DNA from: Apilactobacillus kunkeei
GTDB taxonomy: Bacteria; Bacillota; Bacilli; Lactobacillales; Lactobacillaceae
NCBI RefSeq assembly: GCF_001308195.1
Contig: NZ_JXDF01000014.1
Location: forward strand, 1-64,000
DNA: 64,000 nt
Direction: 5' to 3'
Each line of letters opens with the position of its first letter. The first letter of the stretch is position 1. Position numbers and translations under genes: made by a program. Shown one piece after another: positions 1 through 64,000 of this stretch. A model generated the notes under the pieces. It saw only the letters and a list, made by a program, of their open reading frames with translations, had not been told where the DNA came from and ran no database searches.

Positions 1-43
1 AATAATCTTTAATGGCAGCTAATTTTAATTCTTTAGAAAACAT
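1..43 (-). CDS. Possible 5' end of an IS3-type transposase OrfA (partial)
   Basis: An ATG at 43 (minus strand) opens a frame running off the window edge and encoding MFSKELKLAAIKDY. An AAGGGG ribosome site lies about 7 bases upstream, inside the hairpin at 48-85. The peptide resembles the first helix of the helix-turn-helix in IS3/IS150-family OrfA proteins, which often begin with a (Y/F)S-x-E(F/L)K(L) pattern. Only 14 residues are visible, so this is a guess from resemblance; an unrelated gene start is possible. Confidence 0.3.
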   Translation of the reverse strand, partial: MFSKELKLAAIKDY

Positions 44-45
44 AA

Positions 46-87
46 AAGAACCCCTTAAGTTAGATTTCTCCAACTCAAGGGGTTCAG
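46..87 (-). terminator. Hairpin after gatD (minus-strand terminator)
   Basis: The arms 48-61 and 72-85 pair with one mismatch. Reading on the minus strand, the hairpin follows the gatD stop by about 24 bases and is followed by TTTTATG, a short U tract. It also covers the ribosome site of the possible downstream gene at 43, so it could both stop murT-gatD transcripts and hide that start from read-through RNA. Confidence 0.7.
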
Positions 88-108
88 TTCAATCCGTCTT
101 TTTGTTTA

Positions 109-819
109 TTAATATGATTCTGAAACGTCAATCTTTTCTTGAGCAGAGAAGTCATCGTTAGGGTAACGACGTTTCAACGCCTTGATTAAGATGTGTTTTG
201 CGATGATGTTGTTTCTAGCTAGGATAGGACCGTGGAAGTAAGTGCAGTATACGTTTTTGAAGATTGCACCTTCAGCTTGATCGGTACCGTTATTACCGTA
301 ACCTTGTTCAACGTCACCCAATGGACGTTCGCCATTTCCAGTGTAAGTAACACCTTGATGGTTTTCGAAACCGTGGTAAACTTCACCGGTTTCCTTGTTC
401 TTAATCTTGATGTCACCGATGAAACGGTTGTCATGTTGTTGTTCGGTGTAGTGATCTAATACGCCGATACCAGGAATCTTGTTTCCTTCAGCATCGATGT
501 AGTACTTACCTAGAAGTTGGTAACCACCACAGATAGCTAACAAGCAACCATCTGAATCTATGAACTTTTTGATTTCGTCTTTTTTGGTTTGGAAGTCTTT
601 TGAAACAATGCTTTGTTCAAAATCTTGGCCACCACCGAATACGGCGATGTCATAGTCATCAGACTTGAAGTCTTCGTCTAAACTAACGACTTGTGATTCA
701 ACGTTGATGCCCATTTTCTTTCCATAGTATTTAAGAACTAAGATATTTCCTAAATCACCGTAGGTATTCATCAAATCACCGTATAGATGGGCAATGTGTA
801 ATGTATATTCTTTGGTCAT
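109..819 (-). CDS. gatD: GatD, glutamine amidotransferase subunit of lipid II isoglutaminyl synthase
   Basis: GatD supplies ammonia from glutamine to MurT, which converts the alpha-carboxyl of D-Glu in the lipid II stem peptide to D-isoglutamine. The 236-residue protein is a class I (CobB/CobQ-like) amidotransferase domain: the nucleophile is Cys97 in AICGGYQ, the partner His196 in YFHGPIL, and Arg132 in the NRFIG motif matches the glutamine-binding arginine of the family. The ATG overlaps the murT stop by one base (TAATGA type), as expected for a translationally coupled two-subunit enzyme. Length and gene order murT-gatD match other Firmicutes. Cytosolic, acting at the inner membrane face. 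Confidence 0.95.
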   Translation of the reverse strand: MTKEYTLHIAHLYGDLMNTYGDLGNILVLKYYGKKMGINVESQVVSLDEDFKSDDYDIAVFGGGQDFEQSIVSKDFQTKKDEIKKFIDSDGCLLAICGGYQLLGKYYIDAEGNKIPGIGVLDHYTEQQHDNRFIGDIKIKNKETGEVYHGFENHQGVTYTGNGERPLGDVEQGYGNNGTDQAEGAIFKNVYCTYFHGPILARNNIIAKHILIKALKRRYPNDDFSAQEKIDVSESY

Positions 820-2168
820 TATTCCATACCTCCCTTAATGTAACCTTTTTCTGCAAAGTCTTTTCTTAATTGAAGCATTGCAGTGTAGGTAGCTAGGATG
901 TAAACCTTCTTAGTTGGTAGAGTAGGGATTTCTTCGACAACCTTTTCTAGGTTAGGTTGCACTTCATGGATGTTTTCATCCACACCAGCAACCTTAAATC
1001 TAAAGGTAATGTCTTTGTATCTTTCACCACCGGTGATGAACTTCTTGATTGGCATCTTAGTGAAACGTTCGAATTCACCATCCCAAATCCAACTAGTGTC
1101 AATTCCGTCAGCGTAGTTGGCGTTTAGTAGGCAGATTAGTGAGAAGTCATCTTTTTCCTTTGAGATGGTATCGATAACTTGGTTTAGACCAACAGGGTTC
1201 TTAACCAATACTAATGTAGTTTCCTTACCATCAATGTCGATTAATTCTTGGCGACCAAAGACACGTTCGTTGGCAGTGAATGCTTGAGCGATATCCTTTG
1301 AATCAACGTCTAAGAAACGACCAACTGAATAAGCAGCTAGGGCGTTGTAGATGTTGTATACTCCACCAATACCAATTGATAGGTCTTGGCCATCGACAGT
1401 GAAGTCAGATGAGTTAGGAGTTAGTGCACCTAGTTTAGTTAATTCATGAGTTAGTTCTGGACGTTTGAAACCACAGTGTTCACAGAAGTAGTTACCTAGG
1501 TTGGCGTAACTGATGTAGTGGTAGTGCAAGATGTTTTGACATACTGGACATAAGACGCCATCAGTATTTGGTTCAGCCTTGAAGTTATCTTCATCATCGT
1601 GATTTTTGAATCCGTAGTAAATCTTTGGATTTGGTAAATCAACGGAGTTAAAGATTGGTGCATCACCGTTAGCGATGATAGTAGCTTCTGGAGCTAGTTT
1701 GACACCATCAATAATCTTCTTGTAGGTAGTGTAGATTTCACCATATCTATCCATTTGATCACGGAAGATGTTAGTGAAGACAAAGGCGATTGGTTTAACA
1801 TACTTAGTTAGTTTAATAACGTTTGCTTCATCGACTTCCAAGACAGCAAGTGGACGGTTGGTCTTAGGATTTTTAGCTTTTAGGAATGTAGTTACTAGAC
1901 CTTGTTCCATGTTTGAACCAGATGGGTTAGTAACAACGTTTTGGTATTTTTGTTTTAGCACTTGAACAGTAAGTGCAGTGGTTAGGGTTTTTCCGTTAGT
2001 ACCAGTAACCACAATAATGTCATAGTTTTGACCTAGATGTTTTAAAATCGCTGGATCAATTGCGGTGGTAATCTTTCCAGGAAGAGAACTTCCTCCGTTC
2101 ATAAAGGTATGTAAAAACCAGTATGAAGACTTACCAGCAAAAGTCGCAAATTCGCTTCTTATAGACAT
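819..2168 (-). CDS. murT: MurT, Mur-ligase-like subunit of lipid II isoglutaminyl synthase
   Basis: MurT activates the D-Glu alpha-carboxyl of lipid II with ATP and amidates it with GatD-derived ammonia. The 449-residue protein has the Mur ligase P-loop GTNGKT at residues 56-61, a central-domain zinc ribbon with Cys207, Cys210, Cys229 and Cys232 (CPVC and CEHC), and a C-terminal DUF1727 domain including the NPVGLNQV motif. The zinc ribbon separates MurT from MurC-F and from FolC. The ATG is preceded by AAGGAG on the minus strand. First gene of a two-gene operon, divergent from tdk. Confidence 0.95.
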   Translation of the reverse strand: MSIRSEFATFAGKSSYWFLHTFMNGGSSLPGKITTAIDPAILKHLGQNYDIIVVTGTNGKTLTTALTVQVLKQKYQNVVTNPSGSNMEQGLVTTFLKAKNPKTNRPLAVLEVDEANVIKLTKYVKPIAFVFTNIFRDQMDRYGEIYTTYKKIIDGVKLAPEATIIANGDAPIFNSVDLPNPKIYYGFKNHDDEDNFKAEPNTDGVLCPVCQNILHYHYISYANLGNYFCEHCGFKRPELTHELTKLGALTPNSSDFTVDGQDLSIGIGGVYNIYNALAAYSVGRFLDVDSKDIAQAFTANERVFGRQELIDIDGKETTLVLVKNPVGLNQVIDTISKEKDDFSLICLLNANYADGIDTSWIWDGEFERFTKMPIKKFITGGERYKDITFRFKVAGVDENIHEVQPNLEKVVEEIPTLPTKKVYILATYTAMLQLRKDFAEKGYIKGGME

Positions 2169-2218
2169 TGCTTGTACTCCTTAATTAATTAATACACAAA
2201 ATTTTATCATACTTTACT

Positions 2219-2224
2219 ATTATA
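2219..2224 (-). promoter_or_regulatory. Probable -10 of the murT-gatD promoter
   Basis: On the minus strand the sequence reads TATAAT about 50 bases upstream of the murT ATG. No good -35 is evident; the nearest candidate, CTGAAA, is spaced 19 bases away. The region 2169-2338 holds divergent promoters for murT and tdk and nothing else recognisable. Confidence 0.45.
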
Positions 2225-2298
2225 GACCGAATAATTGCATTATTTCAGTAAAATGATGTAAATTCTTTGGAACTGTCGAAATTAATTCGTAAATCAGC

Positions 2299-2304
2299 TA
2301 TAAT
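2299..2304 (+). promoter_or_regulatory. -10 box of tdk promoter
   Basis: A perfect TATAAT lies 35 bases before the ATG at 2339. Transcription from it would begin near 2311, downstream of the other in-frame ATG at 2267, which supports 2339 as the true tdk start. The -35 is poor (CTGTCG-like near 2273). Confidence 0.55.
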
Positions 2305-2338
2305 AATAAATGAAAAAATACAGAAAGCGAGTTTAATC

Positions 2339-2923
2339 ATGGCACAACTATATTATCGCTACGGGGCAATGAACAGTGGAAAGTCCATTGAAATCATCAA
2401 AGTTGCTCATAATTATGAAGAACAAGGTAAATCAGTCGTAATCATGACAAGTGCATTGGACACAAGGGAAGAAAGAGGTACTGTTGCATCCCGAGTAGGA
2501 TTAAGCAGAGGTGCACATGTGATTGAAGCGGATTCTGATTGCTTTGAAATGGTCAAAGAAATTGACCCAGATGCTAGTTGTATCTTAATTGACGAAGCCC
2601 AATTTTTAACTAAGGCTCACGTCTTACAATTAGCAAAAATTGTCGATGAACTATCGATTCCAGTAATCGCATTTGGTCTAAAGAATGACTTCCAAAACAA
2701 GTTATTTGAAGGATCTGAAGCGTTATTGTTATATGCTGACAAGATTGAAGAAATGAAGACAATTTGTTGGTTCTGTGGTCGCAAGGCTACAATGAACCTT
2801 CGTTTCCATGACAATCAACCAGTATATGAAGGTGAACAAATTCAAGTAGGTGGAAACGAATCATACTACCCAGTATGTCGTAAGCATTATTTCAACCCAC
2901 CTTTGGACGAAATGGGAAAGTGA
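2339..2923 (+). CDS. tdk: Thymidine kinase (type II)
   Basis: Phosphorylates thymidine to dTMP in the pyrimidine salvage pathway. The 194-residue protein has the Walker A loop GAMNSGKS at residues 9-16, the DEAQF Walker B/lasso motif, and a structural zinc site made by CWFC and the later CRKH. I chose the ATG at 2339 because family members start directly before the first beta strand (MAQLYYRYG) and the -10 box at 2299-2304 lies downstream of the alternative ATG at 2267. prfA follows after 10 bases, so the genes are likely cotranscribed, as in Bacillus and other lactobacilli. Confidence 0.93.
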
Positions 2924-2933
2924 GGAATAATTA

Positions 2934-4016
2934 ATGGATGAAATATTTGAAAAGCTGCAATCAGTAGTTGATCGATACGATGAACTAAACGAATTGATCA
3001 GTGACCCAGAAGTTATCGCAGATACAAAACGTTTCATGGAACTATCTAAAGAAGAAGGTAGTCTAAGAGAAGTTGTTGCTGCTTACAACAAGTACAAGGA
3101 CGTTGTCTCACAACTAGAAGACGACAAGGCTATGCTTGCTGAAAAGCTAGACGATGACATGAATGAAATGGTTAAGAGTGAAATTAGTGAACTAGAACCA
3201 CAAAAGGCTGAACTTGAAGAACAAATCAAGATTATGCTATTACCTAAGGACCCTAATGATGACAAGAACATCATCATGGAAATCCACGGTGCTGCTGGTG
3301 GGGATGAAGGTAGTCTATTTGCTGCTGACCTATACAACATGTACATCCGTTACGCTGAAAGCCAAGGCTGGAAGACGTCAATCATTGATGAAAGTGACAC
3401 TGAAGTTGGTGGATTTAAGGAAATCGCCATCATGATTCAAGGTGATAACGTATATTCTAAGTTGAAGTTTGAAAACGGTGCTCACCGTGTTCAACGTGTT
3501 CCTTCAACTGAATCAGCTGGTCGTATTCACACTTCAACTGCTACTGTTGGTGTTATGCCAGAAGCAGAAGACGTGGACTTAGAAATCGATCCAAAAGACA
3601 TCAAGACTGATGTTTACCGTGCATCTGGTGCCGGTGGACAACACGTTAACAAGACTTCTTCAGCGGTTAGAATGACCCACTTGCCTACAGGTATCGTTGT
3701 TGCTATGCAAGATGAACGTTCACAACAACAAAACCGTGCTAAGGCTATGCAAGTGTTGAAGTCACGTGTATACGATTATTACCAACAACAAGAAGAAGAT
3801 AAGTATGACGCTGAAAGAAAATCAGCCGTGGGTACTGGTGATCGTTCAGAAAGAATTAGAACTTACAACTATCCTCAAAACCGTGTTACTGACCACCGTA
3901 TTGGTTTGACAGTTAACAAGTTGGATAAGGTTATGAATGGTGACTTAGAAGATATAATTGATGCATTGATTCTATCTGACCAAACCGAAAAGTTGGAGCA
4001 ACTAAAGAATGAATAA
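2934..4016 (+). CDS. prfA: Peptide chain release factor 1
   Basis: RF1 recognises UAA and UAG in the ribosomal A site and triggers peptide release. The 360-residue protein carries the catalytic GGQ in GAGGQHVNK and the tripeptide anticodon of the PxT type (P-S-T in RVPSTE), which identifies RF1 and not RF2. The N-terminal third is helical and acidic. The ATG follows GAGGAATAATT. Its 3' end overlaps prmC by 8 bases, fitting the functional link: PrmC methylates the Gln of this GGQ. Confidence 0.96.
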
Positions 4017-4851
4017 TATGACTTATTTTGAAGCCCAGAAGAGGGCTTCTTTTCTTATCTCCGAAAAAAATCTAGATGAACAGACTGCCAAACTATTCTT
4101 AATGGAAATGTTTGGTTTCGATAATACCCACTTACTGTTGCATTATCGAGATGAAATGAAACAAGAAGACGTTAAAAGATACTTTGATTGGATTGATCAA
4201 TATCTTAATGGCCAACCGGCTCAATATATCATCGGTGAGACTGAGTTTTATGGTAATCGTTTTAAAGTCGATGATAGAGTCCTAATTCCACGCCCCGAAA
4301 CAGAGGAATTAGTAGAGTGGTTATTAACTGATTTTGCCGATCAAAAAGACCTTAAAGTGCTTGACATGGGAACCGGAAGTGGTGCAATTGCCATTTCAAT
4401 TAGTAAGGAACATCCAGACTGGCAGGTAGATGCTGCTGACATCTCCGCAAAAGCCTTACAGGTAGCGGGTTTGAACAATGAAATGAACGAAACGAACGTT
4501 AGGTTCATCGAGAGTGACCTGTTTGGCGCAATAACCGAAGATTATGACGTTATTATTAGTAATCCTCCTTATATTTCCGAAGATGAAATTGAGTATATGG
4601 ATGAAAGTGTCATAGAACACGAACCAAAAGAAGCATTATTTGCAAAAAATAATGGCTTATTTATGTATCAAAAAATCGCAGAATATATTAAAATAAAGAA
4701 GGACACTGTTCACGGCAGTTTATATCTAGAAATTGGGTTTAAACAAACGGATGCAGTAACCGAGATTTTTACCGAGTTAATTCCTGGATGCGAAGTCACT
4801 AGTCGTAAAGACTTCTTTGGTAATCCGAGAATGATTCGAGTTAAGTATTAG
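4009..4851 (+). CDS. prmC: Release factor glutamine N5-methyltransferase PrmC (HemK)
   Basis: Transfers methyl from S-adenosylmethionine to the GGQ glutamine of release factors. The 280-residue protein has a helical N-terminal domain, a Rossmann methyltransferase fold with motif [12 protein letters not shown], and the diagnostic NPPY in [10 protein letters not shown] that binds the glutamine amide. It starts inside the end of prfA with an 8-base overlap, so translation is probably coupled. Confidence 0.95.
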
Positions 4852-4868
4852 GGGGGATGTATTTATAT

Positions 4869-5888
4869 ATGGACACAAAGATATACACTGCAGATGATTT
4901 AGCTGCAGCCGCTAAAGATATCGTCGATGGAAAGTTAGTTTCTTTCCCAACTGAAACGGTATACGGTTTAGGGGCAGATGCAACTAATGAAGATGCGGTT
5001 AAGCAAGTTTACGCGGCTAAAGGACGTCCAAGTGACAATCCTTTAATCGTCCATGTTGACGGCCCAGAAATGGTTGAAAGATACGCACAACCATTGTCTG
5101 ATGAGGCAAAGAAGCTAATTAATACATTTTGGCCTGGACCATTAACCATCATTTTTAATTTGAAAGACAATGTATTATCTAAAACCGTAACCGGTGGATT
5201 AGATACTGCAGCATTTAGAAATCCTAACAATGATGTAACGTTATCATTGATTAGGAAAGCAGGGGTGCCAATTGTGGGACCATCTGCTAACACATCTGGA
5301 AAACCCAGTCCTACCTTGGCCAAGCATGTTTACCATGATTTAAAAGGTAAGATTGCTGGAATTCTAGATGACGGTGAATGCCAATATGGTGTTGAATCCA
5401 CTGTCTTAGATATGTCGACTGACCAACCTGCAATTTTAAGACCAGGTGCTATTTCAGCCGAACAAATCGAAGAAATTATCAATAAACCCGTGCTAGATGA
5501 ACGAGTACATCTATCCGCTAGCCAAATTCCAAAGGCTCCTGGAATGAAGTACAAGCACTATGCACCATCAGCTCAAGTCTATATTGTCGATTCCACAAGC
5601 GACTTCAAGAAAGCAGCTAAGTGGGCATCACAACAAGATCATACTGTCGGAGTCATGGCAACTGATACTGTTTTAAACGATATTGATTGGCCTGATAATG
5701 TCGAAACATTTTCATTAGGAGATACCGTCTTATCAGCAAGTCATGCTTTATTTGCAGGACTAAGACATTTTGACAATGAAGAAGAAGTAAAATCAATCTT
5801 GACCCAAGGTTTTGCAAATCAAGGCATTGGTGAAGCATACATGAACAGATTGAACAAATCTGCTGGACAAAAACATTTTAATAAATAG
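4869..5888 (+). CDS. tsaC: Threonylcarbamoyl-AMP synthase, Sua5/YwlC type
   Basis: Makes threonylcarbamoyl-AMP from threonine, bicarbonate and ATP, the first step of the tRNA t6A37 modification. The N-terminal YrdC domain has FPTETVYGLG, the KGRPSDNPL motif and the GPSANTSGKPSPT signature; the C-terminal Sua5 domain follows the linker PKAPGMKYKHYAP. At 339 residues it is the long Sua5 form, not the short E. coli TsaC form. The ATG at 4857 abuts the G-rich ribosome site 4851-4856, so I place the start at 4869, where the spacing works. Lies between prmC and glyA as in Bacillus (ywlC). Confidence 0.93.
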   Translation: MDTKIYTADDLAAAAKDIVDGKLVSFPTETVYGLGADATNEDAVKQVYAAKGRPSDNPLIVHVDGPEMVERYAQPLSDEAKKLINTFWPGPLTIIFNLKDNVLSKTVTGGLDTAAFRNPNNDVTLSLIRKAGVPIVGPSANTSGKPSPTLAKHVYHDLKGKIAGILDDGECQYGVESTVLDMSTDQPAILRPGAISAEQIEEIINKPVLDERVHLSASQIPKAPGMKYKHYAPSAQVYIVDSTSDFKKAAKWASQQDHTVGVMATDTVLNDIDWPDNVETFSLGDTVLSASHALFAGLRHFDNEEEVKSILTQGFANQGIGEAYMNRLNKSAGQKHFNK

Positions 5889-5918
5889 TTACGTAAATTT
5901 TGAGGGGGCACTTCTATC

Positions 5919-7160
5919 ATGAAATACGATTACCAAAATGAAGACAAAGAATTATGGGATGTAATTAAGAATGAACAAACTCGTCAAGAAAACACAATTG
6001 AGCTAATTGCGTCAGAAAACATTGCATCTAACGCTGTAATGGCTGCGCAAGGTTCTGTTTTAACTAACAAATACGCCGAAGGATATCCTGGTAAGAGATA
6101 CTACGGTGGTTGTGAATTTGTAGATAAATCAGAAACATTAGCGATTGAACGTGCTAAGAAGTTATTTGGGGCTGAATATGTTAATGTTCAACCACACTCA
6201 GGTTCACAAGCTAACCAAGCTGTGTACTCAGCATTTTTGAAGCCTGGAGATAAGATTTTAGGGATGGACCTAAACGCCGGTGGTCACTTAACCCACGGTG
6301 CTAAGGTAAACTTCTCAGGTAAGATTTACCAATCATTCTCATACGGCTTAGATCCAAAGACTGAACGTCTTAACTACGATGATATCTTAGCAATTGCTAA
6401 AGAAGTTCAACCACAAATTATTGTTGCTGGGGCTTCTGCATACAGCCGTATCATCGACTGGAACAAGTTCAGAGAAATTGCCGACGAAGTTGGCGCATAC
6501 TTAATGGTAGATATGGCCCACATCGCTGGACTAGTTGCTACCGGATTACATCCAAGTCCCATCGGAATTGCCGATGTCGTAACTACTACCACTCACAAGA
6601 CTCTAAGAGGACCTCGTGGTGGAATGATTTTGTCTAACGAAAAATATGCTAAGAAGATCAATTCTGCAATGTTCCCAGGATCACAAGGTGGACCATTGGA
6701 ACACGTGATTGCTGGTAAGGCTGCTTGTTTCTTTGAAGACTTGCAACCAGCATTTACAGAATACTCAAAACAAGTTATTAAAAATGCAGCTGCTATGGCT
6801 GATGAATTTAACAACAGCGATACTATCAAGGTGGTATCTGGTGGTACCGATAACCATTTGATGGTCTTAGACTTAACCAACACTGAATTAAATGGGAAAG
6901 AAGCACAAATCCTATTAGATTCACTTAAGATTACAACTAATAAGGAAGCAATTCCTGATGAGAAACTAAGTCCATTTGTTACAAGTGGATTAAGATTAGG
7001 AACTCCTGCGATTACTTCTAGAGGGTTCGATGAAAAAGATTCACGTAAAGTTGCAAAAATGATAACACGTGCAATTGAAAATCATGACGATGAAAATGTT
7101 CTAAACGAAGTAAGAGAAGAAGTATCCCAATTAACCCAATCACATCCAATTTTTGATTAA
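5919..7160 (+). CDS. glyA: Serine hydroxymethyltransferase
   Basis: Converts serine and tetrahydrofolate to glycine and 5,10-methylene-THF, the main one-carbon source and a feeder of dTMP synthesis. The 413-residue type I PLP enzyme has the cofactor lysine Lys227 in [14 protein letters not shown] and the N-terminal substrate loop [16 protein letters not shown] precedes the ATG. upp follows after 12 bases, so the two are probably one transcript. Confidence 0.96.
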
Positions 7161-7172
7161 AGGAGATTAATC

Positions 7173-7805
7173 ATGGGAAAATTTCAAGTAATGAATCATC
7201 CATTGATTCAACACAAGTTAACTATTATTAGAAATGAAAATTGTGGAACTAGAGAATTTCGTGAAGTTGTAAATGAAATTGCTTCATTGTTAGCTTTCGA
7301 AGTTTCTAGAGATATGCCACTAGAAGACGTTGATGTAAAAACTCCACAAGGTATCGCACATGCAAAGCAACTATCAGGTAAGAAGGTGGCTGTTGTGCCA
7401 ATTCTTCGTGCTGGTATCGGGATGGTAGACGGTATTTTAGACCTAATCCCAGCCGCTAAGGTTGGACACATCGGTATGTATCGTGATGAAGAAACCCTAG
7501 AACCACACGAATACTTTGTGAAATTGCCAAGTGATATTGACAAACGTCAAATTTTTGTTGTTGATCCAATGCTTGCTACTGGTGGTTCTGCCATCATGGC
7601 AATCGATGCTTTAATTAAGCGTGGTGTCGACGAAAGTAATATTAAATTTGTGTGCTTGGTAGCTGCTCCCGAAGGTGTGGAAGCGCTTCAAAAAGCCCAT
7701 GGTGACGTAGATATTTACACTGCTGCGTTAGATGATCATCTAGAAAACGGTTACATTGTACCTGGACTAGGTGATGCCGGAGATCGTCTATTCGGAACTA
7801 AATAA
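7173..7805 (+). CDS. upp: Uracil phosphoribosyltransferase
   Basis: Salvages uracil with PRPP to UMP. The 210-residue protein has the PRPP-binding loop [11 protein letters not shown] and the uracil-binding C-terminal segment near [20 protein letters not shown] precedes the ATG, and a strong terminator follows at 7811-7845. The position directly before the ATP synthase operon is the usual Bacilli arrangement. Confidence 0.96.
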
Positions 7806-7810
7806 AATAA

Positions 7811-7845
7811 AAATCCGTCGTTTTTTTTGCGATGGATTTTTTATT
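7811..7845 (+). terminator. Terminator after upp
   Basis: The arms AAATCCGTCG (7811-7820) and CGATGGATTT (7830-7839) pair with one G-U, the loop is T-rich, and a run of T follows. It separates upp from the atp leader. Confidence 0.85.
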
Positions 7846-7883
7846 TATGTATAACTTTATACTAAAAGTCTAAGATACATTTT

Positions 7884-7910
7884 TTACAATTTGTAAAGCA
7901 CAAATTGTAA
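7884..7910. repeat. Perfect 11-bp inverted repeat upstream of the atp operon
   Basis: TTACAATTTGT (7884-7894) and ACAAATTGTAA (7900-7910) are exact inverted copies around AAAGC. No proper T run follows, so a simple terminator is less likely than an operator or RNA hairpin. The rest of 7846-8089 has no gene. Confidence 0.6.
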
Positions 7911-8025
7911 TTTTGGTAAAAAAACTGTTAAATAGTTATTTTATTTTGAAATGAAGCCTGAATGGTGGTACTATCTTATTGTATTTTGAAAGAGAAATAC
8001 ATCATCTTAAGAGTTAAAACTATCG

Positions 8026-8053
8026 TTAATGTGAATTAATGTAACATTAATGT
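8026..8053 (+). repeat. Three phased TTAATGT repeats in the atp leader
   Basis: TTAATGT occurs at 8026-8032, 8036-8042 and 8047-8053, a period of 10 and 11 bases, close to one helical turn. The last two copies sit around an exact 17-base palindrome (8035-8051: 8-bp arms around one A). It lies 37 bases before the atpB start, so it could be a regulator site or part of the untranslated leader. Confidence 0.5.
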
Positions 8054-8089
8054 TTAGTATGCTTAGGTTGCGAAAAGGGGTGATAATCT

Positions 8090-8806
8090 GTGAATGATCC
8101 AATATCCACATTTAAGCTATTTGGGCTTACATTCAATATTGGAAACATGGTTTCCGTTACGGTTGCTGCAGTTTTCGTATTCTTATTTGTATTCATTTGT
8201 TCTAGAAAGCTACAAGTGATTCCATCAGGAAAACAAAACTTGCTTGAAATGATTGTTGATTTCACCAACGGAATTGTTAACACTTCTGTTGAAGGTGCTA
8301 AAGCCAAGGCTTACGGTCTATTTGCTTTTGTACTATTCGTATTCATCTTCATTTCTAACCAAATGGGACTACTTTTCCAAATTGATTACAATGGGGTTGC
8401 CTATGTTAAAAGTCCAACGTCAGATCCAATTGTCACTTTGACATTGGCCGCTATCACGTTGGCATGGGCTCATTTCGCAGGAGTTTCAAAGCTTGGATTC
8501 AAGGGTTACTTCTCAAGTACATACTTGAAGCCATTTAAGTTATGGTTGCCATTGAATGTCTTCGAAGAGTTAGCTAACTTCCTAACTCTTGGTTTGCGTC
8601 TATATGGTAATATTTTCGCAGGTGAACTACTTCTAGGATTGCTATCTAAATTAGCACTAGGTTACGGTGTATTGGGATACATCCCATCCGTACTTGTTGC
8701 AATGATTTGGGAAGCATTCTCAATCTTTATCGGAAGTGTTCAAGCATTCGTATTTGTAACCTTAACATTCGTATACATTTCTCAAAAGATTCAACCTGAG
8801 GAATAA
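8090..8806 (+). CDS. atpB: F1Fo ATP synthase subunit a
   Basis: Membrane stator subunit carrying the proton half-channels of the Fo rotor. The 238-residue protein has about five to six hydrophobic helices, with the essential arginine Arg170 in LRLYGNIFAGE. The start is GTG at 8090 behind AAAAGGGG; the next candidate Met would remove the first conserved helix. First gene of the eight-gene operon; no atpI-like gene precedes it. In lactic acid bacteria the complex mainly hydrolyses ATP to pump protons for pH homeostasis (general knowledge, not visible here). Confidence 0.96.
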   Translation: MNDPISTFKLFGLTFNIGNMVSVTVAAVFVFLFVFICSRKLQVIPSGKQNLLEMIVDFTNGIVNTSVEGAKAKAYGLFAFVLFVFIFISNQMGLLFQIDYNGVAYVKSPTSDPIVTLTLAAITLAWAHFAGVSKLGFKGYFSSTYLKPFKLWLPLNVFEELANFLTLGLRLYGNIFAGELLLGLLSKLALGYGVLGYIPSVLVAMIWEAFSIFIGSVQAFVFVTLTFVYISQKIQPEE

Positions 8807-8821
8807 TTTTATTTATTATAA

Positions 8822-9046
<225 letters not shown>

Positions 9047-9098
9047 TAATATAAAGGTAAAGTAATTCTTCTATTCTCAATTAAGGAGGTGTCAATAG

Positions 9099-9624
9099 AT
9101 GCTTTCACATTCATTATTGCCAACTGTCGCTGTGACTGATGGTGGTGGATTGTACTACGGTAACATGATTTTTACAGCTCTTGTTTTCATCATCTTGATG
9201 ATTCTTATCATGAAATTTGCATGGAAGCCATTATCAGAAATGATGGAAAAACGTGCTAACAAGATTGCCGATGACATCAATTCTGCAGAAAAGTCACGTA
9301 AGGACGCTGAAGATTTAGCAAAGCAACGTGAAGACGCCTTAGCAAAATCTAGAGAAGATGCAACTGGCATTATTAACAACGCCAAGCAATCTGCTCAAGT
9401 ACAAAGTGACCAAATTATCACAACTGCTAGAAACGATGCTCAAAGTATCAAGACTTCTGCTCAAAAAGATATTGAACAAGAACGTAAAGATGCTTTAGCA
9501 AACACCAAAAATGATGTGGCCAATTTATCTATTGAAATTGCTTCTAAGATCATTCAAAAAGAATTAAAAGCTGACGATCAAAAGGCATTGATTGATTCTT
9601 ATATTGAAGGGTTGGGGAAGCAAG

Positions 9625-9635
<11 letters not shown>
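9099..9635 (+). CDS. atpF: F1Fo ATP synthase subunit b
   Basis: Peripheral stalk subunit joining Fo to F1. The 178-residue protein has one N-terminal membrane helix (about residues 20-42) followed by a long charged coiled coil rich in Lys, Glu, Ala and Gln. TAAGGAGGTG precedes the ATG. Its end overlaps atpH by 11 bases. Confidence 0.95.
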
Positions 9636-11728
<2,093 letters not shown>

Positions 11729-11749
11729 CTTGAAGGATGGTGAGAACTA

Positions 11750-12652
11750 ATGGCTGAATCTATTAATGATGTTAAACATCGTATTGCATCAACCAGAAAT
11801 ACACGTCAAATTACTACTGCTATGCAAATGGTTTCAACTGCAAAGTTAAATCGTATTCAAAAGCATACCAGTAATTATGAGGAATATGTTTCTCGTGTTA
11901 AGGCTGTTGTAATGCATTTAGCTCAGTCTCATTTGTTAGACAAAATTAATTCCTCAAGTAATGCGTCTGACCACAAATCTGGTAAGACAGCATACCTAGT
12001 TATTACATCTGATCGTGGAATGGTAGGAAGTTACAACAGTAATGTGATTAGAGAAACTAATAACTTTATTGAAGAACACACTCCAAATCCTGATGATTAC
12101 ATGATTTTAGCTGTAGGTGGAAATGGTGCTGACTTTTATAAGAACCGTAATGTAAACGTGGCTTATGAATATCGTGGCGTTTCTGACATTCCTACTTTCG
12201 CTGAAGTTAGAGAAATCGTTAAGACTGCAAACTCAATGTTTGAAGATGGTGTGTTTGACAAGTTATACGTTTGCTACACACACTTTGTTAACCGTATTTC
12301 TTCAACTTTTAGAGCTGAAAAAATGCTACCAATGGATAGCGAAGCATTTGAAGAAGAATCAAGCAAAGATATTAAGGCACATGATTTTAGTGCTGAATAC
12401 GAAATTGAACCAGATGAATCAGCTGTGTTGAAGGTTGTATTACCCCAATACGCACAAAGCTTAGTATTTGGAGCAATCCTTGATGCTAAGACTTCAGAAC
12501 ATTCATCAAGTTCAACTGCTATGCAATCTGCTTCAGACAATGCATCAGATCTTATTTCTAGATTAGAACTACAATATAACCGTGCAAGACAAGCTGCTAT
12601 TACTACCGAAATTACTGAAATTGTCGGTGGTCAAGAAGCTTTGAAGCACTAA
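11750..12652 (+). CDS. atpG: F1Fo ATP synthase subunit gamma
   Basis: Central rotating shaft. The 300-residue protein begins with the coiled-coil helix [21 protein letters not shown] and ends with the matching helix ([23 protein letters not shown]); a Rossmann-like middle domain lies between. AAGGATGGTGAG precedes the ATG. Confidence 0.96.
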
Positions 12653-12657
12653 TATGA

Positions 12658-14082
<1,425 letters not shown>

Positions 14083-14094
14083 GGAGGGTTCTAA

Positions 14095-14517
14095 TTGGCT
14101 GATAACAACTCAGTATTAACCGTTAGTATCGTTACTCCTGATGGTAAGGTATATGAACGTGAAGATGCTCGCTTGGTTATTGTTAGAACCAAGAGTGGTC
14201 AATTAGGAATTATGCCTAATCATGTTCCCGTAATAGCTTCATTGGAAGTTGACGAAGTAAAAGTAAAATCCGGTTCAGATGTAGATGAAATTGCTGTTAA
14301 CGGTGGTTTCGTTGAATTCTCAAACAATAACTTAACTGTTATTGCTGATAGTGCCGAAAAGCAAGGGGATATCGACGTTGATCGTGCCGCTGCTGCGAGA
14401 GACCGTGCTCAAAAGGCATTGGAAATCGCTAGACAAAAGCATGATAACCAAGAAATCCTAAGAAACCAAGTTGCTTTGAGAAGAGCTATTAACCGAATTC
14501 ATGTTGCTAAACATTAA
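14095..14517 (+). CDS. atpC: F1Fo ATP synthase subunit epsilon
   Basis: Rotor subunit that regulates ATP hydrolysis. The 140-residue protein has the N-terminal beta sandwich (TVSIVTPDGKVYEREDARLV; GQLGIMPNHVPV) and a two-helix C-terminal arm rich in Ala, Arg and Lys. The start is TTG at 14095, supported by a perfect AAGGAGGG 7 bases upstream and the absence of another start before the first strand. Last gene of the operon, followed by a terminator. Confidence 0.95.
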   Translation: MADNNSVLTVSIVTPDGKVYEREDARLVIVRTKSGQLGIMPNHVPVIASLEVDEVKVKSGSDVDEIAVNGGFVEFSNNNLTVIADSAEKQGDIDVDRAAAARDRAQKALEIARQKHDNQEILRNQVALRRAINRIHVAKH

Positions 14518-14524
14518 GAAAGAG

Positions 14525-14553
14525 GTCTGCATTTTTTATGCAGACTTTTTTTA
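14525..14553 (+). terminator. Terminator of the atp operon
   Basis: GTCTGCAT (14525-14532) pairs exactly with ATGCAGAC (14538-14545), followed by TTTTTTTAT. Confidence 0.9.
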
Positions 14554-14618
14554 TACATAAATAAAAAACAAATTAATAAATACTTAGTAAAGATTAGAAA
14601 GACAAAAAGCTTTTTTTA

Positions 14619-14627
14619 TGTTATAGT
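14619..14627 (+). promoter_or_regulatory. Extended -10 promoter before ywzB-murA
   Basis: TGTTATAGT (TGn plus TATAGT) lies 22 bases before the ATG of the small membrane protein gene, just after the atp terminator. No clear -35 is present, which fits an extended -10 promoter. Confidence 0.5.
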
Positions 14628-14649
14628 TGCTATAAAGAATGGAGATATT

Positions 14650-14865
14650 ATGGAATCATCAAATATTAATTCTTTCTTAGATTTAGCTGTCCAATTATTT
14701 TTTATTGGATTAGCTTTTTGGAGTTTAAATGATATTCATCTAGAAAGATATGTCAAAATGCACATTAATCAGTACCGAATTTTAATAATTCTATTATCTA
14801 TCTGTATTGGATATGTGTCGGGATCTTTCTTTATATGGATAATAAACATTACAATAAATCATTAA
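14650..14865 (+). CDS. ywzB: DUF1146 family small membrane protein (YwzB-like)
   Basis: The 71-residue protein has two predicted membrane helices (about residues 10-25 and 44-66) with a short charged segment between. Its position between atpC and murA and its size match B. subtilis YwzB and the DUF1146 family. The biochemical role is unknown; the conserved linkage with murA hints at an envelope role (inference). GGAGATATT precedes the ATG. Confidence 0.8.
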
Positions 14866-14890
14866 AATTGAAATTACTGGAGGGTTACCA

Positions 14891-16198
14891 GTGGATAAAA
14901 TCGTGATTAAGGGAGGCCAACGCCTTACCGGTAACGTCCACATTGAAGGTGCAAAAAATGCTGTCCTACCAATAATGGCTGCTACTATTTTAGCCAGTGA
15001 AGGAAAAGCAGTTTTAAACAACGTACCACTATTATCAGACGTATATACAATGGAAGAAGTTTTACGCTTCTTGAACTTAAAAGTTGACTTTAATACTAAT
15101 GAGAATCAAATGAGTTTTGATGCTACCAACCAAATCTCATACGAAGCTCCATTAGAATATGTTTCAAAGATGAGAGCATCAATCGTAGTAATGGGACCAC
15201 TATTGGCCAGATTAGGTCATGCTAAGGTTGCATTGCCAGGTGGATGTGCAATTGGTTCTCGTCCAATTGATATTCACTTGAAAGGTTTTGAAGCACTAGG
15301 TGCCAAAATCCAACAACACGATGGATACGTTGAAGCTTTTGCTGAAGACGGTTTAAAGGGTGCCGAAATTTACATGGACTTTCCAAGTGTTGGTGCTACT
15401 CAAAACATTATGATGGCTGCCACATTAGCAGAAGGCCAAACCATCATCGAAAATGTTGCTCAAGAACCTGAAATCGTTGACTTAGCTAACATCTTAAATG
15501 CGATGGGTGCTAATGTTATGGGAGCAGGTACAAGCAAAATTAAGATTAAGGGTGTAAGTAAGTTACACGGTGTAGATTACAGTGTACTACAAGACCGTAT
15601 TGAAGCAGGTACTTTTATGGTAGCTGCGGCTTTGACACGCGGTAACATTTTGATCGAAGATGCAGAAGCATCATACAATCAACCATTAATCGCTAAAATG
15701 CAAGAAATGGGTGTTACTGTTAAGGAAGAACCTAATGGAATTCGTGTTATTGGTCCGGACGAATTAAAACCGGTTGACGTAAAGACACTCCCATATCCAG
15801 GTTTTCCAACAGATATGCAACCTCAAATGACTGTTTTACAATTAGCTGCTCAAGGTAGTAGTTTATTGACTGAAACAGTGTTTGAAAATCGTTTTATGCA
15901 CTTGGATGAATTAGCTAGAATGAACGCCAAGTTTAGAATTAACGGTAAGAGTGTGGTCTTAAACGGACCAACTAAATTTAGCGGAGCGGAAGTAGCTGCA
16001 ACTGATTTGAGAGCTGCTGCAGCACTCGTTCTTGCTGGATTAGTTGCTGACGGTATTACAATCGTTAGAAACCTAAAATATTTAGATCGAGGATATTACG
16101 ATTTTCATGTTAAGTTAGCTAAATTGGGTGCTGACATTAAGAGAGTTAACATGAAAGATGATGAAGAAATTTTCATTAGTAAAACTTCGCAAGAATAA
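14891..16198 (+). CDS. murA: UDP-N-acetylglucosamine 1-carboxyvinyltransferase (MurA)
   Basis: Catalyses the first committed step of peptidoglycan synthesis, transferring enolpyruvate from PEP to UDP-GlcNAc. The 435-residue protein has Lys22 in GAKNAVLP and the PEP-binding Cys119 in [13 protein letters not shown]; Cys in this place is the fosfomycin-sensitive form. The start is GTG at 14891 behind TGGAGGG. Its place after ywzB suggests the major copy (MurA1/MurAA); a second murA, common in Firmicutes, is not in this window. Confidence 0.96.
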
Positions 16199-16217
16199 AA
16201 TGAATTATAGAGCGATA

Positions 16218-16226
16218 TGATATAAT
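16218..16226 (+). promoter_or_regulatory. Extended -10 promoter before mbl
   Basis: TGATATAAT lies 37 bases before the mbl ATG, in the murA-mbl gap, without a recognisable -35. Confidence 0.55.
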
Positions 16227-16262
16227 ATTTAATACATGAGTTAACTCAGGAGGAAGAGAGAA

Positions 16263-17258
16263 ATGGTAAAAGATATCGGCATTGACTTAGGTACTGCTAA
16301 TGTTTTGATTTACGTAACTGGGAAAGGAATCGTGCTAAACGAACCATCAGTAGTTGCGGTAGATATTAAAACAAACAAGTTGTTAGCAGTTGGTTCTGAA
16401 GCATACAGAATGGTTGGTAGAACACCAAGTAACATTCGTGCAATCAGACCACTAAAAGAAGGAGTTATTTCAGATTTTGATGTAACTGAAAAGATGCTTA
16501 CATACTTTATCAATAAGTTAAGTGTTAAGGGCTTTATGTCAAAGCCTAAGACCATGATTTGTGCTCCAACAAACATTACTAACATCGAAAGAAAAGCAAT
16601 TATTCAAGCTGCTGAAAAATCTGGTGGTGGTAAAGTTTATATCGAAGAAGAACCTAAAGTTGCTGCAATTGGTGCCGGAATGAATATTTTCCAACCAAAA
16701 GGAAACATGGTAATTGATATGGGTGGTGGAACATCTGACATTGCCGTGTTATCATTAGGTGATATCGTTGCAAGTAAGTCAATTCGTGTAGCTGGTGATG
16801 TAATGAACACAGATATTGTTTCTTACATAAAGGATAAACACGGATTGGTTATTGGAGAACATACTGCTGAAAAGATTAAGATTACCATCGGTACTGCAGA
16901 CCCTAATGAAACTGATGTTAAGGAAATGGAAGTACGTGGTAGAGATGTTCTTGGTGGAATGCCAAGGTCTATTACTCTAAACAGTTTAGAAGTACAAAAG
17001 GCTGTTGAAGATACTGTTAACCAAATTATTGACGCTGCTAAGGATGTCTTAGAAGTAGTTCCTCCTGAATTAGCTTCTGATATTGTAGACAGAGGAATTA
17101 TTTTAACAGGTGGTGGTGCCTTATTAAGAGGTATCGACCACGCAATTTCAAAAGAATTAACTGTGCCAGTGTTAATTTCTGAAAGTCCTCTAGATAATGT
17201 TGCTAAGGGTGCCGGTGCATTACTTGAACATATCAACAAACAAGAAAGCAAAAAATAA
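16263..17258 (+). CDS. mbl: MreB-like actin homologue Mbl
   Basis: Bacterial actin forming filaments under the membrane that guide cell-wall elongation. The 331-residue protein has the actin-fold phosphate motifs [11 protein letters not shown] and VIDMGGGTSDIAVLS and the adenosine motif [11 protein letters not shown]. It matches B. subtilis Mbl better than MreB (IDLGTANVLIYVTGKGIVLNEPSVVA; PTNITN; EEPKVAAIGAGM) and lies after murA, while a separate mreB with mreCD is at 40184. GGAGGAAGAG precedes the ATG. Confidence 0.88.
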   Translation: MVKDIGIDLGTANVLIYVTGKGIVLNEPSVVAVDIKTNKLLAVGSEAYRMVGRTPSNIRAIRPLKEGVISDFDVTEKMLTYFINKLSVKGFMSKPKTMICAPTNITNIERKAIIQAAEKSGGGKVYIEEEPKVAAIGAGMNIFQPKGNMVIDMGGGTSDIAVLSLGDIVASKSIRVAGDVMNTDIVSYIKDKHGLVIGEHTAEKIKITIGTADPNETDVKEMEVRGRDVLGGMPRSITLNSLEVQKAVEDTVNQIIDAAKDVLEVVPPELASDIVDRGIILTGGGALLRGIDHAISKELTVPVLISESPLDNVAKGAGALLEHINKQESKK

Positions 17259-17284
17259 AGATTAATATAAGAAAGTGATAACTG

Positions 17285-17560
17285 ATGAGAAAGTTACTGA
17301 TAAAGATGGTGATGGGATACAAACGATTTATTTCACCACTATTACCGGCCTCTTGTCGTTATTATCCGACATGTTCTACTTATATGATCGATGCTGTCAG
17401 AAAGCACGGAGCATTATTAGGTTTTGTAATGGGGTGTGCACGGATTTTACGTTGTCATCCTTTTGTCAAAGGTGGTTATGATCCGGTTTCTGATCATTTT
17501 ACTATTTTTAGAAATAAGAGGGCGTCGAAAGATTATCGACGTTCTATGAATTTAAAGTAG
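17285..17560 (+). CDS. yidD: Membrane protein insertion efficiency factor YidD
   Basis: Small membrane-associated protein that assists YidC-dependent insertion of membrane proteins. The 91-residue sequence has the family signature [20 protein letters not shown] with its conserved cysteines, then [13 protein letters not shown]. The ribosome site AAGTGATAACTG is weak. The stop codon lies within the left arm of the terminator at 17554-17588. Confidence 0.93.
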
Positions 17561-17596
17561 TCGATCAAATATTTGAATCGACTACTTTTATTTTTA
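17554..17596 (+). terminator. Terminator overlapping the yidD stop codon
   Basis: AAAGTAGTCGAT (17554-17565) pairs exactly with ATCGACTACTTT (17577-17588), followed by TATTTTT. The yidD TAG (17558-17560) is inside the left arm, so ribosomes finishing yidD would disturb the hairpin. Confidence 0.8.
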
Positions 17597-17606
17597 GGAG
17601 GACAAA

Positions 17607-17831
17607 ATGTCAAAGGGAAAGAAAAATATTGAAGTTACTTTAGATACACAAAACGTAAACGGTGAAGAACGTGAAGTTCTTTTCGTTGGTAAGCAAGAAG
17701 TTGGCTTTATCCGTCAAGTGGATGAAGAAAAATTCGAAGCTGTCTTTGATGAAGACAATGTATTTAAAGCCAAATCCTTAGACGAAGGAATTGAATTATT
17801 AATTAGCCAATACAACTTACACAAGGGCTAA
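17607..17831 (+). CDS. DUF2969 family small protein
   Basis: A 74-residue acidic, soluble protein that matches my recollection of the lactobacillal DUF2969 family in size, sequence character (VLFVGKQEVGFI; KSLDEGIELLISQYNLHK) and place before rodA. Function is unknown; linkage with rodA and mbl suggests a role in cell elongation (inference). AGGAGG precedes the ATG, and rodA follows 22 bases on. Confidence 0.7.
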   Translation: MSKGKKNIEVTLDTQNVNGEEREVLFVGKQEVGFIRQVDEEKFEAVFDEDNVFKAKSLDEGIELLISQYNLHKG

Positions 17832-17853
17832 AATGATTTAGAGGTGATTTGCA

Positions 17854-19056
17854 GTGTTTAATAGTGACAATGATAGCAATTCTTCTCGATTAGATTGGAC
17901 AATCATAATTTGTGTGGCCCTTTTAGCATTGATTGGTATTGGTGCAATTTATGTTGCCGTAAATCATGATTCTTATTCCGGAACAATCGTGAAGCAAATG
18001 ATTACGCAGTTGGTATGGTATACAATCGGAACTGTATTAATCATAATCATCATGCAATTTGATTCTGAACAATTATGGAAAGTTGCACCAATTATTTACT
18101 GGGGAGCTTTAACGTTACTGGCATCGTTACTTGTTTTGTACAGTAGATATTATTTTATTCAAACAGGGGCCAAAAGTTGGTTCCAATTAGGTCCGTTGAC
18201 TTTCCAACCGGCCGAAATTATGAAACCAGCGTTTGTGGTTATGCTGGCAAGAGTGATTGTTGAACATAACAGAAACTACGCTGTTCACACATTAAAAACA
18301 GATGCACTTTTATTGGGCAAGATGATCCTATGGACATTACCAATCTGTGTGTTATTAAAGATTGAAAATGATTTCGGTACAATGCTTGTTTTCTTCGCCA
18401 TGCTTGGTGGATTAGTGATTGTATCTGGAATTACGTGGAGAATCATTGTTCCTGGAGTTGCTGCATTCGCAACAATTGGTGGGACTGCTTTAATTTTAGT
18501 TATAACTAGCGGTGGTAGAAAGATTTTGGAAGCATTAGGTTTTCAATCTTACCAATTTGATCGTGTTAATGATTGGTTGGACCCATCAAATCCTGAAAAT
18601 CTAGCTGGATCGGGTTATCAACTATGGCAAAGTATCAAAGCCGTTGGTTCCGGTGGATTTAGTGGAACTGGTTTTAACGTATCTCACGTTTATGTTCCAG
18701 TTCGAGAATCCGATATGATTTTCTCAGTTATCGGTGAAAACTTTGGTTTCATCGGTGGTTTAGTTTTAATTGGAATCTACTTCGTTTTGATTTATCGAAT
18801 GATTAAGGTTACTTTTGAAACTAAGAACGTTTACTACGCATACATTTCAACTGGAATTATCATGATGATTTTATTCCACGTATTTGAAAATATTGGTATG
18901 AGTATTGGACTATTACCATTGACTGGTATTCCATTGCCATTCGTAAGTCAGGGTGGTTCTGCCTTGATTGGTAACATGATAGGGATTGGATTAGTCATGT
19001 CAATGCAGTATCATAATTATGGGTACATGTTCAGTGCTAGCCGTGACTTCTCATAG
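17854..19056 (+). CDS. rodA: RodA, SEDS-family peptidoglycan glycosyltransferase
   Basis: Polymerises lipid II into glycan strands during lateral wall growth together with a class B penicillin-binding protein. The 400-residue protein has about ten membrane helices and typical SEDS features: the loop with GAKSWFQLGPLTFQPAE, the large extracellular segment GSGYQLWQSIKAVGSGG, and GIPLPFVSQGGSALIGNM near the C terminus. I call RodA and not FtsW because it follows mbl and lies apart from a division cluster. The start is GTG at 17854 behind AGAGGTG. Confidence 0.88.
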   Translation: MFNSDNDSNSSRLDWTIIICVALLALIGIGAIYVAVNHDSYSGTIVKQMITQLVWYTIGTVLIIIIMQFDSEQLWKVAPIIYWGALTLLASLLVLYSRYYFIQTGAKSWFQLGPLTFQPAEIMKPAFVVMLARVIVEHNRNYAVHTLKTDALLLGKMILWTLPICVLLKIENDFGTMLVFFAMLGGLVIVSGITWRIIVPGVAAFATIGGTALILVITSGGRKILEALGFQSYQFDRVNDWLDPSNPENLAGSGYQLWQSIKAVGSGGFSGTGFNVSHVYVPVRESDMIFSVIGENFGFIGGLVLIGIYFVLIYRMIKVTFETKNVYYAYISTGIIMMILFHVFENIGMSIGLLPLTGIPLPFVSQGGSALIGNMIGIGLVMSMQYHNYGYMFSASRDFS

Positions 19057-19064
19057 CTAATGAA

Positions 19065-19093
19065 TTGACAAGTACATTAAATAATTGTATACT
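19065..19093 (+). promoter_or_regulatory. Promoter of the metNIQ T-box transcript
   Basis: TTGACA (19065-19070), a 17-base spacer and TATACT (19088-19093): near-consensus sigma-A promoter starting the leader near 19100. Confidence 0.8.
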
Positions 19094-19099
19094 TTATTA

Positions 19100-19368
19100 A
19101 AATTTGATTATAAGATGAGTAAGTAATTAATGAATATCACAGAGAACTCGGTTGGTGAAAAAGAGTTATTTGTAGTTACCGAATATGGTCTTAGTAAATA
19201 ATCAGTTAGCGAAATTTGGGATAAACTAACATCGTCTGGCAAACGTTATATTGCTGAAGTATTAAAGATACTTATGAGGCTATTGTCGTGAGGCAATGGT
19301 GAATAAAAGGTGGTAACACGAGCTTTTCGTCCTTTACTGTTAAATCAGTAGGTGCGAAAGGCTTTTTT
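19100..19368 (+). promoter_or_regulatory. T-box leader, methionine specificity, upstream of metNIQ
   Basis: tRNA-sensing riboswitch. Visible parts: the AGAGA-type motif (CACAGAGAA), the GGTTGGTGAAA distal-loop motif, a specifier loop GAATATGG (19181-19188) closed by TAAGA/TCTTA and GTAA/TTAC pairs, so the codon reads ATG (19185-19187), and the T-box AAAAGGTGGTAACACG (19305-19320). The discriminator-pairing base in TGGT is T, fitting tRNA-Met A73. A terminator hairpin with a T run ends at 19368. Uncharged tRNA-Met should promote read-through into the methionine importer. It fills the 335-base gap after rodA. Confidence 0.9.
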
Positions 19369-19391
19369 ATTTGAAAGTGAGGAGAAACAGT

Positions 19392-20426
19392 TTGATTAGA
19401 TTTAAGAATGTTAACAAGAAATACAAACTTGATAAAAGCATCCTAACAGCTGTTAAAGACGTTAACCTAGAAATTAACGACGGTGAAATCTTTGGTATTA
19501 TCGGTTACTCTGGTGCCGGTAAATCAACACTTGTTAGAATGTTAGATGGTCTAGAAGCCCCAACTTCTGGTTCTATCGAAATTAATGGTAAGGATATTGC
19601 GAAATTAAGTAACAAGGAATTAAGATCACAACGTAAGAAGGTTGGTATGATTTTCCAACACTTTAACTTACTATGGTCTAGAACTATCCAACAAAACATT
19701 GAATTACCACTAGAAATTGCTGGTGTTGATAAAGAAAAACGTCATCAAAAGGCTGAAAAGCTTATCGAATTAGTTGGTTTAAAGGGTCGTGAAAACGACT
19801 ATCCTTCAGAACTATCTGGTGGACAAAAACAACGTGTTGGAATTGCCAGAGCATTGGCTAATGACCCAGAAATTCTTATTTCTGATGAAGCAACTAGTGC
19901 GCTAGATCCACAAACAACCGATGAAATTTTGGACCTATTACTAGAAATAAACAAGAAGTTAAACCTAACTATTCTTTTGATTACTCACGAAATGCATGCC
20001 ATTAGAAAGACAGCTTCAAAAGTTGCTGTTATGCAAGATGGTCAAGTTGTTGAAACTGGTAATGTTTACGACATTTTCCAAAACCCTCAACAAGACATCA
20101 CTAAACGTTTCGTTAACGAAGATGACAATCCGAATGCTAAGGACTTGAGCATGACCGTAGACGAAATCATTAAGAACTATCCAAATGGTATGGTGATTAA
20201 GTTAACCTTCAAGGGTACTCAATCACAACAACCAGTTGTATCCCAAATGATTCGCGAATTTGATTCATTAGAATTAAACATCGTTGAAGGAAGTATTCAT
20301 CAAACACAAGGTGGTTCAATCGGTTCATTAGTTCTACAACTACTAGGAACTCCTGAAGACCAAAATAAGGCTGTTGAATACTTGAAATCAGTAAACGTGG
20401 AAGCAGAGGTGATTAACCGTGGCTAA
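19392..20426 (+). CDS. metN: Methionine ABC transporter ATP-binding protein MetN
   Basis: Energises high-affinity methionine uptake. The 344-residue protein has Walker A GYSGAGKST, signature LSGGQKQR, Walker B ILISDEATSALD and the switch His in LITHEMH, followed by the C-terminal NIL (ACT-like) domain that senses methionine and inhibits transport. The first open start is TTG at 19371, but TTG at 19392 is preceded by GAGGAG at 7 bases and begins MIRFKNVNKKY like relatives. The last 8 bases overlap metI. Confidence 0.94.
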   Translation: MIRFKNVNKKYKLDKSILTAVKDVNLEINDGEIFGIIGYSGAGKSTLVRMLDGLEAPTSGSIEINGKDIAKLSNKELRSQRKKVGMIFQHFNLLWSRTIQQNIELPLEIAGVDKEKRHQKAEKLIELVGLKGRENDYPSELSGGQKQRVGIARALANDPEILISDEATSALDPQTTDEILDLLLEINKKLNLTILLITHEMHAIRKTASKVAVMQDGQVVETGNVYDIFQNPQQDITKRFVNEDDNPNAKDLSMTVDEIIKNYPNGMVIKLTFKGTQSQQPVVSQMIREFDSLELNIVEGSIHQTQGGSIGSLVLQLLGTPEDQNKAVEYLKSVNVEAEVINRG

Positions 20427-21111
20427 TCAAGGAATTCAATCATACTTCCAATTCAATAACGTTAATTGGAGTGCAATGAGACAAGCAACATGGGAAACAG
20501 TTTGGATGACTGCTTTATCAATGATTATTGTTGCTGTATTAGGAATTATTTTAGGACTATTATTATTCGAAAGTCGTAACAAGTCTGGTTTTGGTTGGAA
20601 GATTATTAACTGGGTAGTATCATTCTTAGTTAACGTATTTAGATCAATTCCTTTTATTATCTTAATCGTATTACTATTACCATTCACAAAGGACCTTGTA
20701 GGTACCATTATTGGGCCTAAGGCCGCTATTCCATCACTAGTTATTTCAGCTGCTCCATTCTACGCAAGAATGGTTGAAGCTAACTTTAGAGAAGTTGATG
20801 ATGGTGTAATTGAAGCCGTTAAATCAATGGGTGGTACTAACTGGGACGTTATCTTTAAAGTATTACTTCCAGAAAGTACACCAGCATTGATTGCCGGTGC
20901 AACTGTTACTGCCATTTCATTGATTTCATACACTGCAATGGCCGGTGCTATTGGTTCTGGTGGTCTAGGTTACCTAGCATACTTGGATGGTTTCCAATCA
21001 AATAACAACACTGTTACTTTAGTGGCAACCGTTATTATTTTAATTATTGTTCTAATTGTTCAAACAGTTGGAGACTTACTAGTTAAGAAAATCGACAAAC
21101 GTACACTATAA
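20419..21111 (+). CDS. metI: Methionine ABC transporter permease MetI
   Basis: Membrane channel of the methionine importer. The 230-residue protein has about five membrane helices and the EAA loop that docks on MetN (EAVKSMGGTNWDVIFKVLLPES). The start is GTG at 20419, with GAGGTGATT upstream inside the end of metN. Confidence 0.94.
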   Translation: MANQGIQSYFQFNNVNWSAMRQATWETVWMTALSMIIVAVLGIILGLLLFESRNKSGFGWKIINWVVSFLVNVFRSIPFIILIVLLLPFTKDLVGTIIGPKAAIPSLVISAAPFYARMVEANFREVDDGVIEAVKSMGGTNWDVIFKVLLPESTPALIAGATVTAISLISYTAMAGAIGSGGLGYLAYLDGFQSNNNTVTLVATVIILIIVLIVQTVGDLLVKKIDKRTL

Positions 21112-21124
21112 GGGGGATATTAAA

Positions 21125-21949
21125 ATGAAAAAGCTTTTATCCTTTGGTGGAATCGTTGTTTTATTCATCGTTTTACTATTACTAGGTCCTGGTAACTACA
21201 AGGCAAAGAACACAATTCGTATTGGGGCATCTAACATTCCTCATGCACAAATTCTTCGTCATATCGAACCAGAACTTAAGAAAAAGGGCATTAAGTTAGA
21301 TATCGTTACTTTCCAAGACTACGTGCTACCTAACCGTGCACTAGCAGGAAAGCAACTAGATGCTAACTATTTCCAAACTCCAGCGTTCTTAGATCAATGG
21401 AATAAGGAATATGATGGCCATTTAGTAAACGTAGGGGCCGTTCACTTGGAACCAATTGGTATTTACTCCAAGAAGTACAAAAAGCTCTCAGACCTTAAAA
21501 ATGGTGCTCACATCTTAGTAAGTAGTAATGCACCTGATTACGGTCGTATTCTTCAATTATTCCAACAAAACGGTTTAATTAAGATTAAGAAGGGTGTCAA
21601 TATTACTCAAGCTAACTTCAGTGATATTGCTTATAATCCAAAACACTTGGTATTCCAAACTGGATACGAACCAAAGATTATGCCATTGATTTACAACAAT
21701 GGTGAAGGTGATGCTGTGGCAATTAACTCTAATTACGCAGTTCAAGGTGGTTTACAACCAGATAAGCAAGCAATTGCCTTGCAAAAACCTGAAAAGAACT
21801 CACCATACTTCAACATTGTTGCTGTTAGAAATGGTGATCAAAACAGAAAAGACATCAAGGAATTGGTTAAGGTTTTACAATCTAAATCAACTCAAGAATG
21901 GATTAAAAAACATTACAAAGGTTCTGTGCTACCAGCTAAGAACTACTAA
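21125..21949 (+). CDS. metQ: Methionine-binding protein MetQ (NlpA family) lacking a lipobox
   Basis: Binds methionine outside the cell and delivers it to MetNI. The 274-residue protein has the family features IRIGASNIPHAQIL and the ligand segment ANYFQTPAFLDQW. The N terminus has one hydrophobic segment (residues 7-21) but no cysteine before the mature domain, where most MetQ proteins have an L-x-x-C lipobox. It is therefore either anchored by an uncleaved signal helix or released. The start is firm: AAGGGGGAT precedes it and metI ends just upstream. Confidence 0.93.
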   Translation: MKKLLSFGGIVVLFIVLLLLGPGNYKAKNTIRIGASNIPHAQILRHIEPELKKKGIKLDIVTFQDYVLPNRALAGKQLDANYFQTPAFLDQWNKEYDGHLVNVGAVHLEPIGIYSKKYKKLSDLKNGAHILVSSNAPDYGRILQLFQQNGLIKIKKGVNITQANFSDIAYNPKHLVFQTGYEPKIMPLIYNNGEGDAVAINSNYAVQGGLQPDKQAIALQKPEKNSPYFNIVAVRNGDQNRKDIKELVKVLQSKSTQEWIKKHYKGSVLPAKNY

Positions 21950-21950
21950 T

Positions 21951-21979
21951 AAAAAAGCGTCTAAGACGCTTTTTTTTAT
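21951..21979 (+). terminator. Terminator of metNIQ
   Basis: AAAAAAGCGTC pairs with GACGCTTTTTT around a 3-base loop, followed by TTATT. Its T run adjoins the -35 of the next promoter. Confidence 0.88.
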
Positions 21980-22007
21980 TGACTTTTTTTATGTTAGACT
22001 TTATAGT
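21979..22007 (+). promoter_or_regulatory. Promoter of the GntR-ABC operon
   Basis: TTGACT (21979-21984), a 17-base spacer and TATAGT (22002-22007). Confidence 0.75.
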
Positions 22008-22026
22008 TAGTTACATAAGTAATTAA
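22007..22026 (+). promoter_or_regulatory. Probable GntR operator at the transcription start
   Basis: TTAGTTAC (22007-22014) and GTAATTAA (22019-22026) form a dyad around ATAA with one mismatch, starting at the last base of the -10 and covering the expected +1. Placed right before a YtrA-type gntR gene, it suggests autorepression (inference). Confidence 0.6.
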
Positions 22027-22048
22027 CCAAAGATAGGCGGTGAAAAAG

Positions 22049-22432
22049 ATGCAATTTGACTTTAATAGTCCAGAGCCAATTTTTATTCAGGTTGCCACTC
22101 AATTAGAGGATGCGATCTTTACCGGCGCTTTCCAAGAAGGTGCGCAAGTACCATCTACGACAGAAATTTCAAAGCAATTTAAGATTAATCCAGCAACAGT
22201 TCTTAAGGGGATGAACATGTTGGTTAATAATGATTTGTTAGAAAAACGTCGAGGCCGTGGTACTTTTGTGAAGCAAGGGGCTCAAGAGATAATTATTAAA
22301 CGAAGACAGGAACATTTCTACAATGATTACATTTTGAATTTAATCAATGAATCAAAGAAATTGCATCTATCTGAAGACGATATTTTGACACTAGTGAAGA
22401 GAGGGTACGACAATGAGCAAGATCGAAGTTAA
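22049..22432 (+). CDS. GntR-family transcriptional regulator, YtrA type
   Basis: The 127-residue protein has an N-terminal winged helix (about residues 10-75, with PSTTEISKQFKINPATVLKGMNML and the wing KRRGRGTFV) and only a short helical tail. This is the layout of the YtrA subfamily, whose members repress adjacent ABC transporter genes and are often induced by cell-wall-active agents. ATG at 22049 is preferred to GTG at 22040 because AGGCGGTG lies 6 bases before it. It overlaps the ABC gene by 20 bases. Confidence 0.85.
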   Translation: MQFDFNSPEPIFIQVATQLEDAIFTGAFQEGAQVPSTTEISKQFKINPATVLKGMNMLVNNDLLEKRRGRGTFVKQGAQEIIIKRRQEHFYNDYILNLINESKKLHLSEDDILTLVKRGYDNEQDRS

Positions 22433-23279
22433 ACATTTAGCTAAACGTTTCAAGTTTGCAAAGCAACCTCTATTAAATGAAGTTAATTTCAATTTAGAAG
22501 AAAACGAAATTTATGGATTGTTCGGTGAAAACGGAGCAGGGAAATCAACACTAATGAGTATGATTGCTGATTACAATCGTCCATCAGCAGGACAAATCCT
22601 TTTTGATGGACAAGAAGTTCATGAAAATGACGAAGTACTAAGTGAAATTTACTTCATGAACCAGGATGATATGTACACTAGAAAGGATAAGGTTGCTCAA
22701 ATCTTTTCTTTTGTAGAATCAATGTATCAAGATTATGACGTGGAACTACAAGAAAAGCTAGTTAAGGAATTTAAGTTAGATGTTAACCAAAAGCTTAACA
22801 AGTTATCTACCGGTTACCAATCAATCGTTAAAATTATCATCTCACTATGTGTGCCTTGTAAGTTTATTATGTTGGATGAACCCACACTAGGTTTAGATGC
22901 CAGAAACCGCGAAATATTCCAAAGTAACTTGATTGAAACATACAGTGAAAATCCAAGAACATTTGTGATTTCCACTCACATTATCGATGAAATTGATCGT
23001 ATCATCAGTCAAGTGCTATTACTTCAAGACGGAGTAATTAAGATGAACGGAAGCATCGATGAAGTATCATCTAGATCATACAGTGTCTCTGGACCAGCTG
23101 AAGATGTTAACAGTTATATTGATGGCGTTAAGGTCTTGGATGAAGAACAACTGGGTCGTTACAAGACAGTTCACTTTATGGATCAACTTCCTGATAGAGA
23201 AGTTCCAGCATCCGTTGATATTGAAAAAATGAAACTACAAAAACTACTAGTATACATTATGGATAGGGGGGAACTATAG
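22413..23279 (+). CDS. ABC transporter ATP-binding protein (YtrB-like)
   Basis: The 288-residue ATPase has Walker A GENGAGKST, Walker B FIMLDEPTLGLD and the switch His in ISTHIIDEID. The signature motif is degenerate (LSTGYQSIVKI where LSGGQ is usual), as is common in the YtrB/BcrA-like exporter group. Substrate unknown; by analogy with ytrABCDEF it may relate to cell-wall stress. Starts within gntR and overlaps the permease gene by one base. Confidence 0.82.
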   Translation: MSKIEVKHLAKRFKFAKQPLLNEVNFNLEENEIYGLFGENGAGKSTLMSMIADYNRPSAGQILFDGQEVHENDEVLSEIYFMNQDDMYTRKDKVAQIFSFVESMYQDYDVELQEKLVKEFKLDVNQKLNKLSTGYQSIVKIIISLCVPCKFIMLDEPTLGLDARNREIFQSNLIETYSENPRTFVISTHIIDEIDRIISQVLLLQDGVIKMNGSIDEVSSRSYSVSGPAEDVNSYIDGVKVLDEEQLGRYKTVHFMDQLPDREVPASVDIEKMKLQKLLVYIMDRGEL

Positions 23280-24037
23280 TGAAGACAAAGGCACTTGCAA
23301 AGCAATACTGTCATGATTTTATTCCATACATTTGGTATGGATTAGTCGTTTCTGTTGTTTATATCCTATTCGGTCTTTTATCAGTAGATGGTGCACCATC
23401 CGTTGGATATCAATTAAAAGCCAGTTTTTTCATGGCTCCTTATATTATTACGGTTGTCACAATGATTGGCATTAGTTTCAACTACAGACGCTTCAAATTG
23501 GCAATGCAAAGTGGAGTTTCACGCAAGACATTTTGGAAAGCTAAGATGCTTTTTATCGCTAAGGCAGCATTAATCGTAAATGTAATTAACGTGATTATTA
23601 GCTTCATAAACATGAAGCTGGGACCTAGTGAAACTTACTTGTATTACCAGGCCTATGGTAAAGCTTTTAGTAATGTATTTGCGCAATCAATTTCAATGTT
23701 TATTACAGACTATGTGGTATTGCTATTCATATTCGTTGCTATGAACACTTTTGGAACGATGACATCTTTAATGAACAAGATTGGTAAATCAATCTTCTAC
23801 TCCATTGGGGTTGTTTGCTACATGTTCTTTACTAACTTATTAACTCAATATAGCTCACAAAGATTAATCAGCAGATTTTATGCTCACATCAATGGGGATG
23901 CAATTTTTAACTTTATTTTTTCTATTGATGCTAAAGTTCCTAGACCATATCCATTGATTGGATTCATGATCATTCTAGCTATTATTGCAGCATTATTTAA
24001 TTTGTTATTCACCAAATTAGAACAGGTAAAAAGATAA
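23279..24037 (+). CDS. ABC transporter permease partner (substrate unknown)
   Basis: A 252-residue membrane protein with about six hydrophobic segments (near residues 17-35, 50-66, 97-115, 141-165, 176-195 and 222-246). GTG at 23279 overlaps the preceding TAG by one base, so translation is coupled to the ATPase. I see no family signature beyond ABC-2/YtrC-like topology. The GntR-ATPase-permease triad is best read as a self-regulated exporter or immunity-type module. Confidence 0.75.
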   Translation: MKTKALAKQYCHDFIPYIWYGLVVSVVYILFGLLSVDGAPSVGYQLKASFFMAPYIITVVTMIGISFNYRRFKLAMQSGVSRKTFWKAKMLFIAKAALIVNVINVIISFINMKLGPSETYLYYQAYGKAFSNVFAQSISMFITDYVVLLFIFVAMNTFGTMTSLMNKIGKSIFYSIGVVCYMFFTNLLTQYSSQRLISRFYAHINGDAIFNFIFSIDAKVPRPYPLIGFMIILAIIAALFNLLFTKLEQVKR

Positions 24038-24064
24038 AAAAGAATTCTTTAATCTATAAAACCA

Positions 24065-24073
24065 TGTTATAAT
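24065..24073 (+). promoter_or_regulatory. Extended -10 promoter of ddl
   Basis: TGTTATAAT at 24065-24073, 36 bases before the ddl start. The -35 position holds only TTCTTT. Confidence 0.6.
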
Positions 24074-24108
24074 GTAGTTTCAAAGAATTATTGATAGGAC
24101 GGTATAAA

Positions 24109-25209
24109 ATGATGAAAAAGACTCATTTAGCATTACTTTTCGGTGGAGATTCATCAGAACATGATGTTTCAAAACGTTCAGCTCATAACATTTATGATGC
24201 GATGGATAAAGATAAGTACGATATTAGCTTATTCTTAATTACTAAGACAGGAATTATCTTAGATAATGAATCATCACACCGTGTGTTTGATGGTGAACCT
24301 GAAGATGCTGTGGTTGAAGAAGCTGTTAAGAACTTAGACTTCTCAGATCCATTGGCCCCAATTAAAAACTTATCAAAGACTAAGGATATTGACGTATTCT
24401 TCCCAATCGTTCACGGTAACTTGGGTGAAGATGGTACTATCCAAGGTCTTCTAAGATTACTACATAAGCCATACGTTGGTAGTGGTATTTTGGAATCAGC
24501 AATGGGCTTTGATAAAGACATTACTAAGAAGATGTTAAACTTATCAGGAGTTAGAAACACTAACTACCACTTGATTACTCCTGACAACAAAGACCAATTC
24601 ACTTACGCTAAACTACAAGCTGAATTCGGTGACGTAATCTTCTTGAAGCCAGCTAACCAAGGTTCATCAGTTGGTATTCACAAGGTAACAAACGAACAAG
24701 AATTTGAAGACGGCCTAAAGGATGCATTCAGATATGACTACAAGATCTTAGCTGAACAAGCAATCAACGGTCCAGAAGAACTAGAAATCTCAATCTTAGG
24801 TAACGAAAAACCAATTGCTTCTCAAGTTGGTGCAATTCGTGTTCCTAAGGAAGACAAGTTCTACACTTACGACAACAAGTTCGTTGATGCTAGCCAAGTT
24901 AAGTTTGATATTCCAGTTGATATTCCAGAATCACTATCAGACGAAATCACTGACTTAGCATTACGCGGATACAAAGCATTAGGTCTAAAGGGACTAGCTC
25001 GTATTGACTTCTTAGTATCTAAGGAAGGTGTTCCTTACCTAGGAGAAGTTAACACATTACCTGGTTTCACAAACATTAGTCTATACCCACAACTATGGGA
25101 AGCTTCAGGTATCAGTTACACTGAACTAATCGATAGATTAATCGACCTAGCTTACAAAGAATTTGATCGTCGAAACAACATCATTCACGATTTCAAACCA
25201 TTATCATAA
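24109..25209 (+). CDS. ddl: D-alanine--D-alanine (probably D-lactate) ligase
   Basis: ATP-grasp enzyme that makes the terminal dipeptide or depsipeptide of the peptidoglycan precursor. The 366-residue protein has LFGGDSSEHDVS at the N terminus, the ATP loop FLKPANQGSSVGI and the metal-binding end GEVNTLPGFT. The gate residue in the YDNKFVDASQ segment is Phe258; Tyr here gives D-Ala-D-Ala, Phe gives D-Ala-D-Lac ligases in Leuconostoc and many lactobacilli. ATG at 24109 (or 24112) is favoured by AGGACGG upstream; TTG at 24091 overlaps that site. Confidence 0.93.
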   Translation: MMKKTHLALLFGGDSSEHDVSKRSAHNIYDAMDKDKYDISLFLITKTGIILDNESSHRVFDGEPEDAVVEEAVKNLDFSDPLAPIKNLSKTKDIDVFFPIVHGNLGEDGTIQGLLRLLHKPYVGSGILESAMGFDKDITKKMLNLSGVRNTNYHLITPDNKDQFTYAKLQAEFGDVIFLKPANQGSSVGIHKVTNEQEFEDGLKDAFRYDYKILAEQAINGPEELEISILGNEKPIASQVGAIRVPKEDKFYTYDNKFVDASQVKFDIPVDIPESLSDEITDLALRGYKALGLKGLARIDFLVSKEGVPYLGEVNTLPGFTNISLYPQLWEASGISYTELIDRLIDLAYKEFDRRNNIIHDFKPLS

Positions 25210-25216
25210 TAATAAA

Positions 25217-25249
25217 AAAGAGGTAATCATTTGGATTATCTCTTTTTTT
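25217..25249 (+). terminator. Terminator after ddl
   Basis: AAAGAGGTAATC (25217-25228) pairs with GATTATCTCTTT (25234-25245) with one G-U, then TTTT. Confidence 0.88.
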
Positions 25250-25278
25250 GTTAGAAAATTGTTTAAGAAAGTATTAAA

Positions 25279-25307
25279 TTGACCGAAAAAATTTGTGTTT
25301 TTATACG
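25279..25307 (+). promoter_or_regulatory. Promoter of tag
   Basis: TTGACC (25279-25284), 17 bases, TATACG (25302-25307); 41 bases before the tag ATG. Confidence 0.55.
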
Positions 25308-25347
25308 TATGTAATAGAGTAAAAATCACCGAAAGGAATTATGAAAT

Positions 25348-25899
25348 ATGAAAAGATGTGTATGGGCTAGCGATAGCGCAGAAATGTTAGTTTATCACGA
25401 TAAGGAATGGGGAGTTCCAAAGAAAAAAGTATCTGAATTATTTGAATGTTTAACACTAGAAATTTTTCAATCTGGTTTATCATGGTCGACTGTCTTGCGT
25501 AAGAGGGATGCGTTTAGAAATGATTTCTCTGATTTTGACGTTGAAAAAATTAGCCAGTTTAAAGATGAAGACATTGAAAGATTGATGAACGATGAGGCGA
25601 TTATTCGAAATCGTGCCAAGATAATTGCCACAATTCAAAATGCCAAAGCTTGTATGAATAATGATTTAGTTCAATTAACATGGAAACCATTTGATTTTAC
25701 ACAAATGGATGGACTAAATGATAACAATAAGGATGACATTAAAGAGTTCATCAAACCTTACGTTAAACGATTTAAAAATTACGGATTTAAACGTGTCGGA
25801 CCAACAACACTATATTCATATTTTCAATCAGTAGGGGTGATTAATGATCATGAAATAGATTGTTTCAGACATAAGGAAATAAATGATAATTTTATATAA
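25348..25899 (+). CDS. tag: DNA-3-methyladenine glycosylase I
   Basis: Excises 3-methyladenine from alkylated DNA in base excision repair. The 183-residue protein has the zinc ligands Cys4, His17, His168 and Cys172 in the expected places and the Tag motifs RCVWASDS, YHDKEWG and LTLEIFQSGLSWSTVLRKR. GAAAGGAATT precedes the ATG. The next gene starts 23 bases after its stop, so they are likely cotranscribed. Confidence 0.94.
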   Translation: MKRCVWASDSAEMLVYHDKEWGVPKKKVSELFECLTLEIFQSGLSWSTVLRKRDAFRNDFSDFDVEKISQFKDEDIERLMNDEAIIRNRAKIIATIQNAKACMNNDLVQLTWKPFDFTQMDGLNDNNKDDIKEFIKPYVKRFKNYGFKRVGPTTLYSYFQSVGVINDHEIDCFRHKEINDNFI

Positions 25900-25922
25900 T
25901 GATTCAAAGAAAGGATTTTAGA

Positions 25923-26741
25923 ATGAATATTAACGGCACTTTGATCAAGAAGCGACGTAAAAGTTTAAACATAACTCAATGTCAATTAGCGAAGCAAGTT
26001 GCTTGTACGCAACCTGTGATTTGTCAGATTGAAAACGGTAGCTATGATCACCAAATTAGTTTATATGTAATCAAAAACATTTGTAAGATATTGTTGCTAG
26101 ATATTGATAAGGTGATTGAAAACGAGAAGAAAGTAGCCAGTTACGAAATTAATAGCATTCCATTTTGTGCAGCACTATGTATTCCAGAAGAGATACAGGA
26201 AAAGCTAGATAAGTATGAAGATGACTTAGAAGATAAAGAAGACATCAAGTACTTCCAAATCATACATGCAGCAGTTCAGCTTAGTAAGCAAGATTACAGT
26301 GCGTCGGTTGATGAGCTCCAAAGGCTGAACTACGACTTCTACGACAAAAATGAGATTAGCATGCAAAAGATGGTGATTATGGGGATGCTTGCGATTGACT
26401 ACTTTGCGATGAATAAATTCTCCATTGCTTATCAATATGTGGTCGAGACAATTGAATTAACCAAACAAATGAGTAGATTAGATATTGAGGATATGCAGTT
26501 CTTGATTTTATACCGTGAACTAGATGCAATTTGTACAACACTGGACTTAAAGAGTGATTCTAGTTATTTAAAGGAGATATCATGCCGTGCCTTTTACCGA
26601 AGTATTGTCGGTATTGAAAGTAAGGGGATTGATATCAAATTTGATAAGCTAGAACAACCCAACGGTGTTTTTGAATACTGGAAACAGTTTTTAAGTGAAA
26701 ATAATCCATTGTCGGTCAATGACGATTGGACGGTGGAATAA
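25923..26741 (+). CDS. XRE-family regulator with C-terminal helical repeat domain
   Basis: The 272-residue protein starts with an XRE helix-turn-helix (residues 5-62: IKKRRKSLNITQCQLAKQ, then TQPVICQIENG). The rest is predicted helical, as in the TPR-like sensor domains of Rgg/PlcR-type regulators, but I cannot place it in a named family. Cysteines are unusually frequent (ten), four of them near the HTH. ATG at 25923 has AAAGGA 8 bases upstream; the in-frame ATG at 25899 has none. Coexpression with tag suggests control of a stress response, but the target is unknown. Confidence 0.7.
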   Translation: MNINGTLIKKRRKSLNITQCQLAKQVACTQPVICQIENGSYDHQISLYVIKNICKILLLDIDKVIENEKKVASYEINSIPFCAALCIPEEIQEKLDKYEDDLEDKEDIKYFQIIHAAVQLSKQDYSASVDELQRLNYDFYDKNEISMQKMVIMGMLAIDYFAMNKFSIAYQYVVETIELTKQMSRLDIEDMQFLILYRELDAICTTLDLKSDSSYLKEISCRAFYRSIVGIESKGIDIKFDKLEQPNGVFEYWKQFLSENNPLSVNDDWTVE

Positions 26742-26748
26742 AAGAAGA

Positions 26749-26774
26749 CCTGGATATTAATCCAGGCCTTTTTT
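26749..26774. terminator. Bidirectional terminator between the XRE gene and uspA
   Basis: CCTGGA (26749-26754) and TCCAGG (26761-26766) form the core stem. CTTTTTTG follows on the plus strand and TCTTCTTTTATT on the minus strand, so it can serve both converging genes. Confidence 0.75.
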
Positions 26775-26776
26775 GT

Positions 26777-27238
26777 TTATTTTTGTACTTTATTGTCTAA
26801 GTCAGATTTTACGATTAAGACATCACATTCTGCTACACGAGTTACATATGAAGCAACTGAACCGATTAATAAACGTTCAGCAGCACTTTGTCCGTTGGCA
26901 CCGATGATGATTAAATCAGTATCGAAACGATCAACTAAATCTCTTGAGATAATTGACTTAGGAGCACCATATTCAATTGTGTAATCAACATTCTTAATTC
27001 CAGCATCTTGGGCTTTCTTTAAGTATTTTTCTAGTGAGCTTTTAACACGGCTAGTAACGTCATCTAACATTGATGAGTCGAAATTAGCTAGGTTAGTGAA
27101 TGATCGCGTATCGATTACGTGCACGATGTGTAGGTCAGCATCATTGTGCTTGGCAACTTCAATTGACTTGTTGAATGCTAACTTTGAGTTTTTTGAACCA
27201 TCGATTGGAATCATAATTTGACTGTAATCTTGTAACAT
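26777..27238 (-). CDS. Universal stress protein UspA family
   Basis: A 153-residue single Usp domain beginning with IMIPIDGSKNSKLAF and carrying the ATP-binding pattern G-x2-G-x9-G-(S/T) in GANGQSAAERLLIGSVAS, so it is the ATP-binding type. The target is unknown. GAGGTGAAAGA precedes the ATG on the minus strand. Last gene of the run after rarA and a small membrane protein (20-base gap). Confidence 0.92.
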   Translation of the reverse strand: MLQDYSQIMIPIDGSKNSKLAFNKSIEVAKHNDADLHIVHVIDTRSFTNLANFDSSMLDDVTSRVKSSLEKYLKKAQDAGIKNVDYTIEYGAPKSIISRDLVDRFDTDLIIIGANGQSAAERLLIGSVASYVTRVAECDVLIVKSDLDNKVQK

Positions 27239-27258
27239 ATTCTTTCACCTCAAACTAT

Positions 27259-27543
27259 TTACTTGGTAAGGAAGGTAAGTAACATTAACTCCATCACCAA
27301 TAACATTATACAACTTATTACCATGATAGTTGTAACGAAAAAGATATTTGGAATAAAAATTGCGATTGCTGAAAAGACAGCTAAAACGCAAAAGACAATC
27401 CCAAAGAACTTAACGATTTTACCCAATGCTTGATTGTTTTCAGGATGTAGCATCATGAAGGGCTTATCTGTATGGGTTAAAAGGAAACGACCAATTGTGA
27501 ATAATACAACTGTCGCTAATAATACTAGAATTCTAATTAACAT
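27259..27543 (-). CDS. Small membrane protein of unknown function
   Basis: A 94-residue protein with three hydrophobic segments (about residues 3-20, 43-67 and 70-91) and a short polar loop (THTDKPFMMLHPENNQALGK). I do not recognise the family. It lies 9 bases after rarA and 20 before uspA, all on the minus strand, so it is translated from the same transcript. The length and good context support a real gene. Confidence 0.75.
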   Translation of the reverse strand: MLIRILVLLATVVLFTIGRFLLTHTDKPFMMLHPENNQALGKIVKFFGIVFCVLAVFSAIAIFIPNIFFVTTIMVISCIMLLVMELMLLTFLTK

Positions 27544-27552
27544 TGCAGACTC

Positions 27553-28827
27553 CTATTTATCACGTTGTGCGTGAAGTAGTTTTTCGTATTGTTGTTTAAA
27601 CGTACTTTCAATCTTACCATTTGTTTTTGGTTCATAGTAAGTATCGTTTTTAATCTTAGTAGGTAAGTACTGTTGTTTAACCCAATCATTTGGATAGTCA
27701 TGGGCATATTTGTAATTAACACCATGGCCTAACTTCTTAGCACCTGAGTAGTGACTATCCTTTAGGTGATCAGGGATGTCACCGTAGTTACCAGTGCGAA
27801 TCTTAGCAATCGCTGCATCAATCGCACGCATTGCGGTGTTTGATTTTGGTGATAGGCATAATTCGATGATGGCGTTGGCTAGGGGAATTCTTGCTTCGGG
27901 GAAACCAACCTTGTTGGCAGCTTCGATGGCAGAAACCGTTCTAGCACAAGCGGCTGGATTAGCTAATCCCACATCTTCATATGCGATAACCATCAAACGA
28001 CGACTAATTGAATTTAAGTCACCGGATTCAATCAAACGACCAGCATAGTGAAGGGCGGCATTAACATCTGATCCACGAATTGATTTTTGAAAAGCGGAAA
28101 CAACGTCATAGTGAGCATCACCATTTTTATCCTGTGTTAAAGCTTTTCTTTGTAGACATGATTCCACGTCTTCTAACGAGATATGAATGATACTGTCGTC
28201 ATCAGGGGAAGTGGATTTAGCTGCAAGTTCTAGTGCATTTAATGCACTTCTTAGGTCACCATTGGTGCTGGTTGATAGGAAGTGTAATGCATTTTCGGCT
28301 AAATCGATGTTCATATTACCCAATCCGTTGTCTTTATCGGTTAAAGCACGTTTGACGGCTGATTTAATATCATCTTCATTAAGAGGGTGCACCTCAAAGA
28401 TTTGGGTTCTACTTCTAATGGCGGGATTGATATTAATATATGGGTTTTCGGTAGTAGCACCGATTAGGATAATATTACCGCTTTCAAGTAGTGGTAATAA
28501 GAAGTCTTGTTTGGTCTTATCTAAACGGTGAATTTCATCTAGTAATAAGACTACCGTTCCAGACATCTTGGCTTCTTCAGCGACAATCTGTAGGTCTTTC
28601 TTCGTATCGGTTGCTGCATTTAATTGACGAAATGCATACTTAGTTGAACCAGCAATCGCACTGGCGATACTGGTTTTTCCTGTTCCAGGAGGTCCATATA
28701 GAATCATTGATGATAAAATTTTTGCTTTTACCATTCGATCGATGATTTTACCAGGACCGACTAAGTCTTGTTGTCCGACAACGTCCTCGATTTTCTTTGG
28801 ACGCATACGGTATGCTAATGGATGCAA
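27553..28827 (-). CDS. rarA: Replication-associated recombination protein A (RarA/MgsA)
   Basis: AAA+ ATPase that acts at stalled replication forks with single-stranded-DNA-binding protein. The 424-residue protein has Walker A GPPGTGKT at residues 45-52, Walker B LLLDEIHRLDKTKQD, sensor 1 GATTEN and the C-terminal MgsA domain (RLMVIAYEDVGLANP; DDSHYSGAKKLGHG-type segment). Its start is 13 bases after yueI on the same strand. Confidence 0.94.
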   Translation of the reverse strand: MHPLAYRMRPKKIEDVVGQQDLVGPGKIIDRMVKAKILSSMILYGPPGTGKTSIASAIAGSTKYAFRQLNAATDTKKDLQIVAEEAKMSGTVVLLLDEIHRLDKTKQDFLLPLLESGNIILIGATTENPYININPAIRSRTQIFEVHPLNEDDIKSAVKRALTDKDNGLGNMNIDLAENALHFLSTSTNGDLRSALNALELAAKSTSPDDDSIIHISLEDVESCLQRKALTQDKNGDAHYDVVSAFQKSIRGSDVNAALHYAGRLIESGDLNSISRRLMVIAYEDVGLANPAACARTVSAIEAANKVGFPEARIPLANAIIELCLSPKSNTAMRAIDAAIAKIRTGNYGDIPDHLKDSHYSGAKKLGHGVNYKYAHDYPNDWVKQQYLPTKIKNDTYYEPKTNGKIESTFKQQYEKLLHAQRDK

Positions 28828-28840
28828 TTTATCATCACCT

Positions 28841-29320
28841 TTATTTGAATATATTTTTTAACTTACCAAAAAATGATTGATTGGTTTGGTTGTCATCAGA
28901 ATTATTTGATGAATCTGTGGTTGTATCTTGTTGATTGTACTTTTCTTCGAAATCAACAGGGTTAACGTTAATTGATTGACTGTTAGCGTAGACTACACCG
29001 TAATTATCGGGTGCGGTACGGTAGAATGAGTCAGTCTTAATAACGAACTTGATGTTATTTTGTGATGCTAGTCTGATAAAAGGGGAGACAACATCATGAT
29101 CCAAGTTACCATTAATGATTAGTTGGTAGCTGTTATTATTATCAAATTCCTTTTGAAGGGCATTGACAGCGTTTGGATTTGATAGATCCTTGATTTGGAT
29201 TGCTATAGAAACTCGTTCTCTAAAAGTACCTAGGTATCTACGTTGTTCATCCGGGTTAACCTTTGGAGTTCCACCCATGGATGATTGTTCTAAACGACTG
29301 CTTACATCATCTTCACTCAT
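28841..29320 (-). CDS. yueI: YueI family protein (DUF1694)
   Basis: The 159-residue protein begins with the family pattern GGTPKVNPDEQRRYLGTFRER, then an alpha/beta domain, and ends with a low-complexity Asp/Asn/Ser/Thr linker and a basic tail (FFGKLKNIFK) that could form an amphipathic helix. Similar to B. subtilis YueI in length and opening; function unknown. GGAGCAATTAAT precedes the ATG. Probably the first gene of yueI-rarA-(membrane protein)-uspA. Confidence 0.82.
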   Translation of the reverse strand: MSEDDVSSRLEQSSMGGTPKVNPDEQRRYLGTFRERVSIAIQIKDLSNPNAVNALQKEFDNNNSYQLIINGNLDHDVVSPFIRLASQNNIKFVIKTDSFYRTAPDNYGVVYANSQSINVNPVDFEEKYNQQDTTTDSSNNSDDNQTNQSFFGKLKNIFK

Positions 29321-29382
29321 ATTAATTGCTCCTTTTCATTTATGTCTTAGTACTATTTTATCATTAATTAAAAGAGGGTAGA

Positions 29383-29416
29383 AAAAAAGCGTTTTGCAAA
29401 TGCAAAGCGCTTTTTT
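29383..29416 (-). terminator. Terminator of rpsD
   Basis: A 16-base stem (29383-29398 with 29401-29416, one G-U) lies just downstream of rpsD on the minus strand, with T-rich flanks contributed by the arms. Confidence 0.8.
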
Positions 29417-29439
29417 GGAGCAACAAGTATAACCAGAAA

Positions 29440-30048
29440 TTATAGCTTGTTGTAGTATTCAACGATTAGTGATGCATCAATATCAGCATTCATTTCGTCA
29501 CGTTGAGGTAATCTAGTTAGAGAACCTTCTAGTTTGTCAGCATCGAATGAAACGTATTGTGGACGACCAACAACAGCTTCAACGGCTTCCTTGATGATTT
29601 GTAGGTCTTTTGATTTTTCACGAACTGAAATAACTTGACCAACTTTTACTTCGTATGAAGGAATGTCAACACGTTTGCCATCAACAGTGATGTGACCGTG
29701 GTTAACTAATTGACGAGCTTGACGACGAGTAGTTGCTAAACCTAAACGGTAAACAACGTTGTCTAGTCTACGTTCTAGTAATACCATGAAGTTATCACCG
29801 TGACGACCTTCTCTAATCTTACCCGCACGAACGAATAGTTTTGAGAATTGACGTTCAGTTAAACCGTACATGAAACGTAGCTTTTGCTTTTCCTTCAATT
29901 GAGTACCGTATTCTGATAGCTTACCGCGACGACCTTGACCGTGGTCACCTGGTGCGTATGGGCGACGAGCTAATTCTTTACCAGTACCTGAAAGTGAAAT
30001 ACCAAGACGACGAGAAATTCTCCAACTTGGACCTGTATATCTAGACAT
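29440..30048 (-). CDS. rpsD: 30S ribosomal protein S4
   Basis: Primary 16S rRNA binding protein that nucleates 30S assembly. The 202-residue protein has the N-terminal [14 protein letters not shown] region without the zinc cysteines seen in some S4 proteins, and the S4 RNA-binding domain ([32 protein letters not shown]). The frame opens at 30063, but ATG at 30048 (MSRYTGPSW) is the family start and has TTGGAGGATATTTTT before it. Carries a long leader, probably autoregulatory. Confidence 0.96.
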
Positions 30049-30221
30049 AAAAATATCCTCCAATAAAAATTATTATTTGGAGTAAAATAATCACTGTACA
30101 CTTAGTATTCGTGCATATTGCTCTGCAATGTTCACCCCAGCAGCCGTGGGGGTACTAATTGAACCATTAAGGCATCAATATGTTGACGAGCTTACCGTGT
30201 ACTGCTGCATTATTTTACACA
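30049..30221 (-). promoter_or_regulatory. Structured rpsD leader, candidate S4 autoregulatory element
   Basis: Transcription from the promoter at 30228-30256 would give about 170 untranslated bases. On the minus strand they include GCAGCAGTACAC near the start, and later CACGGCTGCTGGGG and GTGTACAG, which can pair with it (AGCAG with CTGCT; GTACAC with GTGTAC). B. subtilis rpsD has an S4-binding leader of similar size, so translational or transcriptional autoregulation is likely but not shown. Confidence 0.55.
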
Positions 30222-30227
30222 AAAGTT

Positions 30228-30256
30228 ATTGTATGATTATTACCACTAATTGTCAA
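30228..30256 (-). promoter_or_regulatory. Promoter of rpsD
   Basis: On the minus strand: TTGACA (30256-30251), 17 bases, TACAAT (30233-30228). The -35 overlaps the 3' end of the upstream msrC-like gene. Confidence 0.85.
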
Positions 30257-30710
30257 TGGTTATGTGGCTTTCAAAGACTTTTACAAATTCTTCTAGCATT
30301 TCTTGATCTTCTTTAGAGAAACGATCAAAGATAGGGGCGTCAATATCTAAGACACCAAATCTGATTCCATCCTTTGCAATTGGGATGACAATTTCTGATT
30401 TACTGTTTGAATCACAGGCAATGTGACCAGGGAAATCATTTACATTTTCTACGCGGATAGTTTCGTTCTTATCAAATGCAGTACCACAAACACCGCTACC
30501 GTTTTTAATGTGGACACAAGCGACTTTACCTTGGAAGGGACCTAAGATTAATTCGTTTTTATCATCTACATAGGTGTAAAAACCGGTCCAGCTAACATCT
30601 GGAAGTTCTTGCATTAGTAGTGCAGAGGCATTTGCCATGTTGGCAACGTTGTTGTGTTCATCGGTTAACAACGCGTCTAACTGTTGTGCTAACATTGAAT
30701 TGATTTTCAT
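30246..30710 (-). CDS. msrC: Free methionine-(R)-sulfoxide reductase (GAF domain, YtsP-like)
   Basis: Reduces free methionine-R-sulfoxide. The 154-residue GAF domain has the three redox cysteines Cys65 (KVACVHI), Cys75 (GSGVCGTA) and Cys99 (GHIACD) and the SEIVIP motif of the fRMsr family. Neighbouring rpsD, as ytsP does in Bacillus. AAGGGAG precedes the ATG on the minus strand; divergent from ezrA. Confidence 0.9.
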   Translation of the reverse strand: MKINSMLAQQLDALLTDEHNNVANMANASALLMQELPDVSWTGFYTYVDDKNELILGPFQGKVACVHIKNGSGVCGTAFDKNETIRVENVNDFPGHIACDSNSKSEIVIPIAKDGIRFGVLDIDAPIFDRFSKEDQEMLEEFVKVFESHITIDN

Positions 30711-30766
30711 AATTGAAAACTCCCTTGTATATATTGATAATTAGGTATTTTAATAATTATCTCGTA

Positions 30767-30775
30767 TGATATAAT
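30767..30775 (+). promoter_or_regulatory. Extended -10 promoter of ezrA
   Basis: TGATATAAT about 105 bases before the ezrA ATG, in the divergent gap with msrC. No clear -35. The gap 30711-30879 holds no other feature I can support. Confidence 0.45.
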
Positions 30776-30879
30776 TGAATATAGTTAATTAGTTTATTAT
30801 TAAAATATTAAAAATACAAATGTTTAATGCTAAAAAAGATTAGATTAAAATAAAAAGTTGTAAGGGGACAGATGTCAAA

Positions 30880-32589
30880 ATGATTGATTTGGTTATTTTC
30901 ATAATAGTAGTGCTTGTAATACTACTATTAGCGACATTCTTTTATCGAAAGAATCTATTTAAACGACTTGACGGTCTGGAAAAGCAAAAGGCTAATCTAA
31001 AGGACGTAATGGTCGGCGACGAGTTGGAAGCAACTGGTAAAATTAAATTAAATGGTGAATCTTTCGACAAATTTAATGAATACAAAGAACAATATGAAAA
31101 AATTACCAATTCAGACTTAACAAGTATCAGAAGTGATATGAGTGATGCAGAAGATTTCCTTAATAGTTACAAGCTATTATCAGCCAGCGTTACTATTGGT
31201 GACCTGGGGGATGCAATTGAAGTTGTTGATGGCAAGTTAAATGACATTCATGATGGTCTAAGTGAACTTCAAGAAGTTGACAGTTTACACCGCAAGGCAA
31301 TCGAAGATGTTGATAATACCATCAGAGAAATTAACCAACAACTGCTATCACAAAACTACTCATTTGGTCCAAGCAGCGATAAGCTTGAAGATAAGCTAAG
31401 CACTATTAAGGGTGTTTACGAAGAATTCGTTGCTGAAACTGAAAATGGTGATCAAAACAAAGCCGAAGAATTACTTGGCAAGATTAACAACTTGATCAAT
31501 GAAATGAATGAATTAATGAAGATTATTCCTGATACATATGTTTCATTATCAAAGGAATTCCCAAGACAATTGGATGAAATTGAACGTGGTCATCGTACTA
31601 TGATTCAAACTGATTACAACTTTGTTGAAGATGATATTGATGACACTATCAACGCTCTAAAGGAATCATGCCAAGAAGGATTGAAGTCACTAGCTGAACT
31701 AGATATCCCTGAAACCAAGAAGACATGCACATATATTGAAGAAACAATTGATTCAATGTATGCCATCATGGAAAAAGAAATCGTTGCTAAGCGTAAGGTT
31801 AAGAAAAACATCAGCTTGGTATATGACTTCATCTTCCATGCTAAGAACCAAAACCGCATTCTAAGTGATGAACTTGAAGGTTTAAGCAAGAACTACAACT
31901 TAGAACACGATGAAATTGAAACCACTGCTGAATTAGCTGATAAAATCAGTAAGATTGAAACAATTTACAATAATGATTACGATGCAATCAACGGTAATAA
32001 GGCAGTATATTCTGTCATTCAAAAACATCAACAAGATGCAAAACAAGAACTAAGCTCAATTGAAAAACAACAAAAAGACATCAATGATTCTGTTGCTGAA
32101 CTAAGCAAGGAAGAAAGAGTTGCCAGAGACAGCCTTCAAAAGTTTGATTTACAACTATTAAACATCAGAAGACGAATTGACAACCTAAACCTTCCTGGAT
32201 TAACCGAAGACTTCTTAGAACGTTATGATTACGTATACAACGAAGTTTCAAATCTATCAGCATCAATCAACCAAGTGAAGATTAGTATGGATGAAATTAA
32301 CCAAAAATTGGCTAACATTTCAGACACAATGGATCACTTGCTATCCGATACAGAAAACATTGTTGATAGTGCAATGCTATCAGAACGTTTGATGCAATTC
32401 GCCAACCGTTATAAGAATGCCAATGAAGATTTAAACGCTGCCTGTGCACAAGCAAAGGACTACTTTGATAATCGTTACCAATACGAAAAGAGTCTAGCTA
32501 CTATGGCTGCTGCAATCGAAAAGGTTAATCCAGGTGCATACAAGCAAATGGAAACTGAATACTATAACGAAAAGAAAACAACTAAATAA
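30880..32589 (+). CDS. ezrA: Septation ring formation regulator EzrA
   Basis: Membrane-anchored regulator that limits FtsZ ring formation to mid-cell and links it to wall synthesis. The 569-residue protein has one N-terminal helix (residues 2-23, outside-facing N terminus) and a long acidic series of spectrin-like three-helix bundles, the family's normal size. TAAGGGGACAG precedes the ATG. Followed by a terminator and by the iscS-thiI pair, the order seen in Bacilli. Confidence 0.93.
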   Translation: MIDLVIFIIVVLVILLLATFFYRKNLFKRLDGLEKQKANLKDVMVGDELEATGKIKLNGESFDKFNEYKEQYEKITNSDLTSIRSDMSDAEDFLNSYKLLSASVTIGDLGDAIEVVDGKLNDIHDGLSELQEVDSLHRKAIEDVDNTIREINQQLLSQNYSFGPSSDKLEDKLSTIKGVYEEFVAETENGDQNKAEELLGKINNLINEMNELMKIIPDTYVSLSKEFPRQLDEIERGHRTMIQTDYNFVEDDIDDTINALKESCQEGLKSLAELDIPETKKTCTYIEETIDSMYAIMEKEIVAKRKVKKNISLVYDFIFHAKNQNRILSDELEGLSKNYNLEHDEIETTAELADKISKIETIYNNDYDAINGNKAVYSVIQKHQQDAKQELSSIEKQQKDINDSVAELSKEERVARDSLQKFDLQLLNIRRRIDNLNLPGLTEDFLERYDYVYNEVSNLSASINQVKISMDEINQKLANISDTMDHLLSDTENIVDSAMLSERLMQFANRYKNANEDLNAACAQAKDYFDNRYQYEKSLATMAAAIEKVNPGAYKQMETEYYNEKKTTK

Positions 32590-32593
32590 AATA

Positions 32594-32637
32594 AAGAAGT
32601 AACTTTGATGTCATTCAAACGTTACTTCTTTTTTTCT
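32594..32637 (+). terminator. Terminator after ezrA
   Basis: AAGAAGTAAC (32594-32603) pairs exactly with GTTACTTCTT (32621-32630), extended inside by TTTGA/TCAAA, then TTTTTC. Confidence 0.88.
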
Positions 32638-32645
32638 GTTATAAT
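32637..32645 (+). promoter_or_regulatory. Extended -10 promoter of the cysteine desulfurase gene
   Basis: TGTTATAAT, identical to the ddl element, directly behind the ezrA terminator and 48 bases before the ATG. Confidence 0.55.
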
Positions 32646-32693
32646 GTCAAATATAGTTGAGTCGGACAAATCCAAAAATGAAGAAGGGTAATA

Positions 32694-33842
32694 ATGATAT
32701 ACTTTGACAATAGTGCCACAACAAAACCTGACGATTCTGTTGTAGCAACTTACGATAAAGTAAGCAAAGAATTTTGGGGAAACCCATCTAGTTTACATCA
32801 ATTTGGTGAACAATCATTCAATTTGTTGGAACAATCTAGAGCACAAATTGCTAAATTACTAGGTGTTTTACCAAGTGAAATATTATTTACCAGTGGTGGA
32901 ACAGAAGGTGACAACTGGGCAATCAAGGGAACTGCCTTTGAAAAGCGTGCCTACGGAAATCACATTATCGTAAGTTCTGTTGAACATCCTGCAGTAAAGA
33001 ACTCCGTTGAACAATTAACACAATTGGGCTTCGAAGTTACTTACTTACCAGTAAATGATGAAGGACGTATCTCTGTCGATGATTTAAAGAAGGCAATTAG
33101 ACCAAGTACAATTTTGGTTTCAATCATGGCTGTAAATAATGAAATCGGTGCAGTTCAACCAATTAAAGAAGTCGGGGACCTTTTAAAGGATTATCCTAAC
33201 ATCAGTTACCACATTGATTCCGTTCAAGGAATTGGTAAGGGTATCCAAGATTTGATTTTCAATGATCGTGTTGACTTTGCCACTTTCTCAGGTCATAAAT
33301 TCCACGCACCAAGAGGTGTCGGTTTTATGTACAAACGAAGTGGTAAGAAGATTGCTCCATTAATTACTGGTGGGGGCCAAGAACGTAACCTAAGAAGTAG
33401 TACAGAAAACCTACCTGCCATTACCGCAATGGCACGCGCTTTACGTCTATTATTAGATGATGAAGATAAAAAGGTTGCAAAACAACGTAAAATCAAGCAA
33501 AATATTTTAGGACATATTTCTAAATTTGATAAAGTAAAGGTCTTCTCAAAGGATAACGAACACTTTGCACCACATATTTTATGTTTTGCAATTCTAGGTG
33601 TTCGTGGTGAAACAATCGTCCATGCTTTTGAAAGTCATGGAATCTTTATTTCAACTACAAGTGCATGTTCTTCTAAACGTCACGTTGCCTCAGGTACTTT
33701 ATCTGCCATGAAGGTTGATGAAGACGAAGCAACTAGTGCTGTGCGTGTTTCATTAGATGAACATAACACAATGGAAGAAGCAGATCGTTTTAACGAAGTC
33801 TTTGACGAACTTTATGAAAGATTTAAAAAGATTAACTCATAG
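32694..33842 (+). CDS. Cysteine desulfurase (NifZ/IscS-like, thiI partner)
   Basis: PLP enzyme that removes sulfur from cysteine as a persulfide. The 382-residue protein has the cofactor lysine Lys202 in SGHKFHAPRG and the persulfide-forming Cys325 in STTSACSSK on a short loop. The adjacent thiI 15 bases downstream suggests it feeds sulfur into 4-thiouridine of tRNA, as B. subtilis NifZ does; a role in Fe-S assembly cannot be excluded. GAAGGG precedes the ATG. Confidence 0.92.
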   Translation: MIYFDNSATTKPDDSVVATYDKVSKEFWGNPSSLHQFGEQSFNLLEQSRAQIAKLLGVLPSEILFTSGGTEGDNWAIKGTAFEKRAYGNHIIVSSVEHPAVKNSVEQLTQLGFEVTYLPVNDEGRISVDDLKKAIRPSTILVSIMAVNNEIGAVQPIKEVGDLLKDYPNISYHIDSVQGIGKGIQDLIFNDRVDFATFSGHKFHAPRGVGFMYKRSGKKIAPLITGGGQERNLRSSTENLPAITAMARALRLLLDDEDKKVAKQRKIKQNILGHISKFDKVKVFSKDNEHFAPHILCFAILGVRGETIVHAFESHGIFISTTSACSSKRHVASGTLSAMKVDEDEATSAVRVSLDEHNTMEEADRFNEVFDELYERFKKINS

Positions 33843-33857
33843 AAAGGAAATTCGTGA

Positions 33858-35075
33858 ATGCAATATACTGAAATAATGGTCAGATACGGTGAATTATCCA
33901 CAAAGGGTAAGAACCGTAAAGACTTCATTAAGCAACTAGGCAAGAACGTTGACAGAGTGTTGCATGATTTCGAAAACCTAAAGGTAAGTGCTAAGCGAGA
34001 TCGTTTGCACGTTACTTTGAACGGTGATGACTCAGATAAAGTTATCGAACGTTTAAAGGATGTTTTTGGAATTGAAAACTTTTCTCCTTCAATCAAGGTA
34101 GAAAAGGACATCGATAAGGTTAAAGAAACCGCCGTTGAAATGGTTAAAGCCCAATTCAAAGACGGTATGACCTTTAAGATTGACACTCGTCGACAAGACA
34201 AGCATTTCCCAATGGACACTCACGACATTAACGATGCTCTAGGTGGATACATCTTGAGCAACGTTGATGGTATCAAGGTTCAAATGAAGAACCCTGACAT
34301 CAAGTTAAGAGTTGAAGTTCGTATGAACGGTATCTTCTTATCAAGTGAAACCATTGACGGTGCCGGTGGATTACCTGTTGGTACTGGTGGACGTGCTACT
34401 ATGATGCTTTCTGGTGGAATTGATTCACCGGTTGCAGCATACATGGGAATGAAACGTGGAGTGAAGTTAGATATGGTTCACTTCTACAGTCCTCCATACA
34501 CAAGTGAACAAGCATTAGCTAAGGCAAAAGAATTAGCTGCTAAGTTAACTCGTTTTGGTGGTAACATTCAATTCATTCAAGTTCCATTTACCGAAATTCA
34601 AGAAGAAATTAAGGAAAAGGTTCCTGAAGGATACTTAATGACTATTCAACGTCGTATGATGTTAAGATTGGCCGCTAAGTTGACATTAGACAGACACTGT
34701 AAGGGTGTCTTCACTGGTGAATCACTAGGTCAAGTTGCATCACAAACTCTTGAAAGTATGATGGCAATCAATGACGTAACTACTGTTCCGGTATTGAAAC
34801 CATTACTTTCAATGGATAAGACAGAAATCATTAAGATTGCTGAAAGAATTGATACTTACGATCTATCAATTATGCCATTTGAAGACTGTTGTACAGTCTT
34901 TACTCCTCCTGCACCAAAGACTAAGCCTGATCTAGAAAAGACTAGAGCATGTGAAAAGTTAATTGATGTTGAAGGATTAATGCAACGTTCATTAGACAAA
35001 GTTAAGATTATCGACATTAAACCAGGGGAAGAATTCTTGAATGCTCAAGAAGATGTTTTCGCTGAATTACTATAA
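33858..35075 (+). CDS. thiI: tRNA 4-thiouridine sulfurtransferase ThiI
   Basis: Adenylates U8 of tRNA and replaces oxygen with sulfur. The 405-residue protein has an N-terminal ferredoxin-like/THUMP region and the PP-loop SGGIDSPVA at residues 185-193. The C-terminal rhodanese domain of E. coli ThiI is absent, as in B. subtilis, so sulfur must come directly from a desulfurase, most likely the upstream gene. GAAAGGAAATTC precedes the ATG. Confidence 0.95.
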
Positions 35076-35082
35076 TCTATAA

Positions 35083-35120
35083 AAAAGAGATCATCTTTAT
35101 TGATGGTCTCTTTTCTTTTT
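35083..35120 (+). terminator. Terminator after thiI
   Basis: AAAAGAGATCATC (35083-35095) pairs with GATGGTCTCTTTT (35102-35114) with one G-U, followed by CTTTTT. Confidence 0.85.
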
Positions 35121-35122
35121 GC

Positions 35123-35151
35123 TTGCAAATCAATCGTGTAAGTTGTATTTT
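35123..35151 (+). promoter_or_regulatory. Promoter of tpx
   Basis: TTGCAA (35123-35128), 17 bases, TATTTT (35146-35151), 37 bases before the ATG. Confidence 0.55.
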
Positions 35152-35188
35152 AAATAACTAGCAACTACCAATTAAGGAGATTTATAAC

Positions 35189-35686
35189 ATGAAATTAAAA
35201 TTTTTAGACAAACCAGTAGAAACAATTAAAGAACCAATGGATAAGGGACAAGCTCTACCAGATTTCAAAGTCCTAGATGCTAACAACAACGAATTCACTA
35301 ACAAGGATTTAATCGGTAAGCCAGCATTGATTTTAACTGTTCCAGACGTTAACTCAAGAGTATGTAGTCTAGAAGCTAAGAAGTTCAACAGAAACGCTGA
35401 CAAGTATGAAAATGTTGAATTCTACACGATTTCAAAGAACTCAGTTGAAGAACAAAAAGATTGGTGTGCAGCTAAGGGTGTTGAAAGCATGCATTTATTA
35501 TCAGATGCTGACACAGACTTTGGTAACCAATCAGGTACTTACGTTAAGGAAATTGACGCATTAGCACGTATGGTTTTTGCCATCGATGCAAATGGTGAAA
35601 TTGTTTACCGTCAAGTCGTAGAAGAAATTGGTTCACAACCAGATTTCAAAGAAGCTCTAGCAGTTGTTGAAAAATTAAACAAATAG
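35189..35686 (+). CDS. tpx: Thiol peroxidase Tpx
   Basis: Atypical 2-Cys peroxiredoxin that reduces hydrogen and organic peroxides with thioredoxin. The 165-residue protein has the peroxidatic Cys59 (VPDVNSRVCS; usual form is S-x-D-T-x-V-C) and the resolving Cys93 (KDWCAAKG). The active-site Thr three residues before the Cys is replaced by Ser, a common conservative change. Single gene with its own promoter; AAGGAGA precedes the ATG. Confidence 0.93.
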   Translation: MKLKFLDKPVETIKEPMDKGQALPDFKVLDANNNEFTNKDLIGKPALILTVPDVNSRVCSLEAKKFNRNADKYENVEFYTISKNSVEEQKDWCAAKGVESMHLLSDADTDFGNQSGTYVKEIDALARMVFAIDANGEIVYRQVVEEIGSQPDFKEALAVVEKLNK

Positions 35687-35688
35687 AG

Positions 35689-35720
35689 TTGACGATTTTC
35701 CAAAAATTGTCTAATATAAT
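35689..35720 (+). promoter_or_regulatory. Promoter of the valS T-box transcript
   Basis: TTGACG (35689-35694) begins 3 bases after the tpx stop. The -10 is TAATAT at 17 bases (35712-35717) or TATAAT at 20 bases (35715-35720). Confidence 0.65.
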
Positions 35721-35725
35721 CAATA

Positions 35726-35968
35726 TAGATTACAAATGCGAAGATCAAGAGAGTAGTTTTGGTGATGAGTATCAGAGAAAAGATGATTAGGTGAGACATC
35801 TTTCCGTTATCAAAACGAAGGTAGCTTGTGAGCATTCATATTGATATTGATAATTTAGATATGAACGGGCCATCGTTAATTGGATTAAGAGAAAGTATTT
35901 TTTTAATGCTTTAAATTAGGTGGTACCGCGAGCACTTCGTCCTATTGGATGGAGTGCTCTTTTTATTT
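35726..35968 (+). promoter_or_regulatory. T-box leader, valine specificity, upstream of valS
   Basis: tRNA-Val-sensing leader. The specifier loop GAAGGTAG (35817-35824) is closed by GTTTTG/CAAAAC above and CAAG/CTTG below, so the codon is GTA (35821-35823). The 5' side of the loop has AGAGTA. The T-box AAATTAGGTGGTACCGCG (35913-35930) has T as discriminator-pairing base, fitting A73 of tRNA-Val. The terminator stem AGCACT (35931-35936) with AGTGCT (35953-35958) is followed by CTTTTTATTT. Confidence 0.92.
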
Positions 35969-35984
35969 ACTGGAGGGATGGACT

Positions 35985-38645
35985 ATGGCAAAAGAAACTG
36001 AAATGTCTACAAAGTATGACCATGACGCCGTTGAATCAGGTCGTTATGAAAAATGGCTAGAACAAGACGTTTTCAAACCAAGTGGTGACAAGAAGGCAAA
36101 ACCTTATTCAATCGTTTTACCACCACCAAATGTTACTGGTAAGCTTCACTTAGGACATGCATGGGATACAACCTTACAAGACATGTTAATCAGACAAAAG
36201 AGAATGTTAGGATACGATACCCTATGGGTTCCTGGTATGGACCATGCTGGTATCGCTACTCAAGCTAAGGTTGAAGCTAAGTTAAGAGACCAAGGCGTTT
36301 CTCGTTACGATCTAGGTCGTGAAAAGTTTGTTGACAAAGTTTGGGAATGGAAAGATGAATACGCAGCAACTATCAAGAAACAATGGGCTAAGATGGGACT
36401 TTCACTTGATTACTCACGTGAACGTTTCACTTTAGACGATGGTTTATCAGAAGCTGTTCGTAAAGTCTTCGTTGATTTATACAACCAAGGTTTAATTTAC
36501 CGTGGTGAATACATTATCAACTGGGATCCACAAGCACAAACTGCTTTGTCAGATATCGAAGTTATTCATAAAGATGATAAAGGTGCCTTCTACCATGTTA
36601 AGTACCCATTTGTAGACGGGACTACTTTTGATGGTAAAGATTACATTGAAATTGCCACTACACGTCCTGAAACTATGTTTGGGGATGTTGCCGTAGCTGT
36701 TAACCCAAGTGATGAAAGATACAAAGACATCGTTGGTAAGAAGATTATGGTTCCTCTAGTACAAAGAGAAATCCCAATCATTGCTGACCAATATGTAGAC
36801 CCTGAATTCGGTACTGGTATGGTTAAGATTACTCCAGCCCATGACCCTAATGACTTCAAGGTTGGTAACAGACATGACTTAAAACGTATTAACACTATGA
36901 ATGGTGACGCAACTATGAACGAAAATGCCGGTAAGTACGTTGGTATGGATCGTTTTGATGCTAGAAAAGCAATGGTTGCTGATCTAGAAGACCAAGGTTA
37001 CATGCTAAAGATTGACCCAATTGTTCACTCAGTTGGTCACTCAGAAAGAACCGGTGTTCAAGTTGAATCAAGACTTTCAACTCAATGGTTCGTTAAGATG
37101 CAACCACTAGCTGACCGCGCAGTTAAGAACCAATCAACTGATGATAAGGTTAACTTCGTGCCAGAACGTTTTGAAAACACATTTACTCAATGGATGGATA
37201 ACATTCACGACTGGGTTATTTCAAGACAATTATGGTGGGGTCACAGAATTCCAGCATGGTACAACAAGCAAACAGGCGAAATGTACGTTGGAATGGAAGC
37301 TCCTAAGGATGCTGAAAACTGGGAACAAGATCCTGACGTTCTAGATACTTGGTTCTCATCTGCGTTATGGCCATTCTCAACTCTAGGTTGGCCTGATGAA
37401 AACTCAGAAGACTTCAAACGTTACTTCCCAACTAATACTTTAGTTACTGGTTACGACATTATCTTCTTCTGGGTATCAAGAATGATTTTCCAAAGTCTAA
37501 CATTTACAGACCGTCGTCCATTCAAGGATGTTTTACTTCACGGACTAATGCGTGATGCGCAAGGCCGTAAGATGAGTAAATCACTTGGTAATGGTATTGA
37601 TCCAATGGATGTTATCGATAAGTACGGGGTTGACGCATTGCGTTGGTTCTTAGCTACTGGTAATACAGCTGGACAAGACGTTCGTTTCAGTTACGAAAAG
37701 ATTGAAGCTGCATGGAACTTCATTAACAAGCTATGGAACGCTAGTCGTTACGTAATCATGAACCTAGGCGACATGGAAAAACCAGAATTACCTGATTCAT
37801 CTGAATGGAACTTAGCAGACAAGTGGATTCTAAGTAAGTTAAACAGCGTGGTAAACCAAGTTACTGATCACTTTGAAAAGTACAACTTTGGTGAAGCTGG
37901 ACGTGCATTATACGACTTCATTTGGAATGACTTCTGTGACTGGTACATCGAAATGAGTAAAGAAACTCTAACTGGTGACGATGAAAAGGCTAAGAACAAC
38001 ACTAGAAATATCCTAGCTTACACATTAGACAAGATTTTGAAACTAATGCACCCAATGATGCCATTTGTTACTGAAAAGATTTGGTTAACAATGCCTCATG
38101 AAGGTGAATCAATCGTGGTTGCTCCATACCCAGTTAACCATGACGAATTCAAGGATGCTAAGGCAGAAAAAGACATGGCTGCATTAATCGAATTGATTAA
38201 GGTAGTTAGAAATATCAGATCACAAGCTAATGCTCCAATGTCATCATCAATCGACCTATTGATTAAGACTGATAATGATGACTTGAAGAACATCTTCGAA
38301 GAAAACAAGCATTACATCGATCGTTTCTGTCATCCAAAGGAATTATCAATTGGTTCAGATGTTGTAGCTCCTAAGTTAGCTATGACTGGAATCATGACTG
38401 ATGCAGAAATTAGTATTCCTTTAGCCGAACTAGTTGATTTAGACGAAGAAATCGCTAGAATCGAAAAAGAAATTGAAAACTACACATTTGAGGTACAACG
38501 TGCCGAAAAGAAACTTGCTAACAAGAAGTTCGTTGACAATGCTCCAGAACAAGTTGTTAACGCTGAAAAAGAAAAGCAAGCTGATAACCAATCTAAGTTA
38601 GATGCTGCAAAGCAACGACTAGAAGAAATTAAGAGTCAAAAGTAA
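35985..38645 (+). CDS. valS: Valyl-tRNA synthetase
   Basis: Charges tRNA-Val and edits misactivated threonine. The 886-residue class I synthetase has the HIGH-type motif LHLGH within [13 protein letters not shown], the inserted editing domain ([15 protein letters not shown]), KMSKS in [10 protein letters not shown], and a C-terminal coiled coil (from about residue 825) rich in Glu and Lys. ATG at 35985 follows TGGAGGGA by 6 bases; the frame is open upstream but that sequence is the T-box terminator. Confidence 0.97.
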
Positions 38646-38657
38646 TTTAGATTAATT

Positions 38658-38691
38658 AAAGAGTCGGGCGATATTGTCCCGGCTCTTTTTT
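38658..38691 (+). terminator. Terminator after valS
   Basis: AAAGAGTCGGG (38658-38668) pairs with CCCGGCTCTTT (38678-38688) with one G-U, then TTT. It lies only 19 bases before the folC start, so folC is probably expressed by partial read-through or a promoter I cannot see. Confidence 0.8.
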
Positions 38692-38706
38692 GAAGGGATG
38701 ACAAAG

Positions 38707-40017
38707 ATGGATTATGAAACAGCGCTTAGCTTTATCCATGGTAGATATAAATTTAAAAAGCATCCAAGCTTAGACATTATCAAGGACCTTTTGAACCGTT
38801 TAGGTAACCCACAAAAAGACATTAATGCTATTCATGTCGCTGGAACCAACGGGAAGGGGTCTACGGTAGCCTACCTTAGAAATATCTTCCAAGCAGACCA
38901 TAAAACTGTTGGAACGTTTACATCACCATTTTTAATTAAGTTCAACGAACGCATTAGTGTGGATGGCAATCCAATTTCAGATGCTGAGTTGGTTGAATTA
39001 GTGGAAAAGATTAAACCAATTGCTGAAGAAATGGATGAGACTATTGAAGGCGGTGGTCCAACTGAGTTTGAAATCATCACCGCTATGATGTTTTTATACT
39101 TTGCCAAGCATCCAGTTGATGTTGTGATTGTGGAAGTCGGAATTGGCGGTATTTTGGACTCTACCAACGTGTTTGAACCAACTGTCTCAGTGATTACAAC
39201 AATTGGGATGGATCACATGAAGTTGTTAGGTGATACGATTCCAAAGATTGCCAGTCAAAAAGCGGGAATTATTAAAGAAAACCGTCCGGTTGTAATTGGT
39301 AAGGTCGATGACGACGCGATGGAAGTGTTCAAAAATAAGGCTTCAGAACTTGATGCACCATTATATGCTTACGGCAGTGAATTTAATACTTCTAAACCAG
39401 TCATGAGCAACAAATGGCAACAATCATTTGATTATGAAGATGATGATAACTTGGTCCGAAACATCAAGACCAGCTTGTTAGGCTTTTACCAACCACACAA
39501 CGCGGCATGTGCGATTAAGGCATATGTTTTACATCAACAAGATAAAGGTAAAGAAGTAAATAGTTCAGCAATTATTAGTGGAATTGCTAAGACAACCTGG
39601 CCAGGTCGTTTTGAAAGAGTTAATGATCAACCACTAGTCGTCCTAGATGGTGCCCACAATATCGATGCCGTTAACGAAATCAAGAAATTATTAATCAAGG
39701 ACTTTGCTTTAAACGAAATTTACATCATTATCGGTATCTTAGCCGATAAAGATTACATGGATATGTTGAATATTTTAGGTAGTATTAAGAATGTTCATTT
39801 AGTATTAACTAAGTTTGAGGCTTACGGTTCAAGACAAAGTGTCGATGTAGATGAGATAAGCGGTCAGATTAAGGCTAAAAATCCAGTGTCTGTTATTGAT
39901 GATTGGAAGCAAGCAATTGCTCAAACTGCTGGTGAAATGTCAGAAGATGACATGATTTTAATCACTGGATCGCTATATTTCATCTCAGATGTGCGAAAAT
40001 TATTCAAATTAGAATAA
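38707..40017 (+). CDS. folC: Folylpolyglutamate synthase / dihydrofolate synthase
   Basis: Adds glutamate to folates (and possibly to dihydropteroate). The 436-residue Mur-ligase-fold protein begins MDYETALSFIHG and has the P-loop AGTNGKGSTVAYL, the omega-loop region TSPFLIKFNERI and the C-terminal VLDGAHN motif. ATG at 38698 touches the AAGGG site at 38693-38697, so I use ATG 38707. In other lactobacilli radC often follows; here mreB follows directly. Confidence 0.93.
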   Translation: MDYETALSFIHGRYKFKKHPSLDIIKDLLNRLGNPQKDINAIHVAGTNGKGSTVAYLRNIFQADHKTVGTFTSPFLIKFNERISVDGNPISDAELVELVEKIKPIAEEMDETIEGGGPTEFEIITAMMFLYFAKHPVDVVIVEVGIGGILDSTNVFEPTVSVITTIGMDHMKLLGDTIPKIASQKAGIIKENRPVVIGKVDDDAMEVFKNKASELDAPLYAYGSEFNTSKPVMSNKWQQSFDYEDDDNLVRNIKTSLLGFYQPHNAACAIKAYVLHQQDKGKEVNSSAIISGIAKTTWPGRFERVNDQPLVVLDGAHNIDAVNEIKKLLIKDFALNEIYIIIGILADKDYMDMLNILGSIKNVHLVLTKFEAYGSRQSVDVDEISGQIKAKNPVSVIDDWKQAIAQTAGEMSEDDMILITGSLYFISDVRKLFKLE

Positions 40018-40104
40018 AAAATTGTTAAATTTTAAATTCTTTAATGATAAATGTTGCAAAATCGTATACACTAGAGAGTGTTATTAAAAATAAAAAAATA
40101 ACTA

Positions 40105-40113
40105 TGGTATACT
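40105..40113 (+). promoter_or_regulatory. Extended -10 promoter of the mreBCD-minCD operon
   Basis: TGGTATACT, 71 bases before the mreB GTG. The rest of 40018-40183 is AT-rich and shows no gene. Confidence 0.45.
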
Positions 40114-40183
40114 AAGAAAGTATGCAAAAAAAGGTGAAATTAAAAATAGCCAGCCAAATGTAATTATGAAGGGATGAAAAACT

Positions 40184-41188
40184 GTGTTTGGATTTGGAAC
40201 TAAAAATATTGGAATTGATTTAGGAACTGCCAACACAATTGTTTACGTTGATGGTAAAGAAATTGTGTTAAGAGAACCTTCAGTTGTTGCTAAGAATACA
40301 AAAACTGGAGAAATCGTTGCAGTTGGACAAGAAGCAAGAGATATGATTGGTCGTACTCCTGCTAGTATTTCTGCAATTAGACCTATGAAAGATGGGGTAA
40401 TTGCTGACTACGAAACTACTGTTACAATGCTAAAATACTACATTAACAAGACTGTAGGACATGCTTCAGGTAAGCCTTACGTTATGGTCTGTGTACCAAG
40501 TGGTATTACTGCTGTTGAAAAGAGAGCCGTAATCGATGCAACTCGTGTTGCTGGTGCAAAGGATGCTTACGTAATTGAAGAACCTTTTGCAGCTGCCATT
40601 GGTGCAGGTCTACCAATCATGGACCCAACTGGTAGCATGGTTGTTGATATTGGTGGTGGTACTACTGATGTTGCTACTATCTCATTAGGTGGTATCGTAT
40701 CAAGTAGATCACTTCGTGTAGCCGGTGACCGTCTAAACGACGCAATTGCCGCTTACATCAGAAAGAAGTACAACCTACTAATCGGTGAAAGAACTGCTGA
40801 AAAGCTAAAATGGGATATCGGTTCAGCTTCAATTGAAGGTGCTAAAGATATCGAAAACGTTACTATTCGTGGTAGATACCTACTAACTGGTTTACCAAAG
40901 AGTGTGGAAATTACTGCTGAAGACGTAGCAAACGCTATTTCAGAACCAATTCAAGAAATCATTGGAACTGTTAAGGAAACCCTTGAAGAAACATCTCCAG
41001 AAATCTCTGCCGATGTTATCGATCATGGTATTGTCTTAACTGGTGGTGGTGCTTTATTGAAGAACTTGCCACAAGTTATTTCAGAAGCTACTAAGGTTCC
41101 AGTTTCAATCGCTAAGAACCCGCTAGATTGTGTTGCAATCGGAACTGGTGAATCATTAAAGAGCATTGATATTATGAAGAGAAAATAG
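40184..41188 (+). CDS. mreB: Rod shape-determining protein MreB
   Basis: Actin-like filament protein organising the lateral wall synthesis complex. The 334-residue protein has phosphate motifs [14 protein letters not shown] and [18 protein letters not shown] and adenosine motif [11 protein letters not shown]. It is followed by mreC and mreD, so this is the canonical MreB, while the gene at 16263 is Mbl. The start is GTG at 40184 behind GAAGGGATG. Confidence 0.95.
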
Positions 41189-41191
41189 ATT

Positions 41192-41224
41192 AAATAAGCG
41201 GGGAGGTTATCTTCCCGCTTATTT
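41192..41224 (+). terminator. Hairpin between mreB and mreC
   Basis: AAATAAGCGGG (41192-41202) pairs exactly with CCCGCTTATTT (41214-41224). Only three T at the end of the arm and then ACTAG follow, so it is a weak or partial terminator, or an RNA-stability hairpin that raises mreB over mreC-minD. Confidence 0.55.
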
Positions 41225-41245
41225 ACTAGTTCGGAGGATTGAAAA

Positions 41246-42097
41246 ATGCGTAAGTTTTTCTCCAATCGAAAGTGGTTAACTGCCATTTTGATTTTTATTA
41301 TTTGTTTAGGTTTCATTTCCGTTTCTGTTTCAACCAGAAATAACAAATCAATGCCACCGTTTATCCAACGTTTTGGAAATGACGTGGTTGGAATTGCTAG
41401 TTGGACTGTTGCTGTTCCTGCAAACTCAGTTAGACATGCTGGAGAAACTGTAAACAATCTAATTAACACATACAAAGAAAATCAAAAGCTAAAAGCACAA
41501 GTAGAAACAATTACAGCAACCAAGGTTAGAGACCAAGCTATTCAAAGCGAAAATGATCAACTAAAACGTGAACTTAAAATTAAAAGTGGTTTAGCTGATT
41601 ACAATCCAATTGTTGCTGAAGCTTTAGTTAGAACTCCATCAGCATGGAACGACCAATTTGTTATTAACAAGGGTTCATCTGCTGGGGTTAAGAAGAATAT
41701 GTCCGTTCTTGGCGCTAAAGGATTAATCGGACGTGTCATCGAAGTTAATAACAGTAACAGTAAAGTAGAATTAATTTCTAACACTGTTGATTCTGACAAT
41801 AAGTTCCCGGTTGAAGCTACCAATTCAAATGGTGAAACTGTTAACGGAATTATTAACGGTTATGACAGAAAGACTGGTCAATTAATCGTTGGTCATTTAA
41901 ATACCAAGGTAAAGATTAAGGTAAATGACAAAGTATCTACAAATGGTCTTGGTGGAATTACACCAAAGGGTATTTACGTAGGTAAAGTTGCAAAGGTAAC
42001 AACTGATGATTATGGAACTGCTACTAAGTTGTACATTCAAACTCCAGCAAACATGAATGATCTAGAGGTTGTTACAGTTGTAGATAAAACATCATAG
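41246..42097 (+). CDS. mreC: Rod shape-determining protein MreC
   Basis: Bitopic protein linking MreB filaments to extracellular wall enzymes. The 283-residue protein has a short basic cytoplasmic end, one membrane helix (residues 8-28), a coiled coil (about 72-112) and a beta-rich extracellular domain (VLGAKGLIGRVIEV). TCGGAGGATT precedes the ATG. Confidence 0.95.
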   Translation: MRKFFSNRKWLTAILIFIICLGFISVSVSTRNNKSMPPFIQRFGNDVVGIASWTVAVPANSVRHAGETVNNLINTYKENQKLKAQVETITATKVRDQAIQSENDQLKRELKIKSGLADYNPIVAEALVRTPSAWNDQFVINKGSSAGVKKNMSVLGAKGLIGRVIEVNNSNSKVELISNTVDSDNKFPVEATNSNGETVNGIINGYDRKTGQLIVGHLNTKVKIKVNDKVSTNGLGGITPKGIYVGKVAKVTTDDYGTATKLYIQTPANMNDLEVVTVVDKTS

Positions 42098-42108
42098 GGG
42101 TGATTAGG

Positions 42109-42627
42109 ATGAGAGAACACCAACCAATTAGATATGTTTTCATAATTGGATTGTTCATTTCTTTGTTCTTGGATGGATCAATTTCATTAATTTTTAGTCA
42201 CCTTCTATATGGAAAATATATGCTAGTCCCAAGCATTACATTTGCATGGTTATTCTTTGGTATGTACTTCATTAATCGAACAAACGAACACTTTGAAATA
42301 TGGGCAGCAATTGCCGGATTATTGTTTGATTTGTTCTATACCGGTATATTAGGGGTGTACGTAATTGTCTTTCCACTAGCAATCATCATCGGTAGAAAGC
42401 TATATCGTTTCTTACCAATGAACATTGTGACCGGGTTATTTTCATTTGCGTTTAACATTGCACTAATAAATGTTTTGGCTTATGGATTAAATCGTTTAAT
42501 GAATGCTACTAACATGGCAGCTGGGTACTTTTTAATTCATGCAGTGATTCCGACTGTATTGTTTAACTCAGTGTTATTCTTAATTTTGTACGTGCCAATC
42601 GGGGTATTATTTGATCGAATTGAGTAG
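42109..42627 (+). CDS. mreD: Rod shape-determining protein MreD
   Basis: Integral membrane partner of MreC, about 172 residues with five to six hydrophobic segments and the family pattern of a cytoplasmic RxxxxR stretch (GRKLYRFLP). GTG at 42100 is possible but overlaps the ribosome site AGGGGTG; ATG at 42109 is better spaced. Eleven bases after mreC. Confidence 0.9.
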   Translation: MREHQPIRYVFIIGLFISLFLDGSISLIFSHLLYGKYMLVPSITFAWLFFGMYFINRTNEHFEIWAAIAGLLFDLFYTGILGVYVIVFPLAIIIGRKLYRFLPMNIVTGLFSFAFNIALINVLAYGLNRLMNATNMAAGYFLIHAVIPTVLFNSVLFLILYVPIGVLFDRIE

Positions 42628-42660
42628 AGTAATAAAAGAGATAAGAGGGAGTATCTATAA

Positions 42661-43332
42661 ATGCAATCTGTAGTACTTAAAGGAACCAAAGACGGATATG
42701 AGTTAATCCTAAAAGAAACAGCTAGTGTGAGAGAAATTCTAGTTGATTTGAAACAACTACTAGAAGGCCTTGGCGAAGAAAGTGAAAAAGGCAAAGACCA
42801 ATTACATTTGAATGTTCAGATGGGTAACAGATTGATGTCAGAAGAAGATAAAAATGATATCATTAAGTTAGTTGATGACTACGAAAATCTAGTTATCGAT
42901 AACTTTTTATCCAACGTTATTACCAAGGAAGAATCTGCTAAAATCATGGCACAAAACAATGTTGAAGTGATGAGCAGAGTGATTAGAAATGGTCAGGAAG
43001 TAAACGTCGATGGTGATGTTTTATTCTTTGGTAAGATTCATGAAGGTGGAAAGTTAATTGCCACTGGTAATGTGTTTAATATGGGAGTTATCGAAGGAAT
43101 TGTTCAAGCAGGTTTTCCTGATGACGAAAGTAAGTTAATCATCGGTAATTTACATACAGCACAACAAGTTCGTGTAGGAGAACAATACGATATTGTAGCG
43201 GATCGTCCAATTGAGGATTCTGAAAAGACAGTAGTATATGTAAACGACCTACACGTGCTAAGTTATGGTAAAATAAAGAATCTAAAAGAGATTAATCCGA
43301 AGTTCTTTAATCGAATTGGAGGTATTGAATAA
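42661..43332 (+). CDS. minC: Septum site-determining protein MinC
   Basis: Inhibits FtsZ polymerisation away from mid-cell. The 223-residue protein has an N-terminal domain (VLKGTKDGYELIL) and a beta-helix C-terminal domain with the repeated glycine turns GDVLFFGKIHEGGKLIATGNV that binds MinD. The stop overlaps the minD ATG (TAATG). No minE or divIVA is in the window, so the topological partner cannot be named. Confidence 0.93.
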   Translation: MQSVVLKGTKDGYELILKETASVREILVDLKQLLEGLGEESEKGKDQLHLNVQMGNRLMSEEDKNDIIKLVDDYENLVIDNFLSNVITKEESAKIMAQNNVEVMSRVIRNGQEVNVDGDVLFFGKIHEGGKLIATGNVFNMGVIEGIVQAGFPDDESKLIIGNLHTAQQVRVGEQYDIVADRPIEDSEKTVVYVNDLHVLSYGKIKNLKEINPKFFNRIGGIE

Positions 43333-44135
43333 TGGGAAAAGCCATTGTAATTACATCAGGTAAAGGTGGAGTTGGAAAGACAACTTCAAGTGCTAATATT
43401 GGAATTGCGTTAGCAATGATGGGAAAAAGAGTGTGTTTGATTGACTTAGATATTGGTCTAAGAAACCTAGATGTTGTTATGGGTCTAGATAATCGTGTTA
43501 TGTACGATATCGTAGATGTTGCAACTGGTAGAGTAAAGCTAGTTCAAGCAATGGTGAAAGATAAGCGTTTTGATGACTTATTATATCTATTACCTGCAGC
43601 CCAAAATACTGATAAGACAGCTCTAAACGAAGAACAAGTAAAGAGCATTGTTGATGAATTAAAACCAGATTTTGACTATGTCTTTATTGACTGTCCAGCC
43701 GGAATCGAACAAGGTTTCATTAACGCCGTTTCTGGTGCTGATGGTGCAATCGTTGTTACCACTCCAGAAATTTCAGCCGTTCGTGATGCCGATCGAGTAA
43801 TTGGTTTATTAGAACAACATCCACTTCAAGAAACACCAAAATTAATCATTAATCGTATCAGAAAATCATTGATGCAAGATGACAACTATATGGATGTTGA
43901 TGAAATCACTACCCATTTAGGAATTGATTTATTAGGTATCATCTTAGATGATGACAAGGTTATTAGTACCTCAAATAACGGTGAATCAATTGTTATGAAC
44001 CCAGACAACCCAACAGCCCAAGGTTACAGAAACGTAGCTAGAAGACTTGAAGGTGAAACAGTTCCATTGATGAAGATTGATGTCAAAAAGGAAAGTGCAT
44101 GGGATAAGTTTAAGCATTTATTTAAACGTAACTAA
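43332..44135 (+). CDS. minD: Septum site-determining protein MinD
   Basis: Membrane-bound ATPase that recruits MinC. The 267-residue ParA/MinD protein has the deviant Walker A KGGVGKTTSSAN, the VFIDCPAGIEQGF motif, and a C-terminal amphipathic membrane-targeting helix (SAWDKFKHLFKRN). The ATG overlaps the minC stop by one base. Confidence 0.96.
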   Translation: MGKAIVITSGKGGVGKTTSSANIGIALAMMGKRVCLIDLDIGLRNLDVVMGLDNRVMYDIVDVATGRVKLVQAMVKDKRFDDLLYLLPAAQNTDKTALNEEQVKSIVDELKPDFDYVFIDCPAGIEQGFINAVSGADGAIVVTTPEISAVRDADRVIGLLEQHPLQETPKLIINRIRKSLMQDDNYMDVDEITTHLGIDLLGIILDDDKVISTSNNGESIVMNPDNPTAQGYRNVARRLEGETVPLMKIDVKKESAWDKFKHLFKRN

Positions 44136-44144
44136 ACTTTATTA

Positions 44145-44173
44145 TTGACTTACGATTGAAATTAAGTTATTTT
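44145..44173 (+). promoter_or_regulatory. Promoter of the amino acid importer T-box transcript
   Basis: TTGACT (44145-44150), 17 bases, TATTTT (44168-44173), so RNA should begin near 44180. Confidence 0.65.
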
Positions 44174-44178
44174 ATTAA

Positions 44179-44436
44179 TTATTAAAAGACTTTGAGCAGA
44201 AATGCATTTGTATGTAATTCACAGAGATCCTAGTAACAGGTGAAAGCTAGGTAATTACAGCAGGTGTTCACATCTGTGAGTTGTTATTCTGAACGTAATT
44301 AGGAATAAACCGGTGCAGCCGTTATCTGCGAGTCAATAGACTCACTGAGCTATTTTGCGCGAGCAGAATAGGAAATTAGGTGGCACCACGTTTTCAACGT
44401 CCTTTTAGCATATTGCTAAAAGGGCGTTTTTTTTAT
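44179..44436 (+). promoter_or_regulatory. T-box leader upstream of an amino acid ABC importer, specificity uncertain
   Basis: Clear T-box architecture: CACAGAGAT with its partner ATCTGTG, a distal loop AACAGGTGAAA closed by CCTAG/CTAGG, the T-box AAATTAGGTGGCACCACG (44373-44390), and the terminator AACGTCCTTTTAGCA (44396-44410) with TGCTAAAAGGGCGTT (44414-44428) then a T run. The specifier segment is GAACGTAA (44291-44298). In the register of the other two leaders the codon is GTA (Val), shifted by one it is CGT (Arg). The T-box reads TGGC, which calls for a tRNA with G73 and argues against tRNA-Val. It fills the 318-base gap after minD. Confidence 0.85.
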
Positions 44437-44453
44437 AAAAGGAGGAATAATTA

Positions 44454-45092
44454 ATGCAATATATTTTAGAAATATTACCTTCACTATTTTCTGGGGTAGT
44501 AACCACATTAGAGATTTTCGCATTAACAATCGTTTTATCAATCCCATTAGGAATTTTAGTTTCCCTAGCATTAACCGGAAAAAATATTATCAAAGCAATC
44601 TTTGAATTTTATGTCTGGATCATGCGTGGAACTCCGCTATTATTACAATTGATTTTTATCTTTTATGGTTTACCAATTATCGGAATTGTATTCCCAAGAT
44701 TTGAAGCAGCTGTTATCGCCTTTGTTTTAAATTATGCAGCTTACTTTGCTGAAATCTTTAGAGGTGGTTTTCAATCCATTCCAAAGAACCAATTCGAAAG
44801 TGCTAAGATGCTACGCTTAACTCGTTGGCAAACTCTTCGTAAGATTGTCATTCCGCAAGTTTTCAAAATTGTGTTACCTTCAATCGGAAACGAAGTAATT
44901 AACCTAGTTAAGGATTCATCATTAGTATACGTAATTGGTATTGGTGACTTATTACAAGCTGGAAATATTGCAACAGCACGTGACGTTACATTAGTTCCAT
45001 TAATTTTAGTTGCTGTATTCTACTTAGTACTAACAGCGGTATTAACATTGGTACTAAGAAAAATCGAACAACGTTTTGATTACTGGAGATAG
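44454..45092 (+). CDS. Polar amino acid ABC transporter permease
   Basis: A 212-residue HisM/GlnP-type permease with about five membrane helices and the EAA loop SAKMLRLTRWQTLRKIVIPQ. The segment VWIMRGTPLLLQLIFIFYGLP is typical of this family (shortened motif RGTPLL is diagnostic). AAAGGAGG precedes the ATG. Encoded with an ATPase and a binding lipoprotein under the T-box at 44179; the substrate is probably a polar or basic amino acid. Confidence 0.9.
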   Translation: MQYILEILPSLFSGVVTTLEIFALTIVLSIPLGILVSLALTGKNIIKAIFEFYVWIMRGTPLLLQLIFIFYGLPIIGIVFPRFEAAVIAFVLNYAAYFAEIFRGGFQSIPKNQFESAKMLRLTRWQTLRKIVIPQVFKIVLPSIGNEVINLVKDSSLVYVIGIGDLLQAGNIATARDVTLVPLILVAVFYLVLTAVLTLVLRKIEQRFDYWR

Positions 45093-45103
45093 GAGGGATT
45101 AAC

Positions 45104-45742
45104 ATGTTTCAAGTAAAAAGTTTAAATAAGAGTTTTCAAGGTAAAACCATCATCAAGGACATGAACCTATATGTTGCTGATAACGAAATCCTAAGTATTG
45201 TTGGTCCTTCCGGTGCTGGTAAGACAACACTATTAAGATGTATCACTGGTTTGGAAAAAGCCGATTCAGGTAAGTTCTTCTTGGATGGCGAAGAAATTGA
45301 TCCAACTGATGATTCAAAATCAGTTATTGGGGTAGTATTCCAAGACTTTGGGTTATTCCCAAACTTGACTGTCATTGAAAACATCATCTTGGCACCACAA
45401 TTAGTGTTAAAAAAGTCAAAAGAAGAAGCATTAAAAGAAGCACAAGAATTAATCGACAAGCTAGATTTAACTGGTAAGGAATCACTTTACCCATACCAAT
45501 TATCTGGTGGACAAAAACAACGTGTGGCAATTGTTAGAACTTTGGCAATGCACCCAAAGATTATTTGCTACGATGAACCAACATCTGCATTGGATCCTAA
45601 GTTAAGTGAAGAAGTTGGAAAGATTATTTTAGATTTAAAGAAACAAAATATCACACAACTTGTGGTTACCCACGATGTGGCATTTGCAAAACAAGTTGCT
45701 GACAAGGTAAAGGAAGTTAGACCATTTAAAGAGGAGGGGTAG
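45104..45742 (+). CDS. Amino acid ABC transporter ATP-binding protein
   Basis: A 212-residue ATPase with Walker A GPSGAGKTT, signature LSGGQKQR, Walker B IICYDEPTSALD and switch His in VVTHDVAFA. It is about 30 residues shorter than GlnQ/HisP at the C terminus (ends KEVRPFKEEG), yet all motifs are present. GGAGG precedes the ATG, 11 bases after the permease stop. Confidence 0.92.
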   Translation: MFQVKSLNKSFQGKTIIKDMNLYVADNEILSIVGPSGAGKTTLLRCITGLEKADSGKFFLDGEEIDPTDDSKSVIGVVFQDFGLFPNLTVIENIILAPQLVLKKSKEEALKEAQELIDKLDLTGKESLYPYQLSGGQKQRVAIVRTLAMHPKIICYDEPTSALDPKLSEEVGKIILDLKKQNITQLVVTHDVAFAKQVADKVKEVRPFKEEG

Positions 45743-45745
45743 TCT

Positions 45746-46609
45746 ATGAAGACCAAAGTTTTAAAAATGGTTGGAATTATTAGTGTTTGTTTGATGGCCG
45801 TTATCATGCTATCTGGTTGTGAATCTGTTACACAAAAAGCAGATCATCAAGATACATGGAGCCGCATTGAAAAGAACAAGCAAGTTACCATTGGTCTAGA
45901 TGTTACCTTCGTTCCGATGGGGTTTGAAAACCAAAGCGGTAAAATCGTCGGCTTTGATGTCGACTTAGCCAAGGCTGTGTTTAAACAATATGGTATTAAG
46001 CCAGTCTTTCAACCTATCGATTGGTCAATGAACGTAACCGAGTTGAGAAATACCACCATTGATTTAATTTGGAATGGTTTCACAATTACTCCCGAACGAC
46101 AAGCTGTTGTTAACTTCAGTAAGCCTTACTTGGCAAATGACCAAGAACTAGTTACTTTGAAATCATCTCACATTAATAAATTTAGTGATATGAAGGGCAA
46201 GTATTTAGGTGCCCAAAATGGTTCAGCTGGTCTAAATGATATTGACGATCAACCAAAATTATTGAAACAATATATTAAAAACCAATCACCAATTCTATAC
46301 AATTCATTTACTAATGCATTTATTGACTTGAATCATGGTAGAATTAGTGGATTGTTAATTGATAGCACATATGCAAACTATTACATTGCACACCAACCTA
46401 ACCCTGACATGTACAAGGTCGTTAGAGGTAAATTCCCACCAGAAGAATTTGGTGTCGGAATCCGCAAAGGTGATAAGACAATGCAAGCTAAGATTAATGC
46501 TGCATTCAAGAAGCTAGCAAAGAATGGTGAATTAGAAAAGATTTATAAGAAGTGGTTCGGTAAGAACTACAACTCACCATTAATGAAATTAACAAATAAT
46601 ACGAAATAA
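45746..46609 (+). CDS. Amino acid-binding lipoprotein of the ABC importer
   Basis: A 287-residue family 3 solute-binding protein. It has a lipoprotein signal with lipobox LSGC and lipidated Cys25, then the family motifs KQVTIGLDVTFVPMGFEN and IVGFDVDLAKAVFKQYG, which bind the ligand amino and carboxyl groups. Arginine, glutamine or another polar residue could be the ligand. GAGGAGGGG precedes the ATG, 3 bases after the ATPase stop. Unlike MetQ in this window it keeps its lipobox. Confidence 0.92.
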   Translation: MKTKVLKMVGIISVCLMAVIMLSGCESVTQKADHQDTWSRIEKNKQVTIGLDVTFVPMGFENQSGKIVGFDVDLAKAVFKQYGIKPVFQPIDWSMNVTELRNTTIDLIWNGFTITPERQAVVNFSKPYLANDQELVTLKSSHINKFSDMKGKYLGAQNGSAGLNDIDDQPKLLKQYIKNQSPILYNSFTNAFIDLNHGRISGLLIDSTYANYYIAHQPNPDMYKVVRGKFPPEEFGVGIRKGDKTMQAKINAAFKKLAKNGELEKIYKKWFGKNYNSPLMKLTNNTK

Positions 46610-46626
46610 GAACTAGAGGTGGGGTT

Positions 46627-47904
46627 TTGTTGCATAAGAAATTAGCTAATGGAGTAGACTTAAATGTTATTTTAGAAGATAAATTCAAAACAATTTCATT
46701 TACTTTTGATCTAGTTAGCGAGGCTATTCCAGAAAATTTTGCTAAACGAGCAGTACTTGCAGAATTGATGGAAATTAGTAATCAAGATTATCCAACGCAA
46801 TCCAAATTAGCAAGATACTTATCATCAATGTATGGAGCCAGTTTTGGAACCAACGTTTTGAGATATGGTAATTTGTCAGTTCTAAGAATTAACTTGAGTA
46901 TCCCAAATCCAAAATTTGTGGATGCAAAAGATGATTTATTACAACAGGCTGTTAGTTTTATTTATAGTGTAGTATTCAAGCCATTGGCTACTGATGGCCA
47001 ATTTGATAAAGACACGTTTACCTTGCAAAGAAACAACATGAAAAAGTATGTTGAATCAGTGGCAGATGACAAACAGTACTATGCTTCAATTCAATTGAAG
47101 AAATTATTTTACAAGGACTACCTAAACCGTGGTTCTTTTATATTTGGAACACCAAATGACTATGACATAATAGATAGTCAAAATGAATATGAATACTATT
47201 CAAACGTTTTAAATAACGATAATATCAAGATTTCTGTTATCGGGGATGTTGATGAAGAAAGAATTTATAACTTGTTTGATCAATTTAAATTGTTAAATCG
47301 AAGTGTAGAATATGAATTAGCACCACTAACTTCATTTAAGATGAATGATGATGTTGAAATGGTCGATAAGAAGATTCAATCATCACAAAGTTGTTTGAAT
47401 TTAGGTTACCGTTTGCCAATTTTCTACAATAATAAAGAAGCGATGGCAGCGGTATTGTTCAATGCTATTTTTGGTGGGACACCACAATCTAAACTATTCA
47501 AAAATGTTAGAGAAAAGAACAGTTTGGCATACAGTGCAAGTAGTTCATACAATTCTATCAATGGGTTTGTAATGGTAAGCACTGGTATCAATTACAGCAA
47601 TAAGGATAAGGTCTTAGCGATTGTTAAGGAACAATTAAACGATATCGCTAATGGAAATGTCGACATCGATGTTTTAAACAGTATTAAGGCTGAAATGATT
47701 AACGCCAAAAAAGCTGTTTTGGACAGTCCTCGTCAAAACATGGAACAACAATTCGTTAATGGATTGTTGAACCGAGCTCTATCATTTGATGAATGGAAAC
47801 AACGGGTTAATGATGTGACAATCGACCAAATTGCTGAGGTTGCTAAAAAGGTCGAATTGAATTCAATTTTCTTCTTAGATGGGAGGATTGATGATGCAAA
47901 TTAA
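46627..47904 (+). CDS. ymfF: M16-family peptidase homologue lacking the zinc motif (YmfF-like)
   Basis: A 425-residue pitrilysin-fold protein. The HxxEH zinc motif expected near residue 50 is absent (ANFAKRAVLAELME-type helix), so it should be the inactive half paired with the active downstream YmfH-like protein. The later NVREKNSLAYSASSSYNS segment is typical of M16 proteins. The start is TTG at 46627 or 46630 behind AGAGGTGGGG. Overlaps ymfH by 11 bases. Conserved in order with rodZ-pgsA-cinA-recA in Bacilli. Confidence 0.85.
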   Translation: MLHKKLANGVDLNVILEDKFKTISFTFDLVSEAIPENFAKRAVLAELMEISNQDYPTQSKLARYLSSMYGASFGTNVLRYGNLSVLRINLSIPNPKFVDAKDDLLQQAVSFIYSVVFKPLATDGQFDKDTFTLQRNNMKKYVESVADDKQYYASIQLKKLFYKDYLNRGSFIFGTPNDYDIIDSQNEYEYYSNVLNNDNIKISVIGDVDEERIYNLFDQFKLLNRSVEYELAPLTSFKMNDDVEMVDKKIQSSQSCLNLGYRLPIFYNNKEAMAAVLFNAIFGGTPQSKLFKNVREKNSLAYSASSSYNSINGFVMVSTGINYSNKDKVLAIVKEQLNDIANGNVDIDVLNSIKAEMINAKKAVLDSPRQNMEQQFVNGLLNRALSFDEWKQRVNDVTIDQIAEVAKKVELNSIFFLDGRIDDAN

Positions 47905-49150
47905 AGAGTATCGTAAGTTTAATGAAAAAGTATATATCGAAAAGATGGATAATGGGTTGTCTGTGGTAGTTGTTCCCAAGAAGGGCTACCAAAAGACTTA
48001 TGCTACACTTTCCGTACGATATGGATCTATCGATACCAACATTAATGGAAAGACTTATCCAGCAGGAATTGCCCATTTTCTAGAACATAAGATGTTCGAT
48101 AAAAAAGATTATGATGCTATGGATGTTTTCTCTAAATATGGTGCAGGCTCTAATGCATTTACTAGTTTTAATAAAACAAGTTACCTATTTTCAACCACTG
48201 ATAATGTTCATGAAAACCTAACTGAGTTATTGGATTTCGTGCAAGAACCTTACTTTAGTGACGCAAAGGTAGAAAAAGAAAAGGGCATCATTGGCCAAGA
48301 AATTAGTATGTATGATGATGAACCAGGAGCTGTTTTATTCTTCAAGACAGTTCAAAACATGTTCCCAGATACGCCATTGAATGTTGATATTGCCGGCACA
48401 GAGGATTCAATCTATAAGATTACCAAGCAAGACTTGTATGACTCTTATAATTACTTCTATCAACCTCAAAACATGCAACTTACAGTTGTTGGAAACGTTG
48501 TTCCTGAAGATATCTTTAAGTGGGTTAGCGATAACCAAAGTAAAAAGAGTTTTAACGAACCTAAAGATGTCAAAAGAACGACAATTCAATCTTCTGAAAT
48601 TGTGAGGGAAACCACCCATTATATGGATGTAAACCGTCCTAAAGTGGCTTTAGGAATTAAAGGTGATTCTAAATACAATGGTGATATTAAATATGAACTA
48701 TCCATTTCACTATTGCTACAACTTCTGTTATCAGAAGGTTCTGAGATTTATGAAAAGATGTATAACGATGGAATTATCGATGACTCATTTGGTTTTGACT
48801 TCGATTGCGAAGATCAGTTTAACTTTGCGGTATTAGCGGGTGAAACTGAAAAGATTGATGAGTTCATTGATAGAATTTCAGATGTATTGGTTAACTTTGC
48901 CGACTATATTTCAGATAAATCTGATGAGTTTGAATTAATTAAAAAAGAAGAAATTGGTCAACATGTTTCAATGATGAATTCCATTGAAGCAATTGCAAAT
49001 AACATGTCAGATGAAGATCATGATTTTGAAAATATCTATGATGAAATTGAAATGATTAAACAATTAGAATTAGATGATTTAATTCGTTATGGAAAATTAT
49101 TTTTAAAACCTGACATGATAGTGAAAAACAAGATTTTTCCTAAAAATTAA
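47894..49150 (+). CDS. ymfH: M16-family zinc peptidase (YmfH-like)
   Basis: A 418-residue metalloprotease with the inverted zinc motif HFLEH (His61, Glu64, His65) in AGIAHFLEHKMFD and a downstream glutamate-containing helix (EKEKGIIGQEISMYDDEP). The natural substrate is unknown; it probably forms a dimer with the preceding inactive homologue. ATG at 47894 (or 47891) follows GGAGG; the frame is open to 47879 but that is within the ribosome site. Confidence 0.88.
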   Translation: MQIKEYRKFNEKVYIEKMDNGLSVVVVPKKGYQKTYATLSVRYGSIDTNINGKTYPAGIAHFLEHKMFDKKDYDAMDVFSKYGAGSNAFTSFNKTSYLFSTTDNVHENLTELLDFVQEPYFSDAKVEKEKGIIGQEISMYDDEPGAVLFFKTVQNMFPDTPLNVDIAGTEDSIYKITKQDLYDSYNYFYQPQNMQLTVVGNVVPEDIFKWVSDNQSKKSFNEPKDVKRTTIQSSEIVRETTHYMDVNRPKVALGIKGDSKYNGDIKYELSISLLLQLLLSEGSEIYEKMYNDGIIDDSFGFDFDCEDQFNFAVLAGETEKIDEFIDRISDVLVNFADYISDKSDEFELIKKEEIGQHVSMMNSIEAIANNMSDEDHDFENIYDEIEMIKQLELDDLIRYGKLFLKPDMIVKNKIFPKN

Positions 49151-49183
49151 TTAGTTTAGATGTCTAGATAATATAGCTAATTA

Positions 49184-49192
49184 TGATATACT
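49184..49192 (+). promoter_or_regulatory. Extended -10 promoter of rodZ
   Basis: TGATATACT, 37 bases before the rodZ ATG in the gap after ymfH. Confidence 0.5.
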
Positions 49193-49228
49193 GTAGATGT
49201 AAAATAATAAATAAGTGGAGTAATACCT

Positions 49229-50083
49229 ATGCAAAATAACAATGGAAAACAAGTAGAAATTGGTAAATCACTACACGAAGCACGTGTCGCCAAGGGAATG
49301 TCCATTGACGATATTCAAAAGATTACCAAAATCCAAAAACATTACCTTGAAGCAATCGAACAGGGGAACTTTGCTGAACTTCCTGGTGATTTTTACGTTC
49401 GCGCGTTTATTAAGCAATTCGCTGACACTGTTGGCGTTAACGGTATTGAACTATTGAATGAACATGACGATAGTCTACCTGATACTCAAAGCGAAGAATA
49501 CGCTGATGAAGTATCAAAGGATGACGTTAATAGCCGTGTAGCTAGTCGTAGTCGTGAACAAAGAAAAGACTCATTCCGTAAGGTTATTCCAACCATCGGA
49601 ATTATCGTTGCAATTCTAGTAGTTGTTTGCGGTATTTGGGCAGTCGTTGTACATACTAATAGTTCTTCTCAAACTAGCATTAGTAGCAGTTCTGTTTCAG
49701 TTACTGGTTCTTCAGAATCAAGTTCATCAAGCAGCAAAGCTGATGACAAGAAGAAAGAAGATAAGAAGTCCACTGACACTAAGACTACCATTAAGGAAGT
49801 TAGCGCTACTAAGTATAATGTAACTGGTCAAAAAGAAAACACTGTTACTTTAAAGGCTACTGGTAGAGCATGGTCATCAATCATGGCTGATAACAAGACT
49901 CTATTCCAAGGTTCACAAAACAGTGGTGATAAGAAGGATGTTAAGCTTCCAGCTGACACTAAGAGTGTTAACATTTCACTAGGTAACACCCAAGGTGCTA
50001 AGATCTTGGTTAATGGTACTGAATTGAAATACGACAAGAGCACACCTTTAACTACACAAATTACATTAGAATTTAGTAAATAA
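49229..50083 (+). CDS. rodZ: RodZ-like cytoskeletal membrane protein (YmfM)
   Basis: Connects MreB to the membrane and supports rod shape. The 284-residue protein has an N-terminal helix-turn-helix (residues 8-72: LHEARVAKGMSIDDIQKITK), a basic stretch, one membrane helix (about 113-135), a Ser-rich then Lys/Asp-rich linker (about 140-185) and a beta-rich C-terminal DUF4115 domain (KENTVTLKATGRAWSSIMAD). GTGGAGTAAT precedes the ATG. Confidence 0.92.
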   Translation: MQNNNGKQVEIGKSLHEARVAKGMSIDDIQKITKIQKHYLEAIEQGNFAELPGDFYVRAFIKQFADTVGVNGIELLNEHDDSLPDTQSEEYADEVSKDDVNSRVASRSREQRKDSFRKVIPTIGIIVAILVVVCGIWAVVVHTNSSSQTSISSSSVSVTGSSESSSSSSKADDKKKEDKKSTDTKTTIKEVSATKYNVTGQKENTVTLKATGRAWSSIMADNKTLFQGSQNSGDKKDVKLPADTKSVNISLGNTQGAKILVNGTELKYDKSTPLTTQITLEFSK

Positions 50084-50114
50084 AAAAGAGGGCTTTGTTA
50101 AAGCCCTTTTTTAT
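50083..50114 (+). terminator. Terminator after rodZ
   Basis: GGGCTTT (50090-50096) pairs with AAAGCCC (50100-50106), extended by A-T pairs, then TTTTTT. pgsA starts 17 bases later, so read-through is likely needed for it. Confidence 0.85.
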
Positions 50115-50130
50115 TTCTATGGAGGAAATT

Positions 50131-50718
50131 ATGAATTTACCAAACAAACTTACATTAATTAGAATAATAATGATTCCATTATTCATTATCTTGCTTTCAT
50201 GTGACATTAACATGGGAACAGTTATCTGGTTAGGTACAAGTATCCAAGTAACCAGAATCGTTGCAGCAATCGTTTTTGCTGCTGCATGTATTACAGACTT
50301 CTTAGATGGACAAATTGCCAGAAGACAACATTTAGTTACTAATTTCGGTAAATTTGCTGATCCATTAGCAGACAAAATGATTGTTATGTCAGCATTCATT
50401 ATCCTAGTTTCATTTGGCTTTGTTCCAGCATGGGTTGCAGCTGTAATCGTATGTCGTGAACTAGCCGTTACTGGTCTAAGATTAATCGTTGTTGAAAACG
50501 ATGGCCAAGTAATTGCAGCTGCATGGCCTGGTAAGATTAAGACATTCAGTCAAATGATTGCCATTATCTTATTACTATTGAATGATTTCTTATTCATTCC
50601 ATTTACAACCATTGGTTTTGGTACATTATTACTTTACATCTGCTTATTCTTTACTGTTTACTCAGGTGTTGAATACTTCTGGAAGAGTCGTTTTATTTTT
50701 GCAGATTCTTTCAAGTAA
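50131..50718 (+). CDS. pgsA: CDP-diacylglycerol--glycerol-3-phosphate 3-phosphatidyltransferase
   Basis: Makes phosphatidylglycerophosphate, the precursor of phosphatidylglycerol and cardiolipin. The 195-residue membrane protein has the CDP-alcohol phosphotransferase motif D-G-x2-A-R-x8-G-x3-D-x3-D (DGQIARRQHLVTNFGKFADP followed by LAD). ATG at 50131 follows TGGAGGAAATT; the upstream open frame crosses the terminator. Confidence 0.95.
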   Translation: MNLPNKLTLIRIIMIPLFIILLSCDINMGTVIWLGTSIQVTRIVAAIVFAAACITDFLDGQIARRQHLVTNFGKFADPLADKMIVMSAFIILVSFGFVPAWVAAVIVCRELAVTGLRLIVVENDGQVIAAAWPGKIKTFSQMIAIILLLLNDFLFIPFTTIGFGTLLLYICLFFTVYSGVEYFWKSRFIFADSFK

Positions 50719-50762
50719 ATCGATTTAATTATCGTATATATATAAGAAAGGTCGGATTATGT

Positions 50763-51230
50763 ATGCAAATTGATACATCTATTGTTAACAAGCTTATTGA
50801 CGATAAAATCACCATAACCGGAGCAGAAAGTTTAACGGCAGGGATGTTTCAATCCACTATTGGTGGAGTCCCCGGTGTTTCTGCTATCTTCTATGGTGGA
50901 TTTGTTACTTATTCAAATGAAGCAAAGGCCAAGCTATTATCAATTCCAATGGAAGTAATTGATGAATATGGTGTTGTTTCTGAACAAGTGGCGATTTGGA
51001 TGGCTAAGCAATCCAAGCAAATCATGAATGTAGACGTAGGGGTATCATTTACCGGTGTTGCTGGTCCTGATAGTTTGGAAGGACAACCAGCGGGAACTGT
51101 ATTTATCGGATTAGATTACAAGGAAAATCAATTTGCAAAAGAATTTCATTTTAGTGGATCACGTCAAGAAGTGCGTGAACAGTCAGTACAAGCTGCATTG
51201 AAAATGATTGAAAATGAGTATTCTAAATAA
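50763..51230 (+). CDS. CinA C-terminal domain protein (PncC-type nicotinamide-nucleotide amidohydrolase)
   Basis: A 155-residue protein equal to the C-terminal CinA/PncC domain (GAESLTAGMFQSTIGGVPG; FTGVAGPD), which deamidates NMN. The N-terminal molybdopterin-like domain of full CinA (about 415 residues in Bacillus and many lactobacilli) is missing, and nothing of it is visible in the short gap after pgsA. The ribosome site GAAAGGTCGG supports translation from ATG 50763. It keeps the cinA-recA linkage. Confidence 0.9.
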   Translation: MQIDTSIVNKLIDDKITITGAESLTAGMFQSTIGGVPGVSAIFYGGFVTYSNEAKAKLLSIPMEVIDEYGVVSEQVAIWMAKQSKQIMNVDVGVSFTGVAGPDSLEGQPAGTVFIGLDYKENQFAKEFHFSGSRQEVREQSVQAALKMIENEYSK

Positions 51231-51232
51231 TG

Positions 51233-51246
51233 CGAACTTTTGTTCT
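51233..51246 (+). promoter_or_regulatory. LexA (SOS) box upstream of recA
   Basis: CGAACTTTTGTTCT contains the Gram-positive LexA/DinR core GAAC-N4-GTTC (51234-51245) with exact dyad ends. It sits 9 bases before the recA -35, so recA is probably LexA-repressed. Confidence 0.88.
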
Positions 51247-51254
51247 GTTTTTAC

Positions 51255-51283
51255 TTGCTTTTTTAATGAGAGATTAGTATAGT
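51255..51283 (+). promoter_or_regulatory. Promoter of recA
   Basis: TTGCTT (51255-51260), 17 bases, TATAGT (51278-51283), 37 bases before the ATG. Confidence 0.75.
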
Positions 51284-51320
51284 ATAAATATCGAATAGTT
51301 ATCAAAGGGAGGTCAAATTA

Positions 51321-52367
51321 ATGGCTGATGAACGAAAAGCGGCTCTAGATGGTGCCTTAAAACGAATTGAAAAAGAATTCGGTAAGGGTTCAATCATGAG
51401 AATGGGAGACCGTGGAGATACTAGAATTTCCACTGTACCAACAGGTTCCTTAGCACTTGATAATGCATTAGGTGTTGGAGGATTCCCACGAGGAAGAATT
51501 GTTGAAATTTATGGACCTGAAAGTTCAGGTAAGACTACCATCGCGCTACAAGCTGTCGCAGAAGTACAAAAACAAGGTGGAACAGCGGCATACATCGATG
51601 CTGAAAATGCTTTGGATCCAGTATATGCTACCAACCTAGGGGTAAACATTGATGATTTACTTCTATCACAACCTGATACTGGTGAACAAGGTTTACAAAT
51701 TTGTGACGCCCTTGTATCAAGTGGTGCCATTGATATCGTAGTTGTCGATTCAGTTGCGGCTTTAGTACCTAGAGCTGAAATTGAAGGTGAAATGGGTGAT
51801 GCTCACGTTGGTTTGCAAGCTCGTTTAATGTCACAAGCACTACGTAAGTTATCTGGATCAATTAACAAGACTAAGACTATAGCTCTATTTATTAACCAAA
51901 TTAGAGAAAAAGTTGGTGTTATGTTTGGTAACCCAGAAACTACACCTGGGGGACGTGCTCTTAAGTTCTATTCAACTATCAGACTAGAAATCAGAAGAGC
52001 TGAACAAATTAAAGATGGTACTGACATTATTGGTAACAGAACTAAGATCAAAGTTGCCAAGAATAAGGTAGCTCCTCCATTCAAGCGTGCCGAAGTTGAT
52101 ATCATGTACGGTCAAGGTATTTCACAAACTGGTGAATTAGTTGATATGGCCGTTGAACAAGATATCATTGGTAAGTCTGGTTCATGGTACTCATACGGTG
52201 AAGAAAGAATTGGTCAAGGTCGTGAAAACGCAAAACAATTCTTACAAGATAATCCGGACAAAATGGAAGAAATTAACAAAAAAGTTCGTGCTGCATATGG
52301 CATGGGCGAAGATGATTCTGAATCAGGTGAAGCTGAACAAACAAGTTTGGACACTGGTGAAGAATAA
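51321..52367 (+). CDS. recA: Recombinase RecA
   Basis: Forms filaments on single-stranded DNA for strand exchange and stimulates LexA self-cleavage. The 348-residue protein has Walker [10 protein letters not shown], Walker [12 protein letters not shown], and loops L1 (EIEGEMGD) and L2 ([22 protein letters not shown]). The C-terminal tail is acidic, as usual. GGGAGGTC precedes the ATG; a LexA box and terminator make it a single-gene unit. Confidence 0.98.
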
Positions 52368-52372
52368 CGATA

Positions 52373-52397
52373 AAGAAGCCGAAAGGCTTTTTTATTT
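52373..52397 (+). terminator. Terminator after recA
   Basis: AAGCC-GAAA-GGCTT stem with a GNRA-type tetraloop (52376-52389), extended by A-T pairs and followed by TTTTATTTT. Confidence 0.85.
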
Positions 52398-52418
52398 TGC
52401 AAAAGAAAATAACATGTG

Positions 52419-52447
52419 TTGACACTTTCACAACTAAAATTTAAAAT
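52419..52447 (+). promoter_or_regulatory. Promoter of rny
   Basis: TTGACA (52419-52424), 17 bases, TAAAAT (52442-52447). It gives a leader of about 105 bases that includes the small dyad GAACTA/TAGTTC (52463-52480). Confidence 0.78.
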
Positions 52448-52560
52448 ATAGTAATGTACATTGAACTATTTATTTAGTTCGCAAAATGACTAATAAATCA
52501 TTCAATGCGCAGTTATCAAAAACTTAATTAAATTAGATGATGTGGAGGTGCAATAAGCCT

Positions 52561-54126
52561 ATGACTTATTTTTTACCTATGATCCTCGCAATCATCGCTG
52601 CTTTTGTAGTTGGTATCTCTGTGGGAATGTTTTCTAACAAGAAAATTGTTGATAAGAAATTAACAAAGGCCCACATGAGTGCACAAGATATTTTGGAAGA
52701 TGCTAAACGACAAGCTCAAACCTCAGCTAAGGAAGCAATTCTTGAAGCTAGAGAAAAGAGTAACCATTATCGTTCAAACATCGAAAAAGAAATTAAGCAA
52801 AGACGAATTGAAGTTCAACGACAAGAAAATCGTCTAATTCAACGTGAAGATTCTTTAGATCGTAAAGATGATGCTTTTGATAAGCGTGAAGATTCATTGA
52901 ATAAGCGTGAAGAAAAGCTTAATTCAAACCAAAAGAAACTTGAACAAAAGCAACAGCAAGCTGATATGCTAGTTAAACAACGTCAAGATGAGTTAGAACG
53001 TATCTCTTCACTTTCTCAAGAAGAAGCACAAGAGCTAATTATTAACGAAACAAAGAAAGAATTAGCTGACGAACGTGCCAAAATGGTTAAAGATAGTTAT
53101 AACCTAGCTCGTAAGGAATCTTCTGAGAATGCCAAGAATCTAGTTATTGAAGCGATTCAACAAAGTGCTGCTGATATCGTATCTGAAACCACAGTTTCAG
53201 TTGTTAACCTACCTAACGATGATATGAAAGGTCGTATCATCGGACGCGAAGGTAGAAACATCAGAACCTTTGAAACCCTAACAGGAATTGATTTGGTTAT
53301 TGATGATACTCCAGAAGCAGTTGTGCTAAGTGGATTTGATCCAATTAGAAGAGAAGTTGCCAAGATGGCACTTGAAAGCCTAATTAAGGATGGTCGTATC
53401 CACCCAGCTCGAATCGAAGAAATGGTAGATAAGAGTCGTCGAGAACTTGATGAAAAGATTCAAGAAATTGGTGAAGAAACAGTATTTGATTTAGGAATTC
53501 ATTCATTGAGTCCTGAAATGATTATGATGATTGGTAAATTGAAGTTCAAGATTTACCATGGTCGTAATGTTTTGAGCCATTCTATTGAAGTTGCGAAGTT
53601 GTCAGGTGTCTTAGCCGCAGAATTAGGCGAAGACGTCGTATTAGCAAAACGCGCAGGATTGTTGCACGAAATTGGTCGCTCTGCAGATAATGAAACAGAA
53701 GGTTCTCACATTGACCTTGGTGTTGACTTAGCCAAGAAGTTCAAAGAAAGTCCAGTTGTTATTGACTCAATTGCAGCCGATAATGAAGACAGTGAACCTA
53801 AGTACATCATTTCTGAATTAGTTAATATCGCAAACAAGATTGCGATTGCTAGACCAGGTGCAAAGAGTAAATCTCTTGAAAGCTTTGTTCATCGTCTAGA
53901 AAGTTTGGAAACAATTAGTGATAGCTTCGAAGAAGTAAACAAGAGCTACGCAATTCAAGCCGGACGTGAAATTAGAGTGATTGTAAAACCAGAAAAAGTT
54001 TCTGATACTCAAGCAGTTGTTTTAGCTAGAGATATTAAAAATAAGATTGAAGAGGATATGGAATATCCTGGTCATATCAAGGTTACAATTATTAGAGAAG
54101 TAAGATCAATCGAATATGCAAAATAA
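52561..54126 (+). CDS. rny: RNase Y homologue with degenerate HD active site
   Basis: RNase Y is the membrane-bound endonuclease that starts mRNA decay in Firmicutes. This 521-residue protein has the normal layout: membrane helix (3-24), long coiled coil (about 30-190), KH domain (GRIIGREGRNIRTFE) and HD domain. His340 (LSHSIEVA) and His369 remain, but the HD pair is HE (Glu370), the later HH pair is Asp407-Asn408 (SIAADNEDSEP), and the final metal Asp is Asn425 (NIANKIAIARPG). These changes should impair metal binding. ATG at 52561 follows GTGGAGGTG. The rest is well conserved, so it is under selection, perhaps as a scaffold. Confidence 0.9.
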   Translation: MTYFLPMILAIIAAFVVGISVGMFSNKKIVDKKLTKAHMSAQDILEDAKRQAQTSAKEAILEAREKSNHYRSNIEKEIKQRRIEVQRQENRLIQREDSLDRKDDAFDKREDSLNKREEKLNSNQKKLEQKQQQADMLVKQRQDELERISSLSQEEAQELIINETKKELADERAKMVKDSYNLARKESSENAKNLVIEAIQQSAADIVSETTVSVVNLPNDDMKGRIIGREGRNIRTFETLTGIDLVIDDTPEAVVLSGFDPIRREVAKMALESLIKDGRIHPARIEEMVDKSRRELDEKIQEIGEETVFDLGIHSLSPEMIMMIGKLKFKIYHGRNVLSHSIEVAKLSGVLAAELGEDVVLAKRAGLLHEIGRSADNETEGSHIDLGVDLAKKFKESPVVIDSIAADNEDSEPKYIISELVNIANKIAIARPGAKSKSLESFVHRLESLETISDSFEEVNKSYAIQAGREIRVIVKPEKVSDTQAVVLARDIKNKIEEDMEYPGHIKVTIIREVRSIEYAK

Positions 54127-54154
54127 AAAAAGGGCTTTTGCCCTTTTTTATTTT
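54126..54154 (+). terminator. Terminator after rny
   Basis: AAAAAAGGGC pairs with GCCCTTTTTT (54126-54149) around TTTT, followed by ATTTTAT. Confidence 0.85.
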
Positions 54155-54205
54155 ATGTAAAACGATGTAAAATAGTATATATATAATAATGAATTGAGGA
54201 CGAAA

Positions 54206-55006
54206 ATGAGAATACTATTTTTAGGTGACGTAGTAGGTAACTTGGGGGTAGAGATGGTAAGCAAGTATCTACCAATTCTAAAAAGAGACTACAAGCCACA
54301 GGTAACGATTGTAAATGGTGAAAATTCAACATCATTTGGTCGCGGAATTAATAAAAAAGTATATAAACAAATTATGAGTGCAGGGACTGACGTAATTACA
54401 TTAGGAAACCATGCATGGAATAACGAAGAAATCTTCGATTTTATCGATGATACCAAAAAATTAGTACGTCCTCTTAATTATCCTGGTAAGGATGTACCGG
54501 GTAGTGGATATACAATTATTAACGTTAATAATAAGAAATTAGCGGTTGTTAATTTACAAGGAAGAATCTTTATTGATCCAATCGATGATCCTTTCCAAAA
54601 GATTGACGAACTTATCAGTGAAATTAAAAAAGAAGCGGATGCAATTTTTGTTGATTTTCACGCTGAAACAACCAGTGAGAAGAAAGCAATGGGGATGTAT
54701 CTAGATGGTCAAATTTCTGCGATCGTGGGAACTCATACACATGTGCAGACCAATGATGACCAAATTCTAAAAAACGGCACAGCGTTCATTTCTGACGTTG
54801 GAATGTGTGGACCATTTGATAGTGTCTTAGGAATGAAGTATGAAAATATCATTCATCGTTTCATTACCCAACGTCCAACTAGATTTGAAGTTGAAGAAAA
54901 GGGACGTGGAATCGTCTCCGGATGTGTTATCGATTTAAGAGATGATGGCACTGCCAGATCTATTGAAAAAATATTAATTGATCCAAATCACCCATATAAG
55001 GGTTAG
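54206..55006 (+). CDS. ymdB: Metallophosphoesterase YmdB (2',3'-cyclic nucleotide phosphodiesterase family)
   Basis: The 266-residue protein has the TIGR00282 metal motifs in order: [30 protein letters not shown] and GTHTHVQT. B. subtilis YmdB is a phosphodiesterase that affects biofilm decisions and is linked to RNase Y. The metal ligands all look intact. TTG at 54194 lies within the ribosome site TTGAGGA, so ATG 54206 is the start. Follows rny after its terminator. Confidence 0.92.
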
Positions 55007-55029
55007 TAGCAAAGGAGGATATTGTTTTA

Positions 55030-57651
55030 ATGGCTAGTAAAACTAAACAAACACCAATGATGGAACAATATCAGAAAGTAAAAGATCAATACCCAGATGC
55101 TTTTGTTTTTTATCGTCTTGGTGACTTTTATGAAATGTTCAATGAAGACGCGGTAAAGGGTGCCCAAATTCTTGAACTAACATTAACTTCTAGAAGTAAG
55201 AATGCCGACAATCCAATTCCAATGTGTGGAGTGCCACACAAAGCGGTTGAATCATACATCGATACCTTAATCGATAAGGGGTACAAAGTCGCAATTGTAG
55301 AACAAATGGAAGACCCTAAATTGGCAAAGGGAATGGTTAAAAGAGCCGTTACCCAATTAGTTACTCCAGGTACCAGAACTACAATGGGTGCCGAAAATGC
55401 TAAGGATAATAACTACTTAACAGCAATTGAATATTCAGATGCTGGTTATGGTTTTGCATACGCTGAACTATCTACCGGTGAATTAAAGACCACTGTTTTA
55501 AGTAATATGAACAGTGTTTTAAACGAGTTGATGACTCTACAAACTAAGGAAGTAATCGTTAACCGTGAAATTCCTGAAAAAGATGTCGCACTAATTAATA
55601 AAGTTGGAATCTTGGTTTCATATCAAGATGACATTAAAGAATTAGATGATATGAGATATCTTTCAGAAGGCTTAAGACAAGACCTAGAAAAGAAGGTCGT
55701 AAATCGTCTAACTACTTACATTGTGGACACTCAAAAACGTAGCCTTTCTCACATGAAGGCAGCCGTTGCATACAAGCCAGCTGAATTTTTGAAGATGGAT
55801 CATAATTCACAATACAACCTTGAATTAACCAAGAACCTTAGAACCAACAAAAAGTCAGGTAGTTTACTATGGTTATTGGATGAAACCAAGACAGCGATGG
55901 GTGGTAGAAAATTACGTGAATGGATTGACCATCCACTAATTGATAAATCATCCATCGAAAATCGTCAAAACCAAGTCGATGATTTATTAAACCATTACTA
56001 TGAACGTAGTGAAATCACTGACATGTTAGTGAAGGTCTACGATTTGGAAAGACTTGCCGGTAAGGTTTCCTTTGGTTCAGTTAACGGTCGTGACTTAGTT
56101 CAATTAAAGACATCATTACAACAAATTCCAAAGATTAAATATATCTTGGATGAAATGGATACAAAATCATTTGATGAAATTAACAATGATTTAGACCCAG
56201 TTGATGAAGTGTCAGAACTGATTGAAAAGGCAATTACTGAAGAACCACCAATCTCAGTCACTGATGGTGGAGTTATTAAAGATGGCTACAACGAAATGTT
56301 GGATCAATACAGGGATGCAATGAACAACGGAAAACAATGGATTGCTGAACTAGAAAGCAAAGAACGTGAGCTTACCGGTATCAATAACCTAAAGATTGGT
56401 TACAATCACGTTTTCGGTTACTACATCGAAGTATCAAAGGCCAACCTAAGCAAGTTGCCAGAAGATAGATATGAAAGAAAGCAAACTCTTACCAATGCTG
56501 AAAGATTTTCTACTCCTGAATTAAAGGAAAAAGAAAAGTTAATCATTGAAGCACAAGAAAAATCCAAGACCTTAGAATATGAATTATTCAGTGAAGTCCG
56601 CGATGTTGTTAAGAGTGCAATTCAAAGACTACAAAAACTAGCCAATGCGGTATCCAGTTTGGATGTAATGCAAAGCTTTGCATCTATTTCAGATGAATAC
56701 AGATTGGTTCGTCCAACTTTAAATGAAGAACACAAGCTAGAAATCATTGATGGTAGACATCCGGTGGTTGAAAAGGTTATGGGTCATCAATCATACGTAC
56801 CAAACGATGTGATTATGGATCCAGGAACAAACGTCTTGTTAATTACAGGTCCTAATATGTCTGGTAAGAGTACCTACATGCGTCAATTGGCATTAACAGT
56901 CATCATGGCCCAAATTGGTTGTTTTGTTCCTGCTAAGTCTGCCGAAATGCCAATTTTTGACCAAATATTTACCAGAATTGGTGCTGCTGATGATTTGATT
57001 TCTGGACAAAGTACTTTCATGGTGGAAATGAAGGAATCAAACGAAGCGATTCAAAATGCTACCGATAACAGTTTGATCTTATTCGATGAAATTGGTAGAG
57101 GGACAGCCACATACGATGGAATGGCGTTAGCTCAATCAATCATTGAATATGTTCACAATCACATCCATGCTAAGACACTATTTTCTACTCACTACCATGA
57201 ATTGACTGAACTAGCCGACTCATTGGATGAACTACAAAACGTTCATGTTGGTGCGGTTGAAAAAAACGGTGAACTAGTCTTTCTACACAAGGTGAAGAAG
57301 GGTGCTGCCGATAAATCATATGGTATTCACGTTGCAAAATTAGCTGGTTTACCAAATGAATTATTATCCAGAGCAGACGTCATCTTAAGTGACTTGGAAA
57401 ACAACAATGAAAAGACTAATACCGACAATGTTGTCATGGCAGAAAAATCAAGTCCAGTCGTTGAAGATGAAATTGATGAACCAGAACAACAACTTTCATT
57501 GTTTGGGGATGTCAAAGAACCCCAAAAGAAAAAAGGTAAGAGTGGCGAAGATAAGATTCTAAAAGCTCTTAAGGACTTAGACTTGATGTCTAAGACACCA
57601 ATGGATATTATGAATGAAGTATATAAATGGAAACGCGAAATTGATAAATAA
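55030..57651 (+). CDS. mutS: DNA mismatch repair protein MutS
   Basis: Recognises mismatches and recruits MutL. The 873-residue protein has the mismatch-reading Phe-x-Glu in [10 protein letters not shown], the core and clamp domains, the ATPase P-loop GPNMSGKST (607-615), Walker [12 protein letters not shown] and the STHYHEL motif. Near the C terminus QQLSLFGD resembles the beta-clamp binding motif QxLxLF. AAAGGAGG precedes the ATG; mutL follows by 15 bases. Confidence 0.97.
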
Positions 57652-57666
57652 ATGAGGTGATTAATC

Positions 57667-59607
57667 TTGCATAAAATACATGAGTTATCAACAATTCTTG
57701 CTGATCAAATTGCAGCCGGTGAAGTTGTTGAACGACCTGCTTCGGTTGTAAAAGAATTAGTTGAAAATTCAATTGATGCGCAAAGTACGCAAATTGATAT
57801 CAATATTGAAGATGCAGGATTAAAGAAAGTCGAAATTATCGATGATGGAATTGGGATTAATCACGATGATGTCGAAATCGCCTTTAAACGTCATGCAACA
57901 AGTAAGATTACTAACCAAAGAGATCTATTCAAGGTGCAATCCTTAGGTTTCCGTGGTGAAGCCTTGCCTTCAATCGCTTCAGTGTCAGATGTTCATTTGA
58001 AAACATCGACTGGGGATGAAGGAACTCAGATTCATATCAAGGGTGGCGAAATTAAAGAAATCAAACCAGCAGAAGCTAGAAGAGGAACAAGCATCTGCGT
58101 TGAGGACTTATTCTTTAATACACCTGCTAGATTGAAATACATGAAGACCATCAAGACTGAATTAGCCAAGATTTCTGATATTGTTGATCGTTTAGCAATT
58201 GGCCATCCTAATATCGCATTTTCGTTGGTTCATAACCAAAGAGAAATCTTAAGAACATCAGGTAGAGGCCAACTGCAACAGGTGATTGGTGATATTTATG
58301 GTGCCAAGAACTTAAAGCGTATTATTAAAATTAAAAATGCTGATAATGACTTTAAGATTAGTGGTTTTGTAAGTTTGCCTGAATTAACAAGAGCTTCTAG
58401 AAACTATGTCACCATCACTTTGAATGGTCGATACGTTAAAAACTATGCTTTATTCAAAGCAATCACCGATGGTTATGGTTCTAAGCTAATGGTTGGTCGT
58501 TATCCAATTGCTGTATTAAATATCGAATTGGATCCGGTTTTAACGGATGTCAATGTTCATCCAACCAAACAAACCGTTAGAATTAGCAAGGAAGATCAGT
58601 TATGTAATTTGGTCGCCAAAACAATCTATGATACGATTTATCAAGAAAATCTAATTCCAGAAGTGATGACTAGAGACCGTGCTGTTCAACCAAGATATAC
58701 TACTGAACAGTTGCAAATGCAAATCAATCAATATTCTCAGACAAGGGAAGAACCAAAGAGTGAACCTTTAGTTAACGATTATGTTGAGCCCGTTTTACAA
58801 CCTCAAGCTGAAGAAAAAGAAGCAACACCTAAGGAAGACATCAAGACTTCTGATATTGATGCTATTTACATCAGTAATAAGGCACAATTAAATGATGAAG
58901 ATGTAAAAAGTTTTGCTCATCGCTACGAACACCCCGTAACTCCATTTGGGGAAGATGAAGTGACTGATGATGAGGTATCAAACAACGATAATCAACTACG
59001 TTTTCCTAAACTTTTGTATATTGGTCAACTTCACGGAACTTATCTAATTGCTGAATCAGACGATGGTATGTACATTGTCGACCAACATGCTGCTCAAGAA
59101 AGAATTAACTATGAACGATTGAGAACTGAGATTGGAGAGGTATCTAACGACCAACAAAGTTTGTTAGTGCCACTAGTCTTGGATTATCCTAATCGTGATG
59201 CGTTAATCATTCAAGAAAAGTTGGGGATGTTACAAGAAGTTGGCCTAAATGTTGAACCATTTGGGAAGAACAGCTTCGTAGTAAAGCAACATCCAACATG
59301 GATTGAAGAAGGTAACGAGGAAGAAACCATTCGAGAAATGATTGATTGGGTCATTAATCATAAGAATATCTCGGTAGCTTCATTTAGAGCACAGACAGCG
59401 ATTATGATGAGTTGTAAGCAAGCAATTAAGGCTAACCATCACTTGGATAGAAAACAGGCGGTTCATTTACTTGATGAATTAGCGACTGTTAACAATCCGT
59501 TTAATTGCCCTCATGGCAGACCCGTTTTAGTATCTTTTTCTAATACAGATATGGAAAAGATGTTCAAACGAATTCAAGACCCACATACTAACGACAATTT
59601 TATGTAA
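57667..59607 (+). CDS. mutL: DNA mismatch repair protein MutL (endonuclease type)
   Basis: The 646-residue protein has the N-terminal GHKL ATPase (ELVENSIDA; DDGIGI; GFRGEALPSIASV) and a C-terminal domain with the endonuclease metal motif DQHA-x2-E-x4-E starting at Asp472. This motif marks nicking MutL proteins of organisms without MutH. An acidic linker spans about 345-445. The start is TTG at 57667 behind GAGGTGATTAA. Confidence 0.95.
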   Translation: MHKIHELSTILADQIAAGEVVERPASVVKELVENSIDAQSTQIDINIEDAGLKKVEIIDDGIGINHDDVEIAFKRHATSKITNQRDLFKVQSLGFRGEALPSIASVSDVHLKTSTGDEGTQIHIKGGEIKEIKPAEARRGTSICVEDLFFNTPARLKYMKTIKTELAKISDIVDRLAIGHPNIAFSLVHNQREILRTSGRGQLQQVIGDIYGAKNLKRIIKIKNADNDFKISGFVSLPELTRASRNYVTITLNGRYVKNYALFKAITDGYGSKLMVGRYPIAVLNIELDPVLTDVNVHPTKQTVRISKEDQLCNLVAKTIYDTIYQENLIPEVMTRDRAVQPRYTTEQLQMQINQYSQTREEPKSEPLVNDYVEPVLQPQAEEKEATPKEDIKTSDIDAIYISNKAQLNDEDVKSFAHRYEHPVTPFGEDEVTDDEVSNNDNQLRFPKLLYIGQLHGTYLIAESDDGMYIVDQHAAQERINYERLRTEIGEVSNDQQSLLVPLVLDYPNRDALIIQEKLGMLQEVGLNVEPFGKNSFVVKQHPTWIEEGNEEETIREMIDWVINHKNISVASFRAQTAIMMSCKQAIKANHHLDRKQAVHLLDELATVNNPFNCPHGRPVLVSFSNTDMEKMFKRIQDPHTNDNFM

Positions 59608-59620
59608 TCGAGGATAGACT

Positions 59621-60238
59621 ATGTTTGAATATTTAAAAGGAACCATCGAAGATGTCCAACCTGGATATATCGTAGTTGATGTAAACGGAGTTGGATACTT
59701 AGTATACACATCTAATCCATATGTATACCAAGTAGATAGTAATGAAGAAGTGAAGGTATTCATTCACCAAGCCGTGACTGATTCATCACAACTACTTTAT
59801 GGATTCTCCAGCCGAGAATTAAAATCAATTTTTGAAAAATTGCTAAACGTTTCAGGAATTGGTCCTAAGAGTGCATTAGCAATTATTGCTGGAAACGATC
59901 CACAATCATTACTAAGCGCAATTAATACAGAAAACGTTACTTACTTAACTAAGTTCCCAGGTGTTGGTCAAAAGACTGCTAAGCAAATCATTCTTGATTT
60001 GAAGGGCAAACTAGACGACATTGCACCATCATTATTCGATGACTTTACTGCTGAAAATCAACCTGTATCAGATGATAAGTCAGACAACCAAGCACTTGAA
60101 GATGCATTAGAAGCACTAAGTGAATTGGGATATTCAGCACGTGACATTAAGAAGGCTAGAAAGGCCTTAGAAGATATTGAAGTTACAACTACTGAAGATT
60201 ACTTAAGACAAGGTTTAAGTGCTGTAACTAAATTTTAA
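59621..60238 (+). CDS. ruvA: Holliday junction DNA helicase subunit RuvA
   Basis: Binds four-way junctions and loads RuvB. The 205-residue protein has the N-terminal OB-fold (FEYLKGTIEDVQPGYIVVDV), two helix-hairpin-helix motifs (NVSGIGPKSALAI; KFPGVGQKTAKQI) and the C-terminal RuvB-binding domain. Starts 13 bases after mutL behind GAGGAT. Confidence 0.96.
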   Translation: MFEYLKGTIEDVQPGYIVVDVNGVGYLVYTSNPYVYQVDSNEEVKVFIHQAVTDSSQLLYGFSSRELKSIFEKLLNVSGIGPKSALAIIAGNDPQSLLSAINTENVTYLTKFPGVGQKTAKQIILDLKGKLDDIAPSLFDDFTAENQPVSDDKSDNQALEDALEALSELGYSARDIKKARKALEDIEVTTTEDYLRQGLSAVTKF

Positions 60239-60251
60239 GGAGGAGTATTAA

Positions 60252-61262
60252 ATGGATGACAACCGCATTATCTCAGGCGATAGTGAAGGTAGAACTGAAG
60301 AAACATTTGAAAAATCACTCCGTCCACAATACTTATCAGAGTACATTGGTCAAGACGACTTAAAGAAAGAGTTGTCAGTGTACATTAAGGCTGCTAAACA
60401 ACGTGAAGAAACTTTAGACCACGTTCTGTTGTATGGACCTCCTGGGTTAGGTAAGACTACCTTAGCGATGGTGATTGCAAACGAAATGGAAGCAAACATC
60501 AAAACAACCAGTGGTCCAGCAATTGAAAAGACTGGTGATTTAGCAGCACTGCTAAACGAATTACAACCTGGTGATATTTTATTTATCGATGAAATTCATC
60601 GTCTTCCAAAGACAGTTGAAGAAATGCTTTATTCAGCAATGGAAGACTTCAGTGTTGATATCGTTGTGGGTCAAGGTCCAACAGCGCATCCTGTTCATTT
60701 ACCATTGCCACCATTTACTTTGATTGGTGCAACTACCAGAGCCGGATTGCTATCAGCACCATTTAGAGATCGTTTCGGAATCGTTGAACACATGAAGTAC
60801 TACAATACCGAAGATTTACAAGATATTGTTTTACGTTCAGCTGACATTTTCCATACTAAGATTTACGATCAAGGTGCACATGAAATTGCTAGACGTTCAA
60901 GAGGAACACCTAGAATTGCGAACCGTTTATTAAAACGAGTTCGTGACTTTGCTCAAGTATCTAACGATGGAAACGTTGATGTCGATATCGTTGATACTTC
61001 ACTTAAAATGTTGGGTGTTGATAACGAAGGATTGGATGCAACTGATATTAAGTTGTTAAAGACCATGATTGAGTTTTACAATGGTGGACCGGTTGGTGTA
61101 TCGACACTTGCTGCTAATATTGGAGAAGAAGTGAATACAATTGAAGAAATGTATGAACCATATCTTCTTCAAATTGGTTACATTAAAAGAACTGCCAGGG
61201 GTAGAGTGGTAACCGATAATGGTTATCATCACCTTAATTATCCAATTAATAGAGATAATTAG
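60252..61262 (+). CDS. ruvB: Holliday junction DNA helicase subunit RuvB
   Basis: AAA+ motor of branch migration. The 336-residue protein has [11 protein letters not shown], Walker [10 protein letters not shown] (62-70), Walker [11 protein letters not shown], sensor 1 GATTRAG, the arginine finger region [15 protein letters not shown] and a C-terminal winged helix. AAGGAGGAG precedes the ATG. In Bacillus queA and tgt come next; here yajC follows directly. Confidence 0.97.
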
Positions 61263-61329
61263 GGACTGGACTATTAATGATAATTTTGATAAGATATATA
61301 TTAAATTATGAGAGGTACGGTGAACTATA

Positions 61330-61644
61330 ATGGGTAACTACAGTGGATTTATTATTTTAATCGTATTATTTGCGATTATGTATTTCTTGGTTATTAGACC
61401 ACAAAAGAAACAACAACAAAAACACGCAGAAACATTAAAACAACTTCAAAAGGGTGACCACGTAACAACTATCGGTCGCTTACACGGTATCGTTGATGAT
61501 ATCAACGAAGAAGAAAAGACTGTTACTTTAGACTGTGACGGCATTTACTTAGTATTTGACCTAAACGCAATCGCAAAGGTAACTGATCGTGTTGCTGACG
61601 CTAAGTCAGATGACTCAGCCAAAGAAGCTAAAGAAGAAAAATAA
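61330..61644 (+). CDS. yajC: Preprotein translocase subunit YajC
   Basis: Accessory subunit of the Sec translocon. The 104-residue protein has one N-terminal membrane helix (residues 4-22), the typical YFLVIRPQKKQQQKH motif, a small beta domain (LQKGDHVTTIGRLHGIV) and an acidic, Ala-rich tail. GAGAGGTACGG lies upstream. No secDF is in the window. Confidence 0.93.
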   Translation: MGNYSGFIILIVLFAIMYFLVIRPQKKQQQKHAETLKQLQKGDHVTTIGRLHGIVDDINEEEKTVTLDCDGIYLVFDLNAIAKVTDRVADAKSDDSAKEAKEEK

Positions 61645-61651
61645 TAAGTTG

Positions 61652-61694
61652 AAAGAGACAGTTTTCAGCAGTGCTGAAGGTTGTCTCTTTTGTC
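61652..61694 (+). terminator. Terminator after yajC
   Basis: A long stem, 61652-61670 with 61672-61690, pairs apart from a small internal mismatch and is followed by TTTTG. Confidence 0.8.
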
Positions 61695-61725
61695 TGTTAA
61701 GGCCTAAACAACATAAATGACCATA

Positions 61726-61734
61726 TGATATAAT
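61726..61734 (+). promoter_or_regulatory. Extended -10 promoter of nrnA
   Basis: TGATATAAT, 38 bases before the nrnA ATG and after the yajC terminator. Confidence 0.55.
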
Positions 61735-61771
61735 TATGTTATGAATTTATAGAAGGATATTAGGAGCGATT

Positions 61772-62749
61772 ATGAGTAAAATGTTTAATTTTTTCAAATT
61801 ATCAACGCAAAGTAAGATTATCAAAGCCATTTGCGATTTTGATACAATTATTATCCATAGACACCAACGACCAGATCCAGATGCATATGGTTCTCAAATG
61901 GGTTTAGCAAACATCATCAAGGCATCTTTTCCAAAAAAGAAGGTTTATTGTGTTGGAAAGCAATATCAAAGTTTTGATTGGTTAGGAACAACCGACGAAA
62001 TTGATGACGATGTATACAAGAATGCATTGGTTATTGTTGTTGATACCGCTAACCAACCTCGAGTTGATGATGATAGATATACCCATGGAAAGATGATGAT
62101 TAAGATTGACCATCATCCAAATGATGACCAATTTGGGGACATTATGTGGGTAGAACCAGAAGCATCAAGTACATCTGAATTAATCTATGATTTGTTTGAA
62201 TCCTCAAAGAAGTTAAAGATTAACGCAAATGCTGGTCGCTTATTATACGCTGGTATTATTGGTGACACTGGTCGTTTCAAATATCCATCTACTTCATCAA
62301 ACACATTTAGGGTAGCATCAGAATTGGCTAAGTTAGACTTCTCAATTAGTGAAGTTAACACAATTGAATCATCAATTGACTTACCAATGGCTAGACTATC
62401 CGCATATGTATATGAAAATCTAAGCATTACCGATAGTGGAGCCGCTTATATCGTATTAAGCGATGAAGTTTTGGAACCATTCAATTTGGGCAATGAAAGA
62501 ACTTCAGCCGTTGTACCACTTCCTGGCAATATCAATCAAGTAACCGCTTGGGCTATCTTTATTCAAAAAGAAGATGGCACATACAAGATTAGCTTGAGAT
62601 CCAAAGGACCAGCTATTAATGAATTAGCCAAAGAATTTGGCGGTGGCGGTCATGATTTGGCAAGTGGTGCCGCTGCTAAAGACGAAGATGAAATCAAGTC
62701 GGTAATTAGTAAATTAGACGAATTAGTCGCTAGTTACAAAGGAGAATAA
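61772..62749 (+). CDS. nrnA: DHH-family phosphoesterase NrnA (nanoRNase / pAp phosphatase)
   Basis: Degrades 2-5 nucleotide RNAs and dephosphorylates 3'-phosphoadenosine 5'-phosphate. The 325-residue protein has DHH motifs in order: HRHQRPDPDAYGS, the Asp of VVDTANQPR, IDHHPND, and a C-terminal DHHA1 domain with GGGGHDLASGAA. TAGGAGCGATT precedes the ATG. It is 3 bases from the helicase gene, so the two RNA-metabolism proteins are probably cotranscribed and coupled. Confidence 0.93.
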   Translation: MSKMFNFFKLSTQSKIIKAICDFDTIIIHRHQRPDPDAYGSQMGLANIIKASFPKKKVYCVGKQYQSFDWLGTTDEIDDDVYKNALVIVVDTANQPRVDDDRYTHGKMMIKIDHHPNDDQFGDIMWVEPEASSTSELIYDLFESSKKLKINANAGRLLYAGIIGDTGRFKYPSTSSNTFRVASELAKLDFSISEVNTIESSIDLPMARLSAYVYENLSITDSGAAYIVLSDEVLEPFNLGNERTSAVVPLPGNINQVTAWAIFIQKEDGTYKISLRSKGPAINELAKEFGGGGHDLASGAAAKDEDEIKSVISKLDELVASYKGE

Positions 62750-62752
62750 TAA

Positions 62753-64000
62753 ATGCCAAGTACATTTAAGCAATACAATTTAAAGCCATTCATCATGGAT
62801 GCTTTAGATGAATTAAACTTTAGAGAACCAACTGCTATTCAGGAAAAGATTATTCCTGAAATCCGTAAGGGTAGAAGTGTTGTTGGTCAATCAGCCACTG
62901 GTAGTGGTAAGACTCATGCATTCTTGTTACCAATTTTTGATAACTTAGACGTTGACACATTGGAAGTCCAAGCTGTTATCACCACACCAAGTCGTGAATT
63001 AGCTTACCAAATTTACAACAATGCTAAGCAACTAGCTAAGCATTCAGACAAGACCATTCATATCGCTAACTACGTTGGTGGTACTGATAAGGTTAGACAA
63101 ATTGAAAAGCTAAAGAATGAACAACCACAAATCGTTATTGGAACTCCAGGCCGTATTTCTGATTTGATCAAGGGTCAACATCTACAAGTTCATACAGCTA
63201 CTCAACTAGTAATTGATGAAGCTGATATGACACTAGACCTTGGTTTCTTAAACGATATCGACAACATCGCTGCTAGCTTTGGTAAGGATGTTCAAATGAT
63301 GGTGTTCTCAGCAACCATTCCACAAAAATTAAAACCATTCTTGAAGAAGTATCTAGAAAATCCATACGTTGAAAACATTCCAAACAGAACTGTTATCAGT
63401 CCAACAATTGATAACTGGTTAATTTCAACTAAGGGTCAAAACAAGAACGACTTAATCTACAAATTAATCACCATGGGTGAACCTTACCTTGTATTAATCT
63501 TTGCTAACACTAGAAAACGTGTCGAAGAAATTTACGAATTCTTACGTAACCAAGGACTAAAGGTGGGAATTGTTTCTGGTGATTTAACACCACGTGAACG
63601 TAAGAGAACTATGAAACAAATTCAAAATCTTGAATTCCAATACGTTGTAGCTACTGATTTAGCTGCTCGTGGAATTGATATTGAAGGTGTTTCCGATGTT
63701 ATTAACGATGATATTCCAGAAGACTTGGAATACTTCATTCACCGTGTTGGAAGAACAGGTAGAAATAACATGCCTGGAACTGCGGTTACACTTTATGCAC
63801 CTGATGAAGAAGATGAGATTGATGCATTAGAAAAGATGGGCATTTCATTTAAGCCAAAGGTTATTCGTGGTGGCCGTGTTGAAGACACTTATGATCGTAA
63901 CCGTAGAAAGTCACACCGTCGTGGTCATGACAAACTAGAACCAACCATGATTGGTATGATTAAAAAGAAGAAGAGAAACGTTAAGCCTGGTTACAAGAAC
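62753..64000 (+). CDS. cshB: DEAD-box RNA helicase, CshB-like (3' end outside window)
   Basis: The 416 codons present cover both RecA-like domains: Q motif (PTAIQEKII), motif I ATGSGKT, Ib TPGR, II DEAD, III SAT, IV-V (ATDLAARGID) and VI HRVGRTGR, then a basic tail (KSHRRGHDK, KKKKRNVK). Sequence style and the basic tail fit CshB of Bacilli, a cold-adapted helicase tied to ribosome and mRNA metabolism; CshA would carry a longer tail. The ATG follows AAAGGAG. No stop is reached before 64000, but little should be missing. Confidence 0.9.
   Translation, partial: MPSTFKQYNLKPFIMDALDELNFREPTAIQEKIIPEIRKGRSVVGQSATGSGKTHAFLLPIFDNLDVDTLEVQAVITTPSRELAYQIYNNAKQLAKHSDKTIHIANYVGGTDKVRQIEKLKNEQPQIVIGTPGRISDLIKGQHLQVHTATQLVIDEADMTLDLGFLNDIDNIAASFGKDVQMMVFSATIPQKLKPFLKKYLENPYVENIPNRTVISPTIDNWLISTKGQNKNDLIYKLITMGEPYLVLIFANTRKRVEEIYEFLRNQGLKVGIVSGDLTPRERKRTMKQIQNLEFQYVVATDLAARGIDIEGVSDVINDDIPEDLEYFIHRVGRTGRNNMPGTAVTLYAPDEEDEIDALEKMGISFKPKVIRGGRVEDTYDRNRRKSHRRGHDKLEPTMIGMIKKKKRNVKPGYKN

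Follow-up and report, generated by a model that had tools for sequence, protein, structure and literature searches.

Can a ribonuclease Y that has lost much of its metal site still cut RNA, and if it cannot, what does the cell use in its place? In many Firmicutes RNase Y is a main initiator of mRNA decay, and the way in which the KH domain, the HD site, and dimerization work together is unsettled. The question is raised by an rny gene of Apilactobacillus kunkeei, which lies in the stretch of 64,000 nucleotides that we analyzed (the window). An earlier note, made from the letters of the window, had read a degenerate HD active site in this gene. It proposed that the protein is a non-nucleolytic membrane scaffold or KH-domain RNA binder, or else that the site uses altered metals. 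Here we call this gene copy A.

The Metal Site of Copy A

Judged by sequence, copy A is an RNase Y by descent and not by its catalytic site. It is recognized by the Pfam models RNase_Y_N, KH_1, and HD and by NCBIfam TIGR03319 (Table 1). The frame is intact, as the earlier note had it, within an ORF at 52537–54126 that encodes 521 aa from its probable start, the ATG at 52561, 12 bases 3′ of the GGAGG at 52544. The KH loop reads GRIIGREGRN, with GxxG present. The suspect stretch, 53578–53835, is exactly residues 340–425. Within it, the seven metal-ligand positions read HHEHDNN, so that four of the seven are changed (D370E, H407D, H408N, and D425N); His369-Glu370, Asp407-Asn408, and Asn425 are all found where they had been read.

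That these positions bind metal had been proposed from the Bacillus subtilis enzyme, and three comparisons agree with it. Of 52 single-copy RNase Ys (40 from Lactobacillaceae and 12 from other Bacilli), 51 have HHDHHHD as their seven ligand residues, and the remaining one has HHDHSHD. All seven ligands are likewise kept in 15 of 15 distant homologues from Clostridia, Ignavibacteria, Chlorobiota, Neomarinimicrobiota, and other groups, read by eye. Finally, an HD-domain profile aligns the first His and the HD pair with those of PgpH (PDB 4S1B), and the later ligands also line up, but in stretches that score below zero. PgpH holds two Mn ions through H514, H543, D544, H580, H604, H605, and D648 (PMC8177086). 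Since the ligands of RNase Y follow one another just as these do (H, HD, H, HH, D), the positions changed in copy A are, by alignment, metal-ligand positions. In the B. subtilis enzyme the HD motif is H368/D369, and single mutations there are reported almost to abolish activity (PMC10303841). The changes are not sequencing errors, because the same HE at 369–370 and the same Asn425 occur in all 16 Apilactobacillus genomes searched.

The HD fold itself probably stands, with four of its seven ligands changed. An AlphaFold model of residues 201–521 (mean pLDDT 84.6, pTM 0.65) matches PgpH 4S1B with Z 11.1 over 114 residues at 2.8 Å and 2PQ7 with Z 11.7 over 141 residues at 4.9 Å. Its best match is the HD domain of a glycyl-tRNA synthetase (GlyRS) at Z 12.5, with GlyRS, PgpH, and others near-tied by Z. 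Foldseek returned one match below E 0.001, also a GlyRS, with an rmsd of 14.9. Given the many near-tied VIA rows and a helical-bundle warning, we use these fold matches as support only.

Table 1. Copy A, its parts, and its neighbors in the window
Feature	Position	Strand	Basis
recA, upstream neighbor, ancestral rny locus	51321..52367	+	named by sequence recognition; homologue flanks A loci
GGAGG, likely ribosome-binding site of copy A	52544..52548	+	read in sequence
Copy A of RNase Y (rny), 521 aa	52561..54126	+	TIGR03319, 701 bits, cut-off 454.35; start by ribosome site
N-terminal membrane helix, ~residues 5-22	52573..52626	+	hydropathy; 40/40 A copies
Coiled coil and linker, residues 25-204	52633..53172	+	RNase_Y_N, Pfam; 180 residues in 40/40 A
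KH domain, residues 205-275	53173..53385	+	KH_1, Pfam
KH GxxG loop GREG, residues 228-231, intact	53242..53253	+	
HD domain, residues 331-432, fold probably kept, metal site degenerate	53551..53856	+	HD, Pfam; AlphaFold model
His340, ligand position kept	53578..53580	+	alignment
His369 kept, Glu370 replacing Asp (HD motif)	53665..53670	+	alignment
His383, ligand position kept	53707..53709	+	alignment
Asp407-Asn408 replacing His-His	53779..53784	+	alignment
Asn425 replacing Asp	53833..53835	+	alignment
C-terminal domain, residues 433-521	53857..54123	+	88% of constant positions kept in both copies
ymdB-like gene, downstream neighbor	54206..55006	+	named by sequence recognition; homologue flanks A loci

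A Second RNase Y with an Intact HD Site

The earlier note had suggested searching the genome for a second rny, and the search was fruitful. Another contig of the same genome encodes copy B (G000:C6:17057-18592), a further RNase Y of full length that is 37% identical to copy A. Copy B carries LLHDIGK, SHHGD, and TADAIS and has all seven HD ligands. Its KH loop is eroded, reading GKDEQH where copy A has GREGRN, with GxxG absent (GKDE). Because the HD site of copy B is intact, an RNase Y active site is still available to the cell. Both copies are present in 16 of 16 Apilactobacillus genomes searched, and the named loci of this honeybee-associated genus at 85–100% identity include those of A. kunkeei, A. 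nanyangensis, A. apinorum, and A. micheneri.

To judge from the other RNases surveyed, copy B is likely to be the cell's endonuclease of the RNase Y type. Each of 19 genomes of the family has two RNase J genes, and RNase E/G exceeds its cut-off in none of the 19, with one weak fragment in G040. PSP1/YaaT, a partner of RNase Y in B. subtilis, gave no match in 19 of 19 Lactobacillaceae genomes, this one included, while controls in B. subtilis and Lactococcus lactis were positive.

The surroundings of copy B were compared over 40 loci, with neighbors named by sequence recognition. A 5′-nucleotidase/metallophosphatase-like gene lies downstream in 27 of the 40, convergent in the rows shown, and an alpha/beta hydrolase-like gene lies upstream in 26. 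At one Apilactobacillus locus (L030), a transposase-like ORF, 446 aa by eye, starts 61 bases 3′ of copy B. A plasmid search with copy B gave 15 records with matches, at <60% identity.

Distribution of the Pair

We surveyed 301 genomes from 40 genera of the family for matches at E 0.001. By hand count, every one of the 83 genomes sampled has at least two RNase Y matches in nine of these genera, here designated g1 (Apilactobacillus), g5, g14, g16, g21, g26, g32, g34, and g36. From these nine genera, at least 51 genomes hold both copies at full length (16 Apilactobacillus and 35 others). Searched with copy B, 33 of 33 genomes from the other 30 genera have a single full-length RNase Y; one of them, G027, shows an extra fragment at E 9e-4 beside its full-length gene. 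Apparent second copies in g8, g11, g17, and g30 were loose matches that disappeared when the same genomes were searched with copy B. An order-wide search at E 1e-40, in which up to six candidates per genome were scored, gave a single match in each of the 209 genomes from other families and two matches in 6 of 37 within the family (hand count). A class-wide family search includes weak fragments and was left out of the copy-number counts.

A different condition is seen in g29, where 7 of 7 genomes (G043, G078, G107, G132, G155, G177, and G197) have no RNase Y match at E 0.001. The five of these genomes tested have no RNase E/G and two RNase J genes. This genus is apparently without either decay-initiating endonuclease.

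Reciprocal Erosion of the Two Copies

Of 133 proteins collected, 112 were used for the trees and the counts. With 20 more (12 from other families of Bacilli and 8 single-copy proteins of the same family) they form a set of 132 rows. Left out were 20 near-identical Apilactobacillus rows and L090 (g18), which is cut by a contig end and whose motifs are intact. Of the 16 Apilactobacillus B copies, 14 were retrieved.

Over 40 A–B pairs, the two copies are eroded reciprocally, and this pattern is solid. The A copies keep the KH GxxG in 40 of 40 and all seven HD ligands in 3 of 40; at least one ligand is lost in 37, at least two in 33, and at least three in 27. The B copies keep the five core ligands in 40 of 40 and GxxG in 16 of 40. 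Six of them have Ser for the first His of the HH pair, as does one single-copy protein. Single-copy RNase Ys keep both GxxG and the core ligands in 52 of 52 and all seven ligands in 51. Profile scores follow the same division. The mean KH score is 152 bits in A, 58 in B, and 152–154 in single-copy proteins, and the mean HD score is 142 bits in A, 167 in B, and 189–190 in single-copy proteins; the coil scores 87 in B vs. 225 in A. At positions that are at least 95% constant in single-copy proteins, A keeps 97% and B 51% in the KH domain, A keeps 75% and B 91% in the HD domain, and each keeps 88% in the C-terminal domain. The membrane helix is predicted by hydropathy in 40 of 40 A and 40 of 40 B copies on stop-to-stop frames, which pass in all 80; with chosen start codons, 13 B copies and 2 A copies out of 40 each fall below the threshold. 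The membrane helix, coil, and C-terminal domain are kept in both copies and the KH domain in A, parts that the earlier note had called well preserved in the one gene.

Reciprocity is incomplete in g5, g16, and g21, where the B copies keep GxxG in 6 of 6, 6 of 6, and 4 of 5, respectively. Three A copies have all ligands despite the presence of a B copy: L091 (g5) and L093 and L100 (g21). It is possible that the intact A copies of g5 and g21 are living intermediates, early stages that were kept. Across the 40 pairs, a more eroded HD domain in A goes with a more eroded KH domain in B (Spearman 0.61), and the same holds over the nine genus means (Spearman 0.68), both values being uncorrected for descent.

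Two candidate signs of a heterodimer were rejected. Equal coil length in A and B is uninformative, since the same 180 residues are found in 37 of 40 single-copy family proteins; four shorter B coil lengths are an effect of start-codon choice. Charge complementarity of the coils is inconsistent over the 40 pairs.

Descent and Selection of the Two Copies

In the full-length tree, the B copies form one clade (support 99) that lies beside long-branched single-copy genera, and the A copies lie on one side of a branch with support 60. Genus orders in the A and B trees broadly agree. A restricted tree, built from the mid, HD, and C-terminal columns with ligand columns removed and 17 near-copies left out, groups the A copies (support 97) and places B beside g3/g6. 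Neither free tree, full-length or restricted, recovers A and B as sisters. When A and B are constrained as one clade, the likelihood is higher by 8.3 (p-AU 0.67). A single duplication is therefore allowed and favored by these trees, short of proof. One old duplication in the ancestor of the nine genera, followed by vertical descent, would be the simplest history. Gene order separates the two copies: recA and/or ymdB adjoin A in 40 of 40 loci and B in 0 of 40. Among 32 single-copy loci with flanks, one or both of these genes are present in 22 and neither in 10.

Mapping the substitutions on a tree, as the earlier note had advised, places the losses on opposite sides. If regain is disallowed, the full-length tree requires three or more losses of core ligands, every one of them in A, and two or more losses of GxxG, every one of them in B. 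The chance that three of three losses fall on A branches is 0.03 by tree length, which is not tiny.

Selection acts on both copies. We computed dN/dS from pairs with a gene dS of 0.1–1.5 (for example, 31 of 36 for Apilactobacillus A; none for g21 B). The ratio is <1 in every domain of every set, with a maximum of 0.69 in the coil of B in g26, and the earlier statement that the gene is under selection thereby holds. Pseudogene decay of A is rejected on this result and on an open frame in 40 of 40 loci. Within A, the HD domain has a dN/dS of 0.03–0.17. The ratio of HD dN to KH dN, which is rough with a gene-wide dS of ~1, runs from 2.4 to ~10 in A (six genera) and from 1.0 to 1.7 in four single-copy sets. 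For B it is ~0.5 in Apilactobacillus (14 pairs) and in g5 (one pair), 0.85 in g26 (three pairs), 2 in g14, and 3 in g16 (two pairs each, with few changes). We infer that the HD domain of A is relaxed yet still constrained, as would be expected of a structural or interaction role.

A Proposed Two-Part RNase Y and Its Alternatives

We lean, by a little, toward a reading of these sequences as duplication, degeneration, and complementation that led to a two-part RNase Y, in which A would bind RNA and B would cut it, probably as a hetero-oligomer. On this reading, rny was duplicated long ago in one lineage within the Lactobacillaceae, and each copy then shed functions that the other kept. Copy A still has the anchor, coil, KH domain, and C-terminal domain, but its HD metal site is gone; copy B, at another chromosomal site, still has the anchor, coil, HD site, and C-terminal domain, but much of its KH domain is eroded. 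Dimers of RNase Y, and perhaps higher oligomers, are reported to assemble through a parallel coiled coil and also, according to AlphaFold models, through the C-terminal domain (PMC9775385). The A and B chains may pair through these same two parts, so that the KH domain of A would hold the RNA and the HD site of B would cut it. Neither chain alone would then be a full RNase Y. Whether the hetero-oligomer is obligate, with RNA binding by the KH of A and catalysis by the HD of B necessarily on different gene products, we consider evenly balanced.

The earlier proposal of a scaffold or KH binder survives in part. A KH loop kept in all 40 A copies, dN/dS below 1, and the repeated loss of core ligands all agree with it. 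However, A need not have a wholly new job, because copy B supplies an intact HD site in the same genome.

The most serious alternative, possible though on balance doubtful, is that A and B are two separate proteins. Copy B would work alone as a homo-oligomeric nuclease, its RNA recognition changed or moved to another surface. Copy A would be a membrane-bound KH scaffold, decoy, or brake, holding RNA or partner proteins without cutting. The same A/B sequence pattern would be expected, and the GxxG kept in B of g5 and g16 is readily accommodated. In B. subtilis, a reporter that is lowered by active RNase Y went up when an inactive form was overproduced, and the inactive form seems to interfere (PMC10303841); this fits competition, and it also fits shared complexes. 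Against separate proteins, the erosion of HD in A is correlated with that of KH in B across pairs, again uncorrected for descent, and the anchor, coil, and C-terminal domain are kept in both chains.

It is improbable that the HD domain of A has been reused, independently of B, as a non-metal domain that binds RNA or a ligand. Its still low dN/dS would suit such a role, as would the best fold match of the model, the GlyRS HD domain, which is not known to be a phosphohydrolase; yet this match is near-tied with PgpH and others. Moreover, few A-specific substitutions are common to the A copies, no new site is obvious, and the ligand replacements differ by genus: Glu-Asp-Asn-Asn in Apilactobacillus; Arg340, Glu370, Tyr383, and Gly407 in g26; Tyr407 with Glu or Gly425 in g14; Tyr383, Gln407, and Ala408 in g16; and Ala370 in g36. 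These replacements also make it very unlikely that copy A still cuts RNA by using metals in an altered way, the second suggestion of the earlier note, for although Glu, Asp, and Asn can bind metals and are the residues found in Apilactobacillus, the A copies of other genera have Arg340, Tyr383, Gly or Gln407, or Ala370 at the same positions.

If the two-part reading is true, the pair is a natural separation-of-function experiment, one that would show a KH domain working for an HD site on a different chain. Three questions become testable with it: does the KH domain act in trans, is a single HD site enough for a dimer, and does A direct where B cuts? The pair also bears on annotation, since the recA-linked gene annotated as ribonuclease Y in nine genera probably does not encode a nuclease.

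Relation to Known Systems

No paper about a paralogous or split RNase Y was listed in searches of an open-access library that covers few subscription journals, and no chain is named RNase Y among the 3 and the 16 Protein Data Bank sequence matches. Several known systems nonetheless invite comparison. The RNase Y (Rny/YmdA) of B. subtilis and Staphylococcus has the same membrane helix, coiled coil, KH, HD, and C-terminal domains; there the KH and HD sites are in one gene, whereas here they are spread over two. PgpH (PDB 4S1B) shares the HD fold and the seven-ligand dimetal site, the positions of which are changed in copy A; PgpH acts on c-di-AMP, whereas copy A is without four of the seven ligands.

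The history that we favor resembles subfunctionalization by duplication, degeneration, and complementation, in which two copies degenerate in complementary ways (PMC2213666). The difference is that here the process would have acted on the domains of one dimeric bacterial enzyme. The nearest known parallel to the A/B pair is RNase J1/J2 of Firmicutes, likewise two paralogous RNases of which one has a different active site, and these are reported to interact in B. subtilis and Staphylococcus epidermidis (PMC7864078). The RNases J have another fold, however, RNase J2 keeps some activity, and the passages compared describe no reciprocal loss of an RNA-binding domain (PMC7864078), the feature that sets the A/B pair of RNase Y apart.
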